Assembly (NCBI GenBank): GCA_944322005.1
Contig: CALUNL010000005.1
Span: 1 to 64,000 of the forward strand
Length of the DNA stretch: 64,000 bases
Origin: an uncultured Alistipes sp.
GTDB taxonomy: Bacteria; Bacteroidota; Bacteroidia; Bacteroidales; Rikenellaceae
Direction: 5' to 3'
Below, piece by piece: positions 1-64,000 of the stretch (position 1 is the stretch's first letter; each line of letters begins with the position of its first letter). Below the pieces are notes generated by a model. The model saw only the letters and a program-made list of their open reading frames with translations, searched no databases and was not told where the DNA came from. The translations under genes and the position numbers were made by a program.

Positions 1-2
1 CG

Positions 3-371
3 ATGATAGCTAAGCGCGTGAAATACCAGCTTGACCAGCTTACGAAAGAGGCAGACAAGTATTCGGAGAGCATGTGCGAGGATTATGAATACTTCTTTCG
101 TTGGTATGCAGAGAGCATGTACAAGGTGCAGCTCCAACTGTCAGAGTACCGCAAACTCCGGGCGGTGGTCGGCACAGGGTCGCTCAGCGATGTGCGGCAA
201 TATCTTGAAAACAAGGTCAAGAATATCACCTATGACCTGTTGAATGGCAGCCCAAGGTTGAGCAGCACGAGTGCGACTACGAGCCTTGCTCATACATTCG
301 AGGTGGAAGTCAAGCAGGAGATACGCGAGAAGTTCCTGAACTACCTGAACTCAATGGAAACAACAGAATAG
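3..371 (+). CDS. hypothetical early phage protein, possibly 5' partial
   Basis: This encodes up to 122 residues with no family I recognise. It is charged and mostly helical in character, with many Lys, Glu and Tyr residues and no signal peptide or membrane segment. The ATG at position 3 is the first codon available, so the real start could lie to the left of the window. It is followed by a 141-bp gap holding a structured tRNA-like element and then by the early transposition operon, so an early regulatory or replication role is possible but not shown. Confidence 0.55.
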   Translation: MIAKRVKYQLDQLTKEADKYSESMCEDYEYFFRWYAESMYKVQLQLSEYRKLRAVVGTGSLSDVRQYLENKVKNITYDLLNGSPRLSSTSATTSLAHTFEVEVKQEIREKFLNYLNSMETTE

Positions 372-373
372 CA

Positions 374-494
374 GGGTAAGAAAGATTGTTGAATAGCTGA
401 CAGCCCGGAACGCGAGTAAAAAGACGGGCAGACGGTGCGGAAAGACGCACGGGGTACTGGGTGTTTGCGTTGGGGTTCGATTCCCCTTGCCCCA
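374..494 (+). other. tRNA-like structured element, non-coding
   Basis: The gap between two early genes contains a chain of perfect hairpins: GCCCG/CGGGC (403-407/425-429), GTGCG/CGCAC (435-439/446-450), and GGGG/CCCC (472-475/483-486) closing the loop TTCGATT. The last is a textbook tRNA T-arm and is followed by TTGCCCCA. A 7-bp closing helix GGGTAAG/CTTGCCC (374-380/486-492) would make a cloverleaf-like fold of about 120 nt. Alternative 5' partners exist at 426-431 and 451-456. I see no proper anticodon arm, so this is not a normal tRNA gene. It could be a degenerate tRNA or a tRNA mimic. Confidence 0.45.
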
Positions 495-512
495 CGAATT
501 ACAAACCCATAA

Positions 513-884
513 ATGTTAGAGGATATGGAAAAGTATATTGCAGTGACAAAGGAGACCCGTGAGTATTTGCGCAAGCTGTTCAAGACCACGCGGCAGAGTG
601 TATGGAGGGCATTGTATTTCGAGAACGATACGCCATTCTCGAAACGCATCCGGAAAGCGGCTCAGGAACGCGGCGGCATATTGATGGCTGCCTGTCCTAT
701 GATGGAAACGATGCACGATGCCGATGGCTATATGCGGCAATACTTCCCCAACGGCGTGATGTTGGAGTGCAACAAGGAAACCGGGCGCGTGGAGATAATC
801 AAAGAGGGCAAGGCTGTCGAGGGATATGACAATGTGACAATCAACGAGCTTTACGATATTCAGGCCAAAGCAGAAAGGATGTGA
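513..884 (+). CDS. hypothetical early phage protein
   Basis: A 123-residue protein lies directly upstream of the transposase (1-bp gap), so it is probably part of the same early transcript. It has no recognisable domain. The N-terminal third is basic (KETREYLRKLFKTTRQSV), with the look of a short helix-turn-helix, and the rest is mixed. An alternative start at 525 (MEKYIAV) fits equally well. A DNA-binding accessory role in transposition would suit the position, but this is inference only. Confidence 0.65.
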   Translation: MLEDMEKYIAVTKETREYLRKLFKTTRQSVWRALYFENDTPFSKRIRKAAQERGGILMAACPMMETMHDADGYMRQYFPNGVMLECNKETGRVEIIKEGKAVEGYDNVTINELYDIQAKAERM

Positions 885-885
885 T

Positions 886-2886
886 ATGGAAATCTACGGT
901 AACACGCTTTGCATCAGCCACACGGAACTTGTGAGCGGCATTATGACGGAGAGCAACTTGAAACAGTTGCGCAACCGTGGCAAGCTGCGCCAAGTCCGCC
1001 GTGGCTGCTATGGCACACCCGCGCTGTTCGCCGTCGATAGCCTACCCCTTAAATACCGCACGGAGGTTTACCGCCGCCACCCCGACTTACAGGAAAAGGC
1101 GGAGAGCAAGCCGTTTATGGACACGATAACCCCCGACGGCGAGGCAATGGCGTTCTATGCCGAGTATGTCTTGGCAGACGGTCGCCATCTGACCACGGAG
1201 AAACAGGCGGAATATGCCAACAACTGCGCCATTATGAATGCATTCCGGCGCGTGATAGAGGCAAGCAACAGCCACAGGCTGCGCCAAAGCAAGCCGAAGC
1301 TGAACAAATGCGAGTTCTGGCGCAAGGCGGCAGCGGCTTTACCACGGCTTGCCGACCGCTATCCTCACTCGCTGCCTGAAAGCCAACGCCGCTTGCAGCG
1401 GAAATTCAACGAATACCTGCGCGACGGCTATGTGTGCTTCATCAGCAGGAAGTTCCAGAACGCCAACGCCGCCAAGGTTGACGACGACATCAAGGAGAGC
1501 GTGCTGGTGCAGCTTATCGCCCACCATAACAACCTCGACAACGCGGCTGTGGCCGGCCTTTACAACGCCGTCGCCCGGAAACAGGGGTGGAAAGAGATTA
1601 CCGCCTCGACCGTTGGAGTGTGGCGCGACAAATACGACCTTGTGACCGCAGCCGGGCGGCTCGGCGCGACCAATTTCCGCAACACCAAGAGTATGCAGGT
1701 AAAGCGGACACGCCCGACAGCCCCGTTCCTGATGTGGACGCTCGACGGCTGGGACGTGGAACTGCTCTATCAAGCCACCACGACCAACAAGAACGGCCAC
1801 AGCGTGACCACCTACTGCAACAGGCTTACGCTCGAAGTGGTGCTTGACCCATGCTGCAACTACCCGATAGGTTATGCCATCGGCACACACGAAACACCCG
1901 AGCTGATAAAGGAAGCCCTGCGCAACGCTGCGCGGCACAGCATGGAACTATTCGGAGTTATGTTCCGGGCCAACCAGTTGCAGTGCGACCACTACGCCAT
2001 GAAAGCCATGACACCGCTTTACAGCGTGATGAGCGACAAAGTGACCCCGGCACGGGTCAAGAACGCCAAGGCAAAGGCAGTGGAGCCTTATTTCGGTTAC
2101 CTGAACAAGACTTATTGTAAATTGCTGAACAACTGGTCGGGGTACGGCGTAACCACAGATCCGAAACGACAGCCGAATGCCGAGGCACTTAACCAGTTGC
2201 GGCACTGCTTCCCCGATGAAGAAGGTGTGCGCAGACAGATTGAGGGCATTATCGAAATGGAACGGAAGCGCAAGGTGGCACAGTTCCGCAAGATGATGGA
2301 GAATTTGCCCGAAGAAAGGCGGTTGGTATTGTCAAAAGAGCAGTATCTGCTCAATTTCGGTGCGGAAACAGGCTTCAAGAATGCCATCGAGGGCGGTGGC
2401 TTGCGCCCCACCATTATGGGCATCAAACGCGACTACGACTGTTTCGACATCAATTTCCGCAGGTATGCGGGCGAGCGGTGGACGGTTAAGTATGACCCCG
2501 ACGACTTGTGCGAGGTGCTTGCCGTGAGTGAGGACGGTTCCCTGCGCTTCATGCTGGCCGAGAAGTATGTGCAGCCTATGGCACTTGCAGACCGCAAGCC
2601 GGGCGATGCCGCAGAGCTACAAAGGGTGATGCAGTTCAACCGCGACTTGGAGCAGCATGTGACGGAACAGTTGGCGGAGGCATACGACAAGACAGAACAG
2701 CTGATACAGGACAACCCGCAAATCGGCAATATCCTTGGTCGCCTGTTGATATGCGACAGCGATGGCCAGCACAAGCTGCCGAAAGCGAGGAAAAGGCTGC
2801 AAGCAGCCGAAACGGAAGCGGTGGAAATCCCCATCATACCACAAGGCGCACCTGCGGCAGACAAAGACGATTATTCAATTTTCTAA
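886..2886 (+). CDS. Mu-type DDE transposase (MuA-like)
   Basis: This 666-residue protein matches MuA in length and layout. An N-terminal winged-helix/HTH DNA-binding part (about residues 1-70) is followed by further DNA-binding helices and an RNase H-fold catalytic core. The catalytic triad is visible as D287 in TLDGWD, D368 in QCDHY and E400 in AVEPYFGY. The C-terminal tail (from about 560) is helical and charged, as expected for the part of MuA that contacts MuB. It carries out strand transfer for integration and replicative transposition. The neighbouring MuB-like ATPase starts 12 bp downstream. The stop is followed directly by that gene, so the two are co-expressed. Confidence 0.95.
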   Translation: MEIYGNTLCISHTELVSGIMTESNLKQLRNRGKLRQVRRGCYGTPALFAVDSLPLKYRTEVYRRHPDLQEKAESKPFMDTITPDGEAMAFYAEYVLADGRHLTTEKQAEYANNCAIMNAFRRVIEASNSHRLRQSKPKLNKCEFWRKAAAALPRLADRYPHSLPESQRRLQRKFNEYLRDGYVCFISRKFQNANAAKVDDDIKESVLVQLIAHHNNLDNAAVAGLYNAVARKQGWKEITASTVGVWRDKYDLVTAAGRLGATNFRNTKSMQVKRTRPTAPFLMWTLDGWDVELLYQATTTNKNGHSVTTYCNRLTLEVVLDPCCNYPIGYAIGTHETPELIKEALRNAARHSMELFGVMFRANQLQCDHYAMKAMTPLYSVMSDKVTPARVKNAKAKAVEPYFGYLNKTYCKLLNNWSGYGVTTDPKRQPNAEALNQLRHCFPDEEGVRRQIEGIIEMERKRKVAQFRKMMENLPEERRLVLSKEQYLLNFGAETGFKNAIEGGGLRPTIMGIKRDYDCFDINFRRYAGERWTVKYDPDDLCEVLAVSEDGSLRFMLAEKYVQPMALADRKPGDAAELQRVMQFNRDLEQHVTEQLAEAYDKTEQLIQDNPQIGNILGRLLICDSDGQHKLPKARKRLQAAETEAVEIPIIPQGAPAADKDDYSIF

Positions 2887-2898
2887 AAACGACAGACC

Positions 2899-3750
2899 AT
2901 GTTAAAGGACGAGAAACAACAGATTGCAGCGCGGTTGAAAGACTACTGCGCACAGAAAGGCAGCCAGAACAAGGCCGCCAACAGTATGACAGGCGTGAGC
3001 AGCGCGACGGTGAGCAAGGTGCTTTCGGGCGACTGGGACACGATAAGCGACGAGATGTGGCGCACGATAGCCTCGCAGACAGGCCACGAGCGCAAGGGGT
3101 GGAACATCGCCCCGACACAGGCGTATAAGCGCATGACATTCCTGCTCACCAACGCGCAGCGCGAGAGCCTTGTGCTTGCCGTCACGGGCGATGCAGGGTG
3201 CGGCAAGACGGAGGCCATAAAGAACTATGCCGCCGGAGGACGGCACGTTTACCACCTGTGCTGCTCGGAGTACTGGAACAGGCGCACTTTCATGGGCAAG
3301 TTGCTCCGCTGTATGGGCATCGACTTCACGGGGTGCACCGTGTCGGACATGATGGACGACATCATCGACACGCTCAAACGCACGGACAGCCCGTTGGTGG
3401 TGCTTGACGAGGCCGACAAGCTGAGCGACCAAGTGCTCTACTTCTTCATCAGCCTTTACAATCAGTTGGAGGGACACTGCGGCATTATGCTCTGCGCCAC
3501 CGACTTCTTGGAGAAGCGCATCAAGAAAGGGCTGCGCACCAAGCGCAAGGGGTACGAGGAGATTTACAGCCGCATGGGGCGCAAGTTCGTGAAGCTGCAA
3601 GTCATCAACGGCGAGGACATTGCCGCCGTATGCGCTGCCAACGGCGTTACAGACCCCAAGGCGGTAAGAACTATAATAGACGATTGCGAATGCGACCTGC
3701 GCCGCGTAAAACGCGCCGTGTGGGCCAAAAATATGGAGGACGCGCAATGA
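2899..3750 (+). CDS. AAA+ ATPase, MuB-like transposition protein
   Basis: This 283-residue protein has an N-terminal lambda-repressor-type HTH (about 5-60, including VSSATVSKVLSGDW) and then an AAA+ core. Walker A is GDAGCGKT (97-104) and Walker B is LVVLDEAD (166-173). This N-terminal HTH plus ATPase arrangement is that of MuB, which coats target DNA, activates the transposase and gives target immunity. It lies in the transposase operon. The stop codon overlaps the start of the next small gene (ATGA at 3747-3750), which indicates translational coupling. Confidence 0.93.
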   Translation: MLKDEKQQIAARLKDYCAQKGSQNKAANSMTGVSSATVSKVLSGDWDTISDEMWRTIASQTGHERKGWNIAPTQAYKRMTFLLTNAQRESLVLAVTGDAGCGKTEAIKNYAAGGRHVYHLCCSEYWNRRTFMGKLLRCMGIDFTGCTVSDMMDDIIDTLKRTDSPLVVLDEADKLSDQVLYFFISLYNQLEGHCGIMLCATDFLEKRIKKGLRTKRKGYEEIYSRMGRKFVKLQVINGEDIAAVCAANGVTDPKAVRTIIDDCECDLRRVKRAVWAKNMEDAQ

Positions 3751-3929
3751 AACGGATAAAAATAGAGGAAAAGCCTCAGAAATGTTGTTTGTGTGGCAAG
3801 ATGTTCACGGAATACCCCAACAACCCGTACCCGCTTTCGGATGTCGGCGTATGCTGCCGCGAATGCAACAAGACCAAGGTCATACCTGAAAGGTTGCGTA
3901 TGGTAAAAGAACGGGAGGGTGAGGCATAA
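3747..3929 (+). CDS. small zinc-ribbon-like protein
   Basis: This is 60 residues starting at the ATG that overlaps the stop of the MuB-like gene. It has two Cys pairs, CCLCGK and CCREC, about 25 residues apart, arranged as a CxxC...CxxC zinc ribbon, with Lys-rich flanks. Such tiny zinc-binding proteins are common in early phage operons and may bind nucleic acid or a host protein. The exact role is unknown. An open frame continues upstream inside the MuB gene, but the overlapping ATG is the natural start. Confidence 0.7.
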   Translation: MKRIKIEEKPQKCCLCGKMFTEYPNNPYPLSDVGVCCRECNKTKVIPERLRMVKEREGEA

Positions 3930-4213
3930 TGGCAAGGTTTATAATTGAACGGCACAATAAACGAACCCCTATATGGATGCTTTCCGTTTTGGCGTATTTC
4001 CCTTTTGACCGAAATAAAAGCTATCCCGATATAGAGCGGTATGCCATGATGGAAGCCGTGCTTCGTTATTTAGTGGATTTTACTTACAAACGCCGTAATT
4101 CGGTAGAGTGTCTTGGAATTACCCACCGTTTCGATGTACGGGAAAACAGCATAACAATAAAGACCATTAACGATGTGCCTTATCTGACGATAAAGTTGAT
4201 AGCGGAAGAATAG
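3929..4213 (+). CDS. hypothetical early phage protein
   Basis: A 94-residue protein starts inside the stop codon of the zinc-ribbon gene (TAATGG overlap), so it belongs to the same early operon. It has no domain I know. The sequence is a mix of beta-like stretches (RFDVRENSITIKTI) and aromatic helices, without a signal or membrane segment. The codons are less GC-rich than those of the neighbouring genes, which may mark a more recent acquisition. Confidence 0.65.
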   Translation: MARFIIERHNKRTPIWMLSVLAYFPFDRNKSYPDIERYAMMEAVLRYLVDFTYKRRNSVECLGITHRFDVRENSITIKTINDVPYLTIKLIAEE

Positions 4214-4216
4214 ATT

Positions 4217-4855
4217 ATGGGACGGGCGATAAGCAACAAGAATGTACTGACGGCAAAATTCGAGGTGGCCGAGTTCGACGGCGCGTTCCTCGCGAGCTTC
4301 GGCAAGCCGGAACTGCGTGGGGCGTGGATAATCTACGGCGGCAGCGGCTCGGGCAAGACCTCGTTTGTGATGCAGGTCTGCAAGTACCTTACCCGCTTTC
4401 GCCGCGTGGCCTACGACAGCCTCGAACAGGGGCTGTCCCTTTCGCTCCAAAAGGCATGGGAGCGCGCGGGCATGGAAGAAGTGGGCAACCGCATCATCCT
4501 GCTAAACAAGGAGAGCCTGAAAGACCTGCGGCTGCGCCTTGCCAAGAAGCAGAGCCCGGACGTGGTGGTTGTTGACAGCGTTCACTACTGGCTCGGATTG
4601 AAGATGAGCGACTACATCAACCTGCGGAACGACTTCCCCGACAAGCTATTCATTTTCGTCAGCCACGAAAAGGGCGGTCAGCCGGACGGTAAGCTCGCGC
4701 AGAAGATACGCTATGACAGCGACATCAAAATCCGGGTGGAGGGCTACAAGGCATTCGTCACCACGCGCTACGAGGTGGCTGAGCACGGCGAGGGCGGCGC
4801 GGACTTCATCATTTGGGAACAAGGCGCACAAGATTACTGGGTAGATAAAATGTAA
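4217..4855 (+). CDS. RecA-fold P-loop ATPase
   Basis: This 212-residue protein has Walker A GGSGSGKT at 41-48 and a hydrophobic Walker B strand DVVVVDSV ending at D120. The single-domain layout, with a SHEKGG motif (sensor-like) near 160, resembles the RecA/DnaB-like ATPases that phages place beside recombination or replication genes. It lies 3 bp after the previous gene and 4 bp before the GemA-like gene. A role in replicative transposition or recombination is likely but not specific. It is clearly different from the MuB-like ATPase upstream. Confidence 0.8.
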   Translation: MGRAISNKNVLTAKFEVAEFDGAFLASFGKPELRGAWIIYGGSGSGKTSFVMQVCKYLTRFRRVAYDSLEQGLSLSLQKAWERAGMEEVGNRIILLNKESLKDLRLRLAKKQSPDVVVVDSVHYWLGLKMSDYINLRNDFPDKLFIFVSHEKGGQPDGKLAQKIRYDSDIKIRVEGYKAFVTTRYEVAEHGEGGADFIIWEQGAQDYWVDKM

Positions 4856-4859
4856 GGAT

Positions 4860-5345
4860 ATGGCAGAGAACAGGACAATGGACGAAATCCACAGGAGCAT
4901 CTTGAAGAAGTTCCACACCCTTTGCGGCGTGTTGGGACTTACCGACGATGAGAAACACGCCATAGTGAGCAGCTACGGCGTGGAGAGCAGCCGCGACATG
5001 GACACACACGACCTGATAAATGTCTGCGCCAAGCTCTCGGAACAGGTCAACAAGAAAGCCGGGCACGGCGAGGTTGACAAATTGCGCAAGCGCGTGATGG
5101 CCTCCATCGGTGCGTACTTGCGGGCGACAGGGCGCGAAAGCAACGCCACGGTCATTAAGGGTATCGCCTGCCGAGCATCGGGATATGACGATTTCAACAA
5201 GATACCCAAGGAAAGGCTGCGTAACCTCTATTACGCGTTCAACAACAAGGTCAAGGACGCACGGAGCGTTGACAGCCTTGCCGGAATTATGGAAACTGCC
5301 GTCCTTTTACAATTTGCTGACGGCAACAAAAAGATGCTTAACTGA
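4860..5345 (+). CDS. GemA-like (Mu gp16, DUF1018-type) protein
   Basis: This 161-residue protein starts with a helical segment, HRSILKKFHTLCGVLGLTDD, followed by a short motif with SSRDM and a second helical half. That is the layout I associate with the Mu gp16/GemA family (DUF1018), a small early protein linked to host gene expression and DNA topology. The position between early ATPase genes and the DUF3164 gene matches Mu-like phages. The family call rests on pattern and position and would need a profile search to settle. Confidence 0.55.
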   Translation: MAENRTMDEIHRSILKKFHTLCGVLGLTDDEKHAIVSSYGVESSRDMDTHDLINVCAKLSEQVNKKAGHGEVDKLRKRVMASIGAYLRATGRESNATVIKGIACRASGYDDFNKIPKERLRNLYYAFNNKVKDARSVDSLAGIMETAVLLQFADGNKKMLN

Positions 5346-5372
5346 TTGTTTAACTATAAAAATTTGAGCAAA

Positions 5373-5597
5373 ATGAGTTGGTTTACAGAAAGCAACAGAC
5401 CGAAGCATTTCAAGTATGCGATACTTTGTGGCTTCGCGGGAACATTCCTTTTCGCGCTTGGCGTGGCTATGGGAATGGAGTTTAAGGATTACCGTTACGG
5501 TAACAAATGGGACTGGCTTGACATTGTGGCTACCGCATTGGGCGGCCTCGTTGGTCAGGCGTTGCAGGTATTGTTAATCCTACTAATCGCATTCTGA
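5373..5597 (+). CDS. small membrane protein
   Basis: A 74-residue protein with two predicted membrane spans: KYAILCGFAGTFLFALGVAM (about 14-33) and IVATALGGLVGQALQVLLIL (about 50-69), separated by a charged loop. I chose the ATG at 5373; the upstream TTG at 5346 would add nine residues of doubtful value. It forms a pair with the next membrane peptide (3-bp gap). Phage early membrane proteins of this kind may alter the host envelope or exclude other phages; nothing in the sequence proves this. Confidence 0.65.
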   Translation: MSWFTESNRPKHFKYAILCGFAGTFLFALGVAMGMEFKDYRYGNKWDWLDIVATALGGLVGQALQVLLILLIAF

Positions 5598-5599
5598 TT

Positions 5600-5761
5600 A
5601 TGGGCAAGGTAAAGACGGTGCTGCTTTATGTGGCAGCGTTTCCGTTGGTGGTAATTGGTATAACCCTTATTTCCGTGGGTGTCGTGTTAAAGGTGGCAGG
5701 TTATCTGTCAGTGTTTGACACGGACAGTGCGGAAGATGAGATAAGAACACTACGGCCATGA
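5600..5761 (+). CDS. 53-residue single-span membrane peptide
   Basis: This short frame runs from ATG at 5600 to TGA at 5761. It has a hydrophobic stretch from about residue 7 to 38 (VLLYVAAFPLVVIGITLISV and on) and an acidic C-terminus (DTDSAEDE). It sits 2 bp after the preceding membrane protein, and its stop overlaps the next start (ATGA), so it is translationally coupled on both sides. The function is unknown. The tight packing is the main reason to believe it is a gene. Confidence 0.6.
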   Translation: MGKVKTVLLYVAAFPLVVIGITLISVGVVLKVAGYLSVFDTDSAEDEIRTLRP

Positions 5762-5925
5762 GCAAGATAGTAATGAACTGCGTCAAGCAGTCCATCAAGG
5801 AGCAGACCTGCGACCTTGACACTCCCGAATATGTGGAGTTCCTGCGTGAACTGGCCGAATGGGCGACATCGGAGGCAGATGTGGCCGAATATGTGGCCGA
5901 GGGCGAGTACAGAAACGATGATTAA
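5758..5925 (+). CDS. 55-residue acidic hypothetical protein
   Basis: It starts at the ATG overlapping the previous stop and ends with TAA at 5925. The peptide is acidic and helical (TPEYVEFLRELAEWATSEAD), with two Cys residues near the N-terminus and no signal. Several phage anti-host factors and anti-repressors are small and acidic like this, but that is only an analogy. The coupling to the neighbour supports it as a gene. Confidence 0.55.
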   Translation: MSKIVMNCVKQSIKEQTCDLDTPEYVEFLRELAEWATSEADVAEYVAEGEYRNDD

Positions 5926-5958
5926 ACGACATTTAATAACCGATTAAAAAGCAATAAA

Positions 5959-6612
5959 ATGGAAAAAGTAGAAATGACGGCTGAGGAACGCAAGGAGTTT
6001 GAGGCATTCCGGGCAGCCAAGCAGAAAAAAGAGGAAGCGGAAAGGCGCAAGCAGCAGCGCGAGGACTATGCCAAGATGGTGGATGATGAGATAGCCACTG
6101 CCATACCGGCACTGCGTGATTTGAGCGAGCAAATCAAGACGGTCAAGGACACCGTTTTCGGGAACTTCGACACCATCCTGAAAATGAAAGCCGAGGTGCT
6201 GGGTTTGACCAAGGACGACCAGCGCAGCCACACGTTCACCACTTCTGACAGCAAGCTGCGCATCACGCTCGGTGTGAACACCATCGACGGCTACCGCGAC
6301 ACGGTGGAGGACGGCATCGCGATGGTAAAGGCGTACATTGAGAGCCTTGCCAAGGACGATACGAGTAAGGCCCTTGTGAACGCCGTGCTGCGCCTGTTGA
6401 GTCGCGACCAAGCCGGGAACATCAAGGCAAGCCGCGTGTTGCAGCTCCGCAAGATGGCCGAAGAAACAGGCGATGACAAGTTTATCGAGGGTGTGCGTAT
6501 CATCGAGGAGAGCTACCAACCCACGAACACGAAGAAGTACATTCGTGCCGAATATAAGAACGACAAAGGTGCGTGGGTATCAATTCCCCTTGCCATGACT
6601 GATGTAGATTAA
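5959..6612 (+). CDS. DUF3164 family protein
   Basis: A 217-residue protein whose N-terminal 40 residues are a highly charged helix (ERKEFEAFRAAKQKKEEAER), followed by the conserved body with SDSKLRITLGVNTIDGYRD near 95-115. This matches the DUF3164 family, which occupies the Mu early region near the gam position. The biochemical role is not established; a DNA-binding or Gam-like role is sometimes assumed from position. A TTTAAT-N5-ATTAAA dyad (5932-5948) lies between the previous stop and this start. Confidence 0.82.
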   Translation: MEKVEMTAEERKEFEAFRAAKQKKEEAERRKQQREDYAKMVDDEIATAIPALRDLSEQIKTVKDTVFGNFDTILKMKAEVLGLTKDDQRSHTFTTSDSKLRITLGVNTIDGYRDTVEDGIAMVKAYIESLAKDDTSKALVNAVLRLLSRDQAGNIKASRVLQLRKMAEETGDDKFIEGVRIIEESYQPTNTKKYIRAEYKNDKGAWVSIPLAMTDVD

Positions 6613-6701
6613 AAAGGGAGACCGACCCCATCCGCCGAAGCAAACAAAGCCGGTCAAAGCCCGATGTTAAAGGACTTTGCAAAGATAGCACATTTCGGCG
6701 A

Positions 6702-6956
6702 ATGGAGAAAAGGAAACACCATGAATCGACCATCAAGCGTGTGCTGCTGGTTAGAAAACTGACAGAACGCTACTATGAGGCGGGCAATAATCAAAGATGC
6801 TACAAGGCGGTTTGGCGTAAGTATATCAATCCCATTTATCCGATGTGTTACCGCACATACCTGAATTATTTGAATATACCGACCCCGCCGCCTCCGCCAC
6901 CGACCCCGTTGCAATTGTCCTTATTTGAGTTTTTCGATGAAAGCCCTCGCCGATGA
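6702..6956 (+). CDS. hypothetical basic protein with C-terminal polyproline
   Basis: An 84-residue protein: a basic N-terminus (EKRKHHESTIKRVLLVRKL) and a Tyr-rich middle (YPMCYRTYLNYLN), then a run of Pro (PTPPPPPPTP) and a short tail. It is the last plus-strand gene of the early block, and its 3' end overlaps the hairpin terminator at 6940-6968. The helical Arg/Lys/Tyr part could be a small HTH. No family is recognised. Confidence 0.6.
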   Translation: MEKRKHHESTIKRVLLVRKLTERYYEAGNNQRCYKAVWRKYINPIYPMCYRTYLNYLNIPTPPPPPPTPLQLSLFEFFDESPRR

Positions 6957-6968
6957 AGCGGGGGCTTT
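6940..6968. terminator. bidirectional hairpin between convergent early and head operons
   Basis: The arms AAAGCCCTCGC and GCGGGGGCTTT form an 11-bp stem with one G-T pair and a 7-nt loop, with A and T tracts on the outer sides. It lies between the end of the plus-strand early genes and the end of the minus-strand head operon. Confidence 0.8.
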
Positions 6969-6975
6969 GTCGTAC

Positions 6976-7464
6976 CTATCCGACCCGGATGTTCGCTTTT
7001 GTGACTTTGGCCGAGGCGATATTGGACGGCATGGCAGTGGTGTCCTGTGCCCGGGTAACATACCGTTCCACGCTTTCAATAAGCTCCGCATGGTTGTGGT
7101 TGGTGGCGGAGGTGGTAAGCATGAACGAGGCGAAATTATCGCCGCCAAGCCGTTGCATAGCCGCGTTGATGCGGTCGATAAGGTCGAAATAAGCCAGAGC
7201 TTCTTCCATACGGCTGTCCTTGTTTCCGTTGACCACAACGGCCCGTGTGACGATGTGTAGGCGCACCGCAACATCGCCCATCCGTGCGCTGTTCCCCTGT
7301 TGCCGCCATTCGATAGTTTCAAACTCCACGAATACGGCGGGAAAAGGGAAAGCCGTGCCGCCGTTCAGTGCATTCACATTGTCGTTCCAAAGGTCAATGA
7401 AAGCTATTTCCGGCACTTTCTCCGCGAGCCGGTCACAAATGGCTTTGAATATCTGTTTTCTCAT
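6976..7464 (-). CDS. Mu gp37-like protein (probable tail terminator or joining protein)
   Basis: This 162-residue soluble protein is the last gene of the minus-strand head operon. Its start overlaps the stop of the gpG-like gene (ATGA). The N-terminal part (LAEKVPEIAFIDLWNDN) and the beta-rich centre (FPFPAVFVEFETIEW) look like the small proteins that follow gpG in Mu-like phages, a position taken by gp37-type neck or tail-terminator proteins. The assignment is mainly from order and size. Confidence 0.6.
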   Translation of the reverse strand: MRKQIFKAICDRLAEKVPEIAFIDLWNDNVNALNGGTAFPFPAVFVEFETIEWRQQGNSARMGDVAVRLHIVTRAVVVNGNKDSRMEEALAYFDLIDRINAAMQRLGGDNFASFMLTTSATNHNHAELIESVERYVTRAQDTTAMPSNIASAKVTKANIRVG

Positions 7465-7919
7465 TGTTTGATGAATTTAGAAAGTTGAAGATTGAAGTCG
7501 GCGAGGTTGTCGTTGATGACCCCCTTGATGATTTCCTGAGTGCGCTTGCCGTCGCCTACAAACTGGCGTTGCGGCATGGTGAACTTGCGCGTGTGGGCCT
7601 TGACCGTGTATGTCCTGCCCTTTTTGCTGCGCCGGGTATGGGCGCGGACATTCTTTGTGCCTTTTCCGCCCTCATTGTGGATCTGCGCATACGGCACGGA
7701 AGATGAGAAACGCACACCGTTGGGTCGTTCCTCGGCCTTGATGGAGCGGCGCAACGTGCCAGTGACGACCAGCAGCGAGCCTTTCGCATTCGGGTCGGCG
7801 CGTTTCTTCCATTTGTCGGTGAAGAAAGCCTTTCGCTCGAAGTTCTTGTCGAACTCGTCGGAAAGTTCCACGCGCATATCCCGGATAATGTTCTTTTTTA
7901 ATTGTTCTGAGTCAATCAT
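7461..7919 (-). CDS. phage virion morphogenesis protein (Mu gpG-like)
   Basis: This 152-residue protein has the family's marker region, a VVTGTLRRSI motif near residues 50-60 followed by VPYAQIHNEGG near 75-85. That pattern is typical of Mu gpG/virion morphogenesis proteins, which act in head completion or tail joining. It is basic in the middle (RAHTRRSKKGR). The -33 element of the oppositely oriented promoter at 7919-7948 overlaps its start codon, so the two genes are divergent. Confidence 0.85.
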   Translation of the reverse strand: MIDSEQLKKNIIRDMRVELSDEFDKNFERKAFFTDKWKKRADPNAKGSLLVVTGTLRRSIKAEERPNGVRFSSSVPYAQIHNEGGKGTKNVRAHTRRSKKGRTYTVKAHTRKFTMPQRQFVGDGKRTQEIIKGVINDNLADFNLQLSKFIKQ

Positions 7920-7948
7920 TGTAGTAAGGCTATAAATGAGTACCTTTG
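7919..7948 (+). promoter_or_regulatory. Bacteroidetes-type promoter for the plus-strand small gene
   Basis: TTG (7919-7921), 19 bp, then TACCTTTG (7941-7948) match the -33/-7 pattern TTTG-N19-TAnnTTTG. The start codon at 7966 is 17 nt downstream of the -7 element, giving a leader of about 10 nt. Confidence 0.75.
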
Positions 7949-7965
7949 TGCAAAATAATGCTTGA

Positions 7966-8202
7966 ATGAAACATTTGATAGACGAAATAGAGGAACGCCC
8001 CTACCTGTGCGAGGACTGCAAACACTTTATCAAGGGCATAACTTGCCGTGCTTTTGATATTATCCCCCTGAATGTTTTTGAAAACCCGGAGGGGCACACA
8101 TCCGTAATACCCGGACAGAACGGCGATTATGTCTTTGAAACCGACAAACCGCGTGACACGATGCGGGTTTATCGCGATGGTGGCGAGGAGCCGACAGAGT
8201 GA
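7966..8202 (+). CDS. small Cys-pair protein, candidate immunity gene for the MuF toxin domain
   Basis: A 78-residue protein begins with CEDCKHF and continues through TCRAFDIIP, GHTSVIPGQNGDYVFE. This is a widespread small-protein pattern (CxxCKxF...CxAF...H...PGxxG...FE) that I recall next to phage head and toxin genes. It is the only plus-strand gene inside the minus-strand head operon, has its own promoter, and overlaps the 3' end of the MuF gene tail to tail by 34 bp. Polymorphic toxins usually have a separately expressed partner here. An immunity role is therefore an inference from context. Confidence 0.7.
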   Translation: MKHLIDEIEERPYLCEDCKHFIKGITCRAFDIIPLNVFENPEGHTSVIPGQNGDYVFETDKPRDTMRVYRDGGEEPTE

Positions 8203-9776
8203 TGCTTTTCGTCATATAGTTTTTTTATCAGAATACCAACCGCAGCCGCTATCGGTCGCGGTTTTTCGTTGTTAATGTATTCAGACCATGCTTCCGCTAT
8301 AAATTCGGCAGCGTTTGTCGTTCCATATTTCGACAGGTTTTCAGTGACATTGTTTTTACCTTTTGCCACCTGCTCATTATATACACTCAAAAAGTCTTTA
8401 TGATTACGTAGCCCGACAAGCCTGTCTATTTCATGCCCCAGTTCATGGTCGATAACGGCTTTGACAGTTCCGCAGCCCGGCGGATGCCATTTTGACTTGC
8501 AGTCGCTTTGTAATGACTTTTCTATTTTTTCGCCTGCCCATGAAGTGTTGAAGCAAATGCCGCTTAACCCCATATCCTTTGCATACCCGTGTGAATATGC
8601 GTAACAGTTACGGCAATTTCCGACTTTTCTGGCCCATTCTGAAGCCCAGCGTTTGAGTGTTTCCTCGTCCTTATCCGGGTAGTCCTTTTTATATTCTGCC
8701 AGTTTTGCCTCAGTCAGCAACTTTATGCGTCCCCGGATGGAGCCAACAAAAAGCGTTTCCTTTTTCAGTTCTGGGAAACGTTGGAAATGTTCCTCTACAC
8801 TTCTGTAAATGGCTTCTATCTGTTCCATGTGTTTTGAGGTGAAGCCGTCAAGTGCACAGTTCACACCAAGGTTGTCACGGAAAAACTGTTCGGCCTCTTT
8901 GACCGTTTTAGGAGTCCATTCTGCCGGAACATATCCATCGGCTGCGTTTTTAACTCCTTTCGGGGCTTTGTTATACGGGTGCTTGGGTGGAAACAGTTCA
9001 AGTGACTTGCCCGGATTGTAGCGGAAAATCGCCTTTTTCGCCCCGGCGGTGCATTCTTCGCCCCTTTTGATGGCGTCCTCCGAATTGGAGCGCGGATATT
9101 TGCCCCGGCGCACCTGTACGGCGGTGCATCGACAGTTCCAGCCGTTAGGAGGGTAATAGCTTTCCCAAAACGGGTCGGAAGGCGGCAATGTCGTGCCATG
9201 CAGCAGGGCGTGTTCCTCGCGCACCTTGTTGTCCCCAGCAGTGCGGTACTGCAAGTCATACCGGTCGCCGTCCTGCTCGATGTCGTGCCACTTGGCCGCC
9301 ATCTGCGATGCGCCCACGGCATGGTTGTACTCTGCATACAGGTAGTTGCGGTTATACTTGTCGTTGATTTTACGGACATCGGCGAGGAAATCCGCAAACG
9401 GCTTGATGCCGCCTTTTTCCGTGACCAGCGAAAGGCCCACCTCGCGCAGCGCGTGGAAAGTCTTGAAGCCCGAGAAAATGAAGGCGTTGTTTTCCAAGGC
9501 GTACCTTACCGTTTCCGGCACTTCGTGCGGCAGCCCGCTCCCGATGGCCGTTTCCAGTACGCGCATGGTTTCTTCCACGACGGCCTGAGCCTCCGGCGTT
9601 GCCATCAGCGGGATGTCGAAGCCCTTGTTGTCGTAAATGGCTTGTGCCGCCTTGTCGAATATTTCACCGTCGAACTCAAAAGGCGGCTTCTTCCCGGCAA
9701 GAGTCACCAAGTCCTCCCTGTAAAGTGATGCCAATGCCGTGTTGAAAGCCCTGTACCTGTCGCGCAGCCCCGGCAC
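8169..9776 (-). CDS. MuF head morphogenesis protein with C-terminal zincin domain
   Basis: In this 535-residue fusion, the N-terminal half is a MuF minor head protein, with the hallmark stretch EEHALLHGT...PPSDPFWESYYPPNGWNCRC at about 190-220. The C-terminal third is unrelated to capsid function. It has HELGH at 444-448 and a downstream acidic helix EFIAEAWSEY (E491, E495), as in zincin metallopeptidases with a third Glu ligand. It also has six Cys residues between about 390 and 435. MuF proteins with C-terminal toxin domains are known in temperate phages, which supports reading this as a virion-delivered or intracellular protease toxin. The domain could instead process virion proteins. Confidence 0.88.
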   Translation of the reverse strand: MPGLRDRYRAFNTALASLYREDLVTLAGKKPPFEFDGEIFDKAAQAIYDNKGFDIPLMATPEAQAVVEETMRVLETAIGSGLPHEVPETVRYALENNAFIFSGFKTFHALREVGLSLVTEKGGIKPFADFLADVRKINDKYNRNYLYAEYNHAVGASQMAAKWHDIEQDGDRYDLQYRTAGDNKVREEHALLHGTTLPPSDPFWESYYPPNGWNCRCTAVQVRRGKYPRSNSEDAIKRGEECTAGAKKAIFRYNPGKSLELFPPKHPYNKAPKGVKNAADGYVPAEWTPKTVKEAEQFFRDNLGVNCALDGFTSKHMEQIEAIYRSVEEHFQRFPELKKETLFVGSIRGRIKLLTEAKLAEYKKDYPDKDEETLKRWASEWARKVGNCRNCYAYSHGYAKDMGLSGICFNTSWAGEKIEKSLQSDCKSKWHPPGCGTVKAVIDHELGHEIDRLVGLRNHKDFLSVYNEQVAKGKNNVTENLSKYGTTNAAEFIAEAWSEYINNEKPRPIAAAVGILIKKLYDEKHHSVGSSPPSR

Positions 9777-9781
9777 AGGGC

Positions 9782-11026
9782 TTACTCGAAAAAAGCGTCC
9801 GGCTGTGTCTTTGCTTGGCGTATGCCGGTGATGTTGACATTGTACTTGTCGATGAAATACTGCGGGTCTATCTCGTAGTATTCAAGCAGCACACGTTCCA
9901 TCTCACGCTGCTCTGCGGGGCTGAAAGTCGCCGCGTTGTCCCACTCGAAAGAAAGCCCCTGCACCGGGAAGCCGTGCTTGGCCATGAGCGGGAGCAGCCT
10001 GTCGTTGACGATGCAGGCAATCATACGCGCATCGGCGGCTACCACGTCCTCGAAGATTTCGAGGTGCGTTTCAGACTGCGACAGCGAGGAGCCGCTGTCG
10101 ATGGTCATCGTCTGCATCAGCACCCCTTTCGACAGTTCCGAGTTGGCCCGGTCGATGCGCTTGTCATACACATTGTAGGCATCGCCCCGGCTGCTTTCCT
10201 TGATTTCGATGTCCGTACCGTCAGGGAGCAACGCCCAGAACGCCGCGCCCATGTTTTCGAGGGCCTTTTCGATTTTCGCCTTTTCTTTCTCGTCTGTCGT
10301 GTTGGTACGCGCCACGCGCATGGGTGCGCCGAACACCTCCCCGAACATATCCCAAAAGGCGAGCATATTCTTCTTGCTGATGCAAGCCGGGGCGCATTTC
10401 AGCAGCAGCCCCAAGTCACGCGGTTTGCCCACCTCCACGCACCAAAGGGACAGGTCGCCATCGCGGTAGCTGGTGCCCGTGCGCCAGTCCGCAGCCGGCT
10501 CGGGCGTGATGACCCCGTATTCAGGGCATACATGTTTGCGCGGCACAAGTTCCACGCTGCTGAAACGCAGCCCATCTTCGTCCTTTTCGATGTCGTTAAG
10601 TTGGATGAGGCTGTTGCCCCAGAAGCGGCTGTCAAGGGCCAAGTCCATAAAGTCGTAAAACCACTCCTTGCGGAACAACGCGGTGCCTTTTTCATTTTCC
10701 TTGCCGTCTTTCCCGACAAGGCGGAATTCCTTTTGCAGAGTCTTGCCCTTGCGCTGTCCGATGCAGCCGGTCAGGTGCAGGTCGATAAGGCAGTCAGTAT
10801 AAATGTCGTACAGCCGCGCCCTGTTGGGCGTTTCATAGCTTATGGCCTGTTGCCAAGCCATGCGCCAAGCGGCGACATCCTTTTTCGTGAGGCTGTCGGT
10901 CTGTTGCATGAGCTGGGCGGTCAGCTTGACACCCTGTTTGCTTTTCATAAAACGAGCCAGCCGCTCCACATCGTTTTGCGAGGGGCGGCGTGAGAAAATC
11001 TGTCTGAAACCGTTTATAATATCCAT
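9782..11026 (-). CDS. portal protein, DUF935 family (Mu gp29-like)
   Basis: This 414-residue protein has the size and motif pattern of the Mu-type portal: an N-terminal helical part, RKHVCPEYGVI near 165, a long central ISKKNMLAFWDMFGEVFGAP helix and GVLMQTMTIDSG near 300. The portal forms the dodecameric DNA entry ring at one capsid vertex. It lies between DUF1320 (upstream) and MuF (downstream, 5-bp gap), the order found in Mu. A TTTAAT-type dyad (11037-11054) precedes its start. Confidence 0.93.
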   Translation of the reverse strand: MDIINGFRQIFSRRPSQNDVERLARFMKSKQGVKLTAQLMQQTDSLTKKDVAAWRMAWQQAISYETPNRARLYDIYTDCLIDLHLTGCIGQRKGKTLQKEFRLVGKDGKENEKGTALFRKEWFYDFMDLALDSRFWGNSLIQLNDIEKDEDGLRFSSVELVPRKHVCPEYGVITPEPAADWRTGTSYRDGDLSLWCVEVGKPRDLGLLLKCAPACISKKNMLAFWDMFGEVFGAPMRVARTNTTDEKEKAKIEKALENMGAAFWALLPDGTDIEIKESSRGDAYNVYDKRIDRANSELSKGVLMQTMTIDSGSSLSQSETHLEIFEDVVAADARMIACIVNDRLLPLMAKHGFPVQGLSFEWDNAATFSPAEQREMERVLLEYYEIDPQYFIDKYNVNITGIRQAKTQPDAFFE

Positions 11027-11059
11027 TCAAAAGCCAGTTAAATACCCATTAAACAGCAT

Positions 11060-11482
11060 TTACCAATCATACTTGTTCTTGTGCATCGACCCATACCGGA
11101 CTGGGTTGTGCGCGTCCGTGTCGCCGTCGCAGCTCACATAAGTCGGCAAGTCCGGGGAAGCCTTGCTTGCCTGTACATCTTTGAGCCATTTGACGGCATC
11201 GTTGTAAAGGCATTCCCTGCGCTCATGCCCCATGTTCTGCGGCAGCCTGTGTACCATAAGCCACAGCGAAATGTTAACGGCGCACTGCACGAGCATAGGG
11301 TTGCGCTCGTCGTCCTCTGCGGCAAACGCCTTATCCATATCGTAGCGGTGGCGCGTGTAGGAGCATATCTGTTCCAAGGCGGCACGCTCGGCCGCCTCCC
11401 TGTCCTCCTTTGAAACTCCGCAAATCTGCTCGAACTCGAAGTCGTCGCAGACACTCTTGTAGTCGTCCTCCGTGATGAACAT
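11060..11482 (-). CDS. DUF1320 protein (Mu gp36-like)
   Basis: This 140-residue helical protein has MFITEDDYKSVCDDFEFEQI at the start and a central AALEQICSYTRHRYD followed by LVQCAVNISLWLMVHRLP. This is the usual DUF1320 layout, a connector or neck protein in Mu-like heads. It sits in the head operon upstream of the portal gene. Confidence 0.85.
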   Translation of the reverse strand: MFITEDDYKSVCDDFEFEQICGVSKEDREAAERAALEQICSYTRHRYDMDKAFAAEDDERNPMLVQCAVNISLWLMVHRLPQNMGHERRECLYNDAVKWLKDVQASKASPDLPTYVSCDGDTDAHNPVRYGSMHKNKYDW

Positions 11483-11488
11483 TCGGCA

Positions 11489-11731
11489 TCAACGTTTGGG
11501 ATTGGCCACATATATGGCCAATTGTTCGGCCTTTTCGGGCGTGAAACCTTTTGAGAAGCGGTGGCGGCGTATGAGAGCCTTGATGCCCTGTTTTGACACG
11601 ACCACCGGTTTCTTATTGAATACAAGCACAAGGAATTTCCTGCCGTAAAGGTCAGCTTCTGCCTGTGCTTTCCTGATGGCTCTTTTCTTTCGGAAATCGA
11701 ACAGCAGAGCCCTGAAAAACTTGCCTACCAT
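11489..11731 (-). CDS. small basic protein of the head operon
   Basis: An 80-residue, very basic protein (FDFRKKRAIRKAQAEADLYG near the start, then ALIRRHRF). It overlaps the TerL stop by 7 bp and lies 6 bp upstream of the DUF1320 gene, so it is co-translated with the packaging genes. No family is recognised; a DNA-binding or packaging accessory role is possible. Confidence 0.65.
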   Translation of the reverse strand: MVGKFFRALLFDFRKKRAIRKAQAEADLYGRKFLVLVFNKKPVVVSKQGIKALIRRHRFSKGFTPEKAEQLAIYVANPKR

Positions 11732-13269
11732 GATACATTTTTTGCATTAGTCCGCCTGCCGAAAGACGGAGTGAAACTACTTATGCGCGTATCCCTTTGA
11801 AGATACCATATTGCGCCCTCATCGGCATCGGGCGCGTCATCGTGTCCTCTCATTCCCTTTTCAAAGGCCAGTGTCTGTTCTATACCGGTCTGCATGTCCG
11901 GGTCTTCTTTTTCTGCCTCGTTGTAGGTGACAAATCCGCGTTCCCACAGGGGGCTGATGGCCTCGATGCGCTGGAACTTGTCCGGCTTTTTGCGCTTGTC
12001 GGAAGAGAGCGGCAGCTGGTAGCCTCTCAGTTCGCCCTCCGTGCGGAAATCGTCGAGGATGGTGTCCTGCATGAAGTTCGCCTCCATGTACCACCTTATG
12101 GCGATGCCCTTATCCAACGACCATTCATAAAGGTCGTAAAGCCACCGCACCATCTCGGCGACGGAACACTGCCGCACGAAAGCCTTGATGTGCCAGAGCT
12201 GCGTTCCCACCTTGCCCCACAACTTGGCGGCCTTGTAGTCGTTCTTGGTGGAACCCTTGAAAGACGGGTCTATGTAGAGTATGATTTCATCGAATTTTTT
12301 AAGGTCGGGCAGCTTGCCCCATTTAATCCAGTCCTGCCGGAACACCGCACCCTCGGTGATGGGGTTGTTCATGTATTCCTTCTGGAACGAGCGGTAGCCT
12401 TGGAACGCTTCAAGCTCGCGCACCTCCTGCGGAGTCCACTTGGCCGCCCATGACACGTTGCCCTTTTTATCCAAGATGTTCACCTGTGACACGAACACGC
12501 CATTTGTGGCCGCTATGTTGGCCAGCACGCTGTTCTTGGCTATCAGGTTGCCCACCATTATGAAACGCCCCCTGCCGCCGTCCAACGCGCCGAAAAGAGC
12601 CTCTTTCACCCAATTGGTGAGTCGGGTGACACGCGCCGGGCTTTCGCAAAGCTCGTCGTCGTCAAGGTCGTCGATGACGATGTAGTCCGGGCGGTGGCTG
12701 CGGTAGCGCAGTCCACGCGGCGACTGCCCGCGTCCACGGGCGAAGAAAGCCGTGCCGTCCTTGGTGACAAACTCCCCCTCCTCCCATGAGCCGCTGTTGT
12801 ATTGCTCGCCGAAATCGTGGATATAACGCTGGTTGTATTGCAGTTCGGCCTGCACATCGCCGAGCAGCGTGTTGGCATTCTCCTCGCTCTTGCCTACAAG
12901 CACCATCACATGGATGTCCGGCTTTTCCTGACATTTAAGCCACAGGGGTATGAAGATGTCGAGGTGGGTGCTTTTTGCCGCCCCACGATGCCACTTGAAA
13001 ACTGCCCGCAAGTTTTTCTCCTTGCGTACCTTGTTGGCGGCGGCGATATGGAACGGCGCACAGGGTGTCTGTTTGCCTGTCTGCTCATTCGTCGTATAGT
13101 GCGGGAAATAATAGTCCACGAAAGCGGCATAGTCGGCGCGCACCTTTTTGATGCGCGCAAGTTTTTCCTTTGCCGTTTCAGCGGCGTTCACGGTCGTGGC
13201 GTTCTGTACGGTCTCGCACAGCTTGTTCCACCGCAGGACGGCTTCCTTTATGTTTGCGACTGATGCCAT
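11725..13269 (-). CDS. terL: terminase large subunit
   Basis: This 514-residue packaging motor has a Walker A-like HRGAAKST (94-101) after a WHR start, and a Walker B strand YIVIDDLDDDE (around 196-206). The C-terminal nuclease region has a YIDPSFKG strand and an acidic DDAPDADEGA near the end. It pumps DNA into the head and cuts it. The small terminase gene ends 2 bp upstream and the basic small gene overlaps its stop. The length is typical for Mu-type TerL. Confidence 0.95.
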   Translation of the reverse strand: MASVANIKEAVLRWNKLCETVQNATTVNAAETAKEKLARIKKVRADYAAFVDYYFPHYTTNEQTGKQTPCAPFHIAAANKVRKEKNLRAVFKWHRGAAKSTHLDIFIPLWLKCQEKPDIHVMVLVGKSEENANTLLGDVQAELQYNQRYIHDFGEQYNSGSWEEGEFVTKDGTAFFARGRGQSPRGLRYRSHRPDYIVIDDLDDDELCESPARVTRLTNWVKEALFGALDGGRGRFIMVGNLIAKNSVLANIAATNGVFVSQVNILDKKGNVSWAAKWTPQEVRELEAFQGYRSFQKEYMNNPITEGAVFRQDWIKWGKLPDLKKFDEIILYIDPSFKGSTKNDYKAAKLWGKVGTQLWHIKAFVRQCSVAEMVRWLYDLYEWSLDKGIAIRWYMEANFMQDTILDDFRTEGELRGYQLPLSSDKRKKPDKFQRIEAISPLWERGFVTYNEAEKEDPDMQTGIEQTLAFEKGMRGHDDAPDADEGAIWYLQRDTRISSFTPSFGRRTNAKNVSW

Positions 13270-13271
13270 AT

Positions 13272-13742
13272 CTACATTTTCGTCTGGAGCAGTTCGTTGA
13301 TATACCTGTTATGGTACTTGTTGATGGTCTTGATGAGTTCAGGGGTTATCTCGTCATCGAATTGCGCTTGGAATTGCAGCCACTTGCTGAACGCCATGAA
13401 CACCTCGATTACATCCACCACCGACGCTTTCTTGTCAAGCCTTTCAATAGTGGTCGAGAGTTTGGCGAGCTTGTCGCCGAGGCTGTTCATCGCTTCCGGG
13501 TCTTCACTTTCGTTTACCTGTTCTATAAGCCGGTTTATGGTATGCAGCAACTTGTTTACAAGTTCCGGGCGTGTGATATTGGTTGCCGCCCGCGCTTCCT
13601 GCCATCCTCCGTCTGCCACCCACCTGTTGATGGTCACGGCGGAGATGCCCGTTTTTTCAGCGATGATTTTCTGCGTGTCGCCCTGCATGAACAGCAGCCG
13701 GGCATACTCTTTCTTCTCTTCGAGTTCTTTCCTTGTCTTCAT
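13272..13742 (-). CDS. small terminase-like DNA-binding protein (Mu gp27 type)
   Basis: A 156-residue protein with an N-terminal HTH: ARLLFMQGDTQKIIAEKTG then ISAVTINRWVADGGW. A helical oligomerisation part follows, with a leucine-rich coiled segment (NSLGDKLAKLSTTIERLDKK). It is the first gene of the minus-strand head operon and directly precedes TerL, the position of the small terminase subunit that recognises DNA for packaging. Confidence 0.85.
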   Translation of the reverse strand: MKTRKELEEKKEYARLLFMQGDTQKIIAEKTGISAVTINRWVADGGWQEARAATNITRPELVNKLLHTINRLIEQVNESEDPEAMNSLGDKLAKLSTTIERLDKKASVVDVIEVFMAFSKWLQFQAQFDDEITPELIKTINKYHNRYINELLQTKM

Positions 13743-13815
13743 TCATAATGGTTAAAAATGATGCCCTGCGGGCGTGTTTGACGGTGCAAATTTGCCTTAA
13801 AAAGGCGGGCGCATA

Positions 13816-13846
13816 AAAAAGAGTGCCAAAGTTTTACACTCTTTTT
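13816..13846. terminator. AAAAAGAGTG/CACTCTTTTT inverted repeat
   Basis: Perfect 10-bp arms (13816-13825 and 13837-13846) surround an 11-nt loop, with A and T tracts. It lies in the divergent region between the head operon and the phage tRNA. It could terminate stray transcripts in either direction or serve as an operator for the late promoters. Confidence 0.5.
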
Positions 13847-13884
13847 GCCCCTGTCATGGCATAGGTTGAAATTTGCGGTGTCAT

Positions 13885-13957
13885 CGCGGGATGGAGCAGC
13901 TGGCAGCTCGTGAGGTTCATTCCCTCAAGGTCGGCGGTTCGAGTCCGCCTCCCGCAA
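13885..13957 (+). tRNA. phage tRNA-Met (CAT) with initiator features
   Basis: It folds as a full cloverleaf. The acceptor is CGCGGGA/TCCCGC with an unpaired C1-A72, the D arm is GAGC/GCTC with A11-T24, the anticodon arm is TGAGG/CCTCA closing TTCATTC, and the T arm is GGCGG/CCGCC closing TTCGAGT. The C1-A72 mismatch and the A11-U24 pair are marks of bacterial initiator tRNA. The anticodon stem has only two of the three usual G-C pairs (A29-T41 replaces one). CCA is not encoded. It lies between the two divergent late operons of the prophage. Confidence 0.9.
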
Positions 13958-14001
13958 CAAACTTTTGTGTGTTTTTCATGGTAAAAAGTTTTGTTTAGGT
14001 T

Positions 14002-14057
14002 GCGGGCAGCCCCCGACAGTTCCCGAAGGACATCGGCAAGGCAGCCCGCTTTTTTTC
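14002..14057 (+). terminator. hairpin plus T-tract after the phage tRNA
   Basis: GCGGGC (14002-14007) pairs with GCCCGC (14044-14049) and is followed by a run of T. The long loop can form a further short stem. It would end the tRNA transcript just before the protease gene at 14065. Confidence 0.65.
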
Positions 14058-14064
14058 AAAGGCA

Positions 14065-15042
14065 ATGGCAAAGGAAGTAGTAATAAGCACAAGCGGCGTG
14101 AACAGTTATGGATGCCGCGTCTTGACCGAGGGGATAGACCTCCGGCAGTACCAGCGTAATCCCATACTGCTGTGGATGCACCGCCGCAGTTTCAACGGCG
14201 ACTCGATGCCGATAGGCCGCATCGAGAATCTGCGCATCGATGGCGACCGCCTGATAGGTACGCCCGTATTCGACCAAAAGGACGAATTTGCGAAAAAGAT
14301 AGAAAGCAAGTGGGAGGACGGTTTCCTACGCATGGCATCGGCTGGTATCGAAGTCGTGGAGGTGAGCAACGCCCCCGAATACGTGCAGCCGGGTCAGACC
14401 CGTGCGACCATTATCCGTTGCAAGCTCGAAGAGGTCAGCATCGTGGACATAGGCGCGAATGACGAAGCCCTGCAACTTTCGCATGGCGGCAAGGTGTTGC
14501 AGCTCGCCGCAGGGGAACAGAGCGACATTATCCCGCTGCTTGACACAGAAGAGGAAGAAAAAACTGCCGAGGGAACTGCCCCCAAGGCACCAGACAACAA
14601 TCAAATCACAAATCAGATGAACAAAGAATTTTTGCAGTTGCTCGGCCTGCCCGAAACGGCTACCGAGCAGGAAGCATTGGGCGCATTGCGTCTGATGAAA
14701 GAGAGAGCCGACAAGGCTGAAAGCCTGCAACTGGCGAGCATCACCGCCCTTGTCGATGGCGCGATAGCCGAAAGGCGCATCACCGCCGACAAGAAAGACC
14801 ACTTCGTTTCGCTCGGCAAATCGGCGGGCATCGAGAGTCTCCGCACCACGCTGGAAATGATGCAGCCGCAGCACAAGCCCACGGAGCTGCTCCACCAGAA
14901 GACTGAAATCCCGGCAGGCGGGGAACACAAGACCTACGCCAAGCTGTCGGAAGTTCCCGAAGAGGAACTCCGCAAGATGAGGGAAGAAAACTATGGCGAG
15001 TACGCAAGGCTGTACAAGGCCGAATTCGGAATCGAGATTTAA
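14065..15042 (+). CDS. prohead protease fused to scaffold (Mu gene I type)
   Basis: In this 325-residue protein the first 170 residues look like a phage prohead serine protease, with RNPILLWMHRRSF and PIGRIENLRIDGD near the start and a GFLRMASAGIEVVEV core. The remainder is a helical, acidic scaffold-like part (LLDTEEEEKTAEG linker, then ADKAESLQLASITALVDG). The protease matures the head and removes the scaffold. It is the first gene of the plus-strand late block, directly upstream of the capsid gene. An internal start at 14617 could give the scaffold alone. Confidence 0.87.
   Translation: MAKEVVISTSGVNSYGCRVLTEGIDLRQYQRNPILLWMHRRSFNGDSMPIGRIENLRIDGDRLIGTPVFDQKDEFAKKIESKWEDGFLRMASAGIEVVEVSNAPEYVQPGQTRATIIRCKLEEVSIVDIGANDEALQLSHGGKVLQLAAGEQSDIIPLLDTEEEEKTAEGTAPKAPDNNQITNQMNKEFLQLLGLPETATEQEALGALRLMKERADKAESLQLASITALVDGAIAERRITADKKDHFVSLGKSAGIESLRTTLEMMQPQHKPTELLHQKTEIPAGGEHKTYAKLSEVPEEELRKMREENYGEYARLYKAEFGIEI
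14617..15042 (+). CDS. possible nested scaffold protein from an internal start
   Basis: An in-frame ATG at residue 185 of the protease gene, after an A-rich stretch, would give a 141-residue protein beginning MNKEFLQLLGLP. Mu makes its scaffold this way from inside the protease gene. Here it is inferred from that precedent and from the domain boundary at this point; no strong ribosome binding site is visible. Confidence 0.4.
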   Translation: MNKEFLQLLGLPETATEQEALGALRLMKERADKAESLQLASITALVDGAIAERRITADKKDHFVSLGKSAGIESLRTTLEMMQPQHKPTELLHQKTEIPAGGEHKTYAKLSEVPEEELRKMREENYGEYARLYKAEFGIEI

Positions 15043-15063
15043 CGACAACCAACAAGAAGCATA

Positions 15064-16149
15064 ATGAAACATTTTAAGATTTACCTGATGGCCTTCGTGG
15101 CCTTGCTGTCCGCCGTCGCATTCAACAGCGTGGCGGGCGCGACCATTTTCACCGTGCTGGGAGGTAATGCCCTGACGGGCGCAATCACCGGCAATGCCGT
15201 GTCACTGCTTGCCGGGTCGTTCATGCCGAAAGGCGCGATGCTGGACGGCGTGTTCGCAGAGATATGGACAGGCCAGATGATTAAGGCGTTCCGCACCGCA
15301 GCGGAGAGCCTCGGCTGGTATGACCGCATCAAGAGCTACGACCAGTATGTGGATGCGGACGTAATCCACTTCACTGAAATCGGCGGAGACCCGACCGTGC
15401 TTGTAAACAACACGACCTATCCGCTGGAGATTGAGACCCTCGAAGATGCCGACAAGCCCATTTCGCTTGACAAGTTCGACACCACGGCAACCCCCGTGAC
15501 CGACGACGAACTCCATGCTTGCAGCTATGACAAGATGGCCAGCGTGCTGGAACGCCACCGCGCCGTATTGCGCGAGAAGGTCTGCGAGAAAGCAATCCAT
15601 GCCATTGCCCCGACCAAAAAGACCGACAACACCCCGGTGCTGTACACCACCGGCGAGACCACGGCGGACGGCACGCGCAAGAAACTGACTTTTGCCGACC
15701 TGCTCGAAGCCAAGAAAGCCTGTGACAAGTTGAAGATGCCCAAGGCAGACCGTATCCTCGTGCTGTGCAGCGACCATGTGAACGACCTGCTTGAAACCGA
15801 GCAGAAGTTCAAGGAGCATTACAACATCAACCAGACGGAGGGCAAAATCGCCCGCCTGTACGGTTTCGACATCTACGAGTATGACGGTACGCCGTATTAC
15901 AACACCTCGACGAATGCCAAGCTGGCGTGGGGCGCGACCCCGTCATCTGCCACTGACCGCCAGTGCTCGGTGTTCTACTACAACGGGCGCATGATGAAAG
16001 CCAACGGCAGTGTGCAGTTCTACCACAGCGAGGCAAGGCAAGACCCGCTCTACCACCGCAACCTCGTGAACTTCCGCAAGTGGGGCATCTGTATGCCTCT
16101 GACCGAGAAGAACAGCGTGGGCGCGATAGTCAGCGCGAAAGCCTCCTAA
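15064..16149 (+). CDS. major capsid protein
   Basis: This 361-residue protein directly follows the protease/scaffold. Features typical of an HK97-fold major head protein include a long N-terminal arm, an ATPVTDDELHACSYDKMASV region near 145-165 and the C-terminal HRNLVNFRKWGI. The first 26 residues (KIYLMAFVALLSAVAFNSVAGA) look like a secretion signal. In a capsid protein this is more likely a scaffold-interacting delta region removed by the protease. The fold call comes from position, length and sequence style. Confidence 0.85.
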   Translation: MKHFKIYLMAFVALLSAVAFNSVAGATIFTVLGGNALTGAITGNAVSLLAGSFMPKGAMLDGVFAEIWTGQMIKAFRTAAESLGWYDRIKSYDQYVDADVIHFTEIGGDPTVLVNNTTYPLEIETLEDADKPISLDKFDTTATPVTDDELHACSYDKMASVLERHRAVLREKVCEKAIHAIAPTKKTDNTPVLYTTGETTADGTRKKLTFADLLEAKKACDKLKMPKADRILVLCSDHVNDLLETEQKFKEHYNINQTEGKIARLYGFDIYEYDGTPYYNTSTNAKLAWGATPSSATDRQCSVFYYNGRMMKANGSVQFYHSEARQDPLYHRNLVNFRKWGICMPLTEKNSVGAIVSAKAS

Positions 16150-16166
16150 CCCATACCCAAGCGACA

Positions 16167-16637
16167 ATGGCAAAAAAACTGAAATACTTGGTAATCCATT
16201 GCACCGCGACCCCGGCAGGGCGCGAAGTGAGTGCCGACGACATACGCCGTTGGCACACTTCGCCCGTGTCGCAGGGCGGGCGCGGCTGGAAGCAAGTGGG
16301 CTATACCGACCTGTTCCATCTTGACGGCAGCGTGGAACGACTCGTAAAGAACAACGAGGACATGAGCGTCGATCCGTGGGAGGTTACCAACGGAGCGGCA
16401 GGCTACAACAGCGTGAGCCGCCACATCGTCTATGCCGGAGGCGTTGACGCGAACGATGTGAACAAGGCGGTCGATACCCGCACCCCGGCGCAGAAGGAAG
16501 CCATGAAGCGTTATGTCTTGGATTTCCACAGGTGTTTTCCGGGCGTGAGGATTGTCGGCCATAACCAGCTTGCCGCAAAAGCCTGCCCGTCATTTGATGT
16601 GCCGGAGTGGCTTGAAAGCATCGGCATAAAGCAGTAG
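16167..16637 (+). CDS. N-acetylmuramoyl-L-alanine amidase (endolysin)
   Basis: This 156-residue amidase_2 enzyme cleaves the stem peptide from the glycan in peptidoglycan. Zinc ligands are visible as H11 in LVIHCTATP, H132 in IVGHNQL and C140 in KACPSFD, as in T7 lysozyme. It has no signal peptide, so a holin or other route is needed. I chose the ATG at 16167 because the sequence before it is out of register with the family. It is the first of the lysis genes. Confidence 0.93.
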   Translation: MAKKLKYLVIHCTATPAGREVSADDIRRWHTSPVSQGGRGWKQVGYTDLFHLDGSVERLVKNNEDMSVDPWEVTNGAAGYNSVSRHIVYAGGVDANDVNKAVDTRTPAQKEAMKRYVLDFHRCFPGVRIVGHNQLAAKACPSFDVPEWLESIGIKQ

Positions 16638-16643
16638 GATGGA

Positions 16644-17030
16644 ATGAGCAGCGAACTATTGACCATCATCGTGTCGTCGCTTGTAGCCGCCGTGTCCGCC
16701 CCGATAGGCGCATGGGTGAACAGCAAGATACTGCGGCAGAAATACGACATCGAAATAGGGCAGCTGAAAGCCGAGATGCAGAAGAAGCTGTCCGATGTCA
16801 AGGACAGCGAACTTGAAAACGTGCGCAAGGCGAGCGACATACTGATGGAAAACATAGTGAAGCCGCTCGAAACCGAAATAAAATCATTGAGGAGAGATGT
16901 CAACAAATTCCGCAAGGCGATTGAGAAAATACCTTCCTGCCCTATGGCTGACAACTGCCCTGTTTCTCGGCAGCTGCTCGCCGACGAGGCAGGTGACGAG
17001 CAGCGCGTCCCGGACGGAAACAAACAATGA
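16644..17030 (+). CDS. inner-membrane lysis protein (holin or i-spanin candidate)
   Basis: This 128-residue protein has an N-terminal membrane span (LLTIIVSSLVAAVSAPIGAWV, about 5-25) followed by a coiled coil (IEIGQLKAEMQKKLSDVKDS...). This is the shape of an Rz-type inner-membrane spanin, though a holin function cannot be excluded. It begins 6 bp after the endolysin gene. Its 3' end overlaps the next lipoprotein gene by 134 bp in another frame, like Rz/Rz1. Confidence 0.7.
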   Translation: MSSELLTIIVSSLVAAVSAPIGAWVNSKILRQKYDIEIGQLKAEMQKKLSDVKDSELENVRKASDILMENIVKPLETEIKSLRRDVNKFRKAIEKIPSCPMADNCPVSRQLLADEAGDEQRVPDGNKQ

Positions 17031-17454
17031 CTTCCGGCAGCGGATTGACAGTGCGATGACTGCCGACCTGTTGCACGAATTGGAGAGGTTGGAAAGTATC
17101 CGCAGCGACATTGAAACGGAAATAATCCTGTTTGACACCTCCCGACCGGCCGAACCCGACAGCGCAGGGTTGCGCGTACCGCCTGTACAGGCCATCGTGC
17201 GCCAGAGAGCGAAACAGGAGACCGACAGGAAAGAGACCGGGAACACCGAAGCCCGGATGACAAAGGACACATCGGTGGAGACCACCGACCAAGGCACGGA
17301 AACGGCCATCGGGCAAATAGAAACGGAACAGAAAGCCGGATGGTGGGAAACCGTCAAACGGTATGCCCTGACAGCCGTTTCAATCCCTATCGCCATATTG
17401 CTGATATGGCTATTGTATAAACTCGTAAAACTGTTCAGAAATGGAAAACAATGA
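16897..17454 (+). CDS. lipoprotein with C-terminal membrane span (spanin candidate)
   Basis: This 185-residue protein has a lipoprotein signal (ALWLTTALFLGSC, Cys near residue 27), a charged middle region, and a C-terminal membrane span (ALTAVSIPIAILLIWLLYKL, about 160-179). A protein tied to the outer membrane by lipid and to the inner membrane by a C-terminal span is the layout of unimolecular spanins. It overlaps the upstream membrane protein gene. It likely fuses the outer and inner membranes at the last step of lysis. Confidence 0.65.
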   Translation: MSTNSARRLRKYLPALWLTTALFLGSCSPTRQVTSSASRTETNNDFRQRIDSAMTADLLHELERLESIRSDIETEIILFDTSRPAEPDSAGLRVPPVQAIVRQRAKQETDRKETGNTEARMTKDTSVETTDQGTETAIGQIETEQKAGWWETVKRYALTAVSIPIAILLIWLLYKLVKLFRNGKQ

Positions 17455-17701
17455 GAAAACCACGGTAGAGCAGCCGGTGGAAAGCAGTACGGAAACGGCA
17501 GTGGCCAAGAAAGGCAAGTCCGCCGATACAAAGAAGTCCGCTTCTTCTGTTTTGGAGAAAGTCGGCAAGACAATTATCCGTGAACGGGGCTATGCGGAGG
17601 TGTTCGTGACCGCCGACGGTCAGGCGTTCAGGCTTGAAAGCGATGCCAAGAACCATGCCCGCAACCTGAAAGACCGCGAAGTGTTGAAAGTTAAAAAGTA
17701 G
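17441..17701 (+). CDS. hypothetical small late protein
   Basis: This is 86 residues, with a low-complexity acidic N-terminus (NEKTTVEQPVESSTETAVAK) followed by a compact basic-aromatic C-terminal half (YAEVFVTADGQAFRLESDAK). It lies between the spanin candidate (14-bp overlap) and the tail sheath gene (5-bp gap), the place where Mu-like phages keep a short linker gene of unknown role. Confidence 0.6.
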   Translation: MENNEKTTVEQPVESSTETAVAKKGKSADTKKSASSVLEKVGKTIIRERGYAEVFVTADGQAFRLESDAKNHARNLKDREVLKVKK

Positions 17702-17706
17702 AAAGA

Positions 17707-18879
17707 ATGAACAATCTTACCATCACGAGGCAGAACGGGAATGTCCCCAAGAGCTTGGCTGGTGAAGACCACATTTCGGGCTTTATCGCCTATCTGACCT
17801 CTGCGGAGATACCCGAAGCCTTCAAAATCGAACATGTGCAGGCCGTTTCCACCATCGACACGGCGGAGGCAGCCGGAATCACGGCTGATGCCGAATCGTG
17901 GTCGGTGCGCGTGCTGCACTATCACCTGAGCGAGATGTTCCGTGTAAACCCCGGCATATCGCTTTACCTTGGCATTTTCGCCAAGCCGGAAACCTACAAT
18001 TTCACGGAGATAAAGACCGTACAGAACTATTCCAGCGGTCGTATTCGCCAGATGGCAATCTGGGCGGGCGATGTGGCACTCGCCGCCGACGACCTTGTGA
18101 AGATACAGGGCGTTGCCGATGCCCTTGACGAGGAAAACGCCCCTTTGTCGGTACTGTACGCACCGAAAGTGGCAGATGTAACCAAGCTCCCGGCGGACGT
18201 TGCCGGAGGGAACAAATGCCGCGTCAGCGTGGTCATCGCGCAGGCGGGCAGTGGTGACGGTGCGGACTTGTATGCCGATGACTCCAACAAGACCGTCAAG
18301 ACCTCCGTTTCGGCCATCGGCATAGTCCTCGGTCTGTTGTCTGCGGCAGCCGTGCATCAGAGCATCGGCTGGGTCAAGAACTTCCCGACCGGCGTGAACG
18401 TACCGGCATTCGGCGACGGCAAGCTGCTGCGTGACCTCGACAAGGCCGTCATCGAGCAGCTTGACAGCGAGCGTTACATCTTTTTCCGTACCTATCCGGG
18501 CATATCGGACAGTTATGTGAACGACAGCCACACGATGGACGATGCCACGAGCGACTACGCCATGATAGAGAGCGTAAGGACGATGGACAAGGCCGTGCGC
18601 GGCATACGCACCTACCTTATCCCGGAACTCGGCGGGAACATCTACATCGATGCCGACACCGGCAAGATGCAGTCGTACAGCGTGACCCACTTGCAGACCA
18701 CTGCGGGAAAGGCACTCGAAGATATGGAGAAAGCCGGTGAGTTGAGCGGCTATGCCGTGGAGATAGACCCGGAACAGGACATACTCAGCACCTCGGAGGT
18801 GGAGGTTGTCATCAAGCAAGTGGCCGTGGGTGTCATGCGAAAGATAAAGGTAAAAATCGGATTTGCTAAATCAGTATAA
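17707..18879 (+). CDS. contractile tail sheath protein, DUF2586-type
   Basis: A 390-residue protein in the position of Mu gpL. It has the sheath-like NVHHxxG-style core (SIGWVKNFPTGVNV, then DRYIFFRTYPGISDSYVNDS-like stretch near 260-275) and a C-terminal domain with KVKIGF. The sheath surrounds the tube and contracts on infection. The tube gene follows 2 bp downstream. Confidence 0.88.
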   Translation: MNNLTITRQNGNVPKSLAGEDHISGFIAYLTSAEIPEAFKIEHVQAVSTIDTAEAAGITADAESWSVRVLHYHLSEMFRVNPGISLYLGIFAKPETYNFTEIKTVQNYSSGRIRQMAIWAGDVALAADDLVKIQGVADALDEENAPLSVLYAPKVADVTKLPADVAGGNKCRVSVVIAQAGSGDGADLYADDSNKTVKTSVSAIGIVLGLLSAAAVHQSIGWVKNFPTGVNVPAFGDGKLLRDLDKAVIEQLDSERYIFFRTYPGISDSYVNDSHTMDDATSDYAMIESVRTMDKAVRGIRTYLIPELGGNIYIDADTGKMQSYSVTHLQTTAGKALEDMEKAGELSGYAVEIDPEQDILSTSEVEVVIKQVAVGVMRKIKVKIGFAKSV

Positions 18880-18881
18880 CA

Positions 18882-19322
18882 ATGGCAAGCGTAATCAACA
18901 ACGGCATACCCTTGGTGAATGGTATGCTCCATTCATGGGCTGACATCGTGTGCGCCATCAATGGCGTACCCGTTACAGGCATAACAGCCATCGAATACGG
19001 CGATGACCAAGAAGTGGTAAACAAGTACGGTGCTGGCCGCCACCCGGTCGGCAGGGCAAAGGGGCGCATTACCCCGTCCGGGAAAATTACCCTGTATCAG
19101 GAGGAGGTGGAGTCCATACAGCGGCAAGCCCCCAACGGGCGTTTGCAGGACATAGCCCCCTTTGACATCACAGTGACCTATATCCCGGACAGCGGGATAG
19201 TGACCACGGACATCATCCGCAACTGCCAGTTCAAGGCCAACAGCCGCAAATGGAAAGAGGGCGACACAGGGCAGGAGGTGGAATTGGAACTCGTGCCGTC
19301 GCACATAGAATGGAATCACTAA
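18882..19322 (+). CDS. tail tube protein (Mu gpM-like)
   Basis: This 146-residue, beta-rich protein directly follows the sheath gene. It has the tube-family opening GMLHSWADIVCAINGVPVTG and later GRITPSGKITLYQEEVE. The length and order (sheath, tube, chaperone, tape measure) fit the contractile tail module. Confidence 0.87.
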   Translation: MASVINNGIPLVNGMLHSWADIVCAINGVPVTGITAIEYGDDQEVVNKYGAGRHPVGRAKGRITPSGKITLYQEEVESIQRQAPNGRLQDIAPFDITVTYIPDSGIVTTDIIRNCQFKANSRKWKEGDTGQEVELELVPSHIEWNH

Positions 19323-19328
19323 CAAAGA

Positions 19329-19682
19329 ATGAATATGGAAAACAAGGAAGAAGAAAAGAAGTATGCCGCCACTTACGACGGTGAGGTAAAAGAGAATGAC
19401 ATACAGCAATGGAAGAGCCGTTATGGCAAAGTTATCCGAATCGATGTGGTCGATGGTGATGAACTGCATGTCGGTTATTTCCACCGTCCGAAGCTCGAAA
19501 CGATGTCCGCCGTGAGCAAGATAGCCAAGACGGACGAAGTGAAGAGTGCGGAAGTGATGTTTGACAACTGCTGGCTTGGTGGCAGCAAGGCATTGCGCGA
19601 GGACACCGTCCTGTTCCTTGAAGTGACCAAGCAACTCGGCACCATCTTCAAGCACTGCATGTCGAGCCTAAAAAACTTGTAG
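19329..19682 (+). CDS. tail assembly chaperone, 0-frame product
   Basis: A 117-residue protein between the tube and tape measure genes, where tail assembly chaperones lie. It contains KVIRIDVVDGDELHVGYF and ends CMSSLKNL. The last codons before the stop are CTA AAA AAC, which hold the slippery heptamer A AAA AAC (19670-19676), so a fraction of ribosomes should shift to the -1 frame. Confidence 0.82.
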   Translation: MNMENKEEEKKYAATYDGEVKENDIQQWKSRYGKVIRIDVVDGDELHVGYFHRPKLETMSAVSKIAKTDEVKSAEVMFDNCWLGGSKALREDTVLFLEVTKQLGTIFKHCMSSLKNL

Positions 19683-19885
19683 AGGCGCATCTGCTTTCGG
19701 AGGACGACAACAAGCACGGCTTCGAAAAAGGATGCGCCCTCATACGGGCGAACTTGGGCATAGACCCGGAGAGATGCAGTTACGAGGAATGGGCTGCGAA
19801 CTATGCGCAGGCGTTGTGGCTTGAACAATGGAGGTTGAAAAACGAGGCGGGAATGATAGCCGCCTTATTCGGTGGGAAGAAGTAG
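19329..19885 (+). CDS. tail assembly chaperone, -1 frameshift product (gpG-T type)
   Basis: Shifting by -1 on A AAA AAC at 19670-19676 joins the 116 upstream codons to a second frame that stays open to the TAG at 19883-19885. It adds 69 residues, among them HGFEKGCALIRANLGIDP and QALWLEQWRLKN. That extension has no start codon of its own and is clearly protein-like, so frameshifting is the simplest explanation. Such gpG/gpGT pairs hold the tape measure during tail assembly in lambda and P2-like phages. The total product is 185 residues. Confidence 0.83.
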
Positions 19886-19886
19886 G

Positions 19887-20057
19887 TCAGTCGTTATGCA
19901 AGGCGGACCAGAATGCCCACCAAGGCAGCGAACCTGTGGAAGGCTTCCCCTTGAAACAGGAAACAATCATACGCAAGGCTACCACTACCAAGCCAAGAAC
20001 GCCAAGCAGCATGACAGCCCCGAATGCGTAAGCCACTATTTTAATAAGAATATCCAC
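19887..20057 (-). CDS. antisense-oriented 56-residue membrane peptide
   Basis: A minus-strand frame from GTG at 20055-20057 to TGA at 19887-19889 gives a hydrophobic peptide with IVAYAFGAVMLLGVLGLVVV as a membrane span, a Cys/basic segment and a Trp-rich tail (GSLPWWAFW). It fills the 224-bp gap between the chaperone stop and the tape measure start almost exactly, and a TATCTTTG -7 element lies 28 bp upstream. This looks like an independently expressed cargo gene (moron), perhaps for superinfection exclusion; the role is inferred. The GTG start is the only in-frame option after an upstream stop. Confidence 0.55.
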   Translation of the reverse strand: MDILIKIVAYAFGAVMLLGVLGLVVVALRMIVSCFKGKPSTGSLPWWAFWSALHND

Positions 20058-20084
20058 CGTATAATGTTATTTGTATCGACGCTT

Positions 20085-20092
20085 CAAAGATA
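20085..20092 (-). promoter_or_regulatory. -7 element (TATCTTTG) for the antisense membrane peptide
   Basis: On the minus strand the sequence reads TATCTTTG, an exact match to TAnnTTTG, placing a transcript start about 20 nt before the GTG start. No good -33 element is visible. Confidence 0.55.
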
Positions 20093-20109
20093 ATAAAAAT
20101 AATTGAGCC

Positions 20110-22260
20110 ATGCAGACGTTTGACTATCTTTTTAACGTGGGTGGCAATTATACCGCCGTCATAAATGGCATGACCGATGCCACCGGGGAATTCCGCGCCA
20201 GCGTGGAGACCGCCCAAAGCTGGATCGGCAAGCTGTCGGCGAAACTTGCCGTATTCGACCTGTTCAGGAATGCGGTGGAAAGCGTCAGCGGGGCATTTCA
20301 GGATTTAAGTCAAAGCGGCATCACGCTTGACAGCCAGATGCACGACCTGAGTGCCATTGCAGGGGTCACGGGCAAGACACTTGACGAGATAGAGGGGTAT
20401 GCCCGCGACAGTGCAAAGGCATTCGGCACGGATGCGGCAACGGCGGTGGAGGGCTACAAGCTGCTGCTGTCGCAGTTGTCGCCGGAATTGGGCAAATACC
20501 CGGAGGCCTTGCGGGCGATGGGTGATGCGATACAGACTACCTCCAAACTGATGGGGAATGACGGCACGGCGGCAGCCGAGGTGCTGACCACGGCCATGAA
20601 CCAATATGGCGTGAGCCTTGACGACCCAATAGAGGCGAGCCGCCGCATGGCGGAGATGATGAACGTGATGGCGGCAGCCGGACAGGAAGGCAGCGCGGAA
20701 CTCCCGGCCATAAAGGTCGCTTTGGAACAGTGCGGAATGGCGGCAAAAGCCGCCAACGTGAGTTTCGAGGAAACCAACGCCGCCATACAGGTGCTTGACA
20801 AGGCCGGGAAGAAAGGCAGCGAGGGCGGCGTTGCGCTGCGCAACACGCTGGCCATATTGGGGCAAGGCCGTTTCATGCCCAAGGACACGCGGGAGGCACT
20901 TGAAGCGGCGGGCATCGATGTCATCAGGCTTGCCGACACGAGCCTCACGCTGAAAGAGCGGCTCGACATGCTTGCGCCGGTGATGAACGATGCCGCCCTG
21001 TTCTCGAAGCTGTTCGGCATGGAAAACAGCAACGCAGCCCGTGCGCTGGTGCAGGGGCGCGACGAGCTTGCCCGTCTGACGGAGGCGATAACCGGCACCA
21101 ATTCGGCAGAGGAACAGGCCGCCATCGTGATGGACAGCTATGCCGAAAGACAGGCAAGGATAAACCAGACGATAGAGGATTTCAAAATTTCCATATTCCA
21201 AGCGACCGGTGATTTGACCATTTGGATGACCACCATAATGAACGCCCTGATACCTGTTTCTCAACTGATGCCGTTGTTTTCGGTTATGGGCAAACTCATG
21301 CTTTGGATAAAAGGTTTGAATTGGGCAGGCATGTGGTCAGGCATCATGCACTACGCACGTGCGGCAGGCATACAGATGGCGTTCATCAACCGCGAGCTTG
21401 CGACCGGGCAGATGGTTTCCAACGGTTTCATCGTCAATATCACCCGTGCCACGGTTGCCGTGGTGCGTTTCGCCACCGTCGGCCTTTTCCAAGCCTTGAA
21501 AGGGCTTGGAGCCTTGGTGCTGTCATTGGTGACAGGCGGTGCGACTTCCGCGACCTTTGCAGGGATAGCGAGTGCCTCATTCGGTGCATTCCGCACGGCG
21601 GCTGTTTCCGCCTGCCGCGCCGTGGGCATCGCGATAATGAACATCCCAATCATCGGCTGGATAGCGGCAGCCATCGCCGCGCTCATCGCCATAGGCGTTT
21701 ACTTCTGGAACACCTCGGCGAAATTCCGTGCCGTGCTGAAAGGTCTGTGGGCATCGTTCAAAGCCCTGTTCACCGGCATAGGCGACTTGGCACGCAACAC
21801 CTTCGGTGCGATTGGCGACCTGCTCAAAGCCTGTTTCAACCTTGATGCCGCCGGTATCGATGCGGCGTTGTCGAAACTTAAAAAGGGGTTTTCCGACTAC
21901 GGCAGCCAAATCGGCAAGGCTTTCAACGAGGCATACGATGCGGAGATGGAGGCCGCTAAGAAAGAAGAGGAAGCCAAGAAAGACCCGGATGACAACAAGG
22001 GTGGAGACCCAGACCCTGTGCCGACAGTGCCGACCGTCAACCCGACGACCCCCAACCCTACGGGCGGCAGCCTTGCGGGTGTCGGCAGCAGTGCTGCGGG
22101 CGGCAGCGGCCAGATACGGAACATCACCGTCACCATCGACAAACTCGTGGAGAAGTTTGAAATCCACACCACCAATTTGAAAGAGGACGCGGGTCGTGTC
22201 AAGGACATGGTAGCCGAAGCCCTGTTGTCCGCGTTGAACGATGTAAACCTTGCAGTGTAA
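20110..22260 (+). CDS. tail tape measure protein
   Basis: This 716-residue protein has the TP901-type core, with repeated helices such as QSGITLDSQMHDLSAIAGVTGK, AAEVLTTAMNQYGVSLDD and AAIQVLDKAGKKGSEGG. Hydrophobic segments between about 360 and 540 would form the membrane-inserting part, and a low-complexity Pro/Gly/Thr region precedes the C-terminal helix. It sets tail length and helps DNA cross the membrane. Its stop overlaps the next start. Confidence 0.92.
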   Translation: MQTFDYLFNVGGNYTAVINGMTDATGEFRASVETAQSWIGKLSAKLAVFDLFRNAVESVSGAFQDLSQSGITLDSQMHDLSAIAGVTGKTLDEIEGYARDSAKAFGTDAATAVEGYKLLLSQLSPELGKYPEALRAMGDAIQTTSKLMGNDGTAAAEVLTTAMNQYGVSLDDPIEASRRMAEMMNVMAAAGQEGSAELPAIKVALEQCGMAAKAANVSFEETNAAIQVLDKAGKKGSEGGVALRNTLAILGQGRFMPKDTREALEAAGIDVIRLADTSLTLKERLDMLAPVMNDAALFSKLFGMENSNAARALVQGRDELARLTEAITGTNSAEEQAAIVMDSYAERQARINQTIEDFKISIFQATGDLTIWMTTIMNALIPVSQLMPLFSVMGKLMLWIKGLNWAGMWSGIMHYARAAGIQMAFINRELATGQMVSNGFIVNITRATVAVVRFATVGLFQALKGLGALVLSLVTGGATSATFAGIASASFGAFRTAAVSACRAVGIAIMNIPIIGWIAAAIAALIAIGVYFWNTSAKFRAVLKGLWASFKALFTGIGDLARNTFGAIGDLLKACFNLDAAGIDAALSKLKKGFSDYGSQIGKAFNEAYDAEMEAAKKEEEAKKDPDDNKGGDPDPVPTVPTVNPTTPNPTGGSLAGVGSSAAGGSGQIRNITVTIDKLVEKFEIHTTNLKEDAGRVKDMVAEALLSALNDVNLAV

Positions 22261-22865
22261 TGTTGTCACCCATAAGCATATCATTCGTTGCGGCAGGAGC
22301 CGCCATACAGGCCAAGGGTCTGCTGTACCGTTTCAAGCCGTCGCGGACGGGTCAGTCGCCCGACTGGTCGAACAGCGGGATGCAGCCCGTGACCCACGAG
22401 CTGGGCAGCCCTATAACCGACAAGCGGTATTGGGAGGGGCGTTATGCCCTGTGCGAGCTGACCTTGCAGGACGAGGCCGGTGAACGGCTCGTGATGAACG
22501 ACGCGGTGGTTGCGGTGAGCCGGGCGAAGAATATCGTGACCACGCAGCTGGTGGGGCGCGACGGCACGGTGAAGGAATACATCAACGCCGGGGACTACCA
22601 GCTGAATATCTTGGTGGGCGTGGCGGCTGTACGCGACGGCGTGATAGTGGACGAATACCCCGAAGACGGGCTGAGGGAACTGCGTGCGTTCCTTGACGGG
22701 AACACGGCATTGCAAGTACACAGCGCGTTCCTCGACATCTTCGACATCAACCGGGTGGTGATAAAAAGCTATTCGCTGACACAGGACACTGCGAGCAACT
22801 ACCAGAGCCTGACCATATCGGCGATAAGCGATGAAGAGTACACCATATACGGAACAGATTATTAA
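22260..22865 (+). CDS. tail/baseplate protein (DUF6046-like)
   Basis: A 201-residue protein follows the tape measure gene, where Mu has its N (DNA circularisation/tail) gene. It has SPDWSNSGMQPVTHELGSPI near 35-55 and FLDIFDINRVVIKSYSLTQD near 160-180. I recall the DUF6046 pattern from Bacteroidales phages but cannot confirm it here. A connector between tube and baseplate hub is the likely role. Confidence 0.6.
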   Translation: MLSPISISFVAAGAAIQAKGLLYRFKPSRTGQSPDWSNSGMQPVTHELGSPITDKRYWEGRYALCELTLQDEAGERLVMNDAVVAVSRAKNIVTTQLVGRDGTVKEYINAGDYQLNILVGVAAVRDGVIVDEYPEDGLRELRAFLDGNTALQVHSAFLDIFDINRVVIKSYSLTQDTASNYQSLTISAISDEEYTIYGTDY

Positions 22866-22901
22866 ACGGCATTTAATGGACGGTTAAACGGCATTGAAAC
22901 G

Positions 22902-23858
22902 ATGTACAGGCTTACGGCAAAAATAACGATAGATGGCGGACGGCGGTGGCAGCTTGAAGAAGTCACGGCGGTAGAAATCACGCGTGACACCGAGAAGCTG
23001 ACCGACGAATGCAGGATAACGCTGCCCAAAAAAGTGAAGTGGGACGGCGAGCCGGATATTCCCGTGCGCCGTGGCGACATGGTGTCCGTGTCACTCGGCT
23101 ACGACGGCGAGCTTCAAGCCGCTTTTTCCGGTTATGTGCGTGACGTGGGCTTCAAGACACCCATTGTATTGGTATGCGAGGATGAGATGTTCAAATTGAA
23201 GCAACAGCCTGCGCAGAAGAAAGCATACCGCAACGTGGATTTGGAAACCCTGCTCAAAGACCAAGGCATAGGTTGCGAAATCCGGGTATTCGGCGAACAA
23301 CGGCTCGGACAGTACCGCGTGACCGCCGACACGGTAGCCTCGCTGCTTGGCAAGTTGCAGCAACAGGGCATCCGCTCGTTTTTCCGCACGGAGGACGGGC
23401 AGCCGGTGCTTTACTGCGGTGTCCTGTTCGAGCGGGAAACCTCCCCGTCGCAGGTCTTTGCCACCGGGCTGAACATCATCGACGACCAAAGCCTCGAACA
23501 ACAGCAAGCCGACACGATGCGGTTGCGCGTTAAGGCCGTGTCGCTTATGCCGGACAACAAGAAGGTAAAAGTCGAAGTGGGTGATGCCGACGGCGAACTG
23601 CGCGTGCTGCACACCTACAACAAGACGGAAAGCGAATTGAAAGCATGGGCTGAGCAGGAGGTGAAACGGTTGAAACGCGACGGGCTTACCGGGAGTTTCA
23701 AGACCTTCGGTTATCGGCTCGTCGATAAACTTGATGTGATAGGCATGAAGATAGACGGCGAGAAGAAAGGCTGCTATCAAGTGAAGAAGAATGTGATAAA
23801 ATATGACACGGGCGGTTTCCGTCAGGAAATCACCCTCGGTTACAGGGTAGCGGAATGA
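22902..23858 (+). CDS. baseplate hub protein (gpD / Mu gp44-like)
   Basis: This 318-residue protein has late-control gpD features: an opening beta domain (ITRDTEKLTDECRITLPKKV), DIPVRRGDMVSVSLGYDGEL near 50-70, a middle domain and a C-terminal FKTFGYRLVDKLDVIGMKID. These hub proteins form the ring that holds the spike. A TTTAAT dyad precedes it (22872-22888). Its last codon overlaps the spike gene start. Confidence 0.82.
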   Translation: MYRLTAKITIDGGRRWQLEEVTAVEITRDTEKLTDECRITLPKKVKWDGEPDIPVRRGDMVSVSLGYDGELQAAFSGYVRDVGFKTPIVLVCEDEMFKLKQQPAQKKAYRNVDLETLLKDQGIGCEIRVFGEQRLGQYRVTADTVASLLGKLQQQGIRSFFRTEDGQPVLYCGVLFERETSPSQVFATGLNIIDDQSLEQQQADTMRLRVKAVSLMPDNKKVKVEVGDADGELRVLHTYNKTESELKAWAEQEVKRLKRDGLTGSFKTFGYRLVDKLDVIGMKIDGEKKGCYQVKKNVIKYDTGGFRQEITLGYRVAE

Positions 23859-24466
23859 GCAACATAAAGGATTTGATAAGGGAATTGGCCAAGGGCGACG
23901 GCGAGGCATACGGCCTTATATGCACCGTGGACTCCGTCGATAAAGAGGCGCGGACTGTGGACTGCACCCCGATAGACGAGGGCGCACCGCTGCTGGGCGT
24001 TAATCTGCAAGCCAACCAAGGCAGCAGTTTCGGCGTGGTGTCCTTCCCCCGTGTCGGCAGTTATGTCGTGGTCGGTTTTGTGGCCGATGGCAGCGCGGGC
24101 GTGGTGTTGCTGACCGACAACATCGAAAGCGTGGAGATAACGACCGCCGAGGACAAGAGCCGCGCCGTGATAGACGATGACGGTGTGCGCATCAATGTGG
24201 GCAATGACACCAGCGCGGAACTGACTGCGGACGGCATCGTGCTGAATGGCGGCAGCCTTGGCGGATTGGTAAAAGTGGAGGAACTGACCGGGCGGCTCAA
24301 CACCATAGAGAACGATATAAACAGCCTTAAAAGCGTGTTCACGGGATGGGTACCCGCGCCGCAGGATGGTGGAGCCGCATTGAAAAGCTCGGTGGCATCG
24401 TGGGCTGGGCAACGCCTGACTCCGACGAAACGCGGCGATTATGAAAATGAAAAGGTGAAACAATGA
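23855..24466 (+). CDS. baseplate spike protein (gpV / Mu gp45-like)
   Basis: A 203-residue protein with an OB-fold-like N-terminus (AYGLICTVDSVDKEARTVDC) and a run of short beta repeats in the middle (VRINVGNDTSAELTADGIVL) typical of the spike beta-helix. This tip pierces the outer membrane. The order hub, spike, gp46 is that of Mu. Confidence 0.85.
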   Translation: MSNIKDLIRELAKGDGEAYGLICTVDSVDKEARTVDCTPIDEGAPLLGVNLQANQGSSFGVVSFPRVGSYVVVGFVADGSAGVVLLTDNIESVEITTAEDKSRAVIDDDGVRINVGNDTSAELTADGIVLNGGSLGGLVKVEELTGRLNTIENDINSLKSVFTGWVPAPQDGGAALKSSVASWAGQRLTPTKRGDYENEKVKQ

Positions 24467-24741
24467 AAGGGCTTGTGACGGACATAGCGACCGGCGACCT
24501 GCTCGTGGAGAAAGGCGGGGCGGTGATAGCCGACAACGAGGTGCAAGTGGTGGAGAACGTGCTTCTGGCCACTCGCGGCGACTTCAAGGAACACCCCTTG
24601 GTCGGCGCGGAAACCCGGCAGCAGCTGAGCGGCGAGAAAGATGTGATGTGGCCGACACAGACCAAGAAGATGATAAAGGAGTGCGGCGTCGAAGTGCGCA
24701 AGGTAAGCATGGCGGACGACGGCACTGTAACGATAGAATGA
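24463..24741 (+). CDS. baseplate wedge protein, gp25/Mu gp46-like
   Basis: This 92-residue protein belongs to the GPW/gp25 type by position and by the internal motif VENVLLATRGDFKEHPLVGA, where the (L/I)xTxxGxxxxxPxxG pattern is typical. It forms part of the wedge that triggers sheath contraction. Confidence 0.85.
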   Translation: MKGLVTDIATGDLLVEKGGAVIADNEVQVVENVLLATRGDFKEHPLVGAETRQQLSGEKDVMWPTQTKKMIKECGVEVRKVSMADDGTVTIE

Positions 24742-24742
24742 A

Positions 24743-25186
24743 ATGGAACTGACGGTGCGTGACAGGCAGAGCCTGTGGGACATAGCGGTGCAATACCTTG
24801 GCGGCGTGGAGGGTGTTTTCCTGCTTGCCGCCCGGAACGGCATAGAGGTCACGAGCCGCCTGAAAGACGGCCAGCGGCTGGAATGGGAAAATGATGATGT
24901 CATATCCCCCTCCATACAGTCGGCCTGTACCGTCAAGGGGATAATCCCCGCCACCGACATCGACGAACAGGACTATAAGGAACTGCTTGCGGCGACTTCG
25001 ACCAAGGCGGCCACAGCCATTGCGGCGGTCAAGGAACAGCCGGAACAGGCGGAAGAGGACACCATCGTGATAGACAAGATAACGGAAGTCATCAAAGACC
25101 TGCAAGAGGGCAAGCCGGTGGAAAGCGATGGCGGTCAGGCGTTGACCCGGATATTTGAAGATGAATTTGACACTGTATTCGCATAA
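24743..25186 (+). CDS. LysM-like baseplate or tail protein
   Basis: The first 55 residues of this 147-residue protein look like a LysM domain (TVRDRQSLWDIAVQYLGGVE then LKDGQRLEWEND). An Ala/Glu-rich helical half follows, ending in an acidic tail. LysM modules in Mu-like and other phage baseplates often link hub to wedge rather than bind peptidoglycan. It is part of the baseplate operon (1-bp gaps on both sides). Confidence 0.7.
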   Translation: MELTVRDRQSLWDIAVQYLGGVEGVFLLAARNGIEVTSRLKDGQRLEWENDDVISPSIQSACTVKGIIPATDIDEQDYKELLAATSTKAATAIAAVKEQPEQAEEDTIVIDKITEVIKDLQEGKPVESDGGQALTRIFEDEFDTVFA

Positions 25187-25836
25187 TGGAATTGACAGAG
25201 AACAAACTTGCGGAGCTTGACACCGCAGCGTTGACAAAGAAAGCGCAGGCCATCCGCGACGCGGTGATGGCCAAGAGTGTTACGGCGGAACAGGTGGGCA
25301 GCCTGTTCGTGGACTTGATAGGAGCCTGCGGCAATGTGCGCGATGCCCTTGCCCTGTTCCTCGACACCAATGTGCCGGAAATCACGGCGGACATCGACAG
25401 CCGTCTGGCCGGTGCCGATGCGGCCACGCTTGCCGCCACTGCGGCAGCACAAAAGGCCGAGGCGACCCGCGCCCTCGTTGAGGAACTCGTGGGCAAGCTG
25501 AGCAGCCAGAACCTGAGCAAGCCCGTGCGCCTCGAAGTGAAGGCACCGGGCGAGGTGACGGTATGCAACATGCGGCAGCCGCGCATAGAGGCTCAGACCC
25601 TGCCCAAGTTCGGGCTTGGCGGGGTGCTGTTCATCAGCGACAACAAAGCCCTTGAAATCACGCCCGACGGCAAGATAACGCCGGTGGCCGAGGGCATCGG
25701 CAAAGTGACCGTGGTGGCCACCGGCAACACTGAACTGTACGAGCAGATACAAATAGCCGTCGTTCCGCCCCGTGTCCGCCTGTCCTCCGACGGCGGCATA
25801 CGGCTCGACGGCAGCGGCAACATAAGGCTGACATGA
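25186..25836 (+). CDS. phage structural protein with Big2-like C-terminal domain
   Basis: This 216-residue protein has a helical, coiled N-terminal half (LAATAAAQKAEATRALVEEL) and a C-terminal Big2-like immunoglobulin fold (ALEITPDGKITPVAEGIGKV), ending GGIRLDGSGNIRLT. The same C-terminal ending, with divergence, occurs in the next protein, so the two share a module, likely an attachment point for the fibre. No enzymatic motif is seen. Confidence 0.65.
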   Translation: MELTENKLAELDTAALTKKAQAIRDAVMAKSVTAEQVGSLFVDLIGACGNVRDALALFLDTNVPEITADIDSRLAGADAATLAATAAAQKAEATRALVEELVGKLSSQNLSKPVRLEVKAPGEVTVCNMRQPRIEAQTLPKFGLGGVLFISDNKALEITPDGKITPVAEGIGKVTVVATGNTELYEQIQIAVVPPRVRLSSDGGIRLDGSGNIRLT

Positions 25837-26981
25837 TGGAAAAGACAAGACACATAAACAGCAAGTCGGACTTCGTGCTGCGCGAGCGTTTCCGTGACGC
25901 GGACGGCAACACGGTGGCATTGCCCGATGTGGACTTTACCCTGCGCTACTGGGTGAAAACGGGTCGCATATACGAGGCATCGCGCAAGGGCGGCACATAC
26001 ACCAACTGCGTGGCCGACGGCGATGCAGTGCTGGTGATGTTCAAAGACCACCGGCTCGGTGAGGGTACGCTTAAACACGAACTGCATCTTCAATTAGACA
26101 ATGCCCTTTTTGACGACGGAGTGCAGAACGTGTATTATCCCGACTGCCTGAACATAGAACTGTGGCAATGGAGCGGCGACACCGAGGGCGTGGTGGAGAG
26201 CGACCTGATGGCCGCCTACACGAGGGGCAAGGCGTTCACATGGGAGGATTTCACCCCGGAGCAGCTTGCCGAACTGAAAGGAGAAAAGGGCGACCCTTTC
26301 ACATGGGAGGACTTCACCGCCGCGCAGATAGAGGTGCTGAAGAAACCGGCCATCGATGCGGCGGCCACGGCTACCGCTGCGGCCAAGAAAGCGGAAACGG
26401 CGGCTGACAATGCCGAAAAACAGGCAAAGGAGCTGAAAACGGCGAGCGATGATGCCATCGGCAAATGCGGCACTGCCACAAAAGAAGCGCAGGATGCAGC
26501 CGCGCAAGTGAAGAAAGCCGGGGAAACCGCCGTGAGTGCCTGCAACGGGGCGACAGCCGGGGCGCAACAGGCGACTGCGGACGCACAGGCAGCCACGGCA
26601 CAGGCCGAACAGACCCGCCAGAAGCTGGAAGAGATGACCGCACAGGTAGAGGCGGCAGCCTCGAACATACCAACCGGGTTGCGTGTGGACTGCCCGGAAG
26701 AAGTCACGCTTGGCAACACGGTGGCACAATACGTCACCGCCAAGGTCAAGCCCGACTATGCGCAGCAGAACGTCCTCTACCTCTCGGACGGTGCGGCCTG
26801 CGACGTGGAGCCTGACGGCAGGATTGTCGCCAGACGGGCAGGAACAAGCCGGGTGCATGTGATACCGACGGCGGGCGTGAGGTATTACAAGACCGTCGGC
26901 ATCGCCGTGGTGCCTCCACGCATGAGGATGGCGGGGAACGCCCTGCGGCTTGACAAGGAAGGAAACATTCGTTTAACTTAA
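25833..26981 (+). CDS. tail fibre / baseplate protein with long coiled coil
   Basis: This 382-residue protein has a beta-rich N-terminus, two copies of an FTWEDFT motif (AFTWEDFTPEQLAELKGEKG and PFTWEDFTAAQIEVLKK), a long Ala/Lys/Glu/Thr coiled coil (about 175-275) and a C-terminal Big2-like domain ending LRLDKEGNIRLT. FTWEDFT-type repeats with coiled coils are typical of Bacteroidales phage fibre shafts. It links the wedge to the DGR-diversified tip protein encoded next. Confidence 0.7.
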   Translation: MMEKTRHINSKSDFVLRERFRDADGNTVALPDVDFTLRYWVKTGRIYEASRKGGTYTNCVADGDAVLVMFKDHRLGEGTLKHELHLQLDNALFDDGVQNVYYPDCLNIELWQWSGDTEGVVESDLMAAYTRGKAFTWEDFTPEQLAELKGEKGDPFTWEDFTAAQIEVLKKPAIDAAATATAAAKKAETAADNAEKQAKELKTASDDAIGKCGTATKEAQDAAAQVKKAGETAVSACNGATAGAQQATADAQAATAQAEQTRQKLEEMTAQVEAAASNIPTGLRVDCPEEVTLGNTVAQYVTAKVKPDYAQQNVLYLSDGAACDVEPDGRIVARRAGTSRVHVIPTAGVRYYKTVGIAVVPPRMRMAGNALRLDKEGNIRLT

Positions 26982-26994
26982 TAACATCAAGACA

Positions 26995-28497
26995 ATGGCA
27001 TTAACAACAGAACAGGAACAGAAAATCACCGAGCTGCTCGCCGCATTCGAGAACGGCAAGCGCATCAGCGACCTGTCCGACGCGCAAGGCGCGGTGGGCG
27101 ACATGCATATTGAGGTGATGGACGAAAGCGGTGAAACCCGGAAGATGATGCTGGGCGAGGCCGTGGAAACGGCGAGCAACCCCATTGCCGGTCGTTATTG
27201 GAACGAGGCGAACAGCACGCCGACGGCAGCCGGTTATTACGGCAGCTTGCAGGCGTTGCGTGACCTGCCGAAGAAGCTCGGCCTTGGCCGTTACCTCGTG
27301 ACCGACGACCGCAAGCGGCGGAAGCTCGACCCGGTTGACAGCACGAAGTTCGAGGACGGCAGCCCGGCAGCCTTGGACGGCAGCATGGGGCAGTGCATGT
27401 GGTGTTGGAACGCCCACTACTTCACGACATGGAAAGAGGGGAACAACACCATCCTTGCCGTGACCTTCGCCCCGATAGCGGGCAAACCGAGCATTTATGT
27501 ACCGGCAGGCGGTATCAGTTGGATGGATGCCGCAGTGATGGACAGGACGAACACAAAACTCTGTTCGGTCATCAGCGATGCGGAACAGTACCGTGGCGGC
27601 AACGGCACCGCGCTTACCGCAGGGAACTACTCGAAAGCTCCGGCAGCGGATGCCCCGCAGCTCACTATGCTGGGAATGCCCGCGACAAGCATCAGCACCA
27701 CCAACTTCGGAGCATACGCCCGGAAACGCGGCGAGGGCTGGGAAGCCAACTGGTTTGTAGCCCGTGCGGTGGTGGAGTACTTGTTTGAAATTATCATGGG
27801 TACGCGCAACTCGCAGGCGGCATTCAACGGCGAGCTTGACGAGAACGGGCTGTATCATGGTGGTTTCGGCACAGGCGTGACGAACATGCCGGACTGGAGC
27901 AACTACAACGGAGCGTACCCGGTAATCCCGACAAGCGTGGGGCTTGAAGCCGGAGACGGCGTGTGCCTTGTGGACTACTCCCTGCCGGCGACCGCCCCGG
28001 CGGAAGGCTCGGAGGAGGAGCAGGCGGAGAGTTACCACACTTTCCAAGTGCCGGTGTTCTTCGGGCTTGTCAATGCCGGTTTCGGCAGCCTGTGGAGATG
28101 GGTGCGCGGTTTGACCATTTCGCAGACCGCCGGTGAGAAGATGGAGGTGTATGTCGCCCCGTCGATGTATGCCGACTTCACGCCCGACACGGTGGAAGGC
28201 AAGGTGAAAGTGTGCGACTGCCCGCTGACACAGTCGTATATCAAGAAGAAGTCATATAACGGGCTGTGCTGTATGCCTACCGAAGTTGGCGGCTCGGCAT
28301 CGACCTACTTCTGTGACTACTTCTATAACAATGCGGCGTCAGCCACAGGTTTCCGTGTGCGGGCTGCCGGTGGTAGCGCGGACGGTGGCACGGATGCAGG
28401 TGCTTCTTACACGAGTGCGTACAGCGCGGCTTCGACTGCGTATTCGAGCTACTCGTCGCCCCTCTGCTTTTTCACGGAAGACCCGGAAATCGAATAA
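26995..28497 (+). CDS. DGR-diversified tail tip / receptor-binding protein
   Basis: In this 500-residue protein the C-terminal 40 residues form the variable repeat. GFRVRAAGG opens the typical C-type-lectin/FGE-fold end of DGR targets, and the segment to residue 492 contains the diversified positions. Variable residues are S461, D463, G464, D467, S474, Y476, S477, A478, Y483, S485 and C491. The rest is beta-rich and Trp/Gly-rich, consistent with a fibre head. Changes here should alter host receptor choice. A terminator-like hairpin region and the TR follow. Confidence 0.9.
   Translation: MALTTEQEQKITELLAAFENGKRISDLSDAQGAVGDMHIEVMDESGETRKMMLGEAVETASNPIAGRYWNEANSTPTAAGYYGSLQALRDLPKKLGLGRYLVTDDRKRRKLDPVDSTKFEDGSPAALDGSMGQCMWCWNAHYFTTWKEGNNTILAVTFAPIAGKPSIYVPAGGISWMDAAVMDRTNTKLCSVISDAEQYRGGNGTALTAGNYSKAPAADAPQLTMLGMPATSISTTNFGAYARKRGEGWEANWFVARAVVEYLFEIIMGTRNSQAAFNGELDENGLYHGGFGTGVTNMPDWSNYNGAYPVIPTSVGLEAGDGVCLVDYSLPATAPAEGSEEEQAESYHTFQVPVFFGLVNAGFGSLWRWVRGLTISQTAGEKMEVYVAPSMYADFTPDTVEGKVKVCDCPLTQSYIKKKSYNGLCCMPTEVGGSASTYFCDYFYNNAASATGFRVRAAGGSADGGTDAGASYTSAYSAASTAYSSYSSPLCFFTEDPEIE
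28349..28470 (+). repeat. DGR variable repeat (VR), 122 bp
   Basis: It aligns without gaps to the TR at 28705-28826. Of 122 positions, 13 differ, and each falls on one of the 27 TR adenines; none of the 95 other positions differs. The VR lies in the last 50 codons of the fibre-tip gene. It begins at GTTTCCGTG and ends in CTTT, where similarity stops. Confidence 0.97.
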
Positions 28498-28572
28498 AAC
28501 GAAAACGGGGCGAAGCCCAAACGAAAACAATCGTTCTTTGAAATTTTGTGCTTGAAATATCGGTTGAATGTC

Positions 28573-28607
28573 ACGGCGGGAAAATAAAAATCCCGCCGTC
28601 AGGCGGG
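28573..28607 (+). terminator. overlapping alternative hairpins between VR and TR
   Basis: ACGGCGGG/CCCGCCGT (28573-28580/28592-28599) and CCCGCC/GGCGGG (28592-28597/28602-28607, loop GTCA) share the same strand and cannot form together. The second is followed by a short T run. This may end fibre-gene transcription before the TR or act as a structural element of the retroelement. Confidence 0.55.
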
Positions 28608-28648
28608 CGAATTTTGGAAGAATTTATGGAGTTATCGGCGATATTATC

Positions 28649-28656
28649 TACTTTTG
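28649..28656 (+). promoter_or_regulatory. -7 element (TACTTTTG), candidate TR promoter
   Basis: TACTTTTG matches TAnnTTTG and would start transcription about 42 nt before TR. The -33 region is poor. It lies after the hairpins that follow the fibre gene, so the template RNA and RT could be expressed independently. Confidence 0.5.
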
Positions 28657-28704
28657 TGCCGTCTTTGGTAAGACAGAGACAGGTTGCATGTCCCTCAGTG
28701 GTGA

Positions 28705-28826
28705 GTTTCCGTGTGCGGGCTGCCGGTGGTAACGCGAACAATGGCACGAATGCAGGTGCTTCTTACACGAATGCGAACAACACGGCTTCGACTGCGAATT
28801 CGAACTACTCGTCGCCCCTATACTTT
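28705..28826 (+). repeat. DGR template repeat (TR), 122 bp
   Basis: This is the invariant copy of the VR, rich in AAC/AAT codons, with a reading frame through it coding for Asn at most of the variable sites. Between TR and the reverse transcriptase start is a 153-nt non-coding spacer (28827-28979), close in length to the spacer needed for cDNA priming in the Bordetella DGR. A reading frame covers TR but has no independent evidence. Confidence 0.96.
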
Positions 28827-28979
28827 GCAGAGACGAACTAAGGCGATAAAGGGATGTGAACCTTGCCGCTTGGCAAAAGATGACCGCGACGGAAAGGGTG
28901 CCGGTAGGGCGCAAGCCTCGAAAGTTCCCGATTAAGCAAAGCAGACCCAAACCCATAGACCCCAAGACCCGAAGACCCG

Positions 28980-30323
28980 ATGAAACGGAAAGGCTTTTTG
29001 TTCGAGCAAGTATGCTCGATGGAAAACCTTTTGCTTGCCTCCTACAATGCAGGGCGCGGCAAAAGGAACCGCGAGGAGGTGAAAGAGTTCGAGGAACATT
29101 TGGAGGAAAACCTGCGGCAGTTGCAGGCGGAACTCCAGACCCGGACTTACAAGACCTCAAAATACGCCGTATTCGTCAAGTATGAACCCAAACGGCGCGA
29201 AATCTACAAGCTGCCCTACCGCGACCGAGTGGCGCAATGGGCGATAATGCAGATACTCGAACCGCTCTGGACTCCTACTTTCACCGCCGACACCTATGCC
29301 TGTATCAAGGGGCGCGGCATCCATTCCCTGTTGCGGAAATTGCGCAAAGACCTCCGGGACGACCCGGAAGGAACACGCTACTGCCTCAAACTGGATGTGC
29401 GCAAGTTCTATCCGAGCATCGACCACGACACATTGAAAATGGTCGTGCGGAAGAAAATCAAAGACCCCGACATGCTGTGGCTGCTCGACGGTATCATCGA
29501 CTCCGCCGATGGCGTACCCATCGGCAATTACATCTCCCAACATTTCGCCAACCTGTACCTGTCGGAACTTGACCACAGGCTTAAAGAGTTCGCCGGTGTG
29601 CGGTATTATTACCGCTATGCCGACGACATGGTCGTGTTGTCCGGCAGCAAGCCGTTCCTTCACGGTGTCTTGGTGTATATCAACGACTACCTGAACAACG
29701 ACCGGCTGCTCGACATGAAGCGGAACTATCAGGTGTTCCCGGTTGACAGCCGGGGCATCGACTTCGTGGGCTATGTCATATACCGTACCCACTGCCTCGC
29801 CCGCAAGCGCAACAAGAAAGCCCTGTGCCGCGAGGTGGCGAAGCTGCGCAAGGCAGGGCTGGCGAATGAGGAGATACGCCTGAAGGTGGCCTCGCGGCTC
29901 GGCTTCATGGTGCATTGCGACAGTAAACATTTAATAGATATTTTGGGCATGAAAAAATTTAGTGACATCAAACCGAAACAAGGCAAGCTGACAGGCAGCA
30001 AGTACCACATCGACACCATCCTTAACAGGGAAATCCATCTGACGGCGTATGAGATTGCGCAGTCGAAGTATGACGGCGAGATGCTGACGCTTCAATATGA
30101 GATTTACGAGCCGCTGACGGACGAGCAGGGCACGGTGGTGGATGACGACGGCCAGCCGGTATATGGCTGGGTCAAGCATATCACCTTCACCGGGTCGAAA
30201 GCCCTGATGCGGCAGTTGGACGGAGTGGAACTTACGGAGCCTGTTGCCGCCAAGATTATCAAACAATCCATCGGGAACGACGGCAAGCGGTGCTTTTACA
30301 GCATAGTCGATCCCGACCAATGA
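28980..30323 (+). CDS. DGR reverse transcriptase with C-terminal extension
   Basis: In this 447-residue protein the RT motifs are in order: LKLDVRKFYPSID (137-149), the DGR-type motif VPIGNYISQHFANLYL (179-194), and YADD (213-216). It copies TR RNA with adenine-specific errors for transfer to VR. It is about 100 residues longer than usual DGR RTs. From about residue 330, SDIKPKQGKLTG to the end forms an extra beta-rich domain containing HITFTGSKALMRQL. No Avd-like gene is seen nearby, so the extension may substitute for an accessory function. Confidence 0.95.
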   Translation: MKRKGFLFEQVCSMENLLLASYNAGRGKRNREEVKEFEEHLEENLRQLQAELQTRTYKTSKYAVFVKYEPKRREIYKLPYRDRVAQWAIMQILEPLWTPTFTADTYACIKGRGIHSLLRKLRKDLRDDPEGTRYCLKLDVRKFYPSIDHDTLKMVVRKKIKDPDMLWLLDGIIDSADGVPIGNYISQHFANLYLSELDHRLKEFAGVRYYYRYADDMVVLSGSKPFLHGVLVYINDYLNNDRLLDMKRNYQVFPVDSRGIDFVGYVIYRTHCLARKRNKKALCREVAKLRKAGLANEEIRLKVASRLGFMVHCDSKHLIDILGMKKFSDIKPKQGKLTGSKYHIDTILNREIHLTAYEIAQSKYDGEMLTLQYEIYEPLTDEQGTVVDDDGQPVYGWVKHITFTGSKALMRQLDGVELTEPVAAKIIKQSIGNDGKRCFYSIVDPDQ

Positions 30324-30332
30324 CAAAAGAGA

Positions 30333-30716
30333 ATGAACACTGTAAATTATGCTGAAAGAAAGACATTCGTAAAATACGATGACGACCATTTTCTGCTTTA
30401 CCTGAACGAACAGGAGGCGGAGTTCCAGACACCCGGCGAGGACGGCCAGCCCGGTGAAACCGTGCAAGGCTATTCATACACGGGCGAGGAGGCGGACGGC
30501 TCTACCAAGATAGCCGCGAGCGGCGTGACGGACGCGAACCGCCGGGATAAGTTCATAGCTGGGCTTATCGGCCTGTCGTTTGACATCGACGCGCAGATAG
30601 CCATCCTCGCCAACGACGGCGACACGGAAGTGCATGCCGAGGAGCTGGAGAACTACAAGACATGCCGTGCGCAGTGCAAGGCGGCAGTCGATGAATTGCT
30701 TGGCCGTACCATTTAA
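30333..30716 (+). CDS. hypothetical phage protein downstream of the DGR RT
   Basis: A 127-residue protein. The first half has ERKTFVKYDDDHFLLYLNEQ and a Gly/Asp-rich stretch; the second half is helical (NRRDKFIAGLIGLSFDIDAQ). Its composition is unlike the basic helical-bundle Avd accessory protein of known DGRs. It is 9 bp after the RT gene and 13 bp before the baseplate J-like gene, so it may belong to either module. Confidence 0.6.
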   Translation: MNTVNYAERKTFVKYDDDHFLLYLNEQEAEFQTPGEDGQPGETVQGYSYTGEEADGSTKIAASGVTDANRRDKFIAGLIGLSFDIDAQIAILANDGDTEVHAEELENYKTCRAQCKAAVDELLGRTI

Positions 30717-30729
30717 CTACTACCGCTGA

Positions 30730-31590
30730 ATGGCACGGACGATAGCGGAAATCAAGAAAGATATGGCGGACACGTTCATCAAGGAACGTGCCGTCATATC
30801 CGCTTACGGTCTGGACGGCAAGAAAACCTTTGACCAGCAGTTCAGCCCCGTCAGCATCGAGAATATCCTGTTTTATGTGTTTGCCGTGGCCTTGTGGACA
30901 TTGGAAAAGTTGTTCGATGCCCACACCGAAGAGGTGGACGACCGTATCGAACAGCTCGAACCGCACACCCTGCGGTGGTATGTGAACAAGGCCAAGGCAT
31001 TCATGTTCGGTTACAGGCTGGTCACGGACACCGACTATTATGACACCACGGGAATGTCCGAAACGGACATCGACGCGGCGCGTGTGGTCAAGTATGCCGT
31101 GGCCACCGAAAGCAACACGGTTGTATATCTGAAAGTCGCCGGGGAGAAGGAGGGCAGCCCATGCCTGCTGACCGATAGCCAGTTCTCAGCCCTTAACTCC
31201 TACATCAACGAAATCAAGGACGCGGGCGTTTCTGTGCAGATACACAACGAGGAGGCCGATGACATGAAGATGAAAATAGTCGTGTACTATGACCCGACAT
31301 TGCTGTCCGCGGAGGGCGTTTCGTTGATTGATGGAAGCAAGCCGGTTGAAGATGCCGTGCGCTCCACGATTACAAGCCTGCCGTTTGACGGAGTCTTGAG
31401 AAAGTCCGATTTGCTTGCGGCAATAACGGCAGTCAGAGGGGTCGAGGTGGCTGATATAACGAGCCTTACCGTTAAGCCGCATTCATCGTCCTCATGGACT
31501 CCCGTTATAGGCTATAACCGCCCATATAGCGGTTATTACAAGATAAATGATTTGGCCGTGGTATATGAACAATACAGCAAGATAGAATGA
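30730..31590 (+). CDS. baseplate J-like protein (Mu gp47-like)
   Basis: A 286-residue protein with the J-type pattern: a helical N-terminus (AVALWTLEKLFDAHTEEVDD), a central VKYAVATESNTVVYLKVAGE domain and a C-terminal YYDPTLLS...VRSTITSLPFDGVLRKSDLLA stretch. J proteins form the wedge ring of the baseplate. The overlap with the next gene (ATGA-type) shows coupling. Its position after the DGR rather than right after gp46 shows that the fibre and DGR genes were inserted into the baseplate operon. Confidence 0.75.
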   Translation: MARTIAEIKKDMADTFIKERAVISAYGLDGKKTFDQQFSPVSIENILFYVFAVALWTLEKLFDAHTEEVDDRIEQLEPHTLRWYVNKAKAFMFGYRLVTDTDYYDTTGMSETDIDAARVVKYAVATESNTVVYLKVAGEKEGSPCLLTDSQFSALNSYINEIKDAGVSVQIHNEEADDMKMKIVVYYDPTLLSAEGVSLIDGSKPVEDAVRSTITSLPFDGVLRKSDLLAAITAVRGVEVADITSLTVKPHSSSSWTPVIGYNRPYSGYYKINDLAVVYEQYSKIE

Positions 31591-32093
31591 TGTTCACGAT
31601 AGACTACAAACGCCTTGCCTTGCAGCTGTTGCCTTACCATTTGCGTAAACCCCTGCTGTTCGGGCTGCTCCGTGCCGCCCTTGCCCCGTTTGAAAGCCTT
31701 TACAGCCGTTTCCTCTCGGCAAGGTCGGAACATATCTACCGGCTAACGCACAACGGTCAGGTGTGCTACCTCCGCGCCTGCCTTAATGACCATTTCAAGA
31801 GTACCGGCGGCGGTAAGTTTGAAATCATGTCGGTGGTGCGTGAGGGCGAGTGGCTGTACGCCATATCGGAAACAGGGGAGAAAATCCCCCTGACCCTTGG
31901 CGAGGACAACGACAGTGACACGGAAAACGTGCCGGTGGTTTACAACGAGCTGATGCTGAACGAGGCGCAGAACGACTTTGTCGTGAGCGTACCGGCAGAC
32001 ATCTATGATACCCAATTGGAGGCGGTGAAAGCCTTGGTGGACAAATATAAACTCATATCAAAACGCGCCATCTACATATCGCAGAGCGCATAA
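31587..32093 (+). CDS. Mu gp48-like tail protein
   Basis: A 168-residue protein opens with a hydrophobic helical segment (LALQLLPYHLRKPLLFGLLR) of the kind seen in gp48/gpI proteins, followed by CYLRACLNDHF and a beta-rich end. It follows the J gene with a 4-bp overlap. It probably attaches fibres to the wedge. Confidence 0.65.
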   Translation: MMFTIDYKRLALQLLPYHLRKPLLFGLLRAALAPFESLYSRFLSARSEHIYRLTHNGQVCYLRACLNDHFKSTGGGKFEIMSVVREGEWLYAISETGEKIPLTLGEDNDSDTENVPVVYNELMLNEAQNDFVVSVPADIYDTQLEAVKALVDKYKLISKRAIYISQSA

Positions 32094-32106
32094 TCAGGAA
32101 ACAGGA

Positions 32107-33387
32107 ATGAAAACAGCATCTTATATCAGTACACAGACGACCACGGGCGGCGTGGGCAAATACCCTCTTTCAACGCAAGCCCTCGACTTCATACAGTCGC
32201 AGATATTGCTATTGCAGAACCTGTCGCTCATAGGCGGCAACCGTTATATCCTGAAAGCCCCGGACGGTACGAGTACCGGTTGCGTGGTCATCGACGGGGA
32301 AGTGTTCACACTGCCCGCATCACCGGCCATGTCCGACCGAATGAAATATGTCGTGGTCAAGACGGAGAAGCAGGACATCACGGCGGACGGCGAAACCTAC
32401 AAGGATGCCCGGACAGTCAGGACGGCAGCCCTTTCGCCCACCAAGAGTGAATCGGAGGCATACGAAATCAACCAGTTCAACAATTTTGCCACCAATACCG
32501 CGCTGAACGCCCAAATCAAGCAGATGCCGGAAACGGTGCTTAAATACTTGCAGGACGTGATGGCCGAGAAGTTGTCATCGCTGTCCGTGACTGGGCTGAC
32601 CAATGCGCAACTCGACAACCTGCGTACCCCTTGCCTTGTATCGTGCGAGAGCAGCATAACGATGTTCGGAAGTACGCGGTACAGCATATTCGTCAGAAAG
32701 ATGGGTACGGCCATACAACAGGAACTGACCCTGCCCGACAACATGAGGTATGTGCGTTTGTTTTCCGGCTCGTGGGGCGAATGGTCGAAAGTGACGGAAA
32801 ACCTGCACATAGAGGCGAAAATAGTGCGCGGCACTGTGTATCTGCGGCACGGCTACCTTCCGGCGGACACGAGTATCGTGCTGTTGCGCAAGAAGAAGAG
32901 GTCGAAGTTCCGCAGGACAGGTGGCAGCAACGCATACACGCAAAACAGGGGCAAGCGTGAGAAACGACAGCCCAAGACACAGTATGTACATTACAAGGGC
33001 ATCGTCCTGTCAATGGGCGAGGCCAACAAATGGTATGTGCCTAAGTGCGTGGAAGTGGCTGACCGTGCTGTTGATGGCAACCTGATAGACCGCGAACTTT
33101 CCACGCTCTGCAATTCGCTGATAAAGGAATTGCCGTCAGTCAGCGGCGCACGCCTGTTCAAGGTGCAGGGCATGAGGAACAAGGTCGCCGAGGGAAAAGC
33201 CAAAGGACGGCAAACTACCGGGTATGTTAGCATCGCCATACAAGCGGCGCATTACGCTTCAAACGGCTCGAAAGATGCCGGTGGGGAAATGGTGCGTATG
33301 AAGTACAGGATTGCCCGGAAACGGCCTAAATCCGAAGATGGCACATTCGGTAAAACGGTATGGTATCGGTCTTTCTCGATGGAATAA
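32107..33387 (+). CDS. tail fibre/baseplate-associated protein
   Basis: This 426-residue protein starts with a helical attachment part (LDFIQSQILLLQNLSLIGGN) and a beta domain with TLPASPAMSDRMKYVVV. The C-terminal third is highly basic (LRKKKRSKFRRTGGSNAYTQ). No enzymatic signature. It is the last structural gene; a 7-bp-stem terminator follows 4 bp after its stop. A second fibre or a base plug is the likely role. Confidence 0.6.
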   Translation: MKTASYISTQTTTGGVGKYPLSTQALDFIQSQILLLQNLSLIGGNRYILKAPDGTSTGCVVIDGEVFTLPASPAMSDRMKYVVVKTEKQDITADGETYKDARTVRTAALSPTKSESEAYEINQFNNFATNTALNAQIKQMPETVLKYLQDVMAEKLSSLSVTGLTNAQLDNLRTPCLVSCESSITMFGSTRYSIFVRKMGTAIQQELTLPDNMRYVRLFSGSWGEWSKVTENLHIEAKIVRGTVYLRHGYLPADTSIVLLRKKKRSKFRRTGGSNAYTQNRGKREKRQPKTQYVHYKGIVLSMGEANKWYVPKCVEVADRAVDGNLIDRELSTLCNSLIKELPSVSGARLFKVQGMRNKVAEGKAKGRQTTGYVSIAIQAAHYASNGSKDAGGEMVRMKYRIARKRPKSEDGTFGKTVWYRSFSME

Positions 33388-33390
33388 AAA

Positions 33391-33414
33391 AAAGAGGGGC
33401 GACAACTCCTCTTT
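33391..33414. terminator. AAAGAGG/CCTCTTT terminator, bidirectional
   Basis: AAAGAGG (33391-33397) pairs with CCTCTTT (33408-33414). On the minus strand the stem is followed by a run of eight T, a strong intrinsic terminator; on the plus strand it follows the last structural gene. Confidence 0.8.
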
Positions 33415-33722
33415 CAAGTCCCTGCGGTCGTAACACAATGTAAGCCATTCGGGGAATCACCGTCAAATAACGGGTCATCAAAGAAAATGCATCTGTTTGG
33501 AGGCACACTTGGCCTCACGGGGCATTTTCATCTTGCTAAGGGACGTTCAAACGATGCAGAACCCTACAACGGGAAAACTCCCGGCTTGATTTTGAGGGTT
33601 GAGTCTCGGCATTTTGCGAGTCCCAACGGATGGGACAGGGGTCGCACGTCGCCGCAGCTAACAAACCAGTGTTCTTAACGTGAAACTACAAAAACGAGAT
33701 AAGTTGTGAGATACTCCTAAAA
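33391..33722 (-). ncRNA. candidate structured RNA B, minus strand
   Basis: About 330 nt between a TATCTTTG promoter element and the terminator at 33391-33414 has no convincing protein frame on either strand but is rich in nested stems: GAAAATGC/GCATTTTC (33483-33490/33522-33529) enclosing GAGGC/GCCTC (33500-33504/33512-33516); AACCCT/AGGGTT (560-565/595-600) enclosing CGGGA/TCCCG (570-574/579-583); CTCG/CGAG (605-608/617-620); and GTCCC/GGGAC (620-624/632-636). Short numbers are offsets within 33 kb. The arrangement suggests an RNA with a defined fold. I do not recognise a family. Confidence 0.55.
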
Positions 33723-33728
33723 CTGATG

Positions 33729-33736
33729 CAAAGATA
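33729..33736 (-). promoter_or_regulatory. -7 element (TATCTTTG) upstream of structured RNA B
   Basis: On the minus strand the sequence reads TATCTTTG, an exact match to the -7 consensus. The -33 region is AT-rich with no clear TTTG. Confidence 0.55.
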
Positions 33737-33789
33737 AGCATTTAGCTTGGAAATAAAAAGATACGGACAAAAAACCGTACTGGGGGATA

Positions 33790-33917
33790 GAAAAAAGCCC
33801 CCGGCCTGTTAAAAAGTAACGCCAATCACCCTTTAACTAACACGCCCATAGCGCACGACCGGGGGCATATACCCTCTGCCGCGCTATGGGCTTTAATGTG
33901 TTAGAAAGGATGATTGG
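33790..33917 (-). ncRNA. candidate small RNA A with long hairpin and 3' terminator
   Basis: Read on the minus strand, about 125 nt. It opens with one arm of a long inverted repeat (33881-33918) that pairs with the other (33821-33854) over blocks of 8, 5, 7 and 11 bp. The loop contains GCCCCCGG (33859-33866), which can pair with CCGGGGGC (33797-33804), followed by six T. The result is a hairpin whose loop can form a pseudoknot with the terminator strand. A TACTTTTG element sits just upstream, so the predicted transcript starts at the repeat. No coding potential is seen. Confidence 0.55.
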
Positions 33918-33922
33918 CAATA

Positions 33923-33930
33923 CAAAAGTA
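33923..33930 (-). promoter_or_regulatory. -7 element (TACTTTTG) for small RNA A
   Basis: On the minus strand TACTTTTG matches TAnnTTTG, and the predicted start about 6 nt later coincides with the first base of the inverted repeat. No -33 match is visible. Confidence 0.5.
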
Positions 33931-33944
33931 ACAAAAAACATTGA

Positions 33945-34187
33945 ATGACGGTTTTTGAAATACTCAAATTTAACAGGGAGCTGATAAAAAGGCTCGGACG
34001 GATAGGCTTCAAGCCTGATGACTGCCGCTATATTGACCTTTATGACGAATATGAGAGGATGAAAAAGGCCGGCGAAAAAGTCACATACATTGTGATGCAT
34101 CTGTCGGCAAAATACGGGGTATGCGAGCGCAAGGTTTACGGCATTATAAAGCGTTTCGGGCGTGACTGCACGGCGGATGCAGTGTGA
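33945..34187 (+). CDS. Mor-like HTH transcription regulator
   Basis: An 80-residue protein has a C-terminal HTH of the Mor/C type (VMHLSAKYGVCERKVYGIIK), preceded by a charged helix. Mu uses Mor and C to switch on middle and late promoters. Neither late operon here shows a clear TAnnTTTG element upstream, so an activator like this one is plausible. It follows the two candidate RNAs and is close to the modification genes. The assignment is from pattern and length. Confidence 0.7.
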   Translation: MTVFEILKFNRELIKRLGRIGFKPDDCRYIDLYDEYERMKKAGEKVTYIVMHLSAKYGVCERKVYGIIKRFGRDCTADAV

Positions 34188-34224
34188 TAGCCTCTGCATA
34201 TTCTTCTACCTGTTCAGGGGGTGT

Positions 34225-34232
34225 TAAATTTG
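34225..34232 (+). promoter_or_regulatory. -7 element (TAAATTTG) before the TS-fold gene
   Basis: TAAATTTG matches TAnnTTTG and is 22 nt before the ATG at 34255; no strong -33. It suggests the modification genes can be transcribed separately. Confidence 0.5.
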
Positions 34233-34254
34233 CGTTGTAATAATCAAGATATGA

Positions 34255-34893
34255 ATGAACAAGTATTTTCAACTGCTGGATAAGATACTTGTATCCGGCA
34301 AAACACAAGACAACAAGAAAGGCAGGATAAGATACCTGCTGAATGAACACCTGACACTGACCCCGTCCGACCTGCTCGACATTTTCGAGAGCCGTGACAT
34401 TGCCCGGAAAAAGCTGCGCCGCGAGTTGCAACTGTTTATGCAAGGCGAACGCAGTGTGGCGAAGTATGACGAGGCCGGCATAACTTGGTGGGATTATTGC
34501 GGTCAGACACTCATCAACAGTTATCCCACCTATATGGAAAAGTTGCCACCACTTATCGCGCAAATCAACAAGGAAAAACGCAGCAGCAAGAATTATGTGC
34601 TGTTCTTGGGCGCGACAGGCGCGGAAACAAACCAAGCCCCTTGCCTTAGCCTTGTGCAGTTCCAGATAGACGGAGGCGAACTGGTGGTGACAGCTTACCA
34701 GCGCAGCTCCGATGCCAACCTCGGACTGCCGTCCGACATTTACCACCTGTATTTGATGTCGCGGCAGATTGACCTGCCTTTGAAGTCCATATCGATAGAC
34801 TTTGGCAACGTGCACATCTACGAAACCAACGAGGAGAACACACGCCGTCTGCTCGCGGGCGAAACGGCGGTAAATTTCGTGCTGAATGTGTGA
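34255..34893 (+). CDS. thymidylate-synthase-fold protein, probable dCMP (hydroxy)methylase
   Basis: In this 212-residue relative of ThyA the ThyA landmarks are visible: E57 in RRELQLFMQG, WW near 78-79, the catalytic C130 in APCLSLVQF, R150 and D153 in YQRSSDANLG, and H187/Y189 in GNVHIY. Two departures matter. The residue equal to ThyA N177 is D161 (in PSDI), the change that turns T4 gp42 and TS mutants towards dCMP, and the His after the catalytic Cys is Leu131. It probably makes a modified pyrimidine nucleotide for phage DNA. It sits with a DNA methylase at the Mu mom position. Confidence 0.8.
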   Translation: MNKYFQLLDKILVSGKTQDNKKGRIRYLLNEHLTLTPSDLLDIFESRDIARKKLRRELQLFMQGERSVAKYDEAGITWWDYCGQTLINSYPTYMEKLPPLIAQINKEKRSSKNYVLFLGATGAETNQAPCLSLVQFQIDGGELVVTAYQRSSDANLGLPSDIYHLYLMSRQIDLPLKSISIDFGNVHIYETNEENTRRLLAGETAVNFVLNV

Positions 34894-35716
34894 GCGGACA
34901 TATTCATCTGCTCCATTGCCGTTCATGGGGCAGAAAAGGCGTTTTGTGCGGGATTTCAAGGAGGTGCTGAAACGGTTTGACGATGTTGACACGATTGTTG
35001 ACCTGTTCGGCGGAAGCGGCTTGCTTGCCCATGTCGCAAAACGGGAATGCCCGGAGAAAAGGGTCGTTTATAACGATTTTGACGGTTTTTGCGACAGGCT
35101 GGCAAATGTGTCCGTGACCAACGAGATATTGCGCCGTTTGCGGCCCATTATAACCGAAGTGCCTCCAAACAAACGTGTGCCGCGAGAACAGCAAGACAAG
35201 GTGCTGGCAATAATAGCAGAATATGAGGAGAAAGGCTGTTATGTCGATTATATCACGCTGAGCGCATCAATACTTTTCAGTGGCAAATGGGCCAAGACAT
35301 ATCAGGAACTGACGAAGCAGACGATGTATAATGTCATTAAACAGTCGGATTACAATGTCGAAGGCTATTTGGACGGTTTGGAAATCGTCCACGCTGATTA
35401 CAGGGAAGTCTTTGCCGCGTTTCCTGACAAGCGAAAGACGTTGTTTCTTATCGACCCACCTTATTTGTCAACAGAAGTCGGAACGTATGAATGTTATTGG
35501 AAATTGGGCGATTATTTGGACGTGCTGAAACTACTTGTATCGACACGTTACATTTATTTCACGAGCAACAAGTCGCAAATCGTAGAGCTTTGTTGGTGGT
35601 TGAACGATAATGCAGCTTCGCTTGGAAATCCATTTAAGGACGCGGAAACACATAATCGTTACAGCAATCTGAATTACCAAGCAGGTTTCACGGACATAAT
35701 GCTCGTGAAAGGATAG
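34886..35716 (+). CDS. D12-class N6-adenine DNA methyltransferase (Dam-like)
   Basis: In this 276-residue protein the D12 class signs are PFMGQKRRF (12-20), DLFGGSG (39-45) for AdoMet binding and DPPY (190-193) for catalysis. Its start overlaps the end of the TS-fold gene by 8 bp, so they are translated together. It likely protects phage DNA from host restriction. The second half (35200-35716) is more AT-rich than the rest of the phage, which suggests a separate origin. A 13-bp-stem terminator follows. Confidence 0.93.
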   Translation: MCERTYSSAPLPFMGQKRRFVRDFKEVLKRFDDVDTIVDLFGGSGLLAHVAKRECPEKRVVYNDFDGFCDRLANVSVTNEILRRLRPIITEVPPNKRVPREQQDKVLAIIAEYEEKGCYVDYITLSASILFSGKWAKTYQELTKQTMYNVIKQSDYNVEGYLDGLEIVHADYREVFAAFPDKRKTLFLIDPPYLSTEVGTYECYWKLGDYLDVLKLLVSTRYIYFTSNKSQIVELCWWLNDNAASLGNPFKDAETHNRYSNLNYQAGFTDIMLVKG

Positions 35717-35840
35717 AATGAGAGTGGAAAACACTCTTTCAACTACTATGTAAAGTTAGTGATTTTGCGTGAATTGACCAAATAATCAAGTGGATAAATA
35801 AGCGGTAAAAGCAATGTTTTAACACCTTTTAACCGACAAT

Positions 35841-35890
35841 AAAAAGGCGTTTAATGACCGTTGAAATGGTGATTAAACGCCTTTATTTTG
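35841..35890 (+). terminator. strong intrinsic terminator after the phage methylase
   Basis: AAAGGCGTTTAAT (35843-35855) and ATTAAACGCCTTT (35872-35884) form a perfect 13-bp stem with a 16-nt loop and a T-rich tail. It isolates phage transcripts from the host. Confidence 0.85.
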
Positions 35891-35912
35891 CAACCGCGAA
35901 AAAACGTGGAAA

Positions 35913-35962
35913 TTGTACATTTCGTTTTGAAAAGTTGTACGTTTCGTTTTCGCGATTATACA
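35913..35962 (+). repeat. prophage right end: two direct repeats and terminal CA
   Basis: TTGTACATTTCGTTTT (35913-35928) and TTGTACGTTTCGTTTT (35935-35950) are 22 bp apart, two helical turns. That suits paired transposase subunits on the same DNA face. The following TCGCGATTATACA ends with CA at 35961-35962, as Mu-family ends do; read inward on the minus strand it starts TGTATAATCGCG. The exact end needs the left end or an empty site to confirm. Confidence 0.65.
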
Positions 35963-36332
35963 TAGCATTTATAATATTATGTCAAAGGTAATTAATTTTA
36001 CTGATTCATTTGATCTTTGGGAAATCAATAGGGCTAAAGTTTTTAGCAGCACATGTTGCTGGAATGAGGGCTTTCTTCTTATTTGCTGTTATTGGTTCAT
36101 GGCATAAATCCCTTAAAATTATTCTGTTATATTAATACGTGTAGGGAGATGCGCTGGCGTATGGATGATAGGCCATATCGACAAGTCGTGCATTTGCGGA
36201 TTTGCCAAACAATGGTTGTCGGCTTAGTTGAAATAGTTGCTATTCGAGTATTGGTGGCTGTGCAGGACTTAATGGAAAATGTTGAAGACGCCTGCAAGTA
36301 ATAATTTGGTACAGAACCATTGGGGGAATGAT
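35963..36332. other. AT-rich host intergenic stretch beside the prophage
   Basis: This stretch between the inferred phage end and the tRNA-Leu terminator is AT-rich and has only short, unconvincing frames (about 40 to 77 residues) on both strands. The phage may have landed in intergenic DNA or in a decayed gene. No regulatory element is evident. Confidence 0.6.
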
Positions 36333-36377
36333 AAAAAAGAGTCAGGCGTCGAATGATCAATTGCCTAACTCTTTTTT
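36333..36377 (-). terminator. terminator after tRNA-Leu
   Basis: AAAAAAGAGT plus AGGC pairs with GCCT plus ACTCTTTTTT; on the minus strand it follows the tRNA-Leu gene at once and ends in T residues. Confidence 0.85.
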
Positions 36378-36384
36378 ATTATTG

Positions 36385-36468
36385 TACCCAGAGCCGGGGT
36401 CGAACCGGCACAGGGGTGAACCTACTGGTGTTTGAGACCAGCGCGTCTACCGATTCCGCCATCTGGGC
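36385..36468 (-). tRNA. tRNA-Leu (CAA)
   Basis: On the minus strand it folds as a class II tRNA: acceptor GCCCAGA/TCTGGGT, anticodon arm CTGGT-CTCAAAC-ACCAG with anticodon CAA, a long variable arm and T arm GCCGG-TTCGACC-CCGGC. CCA is not encoded. It lies 423 bp from the phage end and is therefore not the phage attachment site. Confidence 0.97.
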
Positions 36469-36699
36469 GTTGCCTGCGCTGCAAGCGTCTGCAAAGGTAG
36501 GAATAATTTTTTTAATTGCAATATTTTTGGGATTTTCTTGTGCCGCAGCATGGTAGAATGCCGCCGGCATGCCGTTGCACATGTAAGCCGGAACGGAGGC
36601 GTGTGTCATTCCATGCCGATCCGCAGGCTGGCGGCGGCCGATTTCCGGCGATTGCATGCAACAAATTCGGCTGCATATGTGAAACTTCGGATTTTTGAA

Positions 36700-36707
36700 T
36701 ATCTTTG
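36700..36707 (+). promoter_or_regulatory. -7 element (TATCTTTG) for the SulP gene
   Basis: An exact TAnnTTTG match. Because the longest frame would start upstream of it, the true start must be further down, at 36758. Confidence 0.75.
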
Positions 36708-36757
36708 CACCCCGAAAATTCTTGTCTCGGAATATTCAGGTTAAGTCAGGTTATCTT

Positions 36758-38464
36758 ATGAGTTTACACAGCAAGTTCGTTTTCCGCCCGAAGATGGCGG
36801 AGGTATTCCGCAATTACGACCGGTCCCGTTTCTCAAAGGATCTGTTTGCCGGCATAATCGTCGGCATCGTCGCCATCCCGCTGGCCATAGCCTTCGGTAT
36901 CGCCTCGGGTGTCGGTCCGACAGAGGGCCTTGTGACTGCCATAATCGCCGGATTCCTTATATCGGCGTTTGGCGGCTCTAATGTCCAGATCGGCGGCCCT
37001 ACAGGTGCATTCATAGTTATAGTCTACGGCGTGATACAGCAGTACGGTGTCGGAGGACTTGCCATTGCGACAATCATGGCCGGCATAATGCTCGTACTGA
37101 TGGGCGTGTTCCGGCTCGGACGTGTGATAAAGTTCATGCCGTATCCGATAATCGTCGGCTTCACGGGAGGAATCGCAATCACGATATTCTCGACGCAGAT
37201 GAACGACCTGCTGGGCCTGGGCATAGAGAATGTGCCGGCTAACTTCGTTGACAAGTGGGTGTGCTACTTCCGCAATATCGGGAACATCGACTGGTGGTCG
37301 CTGGGCGTGGGTGTGGCGAGCATCCTGATAATCGCCTTCATGCCGCGGCTGTCGAAGCGTGCGCCGGGCGCATTGGTGGCCATAATGGTGATGACGCTGC
37401 TTGTGTGGGTGCTGCGCCGCTACTGCGGGGTCGACTCCATACGTACGATAGGCGACATATACGAACTCCCGGCAGGAATACCTGCGCCGGGCATTCCGAA
37501 GATCGAGTCCGGAACATTCTTCTCGACGGTGCAGTCGCTGCTGCCGGTTGCATTCACCATCGCCATGCTTGGGGCCATAGAGTCGCTGCTCTCCGCCATG
37601 GTGGCCGACGGCGTCATAGGTGACCGCCATGACTCCGACACCGAGCTCGTCGGCCAGGGAATCGCCAATATCGTCGCGCCGTTCTTCGGCGGAATACCTG
37701 CCACCGGAGCAATCGCCCGCACGATGGCCAACATAAACAACGGCGGCCGGACGCCCGTGGCCGGAATCGTGCATACGGCGGTGCTGCTGCTCGTGCTGCT
37801 TGCCTTCGGACGCCTTGTCGGTGCCATACCGATGCCGTGCCTTGCGGGTGTGCTGATAATGGTTTCGTACAACATGAGCGGCTGGAGAACCATCCGCTCG
37901 ATGTGCCGCCAGTCGGCATCGGGAGTGCTGGTGATGTTCACCACGCTGCTGCTTACCGTGCTCTTCGACCTTACGATAGCGATCGAGGTGGGACTCCTGC
38001 TGGCCGTGGTCAGCTTCATGAGGCGAATAATGGAGACCTCCAACATATCGGTCATTCGTGACGAGATGGAGCTCCACCACGACGGCAAGGCTGCCGACGA
38101 GAAGCTGTCGATACCGGCCGGAACGGAGATTTACGAGATCGAGGGGCCGTTCTTCTTCGGAATAGCCAACAAGTTCGACGAGCTTACACGCAGCCGGGAC
38201 TCCATGCCGATACGTATTGTCCGCATGCGCAAGGTGTCGTTCATCGACTCGACTGGAATTCACAACCTCGAGATATTCGTACGCTCGTCGCTCGACGAGG
38301 GCCGCACGGTCATCCTGTCGGGAGTTAACAAGCGCGTGCATGCCGCCATCGAGAAGGCAGGCATAGTAGACATGGTCGGACGTGAGAACGTGTTGGACCA
38401 CATCCACAAGGCGCTGATCCGTGCCGGCGAGGTGTCCCGTTCGCTGGGCCTCGAACAGAAATAG
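36758..38464 (+). CDS. SulP family anion transporter
   Basis: A 568-residue inner-membrane protein. It has the SulP signature region near the N-terminus (GIIVGIVAIPLAIAFGIASG), about 10-12 membrane segments, QIGGPTGAFIVIVYG, and a C-terminal cytoplasmic STAS domain (EIEGPFFFGIANKF, then VSFIDSTGIHNLE). SulP proteins move sulfate, bicarbonate or other anions; the substrate cannot be told here. The start was set by the promoter at 36700-36707. An 18-bp-stem terminator follows. Confidence 0.92.
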   Translation: MSLHSKFVFRPKMAEVFRNYDRSRFSKDLFAGIIVGIVAIPLAIAFGIASGVGPTEGLVTAIIAGFLISAFGGSNVQIGGPTGAFIVIVYGVIQQYGVGGLAIATIMAGIMLVLMGVFRLGRVIKFMPYPIIVGFTGGIAITIFSTQMNDLLGLGIENVPANFVDKWVCYFRNIGNIDWWSLGVGVASILIIAFMPRLSKRAPGALVAIMVMTLLVWVLRRYCGVDSIRTIGDIYELPAGIPAPGIPKIESGTFFSTVQSLLPVAFTIAMLGAIESLLSAMVADGVIGDRHDSDTELVGQGIANIVAPFFGGIPATGAIARTMANINNGGRTPVAGIVHTAVLLLVLLAFGRLVGAIPMPCLAGVLIMVSYNMSGWRTIRSMCRQSASGVLVMFTTLLLTVLFDLTIAIEVGLLLAVVSFMRRIMETSNISVIRDEMELHHDGKAADEKLSIPAGTEIYEIEGPFFFGIANKFDELTRSRDSMPIRIVRMRKVSFIDSTGIHNLEIFVRSSLDEGRTVILSGVNKRVHAAIEKAGIVDMVGRENVLDHIHKALIRAGEVSRSLGLEQK

Positions 38465-38483
38465 GCGGCTTGAACGGGGATAG

Positions 38484-38525
38484 AAAGATATACGGGCCGG
38501 CATTCCGCCGGCCCGTATATCTTTT
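38484..38525. terminator. bidirectional terminator between convergent genes
   Basis: AAAGATATACGGGCCGGC and its exact complement (38484-38501/38507-38524) form an 18-bp stem with a 5-nt loop, separating the SulP gene from the convergent DUF2156 gene. Confidence 0.92.
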
Positions 38526-38545
38526 GTGCAGGTGACAGTCCTGTA

Positions 38546-39916
38546 TTATCCCACTATGTCGAGTGCGTTCGTCTCCTTCCCGGCTGCCTCCGTCAGCGGG
38601 AGCGTCATGGCGATGTCCCTGGTTACGTCGCCGGTGCCGAAATCATGCTCATGACAGAAACGCATCGGGGTATGCGTGTCGAGAAATCCCTGAGCGGCAT
38701 ATATTCTTCTCGAGTCGTCCCCGCTCGGAATGACTGCGGCCAGGTCGTAGTGCCCGGAGCGGCGGATACGCTCCACAGCCTCTGCCGTGAGCCTTGACGC
38801 CAATCCGCGGCGCCGGTATGCCGGGTCAGTCGCGACGGCATAGACGTATGCCACACGCAGCGTCCGCGTACGCATCGGAACGACGTGCAGCATCGCTACC
38901 ACGCGCCCGTCCTCCTCGCACGTAAGGCACAGGTCCGGATTGTGATGGTGCATGAGGAATGAGTCCACGAATTCGCGTTCGTCGCCGAAGACATTCATCC
39001 ACAGCTCCCGTATCTGTCTTTCGCGTACGGACAGTTCACGCGCGGATAACTTTTCGAGCAGTACGGTAGGGTAGTAGGACTGTTTCGAGTGGCGCAATCC
39101 TTCGATGCCGAGATCCTCCTCTCGGTTTATGTATTCGTATTCGGATGCGAGGTCGCGTGCGAAGAGATGGTTTATCATTGCCGCGGCACCCTCTATCCTG
39201 ACATCGGCCTTCTCGACGTGTGTGCAGAAGGTTGAGGCGCTCACCGGAGAACCGTATGTGAAGGCCGCGATGCGCGAATCGGCATACAGCACTCCGCCAC
39301 GAAGCCCGAGCCTGTCGAAATTCTCGAATGCACGGCGCATGGCCATCTGTTCCGAATGTTCGCTCTCCGAAACGTCTCCGTGCTCCGACATCCATATGCG
39401 GTTCAGTTCGATGCAGTCGGCGACGTTCTCCCCGGTAAGCGGTTCGTACCTGTATTCGTACTTCGACAGAAAACGGTTTATGTGGTTGCGCTTCGGTTGG
39501 TAACGTCTGCCTGGAAGGTTCGCAAGGTCTGACGCGAGGTATATGTAGTCGCGCAGCGAGCGTGGATCGGAGAATGCGAACTGGCCGGGGAACGAGTCTT
39601 CTATGCGCTGCCTCCATCCGGGCGTCATGCCTACTATGCGCAGTGCCGATCCCCTGTGCGCGGCATCTTCCCGCAGCGCCTCCACGATATGCCGTGTTTC
39701 GCCGCTGCCGACGGGCTGCATGTACCCCGTCTCGTTCTCGCCGTACAGGAAACGTGTCAGGAGAAAACCGTCGTGCTCGGCCAGCTCGCTGTGGTAGGTG
39801 TCCTGCCAGCAGAATATGTTGGCGAAACTCATGTCGCAGTTCTGTATTCCGCTTCGGAAGACATACTGCCTGAAGAGTTTCTGGTCTTCGGCCGTTATGG
39901 CGTGGAAATCGATCAT
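38546..39916 (-). CDS. DUF2156/GNAT two-domain acyltransferase-like protein
   Basis: In this 456-residue protein the N-terminal 290 residues are DUF2156-like (two GNAT-fold units, PKRNHINRFLSKYEYRYEPL; GVLYADSRIAAFTYGSPVSA), as in lysyl-phosphatidylglycerol synthase C-terminal domains. A further GNAT domain follows (VYAVATDPAYRRRGLASRLT for acetyl-CoA binding). It may acylate a lipid or small molecule. It is 62 bp downstream of nadC on the same strand, probably one operon. Confidence 0.82.
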   Translation of the reverse strand: MIDFHAITAEDQKLFRQYVFRSGIQNCDMSFANIFCWQDTYHSELAEHDGFLLTRFLYGENETGYMQPVGSGETRHIVEALREDAAHRGSALRIVGMTPGWRQRIEDSFPGQFAFSDPRSLRDYIYLASDLANLPGRRYQPKRNHINRFLSKYEYRYEPLTGENVADCIELNRIWMSEHGDVSESEHSEQMAMRRAFENFDRLGLRGGVLYADSRIAAFTYGSPVSASTFCTHVEKADVRIEGAAAMINHLFARDLASEYEYINREEDLGIEGLRHSKQSYYPTVLLEKLSARELSVRERQIRELWMNVFGDEREFVDSFLMHHHNPDLCLTCEEDGRVVAMLHVVPMRTRTLRVAYVYAVATDPAYRRRGLASRLTAEAVERIRRSGHYDLAAVIPSGDDSRRIYAAQGFLDTHTPMRFCHEHDFGTGDVTRDIAMTLPLTEAAGKETNALDIVG

Positions 39917-39978
39917 AGCCGGTTATGCGGTATTGTATATGGGTTTCTCTTTGGTGCTCAAAGGCCGTGCCGATTCCG

Positions 39979-40830
39979 TCAATACGCCTTAAGCGACATG
40001 TCAAGCGACTTTATCTGGTGAGTCAGTGCTCCGACCGAGATGAAGTCGACACCCGTAAGGGCATAGTCGCGCAGCGTGTCGAGCGTGATGCCGCCGCTGG
40101 ATTCCGTCTCGCAGCGTCCCGCAACCTTTTCGACTGCCCGGCGTGTCTGCTCCGGTGTGAAGTTGTCGAACATTATGCGGTCGACGCCGCCTGCGGCGAA
40201 TACCTCGTCGATGTCTTCCAGCGTACGCACCTCGCACTCTATCGGGATGTTGCGCCCCGTGTCGGCCAGATACTTCTTGGCCGCGAGAACTGCCTTGCGC
40301 ACCCCTCCGGCGAAATCTATGTGGTTGTCCTTGAGCAGAATCATGTCGAACAGGCCCATACGGTGGTTTTCGCCTCCGCCGATCTTCACAGCCATCTTGT
40401 CCAGTACGCGCATTCCGGGAGTGGTCTTGCGCGTGTCGAGCACCTTGGTGTGCAGGTCGGCGATGCGGTCGGCATAGACAGCCGTCTGTGTGGCCACGCC
40501 GCTCATGCGCTGCATGATGTTGAGTACGATGCGCTCGGCCTGCAGCAGTGTGATCTCGCGTCCCGACACGAGGAACGCTATGTCGCCCGGCTTCACGCGG
40601 GTGCCGTCCTCTATGAGTTTCTCAATCTCCACCGTCGGGTCGAGACGCCGGAATACCATCTCCGCGATCTCGATTCCTGCGATTATTCCCTCCTGTTTGC
40701 ACAGCAGACGCATGCGTCCGCGCTGCTGAGGCGGTATGCAACAGAGCGAGGTGTGGTCTCCGTCGCCTATGTCCTCCTTTATGGCGAGCTCTATGAGCTC
40801 CTCTACGTAAGGTATGTATTCGGTCTTCAT
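39979..40830 (-). CDS. nadC: nicotinate-nucleotide pyrophosphorylase (carboxylating)
   Basis: This 283-residue enzyme turns quinolinate and PRPP into nicotinate mononucleotide in NAD synthesis. Family motifs are present: EIEKLIEDGTRVKPGDI, LNIMQRMSGVATQT, the phosphoribosyl/quinolinate-binding DTRKTTPGMRVLDKMAVKIG, and LLKDNHIDFAGG, then ECEVRTLEDIDE and the C-terminal GGITLDTLRDYALTGVDFIS. The length matches the family. A TACCTTTG promoter lies 32 bp upstream. Confidence 0.97.
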   Translation of the reverse strand: MKTEYIPYVEELIELAIKEDIGDGDHTSLCCIPPQQRGRMRLLCKQEGIIAGIEIAEMVFRRLDPTVEIEKLIEDGTRVKPGDIAFLVSGREITLLQAERIVLNIMQRMSGVATQTAVYADRIADLHTKVLDTRKTTPGMRVLDKMAVKIGGGENHRMGLFDMILLKDNHIDFAGGVRKAVLAAKKYLADTGRNIPIECEVRTLEDIDEVFAAGGVDRIMFDNFTPEQTRRAVEKVAGRCETESSGGITLDTLRDYALTGVDFISVGALTHQIKSLDMSLKAY

Positions 40831-40861
40831 GTTGTCATTCGGGTTTTGATTTCCGACGGGA

Positions 40862-40869
40862 CAAAGGTA
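40862..40869 (-). promoter_or_regulatory. -7 element (TACCTTTG) for nadC
   Basis: On the minus strand the sequence is TACCTTTG, matching TAnnTTTG, 32 bp upstream of the nadC ATG. Confidence 0.72.
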
Positions 40870-40890
40870 TAAAACATTTCATTACGGAGA

Positions 40891-40915
40891 TAAAAAAAAC
40901 CGTCTTCCGACGGTT
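40891..40915 (-). terminator. terminator AACCGTC/GACGGTT
   Basis: A 7-bp stem with a TTCC-type loop; on the minus strand a run of T follows. It ends the TonB receptor/lipoprotein operon before nadC. Confidence 0.85.
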
Positions 40916-40930
40916 CTTGTCCCTTTGCTG

Positions 40931-40954
40931 CCGGACGGGGCTGCCCCCGTCCGG
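40931..40954. repeat. 10-bp perfect inverted repeat after the lipoprotein gene
   Basis: CCGGACGGGG (40931-40940) and CCCCGTCCGG (40945-40954) form a very stable hairpin just after the lipoprotein stop codon; it likely stabilises the mRNA 3' end or aids termination together with the next hairpin. Confidence 0.75.
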
Positions 40955-40965
40955 TACAAGGCATA

Positions 40966-41859
40966 TCAATAGTTCTCGTTTGAGTACGTTACCGTATAGG
41001 TTTGTCCATCATACTGGATGTTGAACGAGAACTCGAAGTCGTTTTCGTCAATGGTTCCCTGGAAGTTGGTCATCGTGTACTGCTCGTATGCCACTCCGCC
41101 GATCGTCGGAACTATCGTGCATGGCAGTATGGTCCATGTCCCGCTGAGCGGCTCGCTGTCCGAGGCGTCGGAGGTAAACGGTATGCCCGGGAGGTCGATG
41201 TTCATCAGAGGCATGTTCTGTACGAACTGCACGCCGGATATCTTCAGGTCGAACGACTTCTCGAGGACATCCCCGAGGTATACGGTCGATTTCACTGCCT
41301 CGTCGACGTATATGCTGTTGCCTTCGGCATCGGAGGTTGTGAAGTCGCCGACGATATTCTTGTTCCACGACTGCGTTACGCTGTAGGTGACGTTGTATTT
41401 CTGGCCGGAAGTCTCAAGCTCGAACGTGAATCTGATGTAGTAGTCCGAGATTATTCCGTTGAGGTTGCGTACCTTGTAGGTTTCGTCCTGCACATCGTTG
41501 ATGAGCGGTGTGAGTTCCGATACCGAAATCTTCCATGAGCCGACCGGAATGCCCTCTTCGGTGCCGTCCGTAACCGAGAACCGGAGGTTAGGCATGGTCA
41601 TTGACTTGATGGTGTTCATCGGCAGTGACAACTTGAAGTCATTGAGAGTGAAGTCCAGTATCGAGGCAGTCGCGTCGTCCATGTCTATCACGGACTTTAT
41701 CTTCGACTCTTCGTAACGGTCGGATGTCTGGGCGTTTACGCTCGTGATCGTTCCGGTGAATTCGGCTGTCCACGATATGGAGGAACCGGTGTTCTTGAAA
41801 CATGCCGTGCATGAAAGGATTACCAGTGCGATGATTGCTGTCTTTCTCAAGGTTTTCAT
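40966..41859 (-). CDS. secreted lipoprotein with two calycin-like repeats
   Basis: This 297-residue protein has a lipoprotein signal (LVILSCTAC, Cys at about residue 20). The mature part consists of two similar halves of about 130 residues, each with a PVGSWKIS or LSGTWTIL start and a strand ending (KYNVTYSVTQSW and TYTVTYSNENY). This repeat suggests two small beta-barrels. It is downstream of a TonB receptor on the same strand (66-bp gap) and is probably its surface partner. The ligand is not known. Confidence 0.75.
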   Translation of the reverse strand: MKTLRKTAIIALVILSCTACFKNTGSSISWTAEFTGTITSVNAQTSDRYEESKIKSVIDMDDATASILDFTLNDFKLSLPMNTIKSMTMPNLRFSVTDGTEEGIPVGSWKISVSELTPLINDVQDETYKVRNLNGIISDYYIRFTFELETSGQKYNVTYSVTQSWNKNIVGDFTTSDAEGNSIYVDEAVKSTVYLGDVLEKSFDLKISGVQFVQNMPLMNIDLPGIPFTSDASDSEPLSGTWTILPCTIVPTIGGVAYEQYTMTNFQGTIDENDFEFSFNIQYDGQTYTVTYSNENY

Positions 41860-41925
41860 AATATTATATGATTTTGTTGTGTTTCTTCTTGTTTTGTTAC
41901 TTTACTATTTAAAACTGTTCCTGAT

Positions 41926-44298
41926 TCAAATGTTCAGTGCCAGCCTTATGCCGAAGCTGCGTCCGCGTCCGGTCTGCATGAACCTGTTGCCCATGGACTC
42001 GAAATAGAATATCCCGTATTTCGTGCCCGTAATGTTTTTCATCCACAGGTCCACCGACCACTTTTTGTGCTCGAACCTCAGTGAGGCGTTCGCAAGGGCA
42101 TAGAACGGTTGGCTCACCGAGTTCTCCTCGTCCCAGTATATGCGTCCGGCCCCGTCGCATCCGGCGCTGAATACTATCCTTTCGAGCGCTGCGGCCGACA
42201 ACGGCAACGTGTACGAAATTCGTGCCGACATCGTGTTCGACGGCGCATACGGGATATGTTTTCCGCGAAAATCCCTATCTCCGCTCACATATCGCCTGAA
42301 CCTTGCGTCCGTGTGCCCGTACGATACAGACAGCGCCACGTTCCGGTGTGGCATGTATGTCGCCGACACCTCCGCCCCCGAGCTCCTCGTGCGTCCGGCA
42401 TTCGTCATCATCCGTCCCGTGGTCTTGCCTTCGGGAAAGACTGTCAGCTGCTGGTCGAAGCACTCTATGTGGAATAACGAAGCATCGACCCTTAATCGTG
42501 TGTCGATGGTGGAAAAATGTACTCCGGCTTCGAATGTCCAGCTCTTTTCCGGCTTGTATTCGATGACCTCCTTCACCCGGTCGATGTCCGTGGCAAGCCC
42601 CATCTCGTATTGCAGTCGCCTCTGGAGTATTTCGGAGAACATCTGCGTGTTGAATCCTCCTGCCTTGTACCCTTTGGCGGCCGAAAGATACAACATATTT
42701 TCATTATTCCTTCCGAAATCCATCGAAACGGAGAATTTGGGCAGAAATTCCAGGTATGATTCCCGGTAGGTCCCCGTGTCGTCTATCTCAAGCGGGACGG
42801 TGACGGGAGTTCCCGATGAAGGGAATGCCGTGTATGCCGTCGATACGAGGCTCCGGTACGACAGCCTTGCCGACTCCCCGTCGAGACGCAGGCCGAGAGC
42901 CATGCGCCACCGTCCGAGACGCAGCGTGGACTGGTGGTATACGGCCCAACCGTAGTTCCGCACGAGGAAGTCGCTGCCGAGGGTGAACTCCCCGCCGCCG
43001 TTGCCGTCGATATCGCCCCAGCGGTATTCGCCGTCGAATATCTTGTTTATGTTGTCGAGTATCAGCTCCTCGATGCCCTGACGCTTGAAGTTGACAGGTG
43101 CATGCGTCCTCTGGTGCTTGAAGAACCCGAATGCGCCGCACATCCAGCCGTACTTCCCGCTCCCGTCCGAACTCACGACTATCTCCTGCGTGAGGTCGTG
43201 CTGCCGCCTGGCCTGCCGCAGCGTGAAGTAGGACTCGGGCAGGAAGTCCTGGTCGAGCACCATCTCGTCGTCGAGGTACTGGTAGCTCGTGATGCCCGAA
43301 ACATTTACCGTCCCTGCCGAATACCTTATGCTCAACCCCTCGCTTATGCCCGCGCGACGGTACGACGACTCGTCGTTGTAGCATATCACACCTTCGGTGC
43401 CGCCGTTTTCGCCCTCTTCCCCGCCATCCGCGCTGCCTGCATAGGCGTACGGGTAGCCGCCCTGCGACAGGGCCGATGCGGCCACCGTGTTGTCGATGCT
43501 CAAGGCGCCGTGGCGGTACTGCAGCTTGAAACGTGCGCTCGCCGAGTTCTCGCGGTCGCACAGCTGCCCGTCGTACATGTTGCGGAAGTATCCGTCGCAG
43601 TGCGACACCTCCGTCGACAGCGAGACGCCGAGCCTGTCGCTGAAGCGGTCGTAGACCGATGCCCCGATGCGGTAGGAGTTGCGCGACCCGTAGTCGGCCT
43701 TCAGCTTCACGCCCTGGAACGAAAGCGGCGATGTGGTGTATATGTTTATGACGCCGCCCATGGCATTGCGGCCGTAGAGTGTCGACTGCGCCCCGCGCAG
43801 GAACTCTATGCGCTCGATATCGGGCATGTCGAGGTCGTACATGTTCTTGTCGGCGACCGGGACGTTGTCCACGTTCATGCCGACCACCGGCTGTTCGATT
43901 CTCGTGCCGATTCCTCGCACGTATATCGACGATGTCATGCGTGAACCGTAGTCGGGCATGAAGAGGTTGGGCGACAGCGCCGCGGCCTCCTTTGCCGACC
44001 TTATTCCGTAGAGGTTTATCTCGCGCGAGCCTATGACGGAGGCTGAAACAGCCTCACGCCGCAGCGAGAGACCCTGCTTTATCGCCGTGACGCTTATGCT
44101 TCCCATCTCGACGAGTGTGTCTGCCGGAAGGATTCCGTAAGAGGTAGCCATTCCGTCTCTCTCGTCTGTGCCTCCGTCGGCCGATGCCGTGGCCGCATGA
44201 CCGGGCATGCCTCCGTTTGGGGCGGTCCCCGATGCGGAGGCCCCGATGGAGAGCAGGAGTGCGGCCGTTGCCGTCAGAATATTTGCGTATATTCTCAA
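41926..44298 (-). CDS. TonB-dependent outer-membrane receptor
   Basis: In this 790-residue protein a signal peptide (LTATAALLLSIGASASG) precedes the plug domain (ISVTAIKQGLSLRREAVSAS; SSIYVRGIGTRIEQPVVGMN; IERIEFLRGAQSTLYGRNAM), then the beta-barrel. It imports a bulky nutrient using the proton motive force; the substrate is not evident. The lipoprotein gene follows, and a LuxR-type regulator is encoded upstream on the same strand. Confidence 0.92.
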   Translation of the reverse strand: MRIYANILTATAALLLSIGASASGTAPNGGMPGHAATASADGGTDERDGMATSYGILPADTLVEMGSISVTAIKQGLSLRREAVSASVIGSREINLYGIRSAKEAAALSPNLFMPDYGSRMTSSIYVRGIGTRIEQPVVGMNVDNVPVADKNMYDLDMPDIERIEFLRGAQSTLYGRNAMGGVINIYTTSPLSFQGVKLKADYGSRNSYRIGASVYDRFSDRLGVSLSTEVSHCDGYFRNMYDGQLCDRENSASARFKLQYRHGALSIDNTVAASALSQGGYPYAYAGSADGGEEGENGGTEGVICYNDESSYRRAGISEGLSIRYSAGTVNVSGITSYQYLDDEMVLDQDFLPESYFTLRQARRQHDLTQEIVVSSDGSGKYGWMCGAFGFFKHQRTHAPVNFKRQGIEELILDNINKIFDGEYRWGDIDGNGGGEFTLGSDFLVRNYGWAVYHQSTLRLGRWRMALGLRLDGESARLSYRSLVSTAYTAFPSSGTPVTVPLEIDDTGTYRESYLEFLPKFSVSMDFGRNNENMLYLSAAKGYKAGGFNTQMFSEILQRRLQYEMGLATDIDRVKEVIEYKPEKSWTFEAGVHFSTIDTRLRVDASLFHIECFDQQLTVFPEGKTTGRMMTNAGRTRSSGAEVSATYMPHRNVALSVSYGHTDARFRRYVSGDRDFRGKHIPYAPSNTMSARISYTLPLSAAALERIVFSAGCDGAGRIYWDEENSVSQPFYALANASLRFEHKKWSVDLWMKNITGTKYGIFYFESMGNRFMQTGRGRSFGIRLALNI

Positions 44299-44433
44299 GA
44301 CGATGGTTTTACGGCTGCAAAGTAAAGGCTAATTCCGCGGCCGGACAATCACCATTTGTTATGAAATGGTACGCGGTGAAACGGAGTGGGATGTACCGCA
44401 CTTGGGGACGCGGCGATGCGGAGGGGCGCGGCG

Positions 44434-45003
44434 TCAGATGTTGTCGATGTCGGCTATGCCGTGCGTCACGGCGTATACCGTAAGCGCTGAGACCGATTTC
44501 GTGCCGAGTTTCGAGACGATATTGCGCCGGTGAGTGATGACGGTGTTGATGCTGATGTGGAGCCGGTCGGCAATCTCCTTGTTTATGAGACCCTCGACGA
44601 GCAGCCGCAGGACATCCTTCTCGCGTGCCGACAGCGAACTCCTGCGTACCGGCGCCTCGACCGGGGCGCGGTATCCTCCGCGGTGTGCGCTCTGGTGCAG
44701 GCGCAGGATGTCGCGTACGAGATCCTCCTCTCCCTGCATGACGTTGAGCGTGTGGATCCCGTCGGGAAGCAGCGTCTGTCCCGAGCCTGTGAGGACGATT
44801 GTCTTGTGCCGGCGGGCAAGGAAGAAGCGGCTGTGCTCCGCAAAGAGCTGTGCCGAGACGAAGTAGTGGAACACATCCCCGTCGTCCGGGGACACGCTCT
44901 CCGACGTGCATACCTCGGCCATGGGTATTATGCGGTCGAGAATCGTCTTCAGACCGATGTTCATCAGGGAGTTCCTCCCTATTATCGCTATCTTCGGCTT
45001 CAT
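44434..45003 (-). CDS. LuxR-type orphan response regulator
   Basis: This 189-residue protein has a C-terminal HTH typical of NarL/LuxR (LSAREKDVLRLLVEGLINKE and SINTVITHRRNIVSKLG). The N-terminal receiver-like part lacks a clear phospho-acceptor Asp pocket, so it is likely regulated otherwise. It lies upstream of the TonB receptor gene on the same strand (135-bp gap) and may control it. No histidine kinase is seen nearby. Confidence 0.82.
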   Translation of the reverse strand: MKPKIAIIGRNSLMNIGLKTILDRIIPMAEVCTSESVSPDDGDVFHYFVSAQLFAEHSRFFLARRHKTIVLTGSGQTLLPDGIHTLNVMQGEEDLVRDILRLHQSAHRGGYRAPVEAPVRRSSLSAREKDVLRLLVEGLINKEIADRLHISINTVITHRRNIVSKLGTKSVSALTVYAVTHGIADIDNI

Positions 45004-45031
45004 CGCCGCAAATTTACTAAAAAAAACGAAA

Positions 45032-45055
45032 GGGCCGCCCTTCGGAGAGCGGCCC
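45032..45055 (-). terminator. terminator GGGCCGC/GCGGCCC
   Basis: A 7-bp GC-rich stem, followed on the minus strand by a T-rich tail, ends the small secreted protein gene at 45075. Confidence 0.85.
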
Positions 45056-45074
45056 GTATGTCGGATGCAACGTG

Positions 45075-45449
45075 TCAGTTCCTTTTTGCCTTTCGCTGCT
45101 GGCGCTTTGCCGCCTTCTCGGCAGCCATCTGCTCGGTCAACATGCTTATCGAACCGAGGTCTATGCGGCTGTCATCTATGTCGAGTTCGAGATTGTACGT
45201 CTCGTATCCGCTGGCCTCTATCTTCATGTCGTAGCTGCCGTGCGGAACGACCATTTCGAATCCTTCATCATTGACTACCATGCGCTGGTATGCCTGTTTG
45301 GTCCATACGTCGGTAAGTGTCACGAGCGCTCCCACCACAACGTCGGCCGTCTTCTTTGTTATCGGCCTTCCCGATACCACGCCCAGGGATTGTGCCCCTG
45401 CCGCAACCGAAATGCACAATGCAATGCATGCAAATATCATCCTTTTCAT
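45075..45449 (-). CDS. small secreted protein with carboxypeptidase-regulatory-like fold
   Basis: A 124-residue protein. The signal peptide (MIFACIALCISVAAGAQ) is followed by a single beta-sandwich domain with GALVTLTDVWTKQAYQRMVV and GSYDMKIEASGYETYNLEL, the pattern of carboxypeptidase-regulatory-like domains, and a basic C-terminal helix. The role is unknown. It is divergent from the GDPD gene. Confidence 0.75.
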   Translation of the reverse strand: MKRMIFACIALCISVAAGAQSLGVVSGRPITKKTADVVVGALVTLTDVWTKQAYQRMVVNDEGFEMVVPHGSYDMKIEASGYETYNLELDIDDSRIDLGSISMLTEQMAAEKAAKRQQRKAKRN

Positions 45450-45471
45450 ATCACTCCTGTATATTTTGGTC

Positions 45472-45479
45472 CAAAAATA
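45472..45479 (-). promoter_or_regulatory. -7 element (TATTTTTG) for the small secreted protein
   Basis: On the minus strand the sequence is TATTTTTG, matching TAnnTTTG, 22 bp upstream of the ATG. Confidence 0.6.
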
Positions 45480-45551
45480 AGTTTTTTCACTTTAATAGAT
45501 GCAAAAATGCGGGGAAAGTTAAATCTATTTTTTTTATTTGCTAAAAAGCCC

Positions 45552-45559
45552 TACCTTTG
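45552..45559 (+). promoter_or_regulatory. -7 element (TACCTTTG) for the GDPD gene
   Basis: An exact TAnnTTTG match, 50 bp before the ATG at 45610. Confidence 0.7.
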
Positions 45560-45609
45560 AGGAACGAAGAACAAATCTTGAAAAACAAACCTGATAATTC
45601 TTAAAACTT

Positions 45610-46509
45610 ATGAAAGGAATGAAACTTCTTAAACTGGCTTTTTGTGCAGTTGCGATGTTCGGGTTTGCCGATGTGGCATCGGCACAGCTCGAGAAGGACC
45701 ATGTAATCCAGTTCTTTGCCCACCGCGGTAGCCGTTTCGAGTTCGACGAGAACACGATGGATGCCTTCCGCAAGAGCTATGACGCGGGAATGCGCGGATT
45801 CGAGACCGACGTGCGCCTGAACAAGGACGGCGATCTGGTGCTGAACCATGACGAGTCACTTTACCGCACATGCGGCGTCGACCTGCAGTGCGAGGACCTC
45901 ACTACGGAGGAGTGCCGCAAGATACGCACCAAGCAGGGTAATCCGCTGGCATTCTGTCAGGAACTGGTTGATTTCCTTGCCGACAAGGAGGATATTTATG
46001 TGGAGTTTGAGATAAAGACCATAGAGCGCCTCTATACGCAGGCCATGCTCGACGAGCTTTGCGACAAGCTCTACAAGATGGCGATGCCGAAGAAGCCGGC
46101 TTCGTCCACATATCTCTTCACTTCGTTCGACAAGCGTGCGCTCCGCACAATGAAGCGCCTGCATCCGGATGCCGAACTGATGCTCCTCAAGAGCAAACCT
46201 TGCACTCCGGAGATATTGATGGAGGCATATTCGATGGGTATCATGCGCGTCGGCTGCAAGATGGACGGCACTACTCGTTCGACCATAAAGCTCGCACATA
46301 AGCTCGGCATGATCGTGTCGCTTTGGCCGGGAACATGCAAGGAGGACTTTTTCCTCGGTGCTGCTCTCGGTTGTGATGGTATGTGCTGCGACTGTGCCGT
46401 TGAGGTCAACGAGTGGCGCAAGGAGGCTCTTCCGTTTATCCGTCTTAAGGGCGTTGTCGACGTGGAGAAGCCTGTTGCCGCCGCAGCGGATTCCAAAAAG
46501 AAGAAATAG
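45610..46509 (+). CDS. glycerophosphodiester phosphodiesterase (periplasmic)
   Basis: A 299-residue protein. A signal peptide (LLKLAFCAVAMFGFADVASA) precedes a GDPD TIM barrel with catalytic motifs AHRGSRFEFDENTMDAF, FETDVRLNKDGDLVLNHDES (metal-binding E, D, H) and EFEIKT. It hydrolyses glycerophosphodiesters to glycerol-3-phosphate and an alcohol. A second GDPD gene lies at 57122-57907. The C-terminus has an Ala/Lys-rich tail. Confidence 0.9.
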   Translation: MKGMKLLKLAFCAVAMFGFADVASAQLEKDHVIQFFAHRGSRFEFDENTMDAFRKSYDAGMRGFETDVRLNKDGDLVLNHDESLYRTCGVDLQCEDLTTEECRKIRTKQGNPLAFCQELVDFLADKEDIYVEFEIKTIERLYTQAMLDELCDKLYKMAMPKKPASSTYLFTSFDKRALRTMKRLHPDAELMLLKSKPCTPEILMEAYSMGIMRVGCKMDGTTRSTIKLAHKLGMIVSLWPGTCKEDFFLGAALGCDGMCCDCAVEVNEWRKEALPFIRLKGVVDVEKPVAAAADSKKKK

Positions 46510-46535
46510 CCGGCATCTGACGACAGATGCAATTT

Positions 46536-46568
46536 GCGGCATGCCGGATCGGGCGTGCCGCTTTTTTT
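46536..46568 (+). terminator. terminator after the GDPD gene
   Basis: GCGGCA (46536-46541) pairs with TGCCGC (46556-46561), followed by seven T. Confidence 0.85.
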
Positions 46569-46714
46569 GTCCGATTCCATCTGGAGCCATCCCTTCTTGA
46601 GGTTAGCCGCAAACGGCCATCTGTACCCTGCACGGCGCCCCGGTTGTGCGTGTCAAAAGTGATACGTGTATCAAAAACAGTAATCGGGGCATTGCAGTTT
46701 TGGCAGTGATGCGT

Positions 46715-46722
46715 TATTTTTG
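46715..46722 (+). promoter_or_regulatory. -7 element (TATTTTTG) for the ferredoxin operon
   Basis: TATTTTTG matches TAnnTTTG, with TTG 20 bp upstream (46692-46694) as a -33 candidate. Confidence 0.65.
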
Positions 46723-46785
46723 CCGTAACGTATTCCGCATGGGAACACCTGTTTGCGGGGTTGCGAGACGAAACAATTTGCGCAT

Positions 46786-48282
46786 ATGTTGAGAAAAATC
46801 AGAATTGCCCTTGCCGTTCTGTTCTTCACGGCCGTGACGCTGCTGTTCCTCGACTTCACGGGGACGCTCCATACATGGCTCGGATGGACGGCCAAAATCC
46901 AGTTCCTGCCGGCCCTGCTGGCGATGAATTTCGTCGTGGTGGCGGTGCTGGTACTGCTGACGCTCCTGCTCGGACGCGTCTACTGTTCGGTGATATGCCC
47001 GCTCGGTGTATTTCAGGATATCGTGGCATGGCTCTCGAAGCGCAACCGCAAAAAACGCTACACATACTCTCCGGCAAAAAGCTATCTGCGCTGGGGCGTA
47101 CTCGTGGTATTCATTGCGGTGATGGCGCTTGGCGTCACCTCGCTGGCCGCCATCATTGCCCCGTACAGCGCCTACGGCCGGATTGCCGGCAACCTCTTCG
47201 CCCCGGTATATGCCCTCGGCAACAACCTGCTTGCATATGTGGCCGAGCGTGCCGGCAGCTACGCATTCTATGAGAAGGAGGTGTGGATCAGGAGCATCCC
47301 GACCTTCATCGTGGCCGTGGCGACGTTCGTCGTGATCGTCGCGCTTGCATGGAGGGGAGGCCGGACCTACTGCAATACGATTTGTCCGGTGGGTACCGTA
47401 TTGGGATTCCTTTCGCGCTTCTCGTGGCTGAAACCGGTCATCGACAAGTCGGCATGCATCGACTGCAAGAGCTGCGTGCGCAAGTGCAAGGCTTCGTGCA
47501 TCGACATAGAGAACCACCGTATAGACTACAGCCGCTGCGTGGCCTGCATGGACTGCATAGACACCTGCCCGAAGGGGGCCGTGCACTATGTGCATCCGAA
47601 GCGTTCGCAGGCGTCGGCTGCAGAGGGTGCGAAGACCGGTGAGAATACGCCGGATGTTTCGCGCCGCAGGTTCCTCACGGTTGCGGCCGCAATGACTACG
47701 ACCTCGATGCTGAAGGCACAGGAGATGAAGGTCGACGGAGGCCTGGCCGTAATAGAGGACAAGAAGATTCCGGAGCGCAAGACTCCGATCGTTCCTGCCG
47801 GAGCTCTGTCGGCAAGACACTTTGCAAACCACTGTACGGCATGCCAGCTCTGTGTGTCGGAGTGCCAGAACGATGTGCTGCGCCCGGCGTCCGAGCTCTC
47901 GCGGTTCATGCAGCCGGAGATGTCGTACGAGCGCGGCTACTGCCGTCCGGAGTGCGTCAGGTGCTCGGAGGTCTGCCCTGCCGGGGCGATACGGCCGATA
48001 AGCGTCGAGGAGAAGTCCTCCACGCAGATAGGACATGCGGTGTGGGTACGCGAGAACTGCATCCCGCTTACGGACGGGGTTTCGTGCGGCAACTGCGCCC
48101 GCCACTGCCCGTCGGGGGCGATACAGATGGTGCCTTCGGTGCCGGGCGACGAGTCGTCGGTAAGGATTCCGGTGGTGAATGTCGAGCGCTGCATCGGCTG
48201 CGGAGCGTGCGAGAACCTGTGCCCGGCCCGTCCGTTCAGCGCCATATATGTGGAGGGCAACAGCGTCCACAGAACGGTGTGA
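46786..48282 (+). CDS. membrane-bound polyferredoxin (NapH/NosR-like)
   Basis: A 498-residue protein with about five N-terminal membrane segments bearing two conserved Cys motifs (GRVYCSVICPLG and GRTYCNTICPVG), then a soluble part with several 4Fe-4S motifs (CIDCKSCVRKC, CVACMDCIDTCP, CTACQLCVSEC, CVRCSEVCP, CGNCARHCP, CIGCGACENLCP). A twin-arginine-like RRRFLTVAAAM occurs midway. It likely moves electrons across or along the membrane. The start was chosen at the ATG at 46786. It forms an operon with the next gene (31-bp gap). Confidence 0.9.
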   Translation: MLRKIRIALAVLFFTAVTLLFLDFTGTLHTWLGWTAKIQFLPALLAMNFVVVAVLVLLTLLLGRVYCSVICPLGVFQDIVAWLSKRNRKKRYTYSPAKSYLRWGVLVVFIAVMALGVTSLAAIIAPYSAYGRIAGNLFAPVYALGNNLLAYVAERAGSYAFYEKEVWIRSIPTFIVAVATFVVIVALAWRGGRTYCNTICPVGTVLGFLSRFSWLKPVIDKSACIDCKSCVRKCKASCIDIENHRIDYSRCVACMDCIDTCPKGAVHYVHPKRSQASAAEGAKTGENTPDVSRRRFLTVAAAMTTTSMLKAQEMKVDGGLAVIEDKKIPERKTPIVPAGALSARHFANHCTACQLCVSECQNDVLRPASELSRFMQPEMSYERGYCRPECVRCSEVCPAGAIRPISVEEKSSTQIGHAVWVRENCIPLTDGVSCGNCARHCPSGAIQMVPSVPGDESSVRIPVVNVERCIGCGACENLCPARPFSAIYVEGNSVHRTV

Positions 48283-48313
48283 GATGTGTAATGTTCCAAA
48301 AAAAGTGTGAATC

Positions 48314-49711
48314 ATGGAGAAAAAGAGAGATAAGAAGAGTATTTCGCGCCGTAACTTTCTGAAGACTGCCGGCGCAGCCGCAATCGTTGCGGCCGGACTC
48401 TCCACGATGCCCGGTCGTGGCGACAGGAAGCGTTCGACGGCCGGGGACTCGGAACCGTCTGGGGAGATGACATACCGAACGAACCCGAAGACCGGCGAGA
48501 AGGTCTCGATACTCGGATACGGGTGCATGCGCTGGCCGACTCTGTACGGCTCGGCCGACGACGAACTCGACCAGGAGCAGGTGAACCGCCTTGTCGACTA
48601 TGCCATCGCGCACGGTGTCAACTATTTCGACACCTCGCCGGCGTACTGCAAGGGGCAGTCGGAGCGCGTTACTGGCAACGCCCTCAAGCGCCATCCGCGC
48701 GACAAGTTCTTCATCGCCACCAAGCTGTCGAACTTCGACCCGTCCACATGGTCGCACGACGGCTCGATGAAGATATACCGCCATTCGTTCGAGGCTCTGC
48801 AAGTGGACTACATCGACTACTACCTGCTGCACGGAGTCGGCATGGGGCGTGACGGCATGGCCGAACTGCGGGCCAAGTATATCGACAACGACATGCTCGA
48901 CTTCCTTCTCAAGGAGCGCGAGGCCGGGCGCATACGCAACCTCGGATTCTCGTACCACGGCGACATAAAGGTCTTCGACTACCTTCTGTCGCAGCACGAC
49001 CGCTACAAGTGGGATTTCGTGCAGATACAGATGAACTACCTCGACTGGCGGCATGCGAAGGAGATAAACCCGCGCAACACCAATGCCGAATACCTCTACG
49101 GCGAGCTCGCCTCGCGCGGCATTCCGGCCGTGATAATGGAACCGCTTCTGGGAGGGCGCCTGTCGAAGGTGCACGACCACGTCGTGGCCCGTCTGAAGCA
49201 GCGTGAGCCGACGCAGAGCGTCGCCTCGTGGGCTTTCCGCTTCGCGGGTTCCTATCCGGACGTGCTTACGGTGCTGAGCGGCATGACCTATATGGAGCAT
49301 CTGCAGGACAATGTGAAGACATACTCGCCGCTGAAGCCTCTGACCGAGGAGGAGCTCGGGTTCCTTTTCGACACGGCCGACCTGATGATGCAGTATCCGC
49401 TCATACCGTGCAACGACTGCAAGTACTGCATGCCATGCCCGTATGGCATCGACATCCCGTCGATACTGACGCACTACAACAAGTGCGTGAACGAGGGCAA
49501 CGTCTCGGAGGATGTGCAGGCCGAGAACTACCGCCGCGCCCGCCGTGCCTTCCTTGTGGGATACGACCGCAGCGTGCCGAAGCTGCGCCAGGCCAACCAC
49601 TGCATAGGCTGCCGCCAGTGTGTTCCGCACTGCCCGCAGGGCATCGACATACCGGGCGAGCTGCACCGCATAGACGGATTCGTCGAGAAGCTCAAACAGG
49701 GCAAACTGTAA
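48314..49711 (+). CDS. aldo/keto reductase with Tat signal and C-terminal 4Fe-4S motif
   Basis: In this 465-residue protein the N-terminus has a twin-arginine signal (SRRNFLKTAGAAAIVAAGL). The body is an aldo/keto reductase barrel (YGCMRWPT, NYFDTSPAYCKGQSE) with the catalytic Tyr in the usual loop (Y of PAYCKG). The C-terminal part has two Cys clusters (CNDCKYCMPCPYGI and CIGCRQCVPHCPQGI). It probably takes electrons from the upstream polyferredoxin. The substrate is unknown. Confidence 0.92.
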   Translation: MEKKRDKKSISRRNFLKTAGAAAIVAAGLSTMPGRGDRKRSTAGDSEPSGEMTYRTNPKTGEKVSILGYGCMRWPTLYGSADDELDQEQVNRLVDYAIAHGVNYFDTSPAYCKGQSERVTGNALKRHPRDKFFIATKLSNFDPSTWSHDGSMKIYRHSFEALQVDYIDYYLLHGVGMGRDGMAELRAKYIDNDMLDFLLKEREAGRIRNLGFSYHGDIKVFDYLLSQHDRYKWDFVQIQMNYLDWRHAKEINPRNTNAEYLYGELASRGIPAVIMEPLLGGRLSKVHDHVVARLKQREPTQSVASWAFRFAGSYPDVLTVLSGMTYMEHLQDNVKTYSPLKPLTEEELGFLFDTADLMMQYPLIPCNDCKYCMPCPYGIDIPSILTHYNKCVNEGNVSEDVQAENYRRARRAFLVGYDRSVPKLRQANHCIGCRQCVPHCPQGIDIPGELHRIDGFVEKLKQGKL

Positions 49712-49749
49712 TAAGACAATAGCAGAAAAATGTTAAAAAACACGAAAAT

Positions 49750-50265
49750 ATGGGAACTACAGTAAACGCAAAACTCTATTCGCTCGGATACGGGGACGCA
49801 AGGACATATCTTGCCGCTGCCGCCTTCATTGCCGGCAACATTGCCGTTCCGCAGTTGTGCCACCTTCTGCCTTCAGGAGGAATGATATGGCTGCCGATAT
49901 ACTTCTTCACGCTCGTCGGCGCCTACAAGTACGGATGGCGTGTGGGACTTATGACCGCCGTGCTGTCGCCGGTCATCAACTCTCTGATTTTCGGCATGCC
50001 GGCCGCTGCCGCACTCCCTGCAATCCTGCTCAAGTCGGTTCTGTTGACCGTTGCGGCCGGATACGCCGCATACCGCTGGCAGCGTGTGAGCCTGTTGCTT
50101 ACGGCAGGCGTCGTGCTCTTCTATCAGCTCTTCGGAAGCCTCGGCGAGTGGGCGATCTCGGGTGAGCTCTCCGCAGCGCTGCAGGATTTCCGTATCGGCG
50201 TTCCGGGAATGCTCGTGCAGGCCGTAGGCGGTTACCTGTTTATCCGCTACGTGCTCAAACGATAG
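49750..50265 (+). CDS. ECF transporter S component-like membrane protein
   Basis: A 171-residue protein with five or six membrane segments (YLAAAAFIAGNIAVPQLCHL; IWLPIYFFTLVGAYKYGW; VGLMTAVLSPVINSLIF...). The length and the SPVINSLIFGMPAAAALPAI region fit the substrate-binding (S) unit of energy-coupling-factor transporters. It is downstream of the aldo/keto reductase (38-bp gap) and may import its substrate or a cofactor. Confidence 0.75.
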   Translation: MGTTVNAKLYSLGYGDARTYLAAAAFIAGNIAVPQLCHLLPSGGMIWLPIYFFTLVGAYKYGWRVGLMTAVLSPVINSLIFGMPAAAALPAILLKSVLLTVAAGYAAYRWQRVSLLLTAGVVLFYQLFGSLGEWAISGELSAALQDFRIGVPGMLVQAVGGYLFIRYVLKR

Positions 50266-50285
50266 TTCCGGTCCGGATGTTTGTT

Positions 50286-50315
50286 GCCGGGGTGCGGAAG
50301 CACTCCGGCTTTTGT
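50286..50315 (+). terminator. terminator after the ECF S-component gene
   Basis: GCCGGGGTGC pairs with GCACTCCGGC (one G-T pair), followed by T residues. Confidence 0.82.
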
Positions 50316-50340
50316 TTTTACGTAAAAAAGACTATCTTTG
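50311..50340 (+). promoter_or_regulatory. promoter (TTTG-N18-TATCTTTG)
   Basis: TTTG (50311-50314) and TATCTTTG (50333-50340) are near-perfect -33/-7 elements. The start of the next protein must therefore lie at the ATG at 50348, leaving almost no leader. Confidence 0.82.
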
Positions 50341-50347
50341 CCGCATC

Positions 50348-50686
50348 ATGTACAGGCTGAGGAGATACGGGACACTTATCGTGGCGATGATGCTGGCGGT
50401 GCTGTCGTGGGCCTATGCGGGCAAGGCGCTGCACACCCACGACGACTCCTACTACGGTATCTCCATGAGTGACGATGGGGAGGGCCGTACCGACAGGTCG
50501 AATCTCTCCGACATCTGTCCTATATGCCATTTCCACTTCCAGCTCTGTACCGCTCCTCAATCGGCAACCGTGCTCTTCTGCTGCACCGTCCTGGTGGCGA
50601 CGGTCGCCGAATCCGTATTCGGGTGCGTGTCGGCGCCGGCGGTCGATTCAGACCCGAGGGGCCCTCCGTTCCATGCAGCGGCCTGA
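50348..50686 (+). CDS. small Cys/His-rich membrane-associated protein upstream of a TonB receptor
   Basis: A 112-residue protein with an N-terminal hydrophobic signal (TLIVAMMLAVLSWAYAGKAL), then HTHDD and a metal-binding-like cluster CPICHFHFQLC, and a second hydrophobic stretch (ATVLFCCTVLVATVAESVFG). The spacing of Cys and His suggests binding of a transition metal. It lies 163 bp upstream of the TonB receptor with the DCQNC signature and may act with it in metal or metallo-compound uptake; this is inferred from context. Confidence 0.65.
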   Translation: MYRLRRYGTLIVAMMLAVLSWAYAGKALHTHDDSYYGISMSDDGEGRTDRSNLSDICPICHFHFQLCTAPQSATVLFCCTVLVATVAESVFGCVSAPAVDSDPRGPPFHAAA

Positions 50687-50849
50687 CGGCCTCCGCGCTT
50701 CGGCGCGGCAGAAATCCGCAATGACGTGAATGCACTCTTCGCTACGTGCGCACGGCAGGCGATGCCTGTGCGTCGTGTCGGCGTATGATGCCCGACATTC
50801 ATGGCGGATTTCTCCGTAACGGAATCATACACCCCAACTTTTATCTTTT

Positions 50850-53156
50850 ATGAGGAAATATATTGCCCGTGTGCTCGCCCTGTCCGCGGCGGCACTGTGC
50901 GGCATGAACGGAGCCATAGCCGACAACGGCCAGGATGCCAACATCTACGGACATGTTGTGGACAAGAGGACGGGAGAGCATCTCCCATATATAACAGTAA
51001 CCATTGCCGGAACCTCCATCGGCACGATGACCGACTCTTCGGGCCACTATTTCATGCATGACGTACCGGTGGGAAAATGTACGATAGAGGCCTCGTCGGT
51101 AGGTTACGTCACAGTATCGAAGCAGATTACCACGAGCGCCAACATCAGTACGGAGGTCAATTTCGAGATCGAGGAGGCGCAGGTCTCGGTCGATGCGGTC
51201 GTCGTATCGGCCAACCGCAACGAGACAAAGCGCCGCGAGGCGCCGTCGCTGGTGAACATCATCGATGCGGGCATATTCAAGGCGGCCAATGCCGTGTGCG
51301 TGGCCGACGGACTGTCGTTCCAGCCCGGTGTGCGCGTCGAGGACGACTGCCAGAACTGCGGCTTCATGCAGGTGCGCATAAACGGCCTCGACGGCCACTA
51401 TTCGCAGATACTCATCGACTCGCGCCCGATATTCTCGACGCTTGCCGGCGTTTACGGCCTCGAGCAGATTCCGGCCAACATGGTCGAGCGCATCGAGGTG
51501 GTGCGCGGCGGAGGTTCGGCACTCTCCGGGGCATCGGCCATAGGCGGTACGGTGAACATCATCACACGCGAGCCGGTGCGCAACACGGCCGAGGTCGGGC
51601 ATACGCTCACCTCCATCGGGTGCGGAGGCACTTTCGACAACAACACCACGCTCAACGCCTCGCTTGTGAGCGGCAACGGCAAGGCGGGAATCTGCATCTA
51701 CGGTCAGAACCGCGTGCGCTCCGGCTATGACCACGACGGCGACGGCTTTACCGAGCTTCCGGAACTCTCGTCGCGCATGATAGGCATGCGTTCGTATCTG
51801 AAAGTTGGCAACTACAACAAGATTTCGCTGCAGTATTACGGTATAGGGGAGTACCGCCGCGGCGGCGACAATCTCGACCTCCCTCCTCATGAGGCGATGA
51901 TTGCCGAGCAGACCGACCACAACATCCACGGCGGTGGATTGAGCTTCGACGGCTCGACGGCCGACCGCGAGCACCGGTACAGCGTCTATGTGTCGTTGCA
52001 GAACATCGACCGCAAGAGCTACTACGGCAGCAAGATGGACGAGAAGGCTTACGGTGCGACCCACGGACTTACGGCCGTGACGGGCGCGCAGTACACGTAC
52101 GACTGCCCGAAGATGTTCTTCATGCCTGCCGAGCTTTCGGTGGGAGTGGAGTACAACTACGACGGACTGCACGACCGTTCGTTCGGTTACGGTACCGTGA
52201 CGGACCAGACCGTGCATATCGTCAGCGCATATCTGCAGAACGAGTGGAAGAACGAGCGCTGGGGCATTCTCATCGGGGGACGTCTTGACAAGCACAACCT
52301 CATAAGCCACCCGATATTCAGCCCTCGCGTGAACCTGCGTTACAATCCTGTGAAGGATATCAACCTCCGTGCAACGTATTCGGCCGGTTTCCGTGCACCG
52401 CAGGCATTCGACGAGGACCTCCACATCTCCATCGTCGGCGGCGAACGTGTGCGCATAGCCCTGGCCGACGGTCTGCGTCAGGAGCGTTCGCACAGCTTCA
52501 GCATCTCGTCCGACATGTATCACAGGTTCGGGAACGTGCAGACAAATCTCCTTGTAGAGGGTTTCTACACGCTGCTCGACGGCACCTTCTCCCTGCGAGA
52601 CGTGGGACTTGATGCAGACGGTACGGTGGTCAAGGAACGCTACAACGGTTCGAATGCACATGTCATGGGCTTCAATATCGAGGCCAGGGCTGCTTTCACG
52701 CCGTGGATCGATGCGCAGATGGGAGTCACCGTGCAGCGCAGCCGCTACAAGGAGGCCGAACAGTGGAGTGAGGACGAGACAGTACCGCCTGAGCGCCGCA
52801 TGTTCCGCACGCCGGATGTCTACGGATACTTCACGGCGACCACGACGCCGCTCGAGCGTTTCGACATCTCGCTGACGGGAACCTATACCGGACCGATGCT
52901 CGTGCAGCACATGGCCGGTTCGGGCACCGCGAAGGATGTCGCCGTCAGGACATACGGATTCTTCGACATGGGAATGAAGGTTGCTTACGGAATCAGGATA
53001 TACAGGTCCGTTGTACTGGAGTTGAGTGCCGGCGTGCGCAATATCTTCAACGCCTACCAGCGCGATTTCGATACCGGTCCTGACCGCGACTCCGGATATG
53101 TCTACGGCCCTTCGCTGCCGCGCAGCTGGTATGTCGGGGCGAAGTTCAGCTTCTGA
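50850..53156 (+). CDS. TonB-dependent receptor with N-terminal regulatory-like domain
   Basis: This 768-residue protein has a signal peptide (VLALSAAALCGMNGAIA), then a carboxypeptidase-regulatory-like domain (IYGHVVDKRTGEHLPYITVT). The plug has a Cys pair (DDCQNCGFMQVRINGLDGHY), followed by SRPIFSTLAGVYGLEQIPA and VVRGGGSALSGASAIGG, and then the barrel. The Cys pair marks a subfamily often found with metal-related genes. A small Cys/His-rich gene lies upstream. The 163 bp between them has a stable hairpin (GGCAGGC/GCCTG) but no recognised riboswitch. Confidence 0.93.
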   Translation: MRKYIARVLALSAAALCGMNGAIADNGQDANIYGHVVDKRTGEHLPYITVTIAGTSIGTMTDSSGHYFMHDVPVGKCTIEASSVGYVTVSKQITTSANISTEVNFEIEEAQVSVDAVVVSANRNETKRREAPSLVNIIDAGIFKAANAVCVADGLSFQPGVRVEDDCQNCGFMQVRINGLDGHYSQILIDSRPIFSTLAGVYGLEQIPANMVERIEVVRGGGSALSGASAIGGTVNIITREPVRNTAEVGHTLTSIGCGGTFDNNTTLNASLVSGNGKAGICIYGQNRVRSGYDHDGDGFTELPELSSRMIGMRSYLKVGNYNKISLQYYGIGEYRRGGDNLDLPPHEAMIAEQTDHNIHGGGLSFDGSTADREHRYSVYVSLQNIDRKSYYGSKMDEKAYGATHGLTAVTGAQYTYDCPKMFFMPAELSVGVEYNYDGLHDRSFGYGTVTDQTVHIVSAYLQNEWKNERWGILIGGRLDKHNLISHPIFSPRVNLRYNPVKDINLRATYSAGFRAPQAFDEDLHISIVGGERVRIALADGLRQERSHSFSISSDMYHRFGNVQTNLLVEGFYTLLDGTFSLRDVGLDADGTVVKERYNGSNAHVMGFNIEARAAFTPWIDAQMGVTVQRSRYKEAEQWSEDETVPPERRMFRTPDVYGYFTATTTPLERFDISLTGTYTGPMLVQHMAGSGTAKDVAVRTYGFFDMGMKVAYGIRIYRSVVLELSAGVRNIFNAYQRDFDTGPDRDSGYVYGPSLPRSWYVGAKFSF

Positions 53157-53176
53157 TGGCCGGCGGTGACGACGAA

Positions 53177-53211
53177 AACGGTGAACGGAAGATTCCGCTC
53201 ACCGTTTTTTT
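53177..53211 (+). terminator. terminator after the TonB receptor gene
   Basis: AACGGTGA (53177-53184) and TCACCGTT (53199-53206), with an inner short stem and a T run. It separates the receptor gene from the convergent acyltransferase gene. Confidence 0.88.
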
Positions 53212-53238
53212 GCTGTCTCAAGTCTTCGCGGCAGCCGG

Positions 53239-54381
53239 TTACGCCTCATTCAGGGCGTTGCGGCTGTCGACAGGGTTGGCGTATATGCCGAGGAATATGC
53301 GGCGCGCCGTTTCGTCGCCTCCGAACATGTGTTCTGCCTGGCCGAGATGGCTGGCGAACATCTTCTCCTGCTCCTTCGTGTAGCGGTCGGCATAGCGGCG
53401 TTCGCCATGCAGTATGTCATGAGCGATGTAGTTGGTGGCGTGCAGGTGGTATGCGCCGATGATGCGGCGGTCGATGAGTGTCGTGAGCGCCTTGTAGGCG
53501 TCGGCCTTCGGAAGTGCCGCAATCTCGTCTATCTCATCGTCGCCGACAGTACGGCATATGTTGAGCTGCACGTCTCCCTTCGGCGAGCATATGCCTGTGA
53601 GTATGCTCTTGAAGTCCTCGTCGGGAGCCTTGTGATATGCATCTCCGTTCTGGCGGTGCAGCAGTTCGAGGGCCTTCATTATGTCGCACGGCTCGTACTC
53701 GTAGGAGATGGCAACCGGAACTATTCCGAGCGACTTGAAGTCCGAGGCGAAGTCGCCGCTGCCGCTCAGTCCGAACAGTTTAAGCACTCCCTGGTCGGTG
53801 GCGTCGACACCATCCTTCGTACGTCCGTTGCGCTGCGCTATCCAAAGAGAGTTGCCGCTTTCGAGCCTCATGCGCAGGTATTCCGAGAGGTGCTTCGAGT
53901 TCTCAAGAAACTCGCGCGGCGAGATGTCGTCCTTGCGGATAATCTTGAGCATCTTGTTAGAGCGGCATATGTCGGCCACCATCTGCGGACGCAGGAGGTT
54001 GTCGCCGTAGGTTATGTCGGTGGTGGAGTGCCCGCTTTCGTGGAGCACGGCCTGCAGCAGGAACGCATCGAGGACAATGTCGCGGTGGTTGGATATGAAA
54101 ACCTTGCTGCGCGACCCGTCTATCAGCTCCGTTCCGGAGTGTCCGAAATGGTTTATTGTCAGGCCGATGATGCGTTTTATGGCCGGATACATTATGTTCA
54201 GCTGCACCTGTGCCGTGGTGTGGCAGGCACGGACCTTGTTTCGGGCGGTCTCGATGTCGTCGCCCGGGAAGACGAACCCGGCGACGTTCATGAACAGTGG
54301 GTCGTCGGCAACGCGTGCCATCGCCTCCGGAATCTCCTCATCGAAATAGGCCCTGATATCGTCGTATTTTGTACTCTCCAT
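53239..54381 (-). CDS. PlsC-like 1-acyl-glycerol-3-phosphate acyltransferase family protein
   Basis: A 380-residue protein. The acyltransferase motif NHRDIVLDAF occurs near 98-107, with downstream SLWIAQRNGRTKDGVDATDQ and GIVPVAISYEYEP as the usual blocks II-III. It probably transfers acyl chains to a glycerolipid or an exported lipid. The start was moved to the ATG at 54381 because upstream codons lie close to the promoter, a TATATTTG at 54419-54426. The C-terminus is long and specific to Bacteroidetes forms. Confidence 0.82.
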   Translation of the reverse strand: MESTKYDDIRAYFDEEIPEAMARVADDPLFMNVAGFVFPGDDIETARNKVRACHTTAQVQLNIMYPAIKRIIGLTINHFGHSGTELIDGSRSKVFISNHRDIVLDAFLLQAVLHESGHSTTDITYGDNLLRPQMVADICRSNKMLKIIRKDDISPREFLENSKHLSEYLRMRLESGNSLWIAQRNGRTKDGVDATDQGVLKLFGLSGSGDFASDFKSLGIVPVAISYEYEPCDIMKALELLHRQNGDAYHKAPDEDFKSILTGICSPKGDVQLNICRTVGDDEIDEIAALPKADAYKALTTLIDRRIIGAYHLHATNYIAHDILHGERRYADRYTKEQEKMFASHLGQAEHMFGGDETARRIFLGIYANPVDSRNALNEA

Positions 54382-54418
54382 TTTATGAATTGCCGGCAAT
54401 CGTACCGGCTAACAGCTA

Positions 54419-54426
54419 CAAATATA
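54419..54426 (-). promoter_or_regulatory. -7 element (TATATTTG) for the acyltransferase gene
   Basis: On the minus strand TATATTTG matches TAnnTTTG, 38 bp before the ATG. Confidence 0.65.
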
Positions 54427-54575
54427 CTAAATTTCGGCTAAAAACGACACTTGCGGCAAGAATATGCCTCTTGTTTCTCTTCGATGTGGACCATGCCGGT
54501 CCGTATTGGCCTTCTGAAAAATGGACGATGTATGCATTTTGTGGATGTTAAATGAAAAAAATCTGCAAATTTCAG

Positions 54576-54583
54576 TATATTTG
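54576..54583 (+). promoter_or_regulatory. -7 element (TATATTTG) for the aldolase gene
   Basis: An exact TAnnTTTG match, 59 bp before the chosen start at 54643. Confidence 0.65.
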
Positions 54584-54642
54584 TCAGTGAGATCTCAATG
54601 GTCTGCATTACCTGTTCTTACCTTAATAAATTAAGCCATAAT

Positions 54643-55467
54643 ATGAACGTAAAGGAACTTCTTGCAACATGCCGCAGTGAGCATCGCGCGGTCCTTGCCA
54701 CAAATTTCTACAATCTCGAGACGCTGACGGCGGTGATGAAGGCCGCTGCGGAGACCGACTCTCCGGCCCTTCTCCAGCTTACGCGCAGTTCGATAGAGTA
54801 TATGGGCCTGCGTCAGGCCGTGTCGATGGCCCGTCAGGCCATATCCGACTACGGTGTCCGCGGATGGATACACCTCGACCACGGCGGCTCGGTTGAACTT
54901 GTGGAGCGTTGTCTTGATGCAGGTTTCGACTCCGTGATGATTGACGCGAGCGAGAGACCGTTCGAGGAGAATGTGGAGACCACGCGTCGCGTGGTGGAGA
55001 TGGCCCGTCCGTACGGCGTGAATGTAGAGGCGGAGCTCGGATATGTCGCCAAGCTCGGCCAGCAGCAGGGTGGAGGATTTACGACTGCCGACGAGGCTGC
55101 ACGCTTCGTAAGCGAGACCGGTGTCGACGCCCTTGCGGTCGCCATTGGCTCGTCGCACGGATTCTACAAGGAGGCTCCGCATCTCGATATTGACCGTCTG
55201 CGCGAGATAAGTGCCGCAACGCCGATTCCGCTCGTGCTGCACGGCTCGTCGGGCATACCTCACGACATGGTGCGCGAGGCCATTGCCAACGGCATTGCCA
55301 AGGTGAACCTTGCAACGGAGATAAAGGACGGATTCATGCGTGCCCTGAAATCCGTGCTGCTCGGCAGCGACGAGATAGACCTGCGCAAGGTCTTCCCGAA
55401 GGCTGTGGAGCCGGTGAAGGAGATGCTGTGCGAGAAGTACCGCATGGTGGGCAGCGCAGGTAAGTAG
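54643..55467 (+). CDS. class II ketose-bisphosphate aldolase
   Basis: A 274-residue zinc enzyme. Zinc and catalytic residues are visible in WIHLDHGGSVE, NVEAELGYVAK, AVAIGSSHGFYK and VLHGSSGIPHD. It cleaves fructose-1,6- or tagatose-1,6-bisphosphate to glyceraldehyde-3-phosphate and dihydroxyacetone phosphate. The sequence gives no firm clue which of the two it prefers. The start at 54643 (MNVKELLATC) fits the family. Confidence 0.9.
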   Translation: MNVKELLATCRSEHRAVLATNFYNLETLTAVMKAAAETDSPALLQLTRSSIEYMGLRQAVSMARQAISDYGVRGWIHLDHGGSVELVERCLDAGFDSVMIDASERPFEENVETTRRVVEMARPYGVNVEAELGYVAKLGQQQGGGFTTADEAARFVSETGVDALAVAIGSSHGFYKEAPHLDIDRLREISAATPIPLVLHGSSGIPHDMVREAIANGIAKVNLATEIKDGFMRALKSVLLGSDEIDLRKVFPKAVEPVKEMLCEKYRMVGSAGK

Positions 55468-55488
55468 CCCTTGCGGCCTTTCGATATG

Positions 55489-55527
55489 AAAAAATCGGTG
55501 GCAGAATCCTCTGCCACCGATTTTTTT
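55489..55527. terminator. bidirectional terminator between convergent genes
   Basis: TCGGTGGCAGA/TCTGCCACCGA, an 11-bp perfect stem flanked by A and T tracts, serves the aldolase (plus) and permease (minus) genes. Confidence 0.93.
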
Positions 55528-55539
55528 GGCCCGTATGTA

Positions 55540-56793
55540 TCAGTCCCTGCTGCGTTTCAGCAACACATGCTCCAGCAGCAGTATCACGATTATGCCCATC
55601 ACGAATCCGTTGCCTACGATCGGGCGGAGCAGTGACGGTATGGCGTTTATTGCCTCCTGCGGGGCGAACGAGAGAATGATGTTGAACATTATAGGTATTC
55701 CGATTATCATTCCGTCCTTGAATGTCGGCACGGCCTTCGTGGCCTGCATCATGTTCAGTCCGGCCGATATCTGCGTGGCCATGAGGTACAGCAGGACGGT
55801 TCCCATCACCGGCTGCGGTATTGTCAGCAGCACCGAGACCGCATCCGGGATGAATGCCAGCACGACCATTGCCGCGGCAGCGGGGATTATCGTGTAGCGC
55901 GATGCGCACGAGGTCGAGGCCACAACGCCCGGCGAGAGCGAATAGTCCACCGGTCCGAGTACGCCGAGTGCGCCGGACACGATGTTCATGACGCCGGCGA
56001 CACCCATTCCCCTCCTGTTGCGTCGCGGCATGTCCGATGCCGATACCATCTCACCGAGCGACTGCATGGAGCCGACCTGGTTGATGAGCAGGGCAATGTA
56101 GCAGAAGACGAATGCAATCATCACCCCCGGATCGAACACCACGGGCGAGTTGATCAGCTGCGGTTCGACGGTGTCGGTGGCGAACTGCGAAGGGAATCCT
56201 GTGATGCAGTAGTAGAATACCGAACCGAGAATCATGGCCCATATCACTACGGTTGTCTTCCATATCCCCCGCAGGAGGTTGTTGGCCACGGCCATGACAA
56301 GCACGCATGCGATGGAGAATATGAAGGCGAGTAGCTGGTGGTCGTTGTCGGAGAATATTAGCCCGACAATCGGGTTGGCGGTGGTGAATGATATTAGCAG
56401 CAGGATGGATACCACGATGCGCGGGGTGAAGAGCCGCTGCATCTTCGACATGGCGCCGCTTGCGGCTATGGCTGCGACGATTGCTCCGCCGACCATCATC
56501 GACGGATATATCGTCGATGAGTCGTGTCCCTGTGCGGATGCCGTTATGACTCCCATGAGCAGAACGGCGGCCGGCCCGGCAACCAGCGGCATGCGGTGTC
56601 CCCACAGTGCCTGCACGATCATGGTTATGCCCATTACAGCCAGAAGTTTCTGGGTGTAGAACACCGTCTCTCCGGGCGGAGCTATGAATGTGCTGGTTAT
56701 GACTATCGGGATGCATATCATAAGCCATTGCAGGCCGTAAAGCATCGTGGCTCCGGCCGAAGGCCTGTCGTTGAGTCCGTATTTCAGTTTCAT
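55540..56793 (-). CDS. NCS2 family xanthine/uracil permease
   Basis: A 417-residue membrane protein with about 12-14 segments. It has the NCS2 pattern, including AGPAAVLLMGVITASAQG and FAPQEAINAIPSLLRPIVG. It imports a purine or pyrimidine base by proton symport; the substrate cannot be deduced. The gene starts 4 bp after a short frame that may be its leader. Confidence 0.9.
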   Translation of the reverse strand: MKLKYGLNDRPSAGATMLYGLQWLMICIPIVITSTFIAPPGETVFYTQKLLAVMGITMIVQALWGHRMPLVAGPAAVLLMGVITASAQGHDSSTIYPSMMVGGAIVAAIAASGAMSKMQRLFTPRIVVSILLLISFTTANPIVGLIFSDNDHQLLAFIFSIACVLVMAVANNLLRGIWKTTVVIWAMILGSVFYYCITGFPSQFATDTVEPQLINSPVVFDPGVMIAFVFCYIALLINQVGSMQSLGEMVSASDMPRRNRRGMGVAGVMNIVSGALGVLGPVDYSLSPGVVASTSCASRYTIIPAAAAMVVLAFIPDAVSVLLTIPQPVMGTVLLYLMATQISAGLNMMQATKAVPTFKDGMIIGIPIMFNIILSFAPQEAINAIPSLLRPIVGNGFVMGIIVILLLEHVLLKRSRD

Positions 56794-56797
56794 GTCT

Positions 56798-56992
56798 CTA
56801 TTTGTGTTGCAGGAAATATCTTTGCGCCTTTACGAGGTTGCGCATATGCGGCACCATCGTCTTCGTCCCGTTGAGTGCCGTTATGCAGAGGAAGTTCGCC
56901 TTGGTCGGGGGCTCCTTGTGCCTGATTTGCGTACGAGCATCCATCCGCACGGCGGCGATTATGGCGAAATCGCTTCCGTACATAGGTGCCAT
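56798..56992 (-). CDS. possible small protein upstream of the permease
   Basis: A 64-residue frame (starts MAPMYGSDFAIIAAVRMDAR) whose TAG stop ends 4 bp before the permease ATG. It resembles no family I know and could be a leader or a real short gene. The lack of a clear promoter or signal makes it doubtful. The remaining gap to the GDPD gene at 57122 has no other feature. Confidence 0.35.
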   Translation of the reverse strand: MAPMYGSDFAIIAAVRMDARTQIRHKEPPTKANFLCITALNGTKTMVPHMRNLVKAQRYFLQHK

Positions 56993-57121
56993 TGCAACCC
57001 TGAAGGCAGCGGGGGAGTGCTCCTGCGCCGCTCACAAACCACCCGGGACAGCCGTCTGTATTCCCTATCCTGTATGCTCCCATCCACCGGGCCTTGTCGG
57101 CACGTATACCGTAGGTTGCCG

Positions 57122-57907
57122 TTATTTGCACATCTCTGCGATGAGCTTCTTTGCAAGCACCGGGTTGTCGGTGGTGATGTAGTCTACGCCCTGTTCGATC
57201 ACCCAGCGCAAATCCTCCTCCTCGTTTACGGTCCATACGTTCACCGTAAGGCCTAGCTTCTGTGCCTGCTTGATCCATTTCGGGTGCTTCTTGAGCACGG
57301 AGAACTTGTAGTCGATTCCGGTGAGGCCCATGCCCTTGACATACTCCGGCGTGTAGTCTCCGTTGAGGTATGCGATTTTCGTCCCCTCCGGTGCAAGCCG
57401 CTTGATCTCCATGCATACGAACGGGCGGAACGCGATGTACTCCACATGCTCCTGCAGACCGTATTCGGCCACCTTCTTCACGACGGCCTCGACGATTTCG
57501 GTCTCACGGGCCGGTGTGGCGTGTTTCTTTATCTCGATGATGAGTTTGGTCGCCGGGTCCTTCTTCGCCGTTGCGAGATACTGGTCGAGGGTAGGCATCG
57601 TCTCGCCGTTCTCGAGCTTTATGGCGCGGATGGTCTCGGCCGTCTCACGCTGTACGTGCACCGCGCCCTCCTCTCCGCGCTTCGGGTGCCAGTCTCCGTG
57701 CACTACCAGAACTTCCCCGTCCTTCGATAGGTTTACGTCACACTCTGAGCCGAAGACACCGAGTTTTTGAGCCTTTTCCAGTGCGGCTATCGAGTTGCGG
57801 GCCGAACCATCCGTGGCGTGGAATCCGCGATGGGCTATTACCTGTGGCTGTGCCGATACGGCAAGGCCAGCGAGCGTCATTATCGACATGATGATCAGTT
57901 TTTTCAT
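57122..57907 (-). CDS. glycerophosphodiester phosphodiesterase (periplasmic), second copy
   Basis: A 261-residue protein: signal peptide (MTLAGLAVSAQP) and GDPD motifs (IAHRGFHATDGSARNSIAAL, ECDVNLSKDGEVLVVHGDWH, IIEIKKHATP, IDYKFSVLKK). It is shorter than the gene at 45610 and about as diverged as two family members would be. It probably hydrolyses glycerophosphodiesters in the periplasm. It has a TATCTTTG promoter 38 bp upstream. Confidence 0.9.
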   Translation of the reverse strand: MKKLIIMSIMTLAGLAVSAQPQVIAHRGFHATDGSARNSIAALEKAQKLGVFGSECDVNLSKDGEVLVVHGDWHPKRGEEGAVHVQRETAETIRAIKLENGETMPTLDQYLATAKKDPATKLIIEIKKHATPARETEIVEAVVKKVAEYGLQEHVEYIAFRPFVCMEIKRLAPEGTKIAYLNGDYTPEYVKGMGLTGIDYKFSVLKKHPKWIKQAQKLGLTVNVWTVNEEEDLRWVIEQGVDYITTDNPVLAKKLIAEMCK

Positions 57908-57944
57908 GGTCTTTAGGTTTTAGTAATTTGGAGTTTCCGATAAA

Positions 57945-57952
57945 CAAAGATA
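57945..57952 (-). promoter_or_regulatory. -7 element (TATCTTTG) for the second GDPD gene
   Basis: An exact TAnnTTTG match on the minus strand, 38 bp upstream of the ATG. Confidence 0.7.
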
Positions 57953-58026
57953 GGAATAAATGACGAGATGCGGAAGAGGTGGCACTTTTTTTTGATGCGG
58001 CATGCCATGCGTTTCGTGAAAATGAC

Positions 58027-58034
58027 TACCTTTG
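58027..58034 (+). promoter_or_regulatory. -7 element (TACCTTTG) for the epimerase gene
   Basis: An exact match to TAnnTTTG, 22 bp before the chosen ATG at 58057, which rules out the longer upstream frame as the start. Confidence 0.72.
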
Positions 58035-58056
58035 TCTCTGCAAAACCAATTTTCAC

Positions 58057-58728
58057 ATGAAACGCAAAAACAGGATATCGGTATCGGTGATGTGTTCGGA
58101 TCTTATGAATCTCGAACGCGACATAAAGGCGCTCGAGAGAGCGGGTGTCGACTGGCTCCATGTCGACATAATGGATGCGCATCTGGTCCCGAACCTGACT
58201 TTCGGACCCGACATCGCCAATGCCATGCATCGCGTGACGGATATGCCTCTCGACATTCATCTCATGGTGGAGGATCCGGAACTGATGCTCTCGAAGCTCG
58301 ACATCCGTCCGGGTGACACCGTGTCGGTTCATGTGGAACTCGGACGCGACTTCGGCACGCTTGCCGCCGAGGTGCATTCCCGCGGAGCCTCGTTCGGCCT
58401 CGTGCTGAATCCGGAGACCGCTGTGGAGTCGCTGGCTCCTCATGTCGGAGTTTTCGACATGGTCACGGTGATGCTCGTTCGCCCGGGGTTCGCCGGGGCG
58501 AAGCTCATCGACGGCATTCTCGACAAGGTGGCCGTCGTCCGCCGCTGGCTCGATGCGAACGGATGCCGAGATGTACTCGTGAGCGTCGACGGCAGCGTAA
58601 GCTGCGAGCGTGCCGCGCTGATGGCCTCCATGGGAGCCGATGTTTTTGTCGGCGGTACGGCCGGAATATACCGTAAGGGGATGCGCATAGAGGATACCGT
58701 GCCCGCATTCAGGGCTGCAATATCATAA
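58057..58728 (+). CDS. ribulose-phosphate-3-epimerase family protein
   Basis: A 223-residue protein of the expected length. Family motifs: DWLHVDIMDAHLVPNLTFG, DIHLMVEDPE, VMLVRPGFAGAK and VSVDGSVSCE. It interconverts ribulose-5-phosphate and xylulose-5-phosphate, or a related sugar phosphate. The motifs at the end (MLVRPGFAG, VDGSVSC) deviate from the usual NPGFGGQ and VDGGV, so an epimerase of another sugar, like allulose-6-phosphate, is possible. Confidence 0.87.
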   Translation: MKRKNRISVSVMCSDLMNLERDIKALERAGVDWLHVDIMDAHLVPNLTFGPDIANAMHRVTDMPLDIHLMVEDPELMLSKLDIRPGDTVSVHVELGRDFGTLAAEVHSRGASFGLVLNPETAVESLAPHVGVFDMVTVMLVRPGFAGAKLIDGILDKVAVVRRWLDANGCRDVLVSVDGSVSCERAALMASMGADVFVGGTAGIYRKGMRIEDTVPAFRAAIS

Positions 58729-58738
58729 TGAAGGGGCC

Positions 58739-59230
58739 ATGGAGAGGATGCGGAAGGTTTTGGATTTCCTTGAGGAGAACGGTTTGGAGTTCACGTTTTA
58801 CGAACACCCCGAGGCGCCGACGATAGAGATTGCCCGCCGCTACTGGCACGACGACGGTTCGAAACACTGCAAGAACCTCTTTTTCCGCAACCACAAGGGC
58901 GACCGCCACTATCTCGTGGTCTTCGACTGCGAGAAGTCGCTCGCCATACACGATTTGGAGCACCGGCTGCATCAGGGGAAGCTCTCGTTCGCCTCGCCGC
59001 AGCGCATGGAACGCTATCTGGGCCTGCTGCCCGGCTCCGTATCGCCGTTCGGTCTTATAAACGACACGGAGAACCATGTCCATCTCTTCCTGGACGCCAA
59101 CCTGCGGAAATATGGCTCGCTCAGCTTCCATCCGAACGACAACCGTGCGACGGTGGTCATCCCGACGGCGGAGTTCGAGCGCTATCTCGGCATCGTGGGC
59201 AACACCTACGAGTATATCGAGCTTTATTGA
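58739..59230 (+). CDS. ProX/PrdX-type prolyl-tRNA deacylase (YbaK fold)
   Basis: A 163-residue protein with the YbaK-fold features HDDGSKHCKNLFFRNHKGD and RHYLVVFDCEKSLAIHD. Proteins of this type remove wrongly attached Ala from tRNA-Pro. It lies 10 bp after the epimerase gene and before the HD-domain gene (convergent). Confidence 0.87.
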   Translation: MERMRKVLDFLEENGLEFTFYEHPEAPTIEIARRYWHDDGSKHCKNLFFRNHKGDRHYLVVFDCEKSLAIHDLEHRLHQGKLSFASPQRMERYLGLLPGSVSPFGLINDTENHVHLFLDANLRKYGSLSFHPNDNRATVVIPTAEFERYLGIVGNTYEYIELY

Positions 59231-59247
59231 CGGGTGTTCAAGTACAA

Positions 59248-59283
59248 AACGTAACCCGCACCTTATTCGGCGCGGGTTACGTT
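59248..59283. terminator. bidirectional terminator between ProX-like and HD genes
   Basis: AACGTAACCCGC and GCGGGTTACGTT (59248-59259/59272-59283) form a 12-bp stem. It overlaps the 3' end of the minus-strand HD gene. Confidence 0.85.
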
Positions 59284-59913
59284 CTCTTCCGCATATATCC
59301 TGTCGAACATTCTGCGCAGAGCCTCCCTGTCCCTGATTGCGGCGCGCAGCTCCGCCAGCCTGCGGGCGTTGTCCGAGTCTGGAATCCAGAACCGCATGTA
59401 CCCTCCGTCGCCGTACTTCTTTTCGAGGTGTCCGATGAACCTGTTCCAATGCTCCTCCGGTCCGTATTCCGGATAGTGCTTCATGCCGTACTGGACCGTC
59501 CGGCGCAGGATGGTGGAGGTGTCTATGCGGCGGTCGGCATCGGCCACGATCATTCCGTATATGGAGCGCGGCGCGTGGCCGCTCGACGCACGGTGGTCCT
59601 CGACGGCCTCGCTCATGACTCGCAGGCTGTCGTCGTCGAACCACTTTTTCAGAGTCGGGTCGCCGAGCAGAATCCGGCCCGAAACGATATGGTGAAACTC
59701 GCGCTCCTCGCACAGGCCCAAATCGTGGTAGGCCGCGATTACGTAGGACATCTCGGGGTCGGCGTCGAACCTCTCTGCAAGCTTCAGACTGTCGGCGATG
59801 ACATCCTCCGCATGGCTGCGGTCATGGCCCTTGTCGAAAGAGTCGTATCGCGGGATTATCTCGCCCTCGACATACCTCCGTATCTCCGGGCGTATGGTGT
59901 GCGTATTCTTCAT
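59263..59913 (-). CDS. HD-domain phosphohydrolase
   Basis: A 216-residue protein with HD motifs: HDRSHAEDVI for the first His, then AAYHDLGL for the HD pair and VEDHRASSGH. It is likely a metal-dependent phosphohydrolase acting on a nucleotide or nucleic acid. Its start overlaps the stop of the AlkD-like gene (ATGA-type at 59910-59913), so they are coupled. Substrate unknown. Confidence 0.8.
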   Translation of the reverse strand: MKNTHTIRPEIRRYVEGEIIPRYDSFDKGHDRSHAEDVIADSLKLAERFDADPEMSYVIAAYHDLGLCEEREFHHIVSGRILLGDPTLKKWFDDDSLRVMSEAVEDHRASSGHAPRSIYGMIVADADRRIDTSTILRRTVQYGMKHYPEYGPEEHWNRFIGHLEKKYGDGGYMRFWIPDSDNARRLAELRAAIRDREALRRMFDRIYAEENVTRAE

Positions 59914-60611
59914 TGCTGTTTCCGTTTTGGTTTTGTGCGCAGTGTGCGCAGGTATGATTTCCGCCCGTCGGAGATCCGGAAACTCTCGATCGCCTTCCGG
60001 ATGGCGGCGTTGTGCACCTGCTCTCCGAGCATATGCCTCTCGAACAGCGGTGCGGTGGCCTCCCACTGCTTTACGAGTGCCTCGCAGAGAAACCATGCCT
60101 TGCCCGTCATGACGTAGTATCCCCCGTCGCGGGAGGAGAGGGCGAGGTCGAGCACCTGCATGCTGAAATTCTCATCCAGAAACAGGCGCATGAGCATGTT
60201 CAGCCCGAACCGCACCGTGTAGTCGTTGCCGGAGACCACCCATTCGCGGCACTTCGCGAATACGGTATCCGGTTCTTTAACGAATACGGCCGGGAAGAGC
60301 GCATCGCACGAGGCCCAGTTGTCGATGTGCGGCAGCAGCCGGTCGCACATTGCGACGGCCGTCCCGAAATCGCGGCACCGGTTTACGAGAAGCGCGTGGA
60401 GTGTCGTCCCGTCGACAGTCGGGTGGGGCAGCGAGGCCATGAACGCCTCAGAGGAGGCCTTGTCCAACGCAAGGTGCGCGGCATACCTGCGCAGTGCCGG
60501 CATGCGTATGCCGAGTATGCGCTCCCGCCCGATTCCGGGCATCAGTCGGGAGAGGAAGTCGCCGTTGCCGTCGTCGCGCATGGCGGCGAGTTCCGCGTTT
60601 ACATCCTTCAT
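59910..60611 (-). CDS. AlkD-like DNA alkylation repair protein
   Basis: In this 233-residue protein the HEAT-like helices of the AlkD family are visible (GIRMPALRRYAAHLALDKAS; VNRCRDFGTAVAMCDRLLPH; NWASCDALFPAVFVKEP). AlkD enzymes remove alkylated bases such as 7-methylguanine. It begins 4 bp after the nitroreductase gene. The start at 60611 (MKDVNAEL) avoids a 25-bp overlap with that gene. Confidence 0.8.
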   Translation of the reverse strand: MKDVNAELAAMRDDGNGDFLSRLMPGIGRERILGIRMPALRRYAAHLALDKASSEAFMASLPHPTVDGTTLHALLVNRCRDFGTAVAMCDRLLPHIDNWASCDALFPAVFVKEPDTVFAKCREWVVSGNDYTVRFGLNMLMRLFLDENFSMQVLDLALSSRDGGYYVMTGKAWFLCEALVKQWEATAPLFERHMLGEQVHNAAIRKAIESFRISDGRKSYLRTLRTKPKRKQQ

Positions 60612-60615
60612 GCCG

Positions 60616-61248
60616 CTATTCGGCCTCCGCCTGCCAGCCATTCGTGTGGATGTTCTCCGGCTTCCACTTGTCCTTCGGGGTGTTTTCCGAGGCCGGGTAG
60701 CCTACCGGTATCACGTTGAGCGGAACGATGTATGACGGCAACCCGAGAATGGAACGCACGGCATCGGCGCGTGCGGCATTGGGATATATGCCCGTCCATA
60801 CGGCGCCCAGCCCCTGCGCATGCGCCGCAAGCAGCAGGTTCTCGGTCGCCGCCGAGCAGTCCTGCACCCAGAACAGCGCAGCCTCGCCCTCGAGCGTCTT
60901 GCGCATGTCTCCGCATACGACGATTGCGAGCTGGGCCTCTGCCGCCATCTTGGTGTTCGGCAGAGCCTCGGCCAGCGACGAGAGAAGCGCACGGTCATCT
61001 ACGACCACGAATGCCCACGGCTGTTTGTTCACGGCCGAAGGTGCAGCCATTGCGGCCCGCAGAAGTGTCTCGACGCTCTCCTTGGCGACAGGCTTGTCGG
61101 TGTATGAGCGGACGCTTGAACGGGTCATTATGACCTCGATCGGCGAGCCGGTCTGTATTGCCGGGGTGCGGCGCTGTAGTATGAGAGCCACGGCCAGAAC
61201 TATTACGGCCGCTGCAAGAATCAGAATGGTGATTTTTGATGTTTTCAT
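60616..61248 (-). CDS. membrane-anchored nitroreductase
   Basis: A 210-residue protein. An N-terminal membrane anchor (ITILILAAAVIVLAVALIL) is followed by the FMN-binding nitroreductase fold (SSVRSYTDKPVAKESVETLL; AAMAAPSAVNKQPWAFVVVD; QDCSAATENLLLAAHAQGLG; GIYPNA). It reduces nitro- or quinone-like compounds with NAD(P)H. The start is at 61248; a TATTTTTG promoter lies at 61313-61320. Confidence 0.88.
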   Translation of the reverse strand: MKTSKITILILAAAVIVLAVALILQRRTPAIQTGSPIEVIMTRSSVRSYTDKPVAKESVETLLRAAMAAPSAVNKQPWAFVVVDDRALLSSLAEALPNTKMAAEAQLAIVVCGDMRKTLEGEAALFWVQDCSAATENLLLAAHAQGLGAVWTGIYPNAARADAVRSILGLPSYIVPLNVIPVGYPASENTPKDKWKPENIHTNGWQAEAE

Positions 61249-61312
61249 AGCTTTATTCGGTTTGAAATTTGTCGTTGCCTGCCCGGAGGCCTGCCGGACG
61301 GCATCCTCCATG

Positions 61313-61320
61313 CAAAAATA
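61313..61320 (-). promoter_or_regulatory. -7 element (TATTTTTG) for the nitroreductase operon
   Basis: On the minus strand the sequence is TATTTTTG, matching TAnnTTTG, 65 bp upstream of the ATG. Confidence 0.6.
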
Positions 61321-61452
61321 TGAAAAAAACTTCGATCCCGCAATCGTTTTCTGGCTGTGACAGGCACTGGTCAGGACGCGAAAACGGGGTTTGTGGCATG
61401 TTTTGCGGGGAAGTCGGCGTGCGATTTTTTATCCGACTTTCGAAAAAAGTAT

Positions 61453-61460
61453 TACATTTG
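61453..61460 (+). promoter_or_regulatory. -7 element (TACATTTG) for the SRPBCC-like gene
   Basis: An exact TAnnTTTG match, 17 bp before the chosen ATG at 61478. Confidence 0.65.
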
Positions 61461-61477
61461 CGCAAAATTTGGAGAAG

Positions 61478-61891
61478 ATGGAGAAATATGAATCCAAACA
61501 CCAGAGGATATTCCGGTCAGCATCCGAAATATATCCGTTGATATCCGATTTTTCGCTACTTACCCCGGCCGTGTCGGACAAGGTGGAGAACTGGCAGGCC
61601 ACGGCGGATGCGTGCTCGTTCCGCATCAAGGGTTTTGATGTCAAGCTCCGCATGACGGACAAGCAGGAGAACAAGCACGTCAAGATACAGCCCGAGGATG
61701 GCGGTATTCCGGTAGATTTCGCGTTCTGGATACAGTTGCACGAGGTTTCGCCCGGTGATACGAGGATGCGCCTGGTACTGCATGCGGACCTCAACATGAT
61801 GCTGAAGATGATGGTCGGCGGAAAGATCCAGGATGGGCTCGACAAGGCGGCCGAGAGTTTTGCCGGACTTTTCAACGGAACACGCGCCTGA
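61478..61891 (+). CDS. SRPBCC-like lipid/polyketide-binding protein
   Basis: A 137-residue protein resembling the START/SRPBCC fold: opening helix-strand YPLISDFSLLTPAVSDK, a beta core (RIKGFDVKLRMTDKQENKH), and a C-terminal long helix (KIQDGLDKAAESFAGLF). The ligand is unknown. The start at 61478 is set by the promoter at 61453-61460. Confidence 0.7.
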   Translation: MEKYESKHQRIFRSASEIYPLISDFSLLTPAVSDKVENWQATADACSFRIKGFDVKLRMTDKQENKHVKIQPEDGGIPVDFAFWIQLHEVSPGDTRMRLVLHADLNMMLKMMVGGKIQDGLDKAAESFAGLFNGTRA

Positions 61892-61963
61892 AACGGGCGG
61901 CGGAGCCCGAGGTGCTTGCAACAGAAAAAGATAAAAAAAATTGTGCGGTTTGCAAATATGATG

Positions 61964-61971
61964 TATATTTG
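61964..61971 (+). promoter_or_regulatory. -7 element (TATATTTG) for the HU gene
   Basis: An exact TAnnTTTG match, with TTG 20 bp upstream (61941-61943) as a -33 candidate. Confidence 0.65.
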
Positions 61972-62086
61972 TACGCGCAAAACGGGGCGGTAGGCATCCT
62001 GAATGCGTGTCGAACGGTCCACGATTATCCCTCGACCCGGAGTCCCCGGATGTGGAAAGAGACAACTTTAATTAACTTTTATTAAT

Positions 62087-62359
62087 ATGACAAAAGCAGA
62101 TATCGTTAGCGAAATCGCTAAGAAAACAGGTGCAGAGAAGGTTCAGATTCAGGCCATAGTAGAGGCTTTCATGGATGAGGTGAAGGAATCGTTGGCGAAG
62201 AACGACAACGTATATCTCCGTGGTTTCGGTTCGTTTATCATCAAGCATCGTGCAACCAAGGTGGCACGTAACATCTCGAAGAACACGACCATAACCATCC
62301 CGGCCCACAATATTCCGGCCTTCAAGCCTGCAAAGACTTTCGTTTCGAAAATCAAATAA
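62087..62359 (+). CDS. HU family DNA-binding protein
   Basis: This 90-residue nucleoid protein opens MTKADIVSEIAKKTGAEKVQ, then has the arm region GFGSFIIKHRATKVARNIS and the tip motif TITIPAHNIPAFKPAKTF, as in HU/IHF. It binds and bends DNA. It is followed by the 29-residue basic protein and RNase E/G, the conserved order in Bacteroidales. Confidence 0.95.
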   Translation: MTKADIVSEIAKKTGAEKVQIQAIVEAFMDEVKESLAKNDNVYLRGFGSFIIKHRATKVARNISKNTTITIPAHNIPAFKPAKTFVSKIK

Positions 62360-62401
62360 CGAAAAATTCGTACACTAACAACAACTCTAAAATCTTAAAC
62401 T

Positions 62402-62491
62402 ATGCCAAACGGAAAGAAGCATAAGCGTCACAAGATGGCGACCCACAAGCGTAAAAAGCGTCTGCGCAAGGACCGCCACAAGAAGAAGTAA
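62402..62491 (+). CDS. 29-residue Lys/Arg/His-rich protein
   Basis: A tiny frame from ATG at 62402 to TAA at 62491 with 17 of 29 residues Lys, Arg or His (starts MPNGKKHKRHKMATHKRK). I recall near-identical peptides next to HU and rng in many Bacteroidetes, where they may be ribosome-associated. The position and extreme composition support it as a gene; the function is inferred from memory. Confidence 0.75.
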   Translation: MPNGKKHKRHKMATHKRKKRLRKDRHKKK

Positions 62492-62519
62492 AGGAGGTGA
62501 TAGCTTCGCATAGGTAGTT

Positions 62520-62554
62520 TAACGCTAAAGGGTCCATAACGCTCTTTAGCGTTA
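62520..62554 (+). terminator. hairpin TAACGCTAAAG/CTTTAGCGTTA
   Basis: An 11-bp perfect stem with a 13-nt loop between the small basic protein gene and RNase E/G. The T tract is weak, so it may be a partial terminator or processing site. Confidence 0.6.
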
Positions 62555-62643
62555 CCTATTTATTTAATCGCACACGAAGCCGGCGCCGCGGTGGCGGCCG
62601 GCGGATTCAAACTCAATCGGAAAAAGAGTCATAATCTCGCAAC

Positions 62644-64000
62644 ATGAATCGGGAACTTGTAGTAAACGTAACGTCAACCGAAATCAACATCGCCCTCTGT
62701 GAGGACAAGGTGTTGGTGGAGCTCGGCCGCGAACAGGCCAAGACGGGTTTCGCCGTCGGTGACATATATCTCGGCAAGGTGCGCAAGATTATGCCCGGAC
62801 TCAACGCCGCGTTCGTGAACATCGGTCACGAACGCGATGCATTTATTCACTATCAGGACCTGGGAGTCCATTTCCCTTCGTTGGACAAGGTGGTGTCGAG
62901 CTATCAGCCCGGAAAGCGCGGGCTCAAGCTCGAGACGATGAAACTGGATGCCGGACTGGAGCGCGGCGGCAAGATAACGTCGCAACTGCAGGTCGGACAA
63001 ACGGTGATGGTGCAGGTGGCCAAGGAGGCCATATCCACCAAGGGACCGCGCCTTACGGCCGACATATCGCTTGCCGGCCGCAACGTGGTGCTGGTGCCGT
63101 TTTCGTCCAAGGTCTTCATCTCGCAGAAGATCCGTTCCAACGAGGAGAAGAAGAGACTCAAGAGGGTGGCGGCAAGCGTTCTGCCGAAAAACTTCGGCGT
63201 CATAATACGTACCGCCGCCATGAATGCCGACGATCTGGATGTCGAACAGGACATTCTCGCATCTGTCGAAAAGTGGTACAAGGCGTGTCAGCAGATACGC
63301 CGCCATCAGGCTCCATCGCTGCTTTTGGGCGAGATGAGCCGAGCCAATACCATCATACGCGACAATCTCGACGGTTCGTTCTCGCAGATATGCGTGGACG
63401 ACGAGGCGATGTACAACGAAATCCGCAACTATATCCGTGCGGTCGACCCCGAGAAGGAGAAGATCGTAAAGCTGTATCGCGGAACGTTGCCGATATTCGA
63501 CAATTTCGACATATCGCGTCAGATAAAGTCGCTTTTCGCCAAGTACGTGTCGCTGCGTCGCGGCGCGTACCTCATCATAGAGTCCACGGAGGCCATGAAC
63601 GTCATCGACGTCAATTCGGGAAACCGGACCAAGGCCGAGGACAATCAGGAGCAGACGGCGGTGGACGTCAACCTTGCGGCTGCGGCCGAGATAGCCCGGC
63701 AGCTGCGTCTGCGGGATCTTGGCGGCATCGTCATAGTCGACTTCATCGACATGCGCAAGGCGCAGAACCGGCAGCTGCTCTACGACGAAATGACGAAGCT
63801 CATGGCCAACGACAAGGCCAAGCATACGATATTGCCGCTCACGAAGTTCGGACTGATGCAGATTACGCGTCAGCGTATCCGTCCTGTGGCGGTGAAGGAC
63901 ATACAGGACGTCTGCCCGACCTGCGGGGGAACGGGCAAGATAGAGCCTACGGTATTGCTCGACAAGAAGATAGAGAACCAGATATCGTTCCTTACCCAGG
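62644..64000 (+). CDS. rng: ribonuclease E/G (3' truncated by window end)
   Basis: Over 450 residues are seen and the frame is still open at the window end. An S1 RNA-binding domain (GDIYLGKVRKIMPGLNAAFV, then HERDAFIHYQDLG) is followed by the catalytic DNase I-like core with the acidic metal ligands in NVIDVNSGN and GIVIVDFIDMRK, and the zinc-link CPTCGGTGKIEP. It cuts single-stranded RNA, acting in rRNA processing and mRNA decay. The start is MNRELVVNVT. Confidence 0.95.
   Translation, partial: MNRELVVNVTSTEINIALCEDKVLVELGREQAKTGFAVGDIYLGKVRKIMPGLNAAFVNIGHERDAFIHYQDLGVHFPSLDKVVSSYQPGKRGLKLETMKLDAGLERGGKITSQLQVGQTVMVQVAKEAISTKGPRLTADISLAGRNVVLVPFSSKVFISQKIRSNEEKKRLKRVAASVLPKNFGVIIRTAAMNADDLDVEQDILASVEKWYKACQQIRRHQAPSLLLGEMSRANTIIRDNLDGSFSQICVDDEAMYNEIRNYIRAVDPEKEKIVKLYRGTLPIFDNFDISRQIKSLFAKYVSLRRGAYLIIESTEAMNVIDVNSGNRTKAEDNQEQTAVDVNLAAAAEIARQLRLRDLGGIVIVDFIDMRKAQNRQLLYDEMTKLMANDKAKHTILPLTKFGLMQITRQRIRPVAVKDIQDVCPTCGGTGKIEPTVLLDKKIENQISFLTQ

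Follow-up and report, generated by a model that had tools for sequence, protein, structure and literature searches.

The window, by which we mean the whole 64,000-nucleotide stretch of DNA that was analysed, belongs to a genome of 1.84 Mb in 7 contigs and carries a diversity-generating retroelement (DGR) with a template repeat (TR), a variable repeat (VR), a DGR-type reverse transcriptase (RT) and a hairpin behind the VR (Table 1). A Pfam scan of 36 ORFs of the window retrieved Portal_Mu, Phage_Mu_F, Mu-like_Pro and DUF3164, and the phage can thus be described as Mu-like; the first three of these matches back the initial annotation on this point. The target gene matches PHROG 5302, a tail protein family (E 1.1e-65); Pfam gave no match for it, nor did the PDB sequences below E 0.06. 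Its product is probably a tail protein, and the "fibre tip" of the initial annotation, which has this PHROG match behind it, is a putative label. A 97-aa ORF (28548-28838) with no Pfam match spans the TR and was set aside.

Table 1. Features of the DGR locus and its surroundings (positions in the window)
Feature	Position	Strand	Basis or remark
Target gene, 500 aa, tail protein	26995..28497	+	ORF; PHROG 5302; VR at 3′ end
Variable repeat (VR)	28349..28470	+	differs from TR at 13 sites, each a TR adenine
IMH-like VR 3′ end	28452..28470 (limits approximate)	+	CTCTGC at 28462-28467 vs CTATAC in TR
Hairpin GGGC-GAA-GCCC	28508..28518	+	just past target stop codon
Template repeat (TR)	28705..28826	+	repeat search and VR alignment
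DGR-type RT fused to OB domain, 447 aa	28980..30323	+	RVT_1
DGR SQ motif IGNYISQ, RT residues 181-187	29520..29540	+	RT alignment
Added C-terminal SSB/PriB-like OB domain (predicted), RT residues 324-447	29949..30320	+	AlphaFold2; PDB neighbours; stand-alone homologues
Thymidylate synthase	34255-34890		downstream of DGR
D12 methyltransferase	34886-35713		downstream of DGR

The VR lies in frame in the target gene. As had been reported for this pair, VR and TR align over 122 nt with no gap and with 13 mismatches, and an independent repeat search recovered the same two copies; no third copy was found in the window or in the rest of the genome. The mismatches fall on 13 of the 27 TR adenines and on none of the 95 other sites (P = 1.8e-10 for 13 random sites all being A). 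From TR to VR, ten are A to G, two A to T and one A to C, and 9 of the 12 changed codons read AAC or AAT in the TR, which agrees with the earlier remark that these codons predominate. The changes at 28464 and 28466 together convert CTATAC into CTCTGC, a difference common to all 8 relatives compared and also present in loci L004 and L010. By analogy with known systems it looks like a fixed IMH/IMH* difference, the role of the IMH being taken from the DGR literature (as part of PMC4372165 describes it). Since these two 3′ changes form a fixed signature, 11 of the 13 differences are attributable to mutagenesis. The claim of purely adenine-directed changes thus stands for the position of all 13 sites and has to be narrowed for their origin, two of them belonging to the signature.

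Besides the window, 9 of 10 relatives have the hairpin, with five near-identical ones among them. Under a criterion set after the hairpin had been noticed, none of 1000 mononucleotide shuffles gave a GC-only stem of at least 4 bp with a G..A loop. The VR at the 3′ end of its target, the putative IMH/IMH* pair and the hairpin are what is found in a DGR, and we infer by analogy that the last two may work as in BPP-1.

Variation among relatives follows the same rule. L004, L010, L011, L013 and L014 encode near-identical RTs and carry differing VRs. L004, L010, L012, L013, L014 and L015 all have the same TR core, and that of L011 is one base off. Compared with their own TRs, the five VRs are changed at 87 of 144 adenines (10 of these 87 changes being the two fixed 3′ sites) and at 0 of 464 other sites, L012 (no separate VR), L015 (VR beyond the contig start) and L016 (its contig as long as that of L004 and taken as the same genome) being left out. 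The expectation of a constant TR and of a VR that varies only at TR adenines is therefore borne out in relatives, with a TR that is nearly constant. One VR each in L010 and L011 has a single-base deletion, in both cases at an A. Across the collected loci, A-only TR/VR pairs were detected at 113 of 152, a count in which some contigs occur twice, plus 4 minus-strand loci. Control searches of these loci for pairs differing only at another base gave 1 match for C, 10 for G and 5 for T; four of the T matches are the minus-strand loci, and the other 12 control matches share the offset of a true pair at their own locus, of which they are the mirror reading.

These data also bear on the possibility that the DGR is decaying and that its A-only differences are old. 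The frame is broken in two related VRs, as could be expected of such decay. However, in the window the RT, the TR, the target frame, the hairpin and the 3′ signature are all intact, and no drift is seen over the 95 non-A sites; we regard decay as quite improbable. The recent activity that the initial annotation assigned to the system is, for the window's own copy, putative.

Residues 2-320 of the RT match PDB 8ub7_A (E 2.5e-56), which we take to be the BPP-1 RT, and the protein is 36.7% identical to brt of Bordetella phage BPP-1. PADLOC also assigned RT families to it. The motif IGNYISQ is invariant in 13 of 13 RT sequences. It has the form (I/V/L)GxxxSQ by which DGR RTs are defined in the part of PMC3521204 that deals with this motif, so that the protein both carries the DGR motif and is related to known DGR RTs. 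The initial annotation was right to place an RT with DGR-type motifs downstream of the repeats. It had also called the element complete, which is correct for TR, VR, RT and hairpin; no Avd gene was found, however, and the RT bears an added domain.

This domain, which covers residues 324-447, is predicted to adopt an SSB/PriB-like OB fold. The AlphaFold2 model computed for the domain has a pLDDT of 87.4 and the order b-b-b-a-b-b, and its structural neighbours in the PDB are mostly SSB and PriB. A whole-RT model built from 13 close sequences was discarded (pLDDT 48.1). At the sequence level, the domain family found a single match among PDB sequences, a ribosomal protein at E 0.7 that was taken as chance; no Pfam or NCBIfam family covers the domain, and PADLOC assigned nothing to it. 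PHROG 19665, of unknown function, matches 8 of 24 family members. With the SSB/PriB OB proteins, the domain would share the predicted fold and the b-b-b-a-b-b order; it differs from them by its linkage to an RT and by the absence of detectable sequence similarity.

We then asked where the domain occurs. Three viral scans with domain-only queries gave 45 loci, the best 80 of 132 loci, and 14 loci, which amount to at least 124 distinct viral contigs (counted by hand). HMM analysis placed an RT on the same strand in 121 of them, with the domain fused to it on 18 contigs, downstream on 102 and upstream on 1 (L160); on the remaining 3, the contig breaks off at the domain and any RT there would be lost. 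Most relatives encode the domain in an ORF of its own, about 95-100 aa long, that begins at the stop codon of the RT or close by; L172 has the domain interrupted by an in-frame stop. In samples of whole genomes, the domain was found in 5 of 395 at class level, 5 of 395 at phylum level and 10 of 268 at family level, these samples overlapping and each including the window's own genome. The fetched loci contained an RT at 5 of 5, 5 of 5 and 10 of 11 domain places, respectively. The exception, G173, shows no RT and no TR/VR in 8 kb around the domain and carries a gene related to the one downstream of the window's RT; this locus is a remnant. Conversely, of the 10 places with an RT in the host family, 7 have the domain either fused to the RT or no more than 1.5 kb away. 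Computation therefore shows a near-exclusive linkage of the domain to DGR RTs.

Given the SSB-like predicted fold and the frequency of SSB genes in phages, the OB protein could be a replication SSB of the phage that merely adjoins the DGR. Such a protein would, however, often turn up elsewhere, whereas the RT is fused to the domain or beside it wherever the contig is uncut, and in all but one of the genome places listed above (10/11, 5/5 and 5/5). This explanation is very improbable.

The fused forms were examined in a tree of 50 RTs. Constraining them to one clade was rejected (p-AU 0.004), and well-supported branches force at least 2 changes, the exact number, like the placement of the long branches L190 (hankyphage) and L210, being unsure. 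The fused forms may reflect repeated fusion, or a fusion that was later split. L210-L212 constitute a further fused lineage, in which FMDN replaces the YADD active-site motif. RTs of Avd systems cluster together (support 92/75), with ANMV-1 adjacent. This distribution matters for the view that the window holds an ordinary DGR whose C-terminal domain is a lineage-specific RT tail with no special role in homing. That the RT core alone has all the DGR motifs and matches BPP-1 brt is compatible with such a tail, as is the existence of DGR phages that show neither Avd nor the domain. However, about 100 viral contigs carry the domain as a conserved gene of its own next to a DGR RT, and the fused lineages do not form one clade. 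An irrelevant tail would hardly persist in this manner, which makes this view unlikely.

Is Avd present together with the domain? In the window's genome, neither bAvd (PF22296) nor the related family PF05635 gave any match; PF22296 detects BPP-1, and PF05635, which misses BPP-1, had no positive among the controls. By these models, the window DGR does not belong to the Avd type known from BPP-1. Among 46 virus records with the domain, many of them fragments, only one has a bAvd match, which is below the curated cut-off and adjoins another RT, some 12 kb away from the domain's DGR on that contig. Among 13 other DGR phage records, 5 have bAvd (one below the cut-off), and the domain is absent from the scanned regions of these five; 6 of the 13 show neither. 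Versailles gave a doubtful domain match (E 0.013). Since none of the DGRs scanned shares Avd and the domain and 6 of 13 phages have neither, the two look mutually exclusive but not exhaustive, as judged from sequence matches.

Altogether, we consider it likely that the window contains a DGR in working order whose OB domain is an accessory factor in the place of Avd. The RT would copy the TR RNA with errors at adenines, and the mutagenic cDNA would replace the VR at the 3′ end of the tail-protein gene, the recipient being marked by the constant VR 3′ end and the hairpin behind it. We infer that the OB domain binds nucleic acids, replaces Avd and plays a role in homing. As the accessory factor of its class, the SSB/PriB-like domain would take over the job that Avd has in BPP-1: it would keep the TR RNA, the single-stranded mutagenic cDNA or both in place for the RT, and might also aid annealing of the cDNA at the VR. 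In the wider proposal, on which our confidence is evenly divided, there would be at least two mechanistic classes of DGRs, one with Avd, as in BPP-1, and a large one, including hankyphage, with an SSB/PriB-like OB factor in its stead. This factor, fused to the RT or separate from it, would convey the mutagenic cDNA or anneal it.

The stand-alone gene may have been glimpsed before. Beyond Avd, HRDC and MSL, the part of PMC10053308 that lists DGR accessories mentions one protein with no Pfam or CDD entry, and the domain family likewise has no Pfam entry. The stand-alone gene may therefore be this unnamed fourth accessory of Wu et al. 2018, in which case the fold, the fusion and the spread would be what is new. 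Against this, no paper on OB or SSB proteins and DGRs was found, among titles and abstracts, that describes the domain; we regard the identity as a real possibility, but as less likely than not. As far as our searches of the open literature on OB/SSB and DGRs show, neither the RT-OB fusion nor the wide, nearly exclusive linkage of the domain to DGR RTs without a recognised Avd has been described.

An accessory factor of the OB type in the place of Avd, the reading that we favour, would have several consequences. The transfer of the mutagenic cDNA from the enzyme to its target "has not yet been elucidated", in the words of a passage of PMC12135933, and an SSB-like factor is a testable candidate for this transfer or for cDNA priming. 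An OB accessory would also separate the work that is specific to Avd from the general work of DGR accessories. Moreover, the domain is a marker with which DGRs that are now scored as accessory-less can be found and classified.

Among known systems, the BPP-1 DGR (mtd, avd, TR, brt) resembles that of the window in its adenine mutagenesis of a tail protein and in the hairpin behind the VR. It differs by the Avd gene located between VR and TR; none was found in the window, where the RT bears the OB domain. The archaeal virus ANMV-1 and the Methanosarcinales virus vir525 have, right after the RT, a small ORF homologous to the window's domain. There, the domain gene is separate, the hosts are archaeal and the annotation reads only hypothetical protein. 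The proposed OB class would span phages of Bacteroidota, viruses of archaea and many environmental viruses. The nearest RT cores in the annotated phage collection are those of crAss-like phages (cr55_1, cr52_1 and others), with up to 51% identity; unlike the window, cr55_1 and cr52_1 have no OB domain in the two scanned regions, and no bAvd was found in them.

A close parallel is hankyphage (Bacteroides phage p00), already known as a DGR-bearing Mu-like prophage of Bacteroidota. According to sections of PMC6199706 and PMC12135933, it is likewise Mu-like and temperate in Bacteroidales and shares with the window the VR-TR-RT order and the A-directed changes; its target gene is far larger. Downstream of the DGR, both phages encode a thymidylate synthase and an N6 methyltransferase. 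The window nevertheless lies outside the hankyphage lineage, which is delimited by more than 95% nucleotide identity across hosts: the two RTs are 33.8% identical, and megablast with the window's DGR region found no match in 50,697 phage records. The published hankyphage Avd was picked by isoelectric point and size, as a section of PMC6199706 states; Pfam gave no match for this 64-aa ORF, nor was bAvd detected in the phage. The C-terminus of the 434-aa hankyphage RT matches the domain family more weakly (E 5.2e-5 and 2.2e-5 in two scans). We therefore suggest that the small ORF called Avd be re-examined. The hankyphage DGR is active in culture, as part of PMC12135933 reports, and, if the domain match is right, an active system of the OB class is already at hand for experiments.

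In two relatives close to the window in RT and TR (loci L010 and L011), the VR is a single base short, each time at the position of a TR adenine. The target gene loses its frame as a result, and these losses may be error products of the DGR itself. In a third, the metagenomic contig L012, a TR-like copy directly continues the VR flank and a separate VR is absent; either VR/TR sequence has been deleted here or the assembly has collapsed.

Beside the DGR target of the window, two neighbouring genes match the same PHROG family and form a paralogous, tail-associated pair. In hankyphage, the ORF published as Avd had no match in a Pfam search.

Coordinates of features in the window and in relatives
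Locus	Feature	Position	Remark
Window	PHROG 20680 match, first gene	25186-25836	adjacent to 25833-26981
Window	PHROG 20680 match, second gene	25833-26981	contains 54-nt repeat
Window	54-nt repeat copies	26225 and 26288	inside second gene
L190 (hankyphage)	published Avd ORF	3481-3672	
L012	TR-like copy	about 3007-3130	

Two distinct phages of the window kind (L002 and L003) lie within one MAG labelled Clostridia bacterium, likely through a binning error; the remaining labelled relatives belong to Bacteroidota.

Among 121 viral contigs with the RT and the OB-like domain on the same strand, collected by domain-only scans (one keeping the best 80 of 132), only L160 has its RT downstream of the domain gene. 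At locus L216, the TR/VR pair is weaker, with 12 changes at A and 2 elsewhere within 60 nt. In L210-L212 (genomic places G115, G102 and G101), the OB-like domain is fused to an RT that carries a long insertion ahead of motif 4 and in which FMDN replaces YADD.
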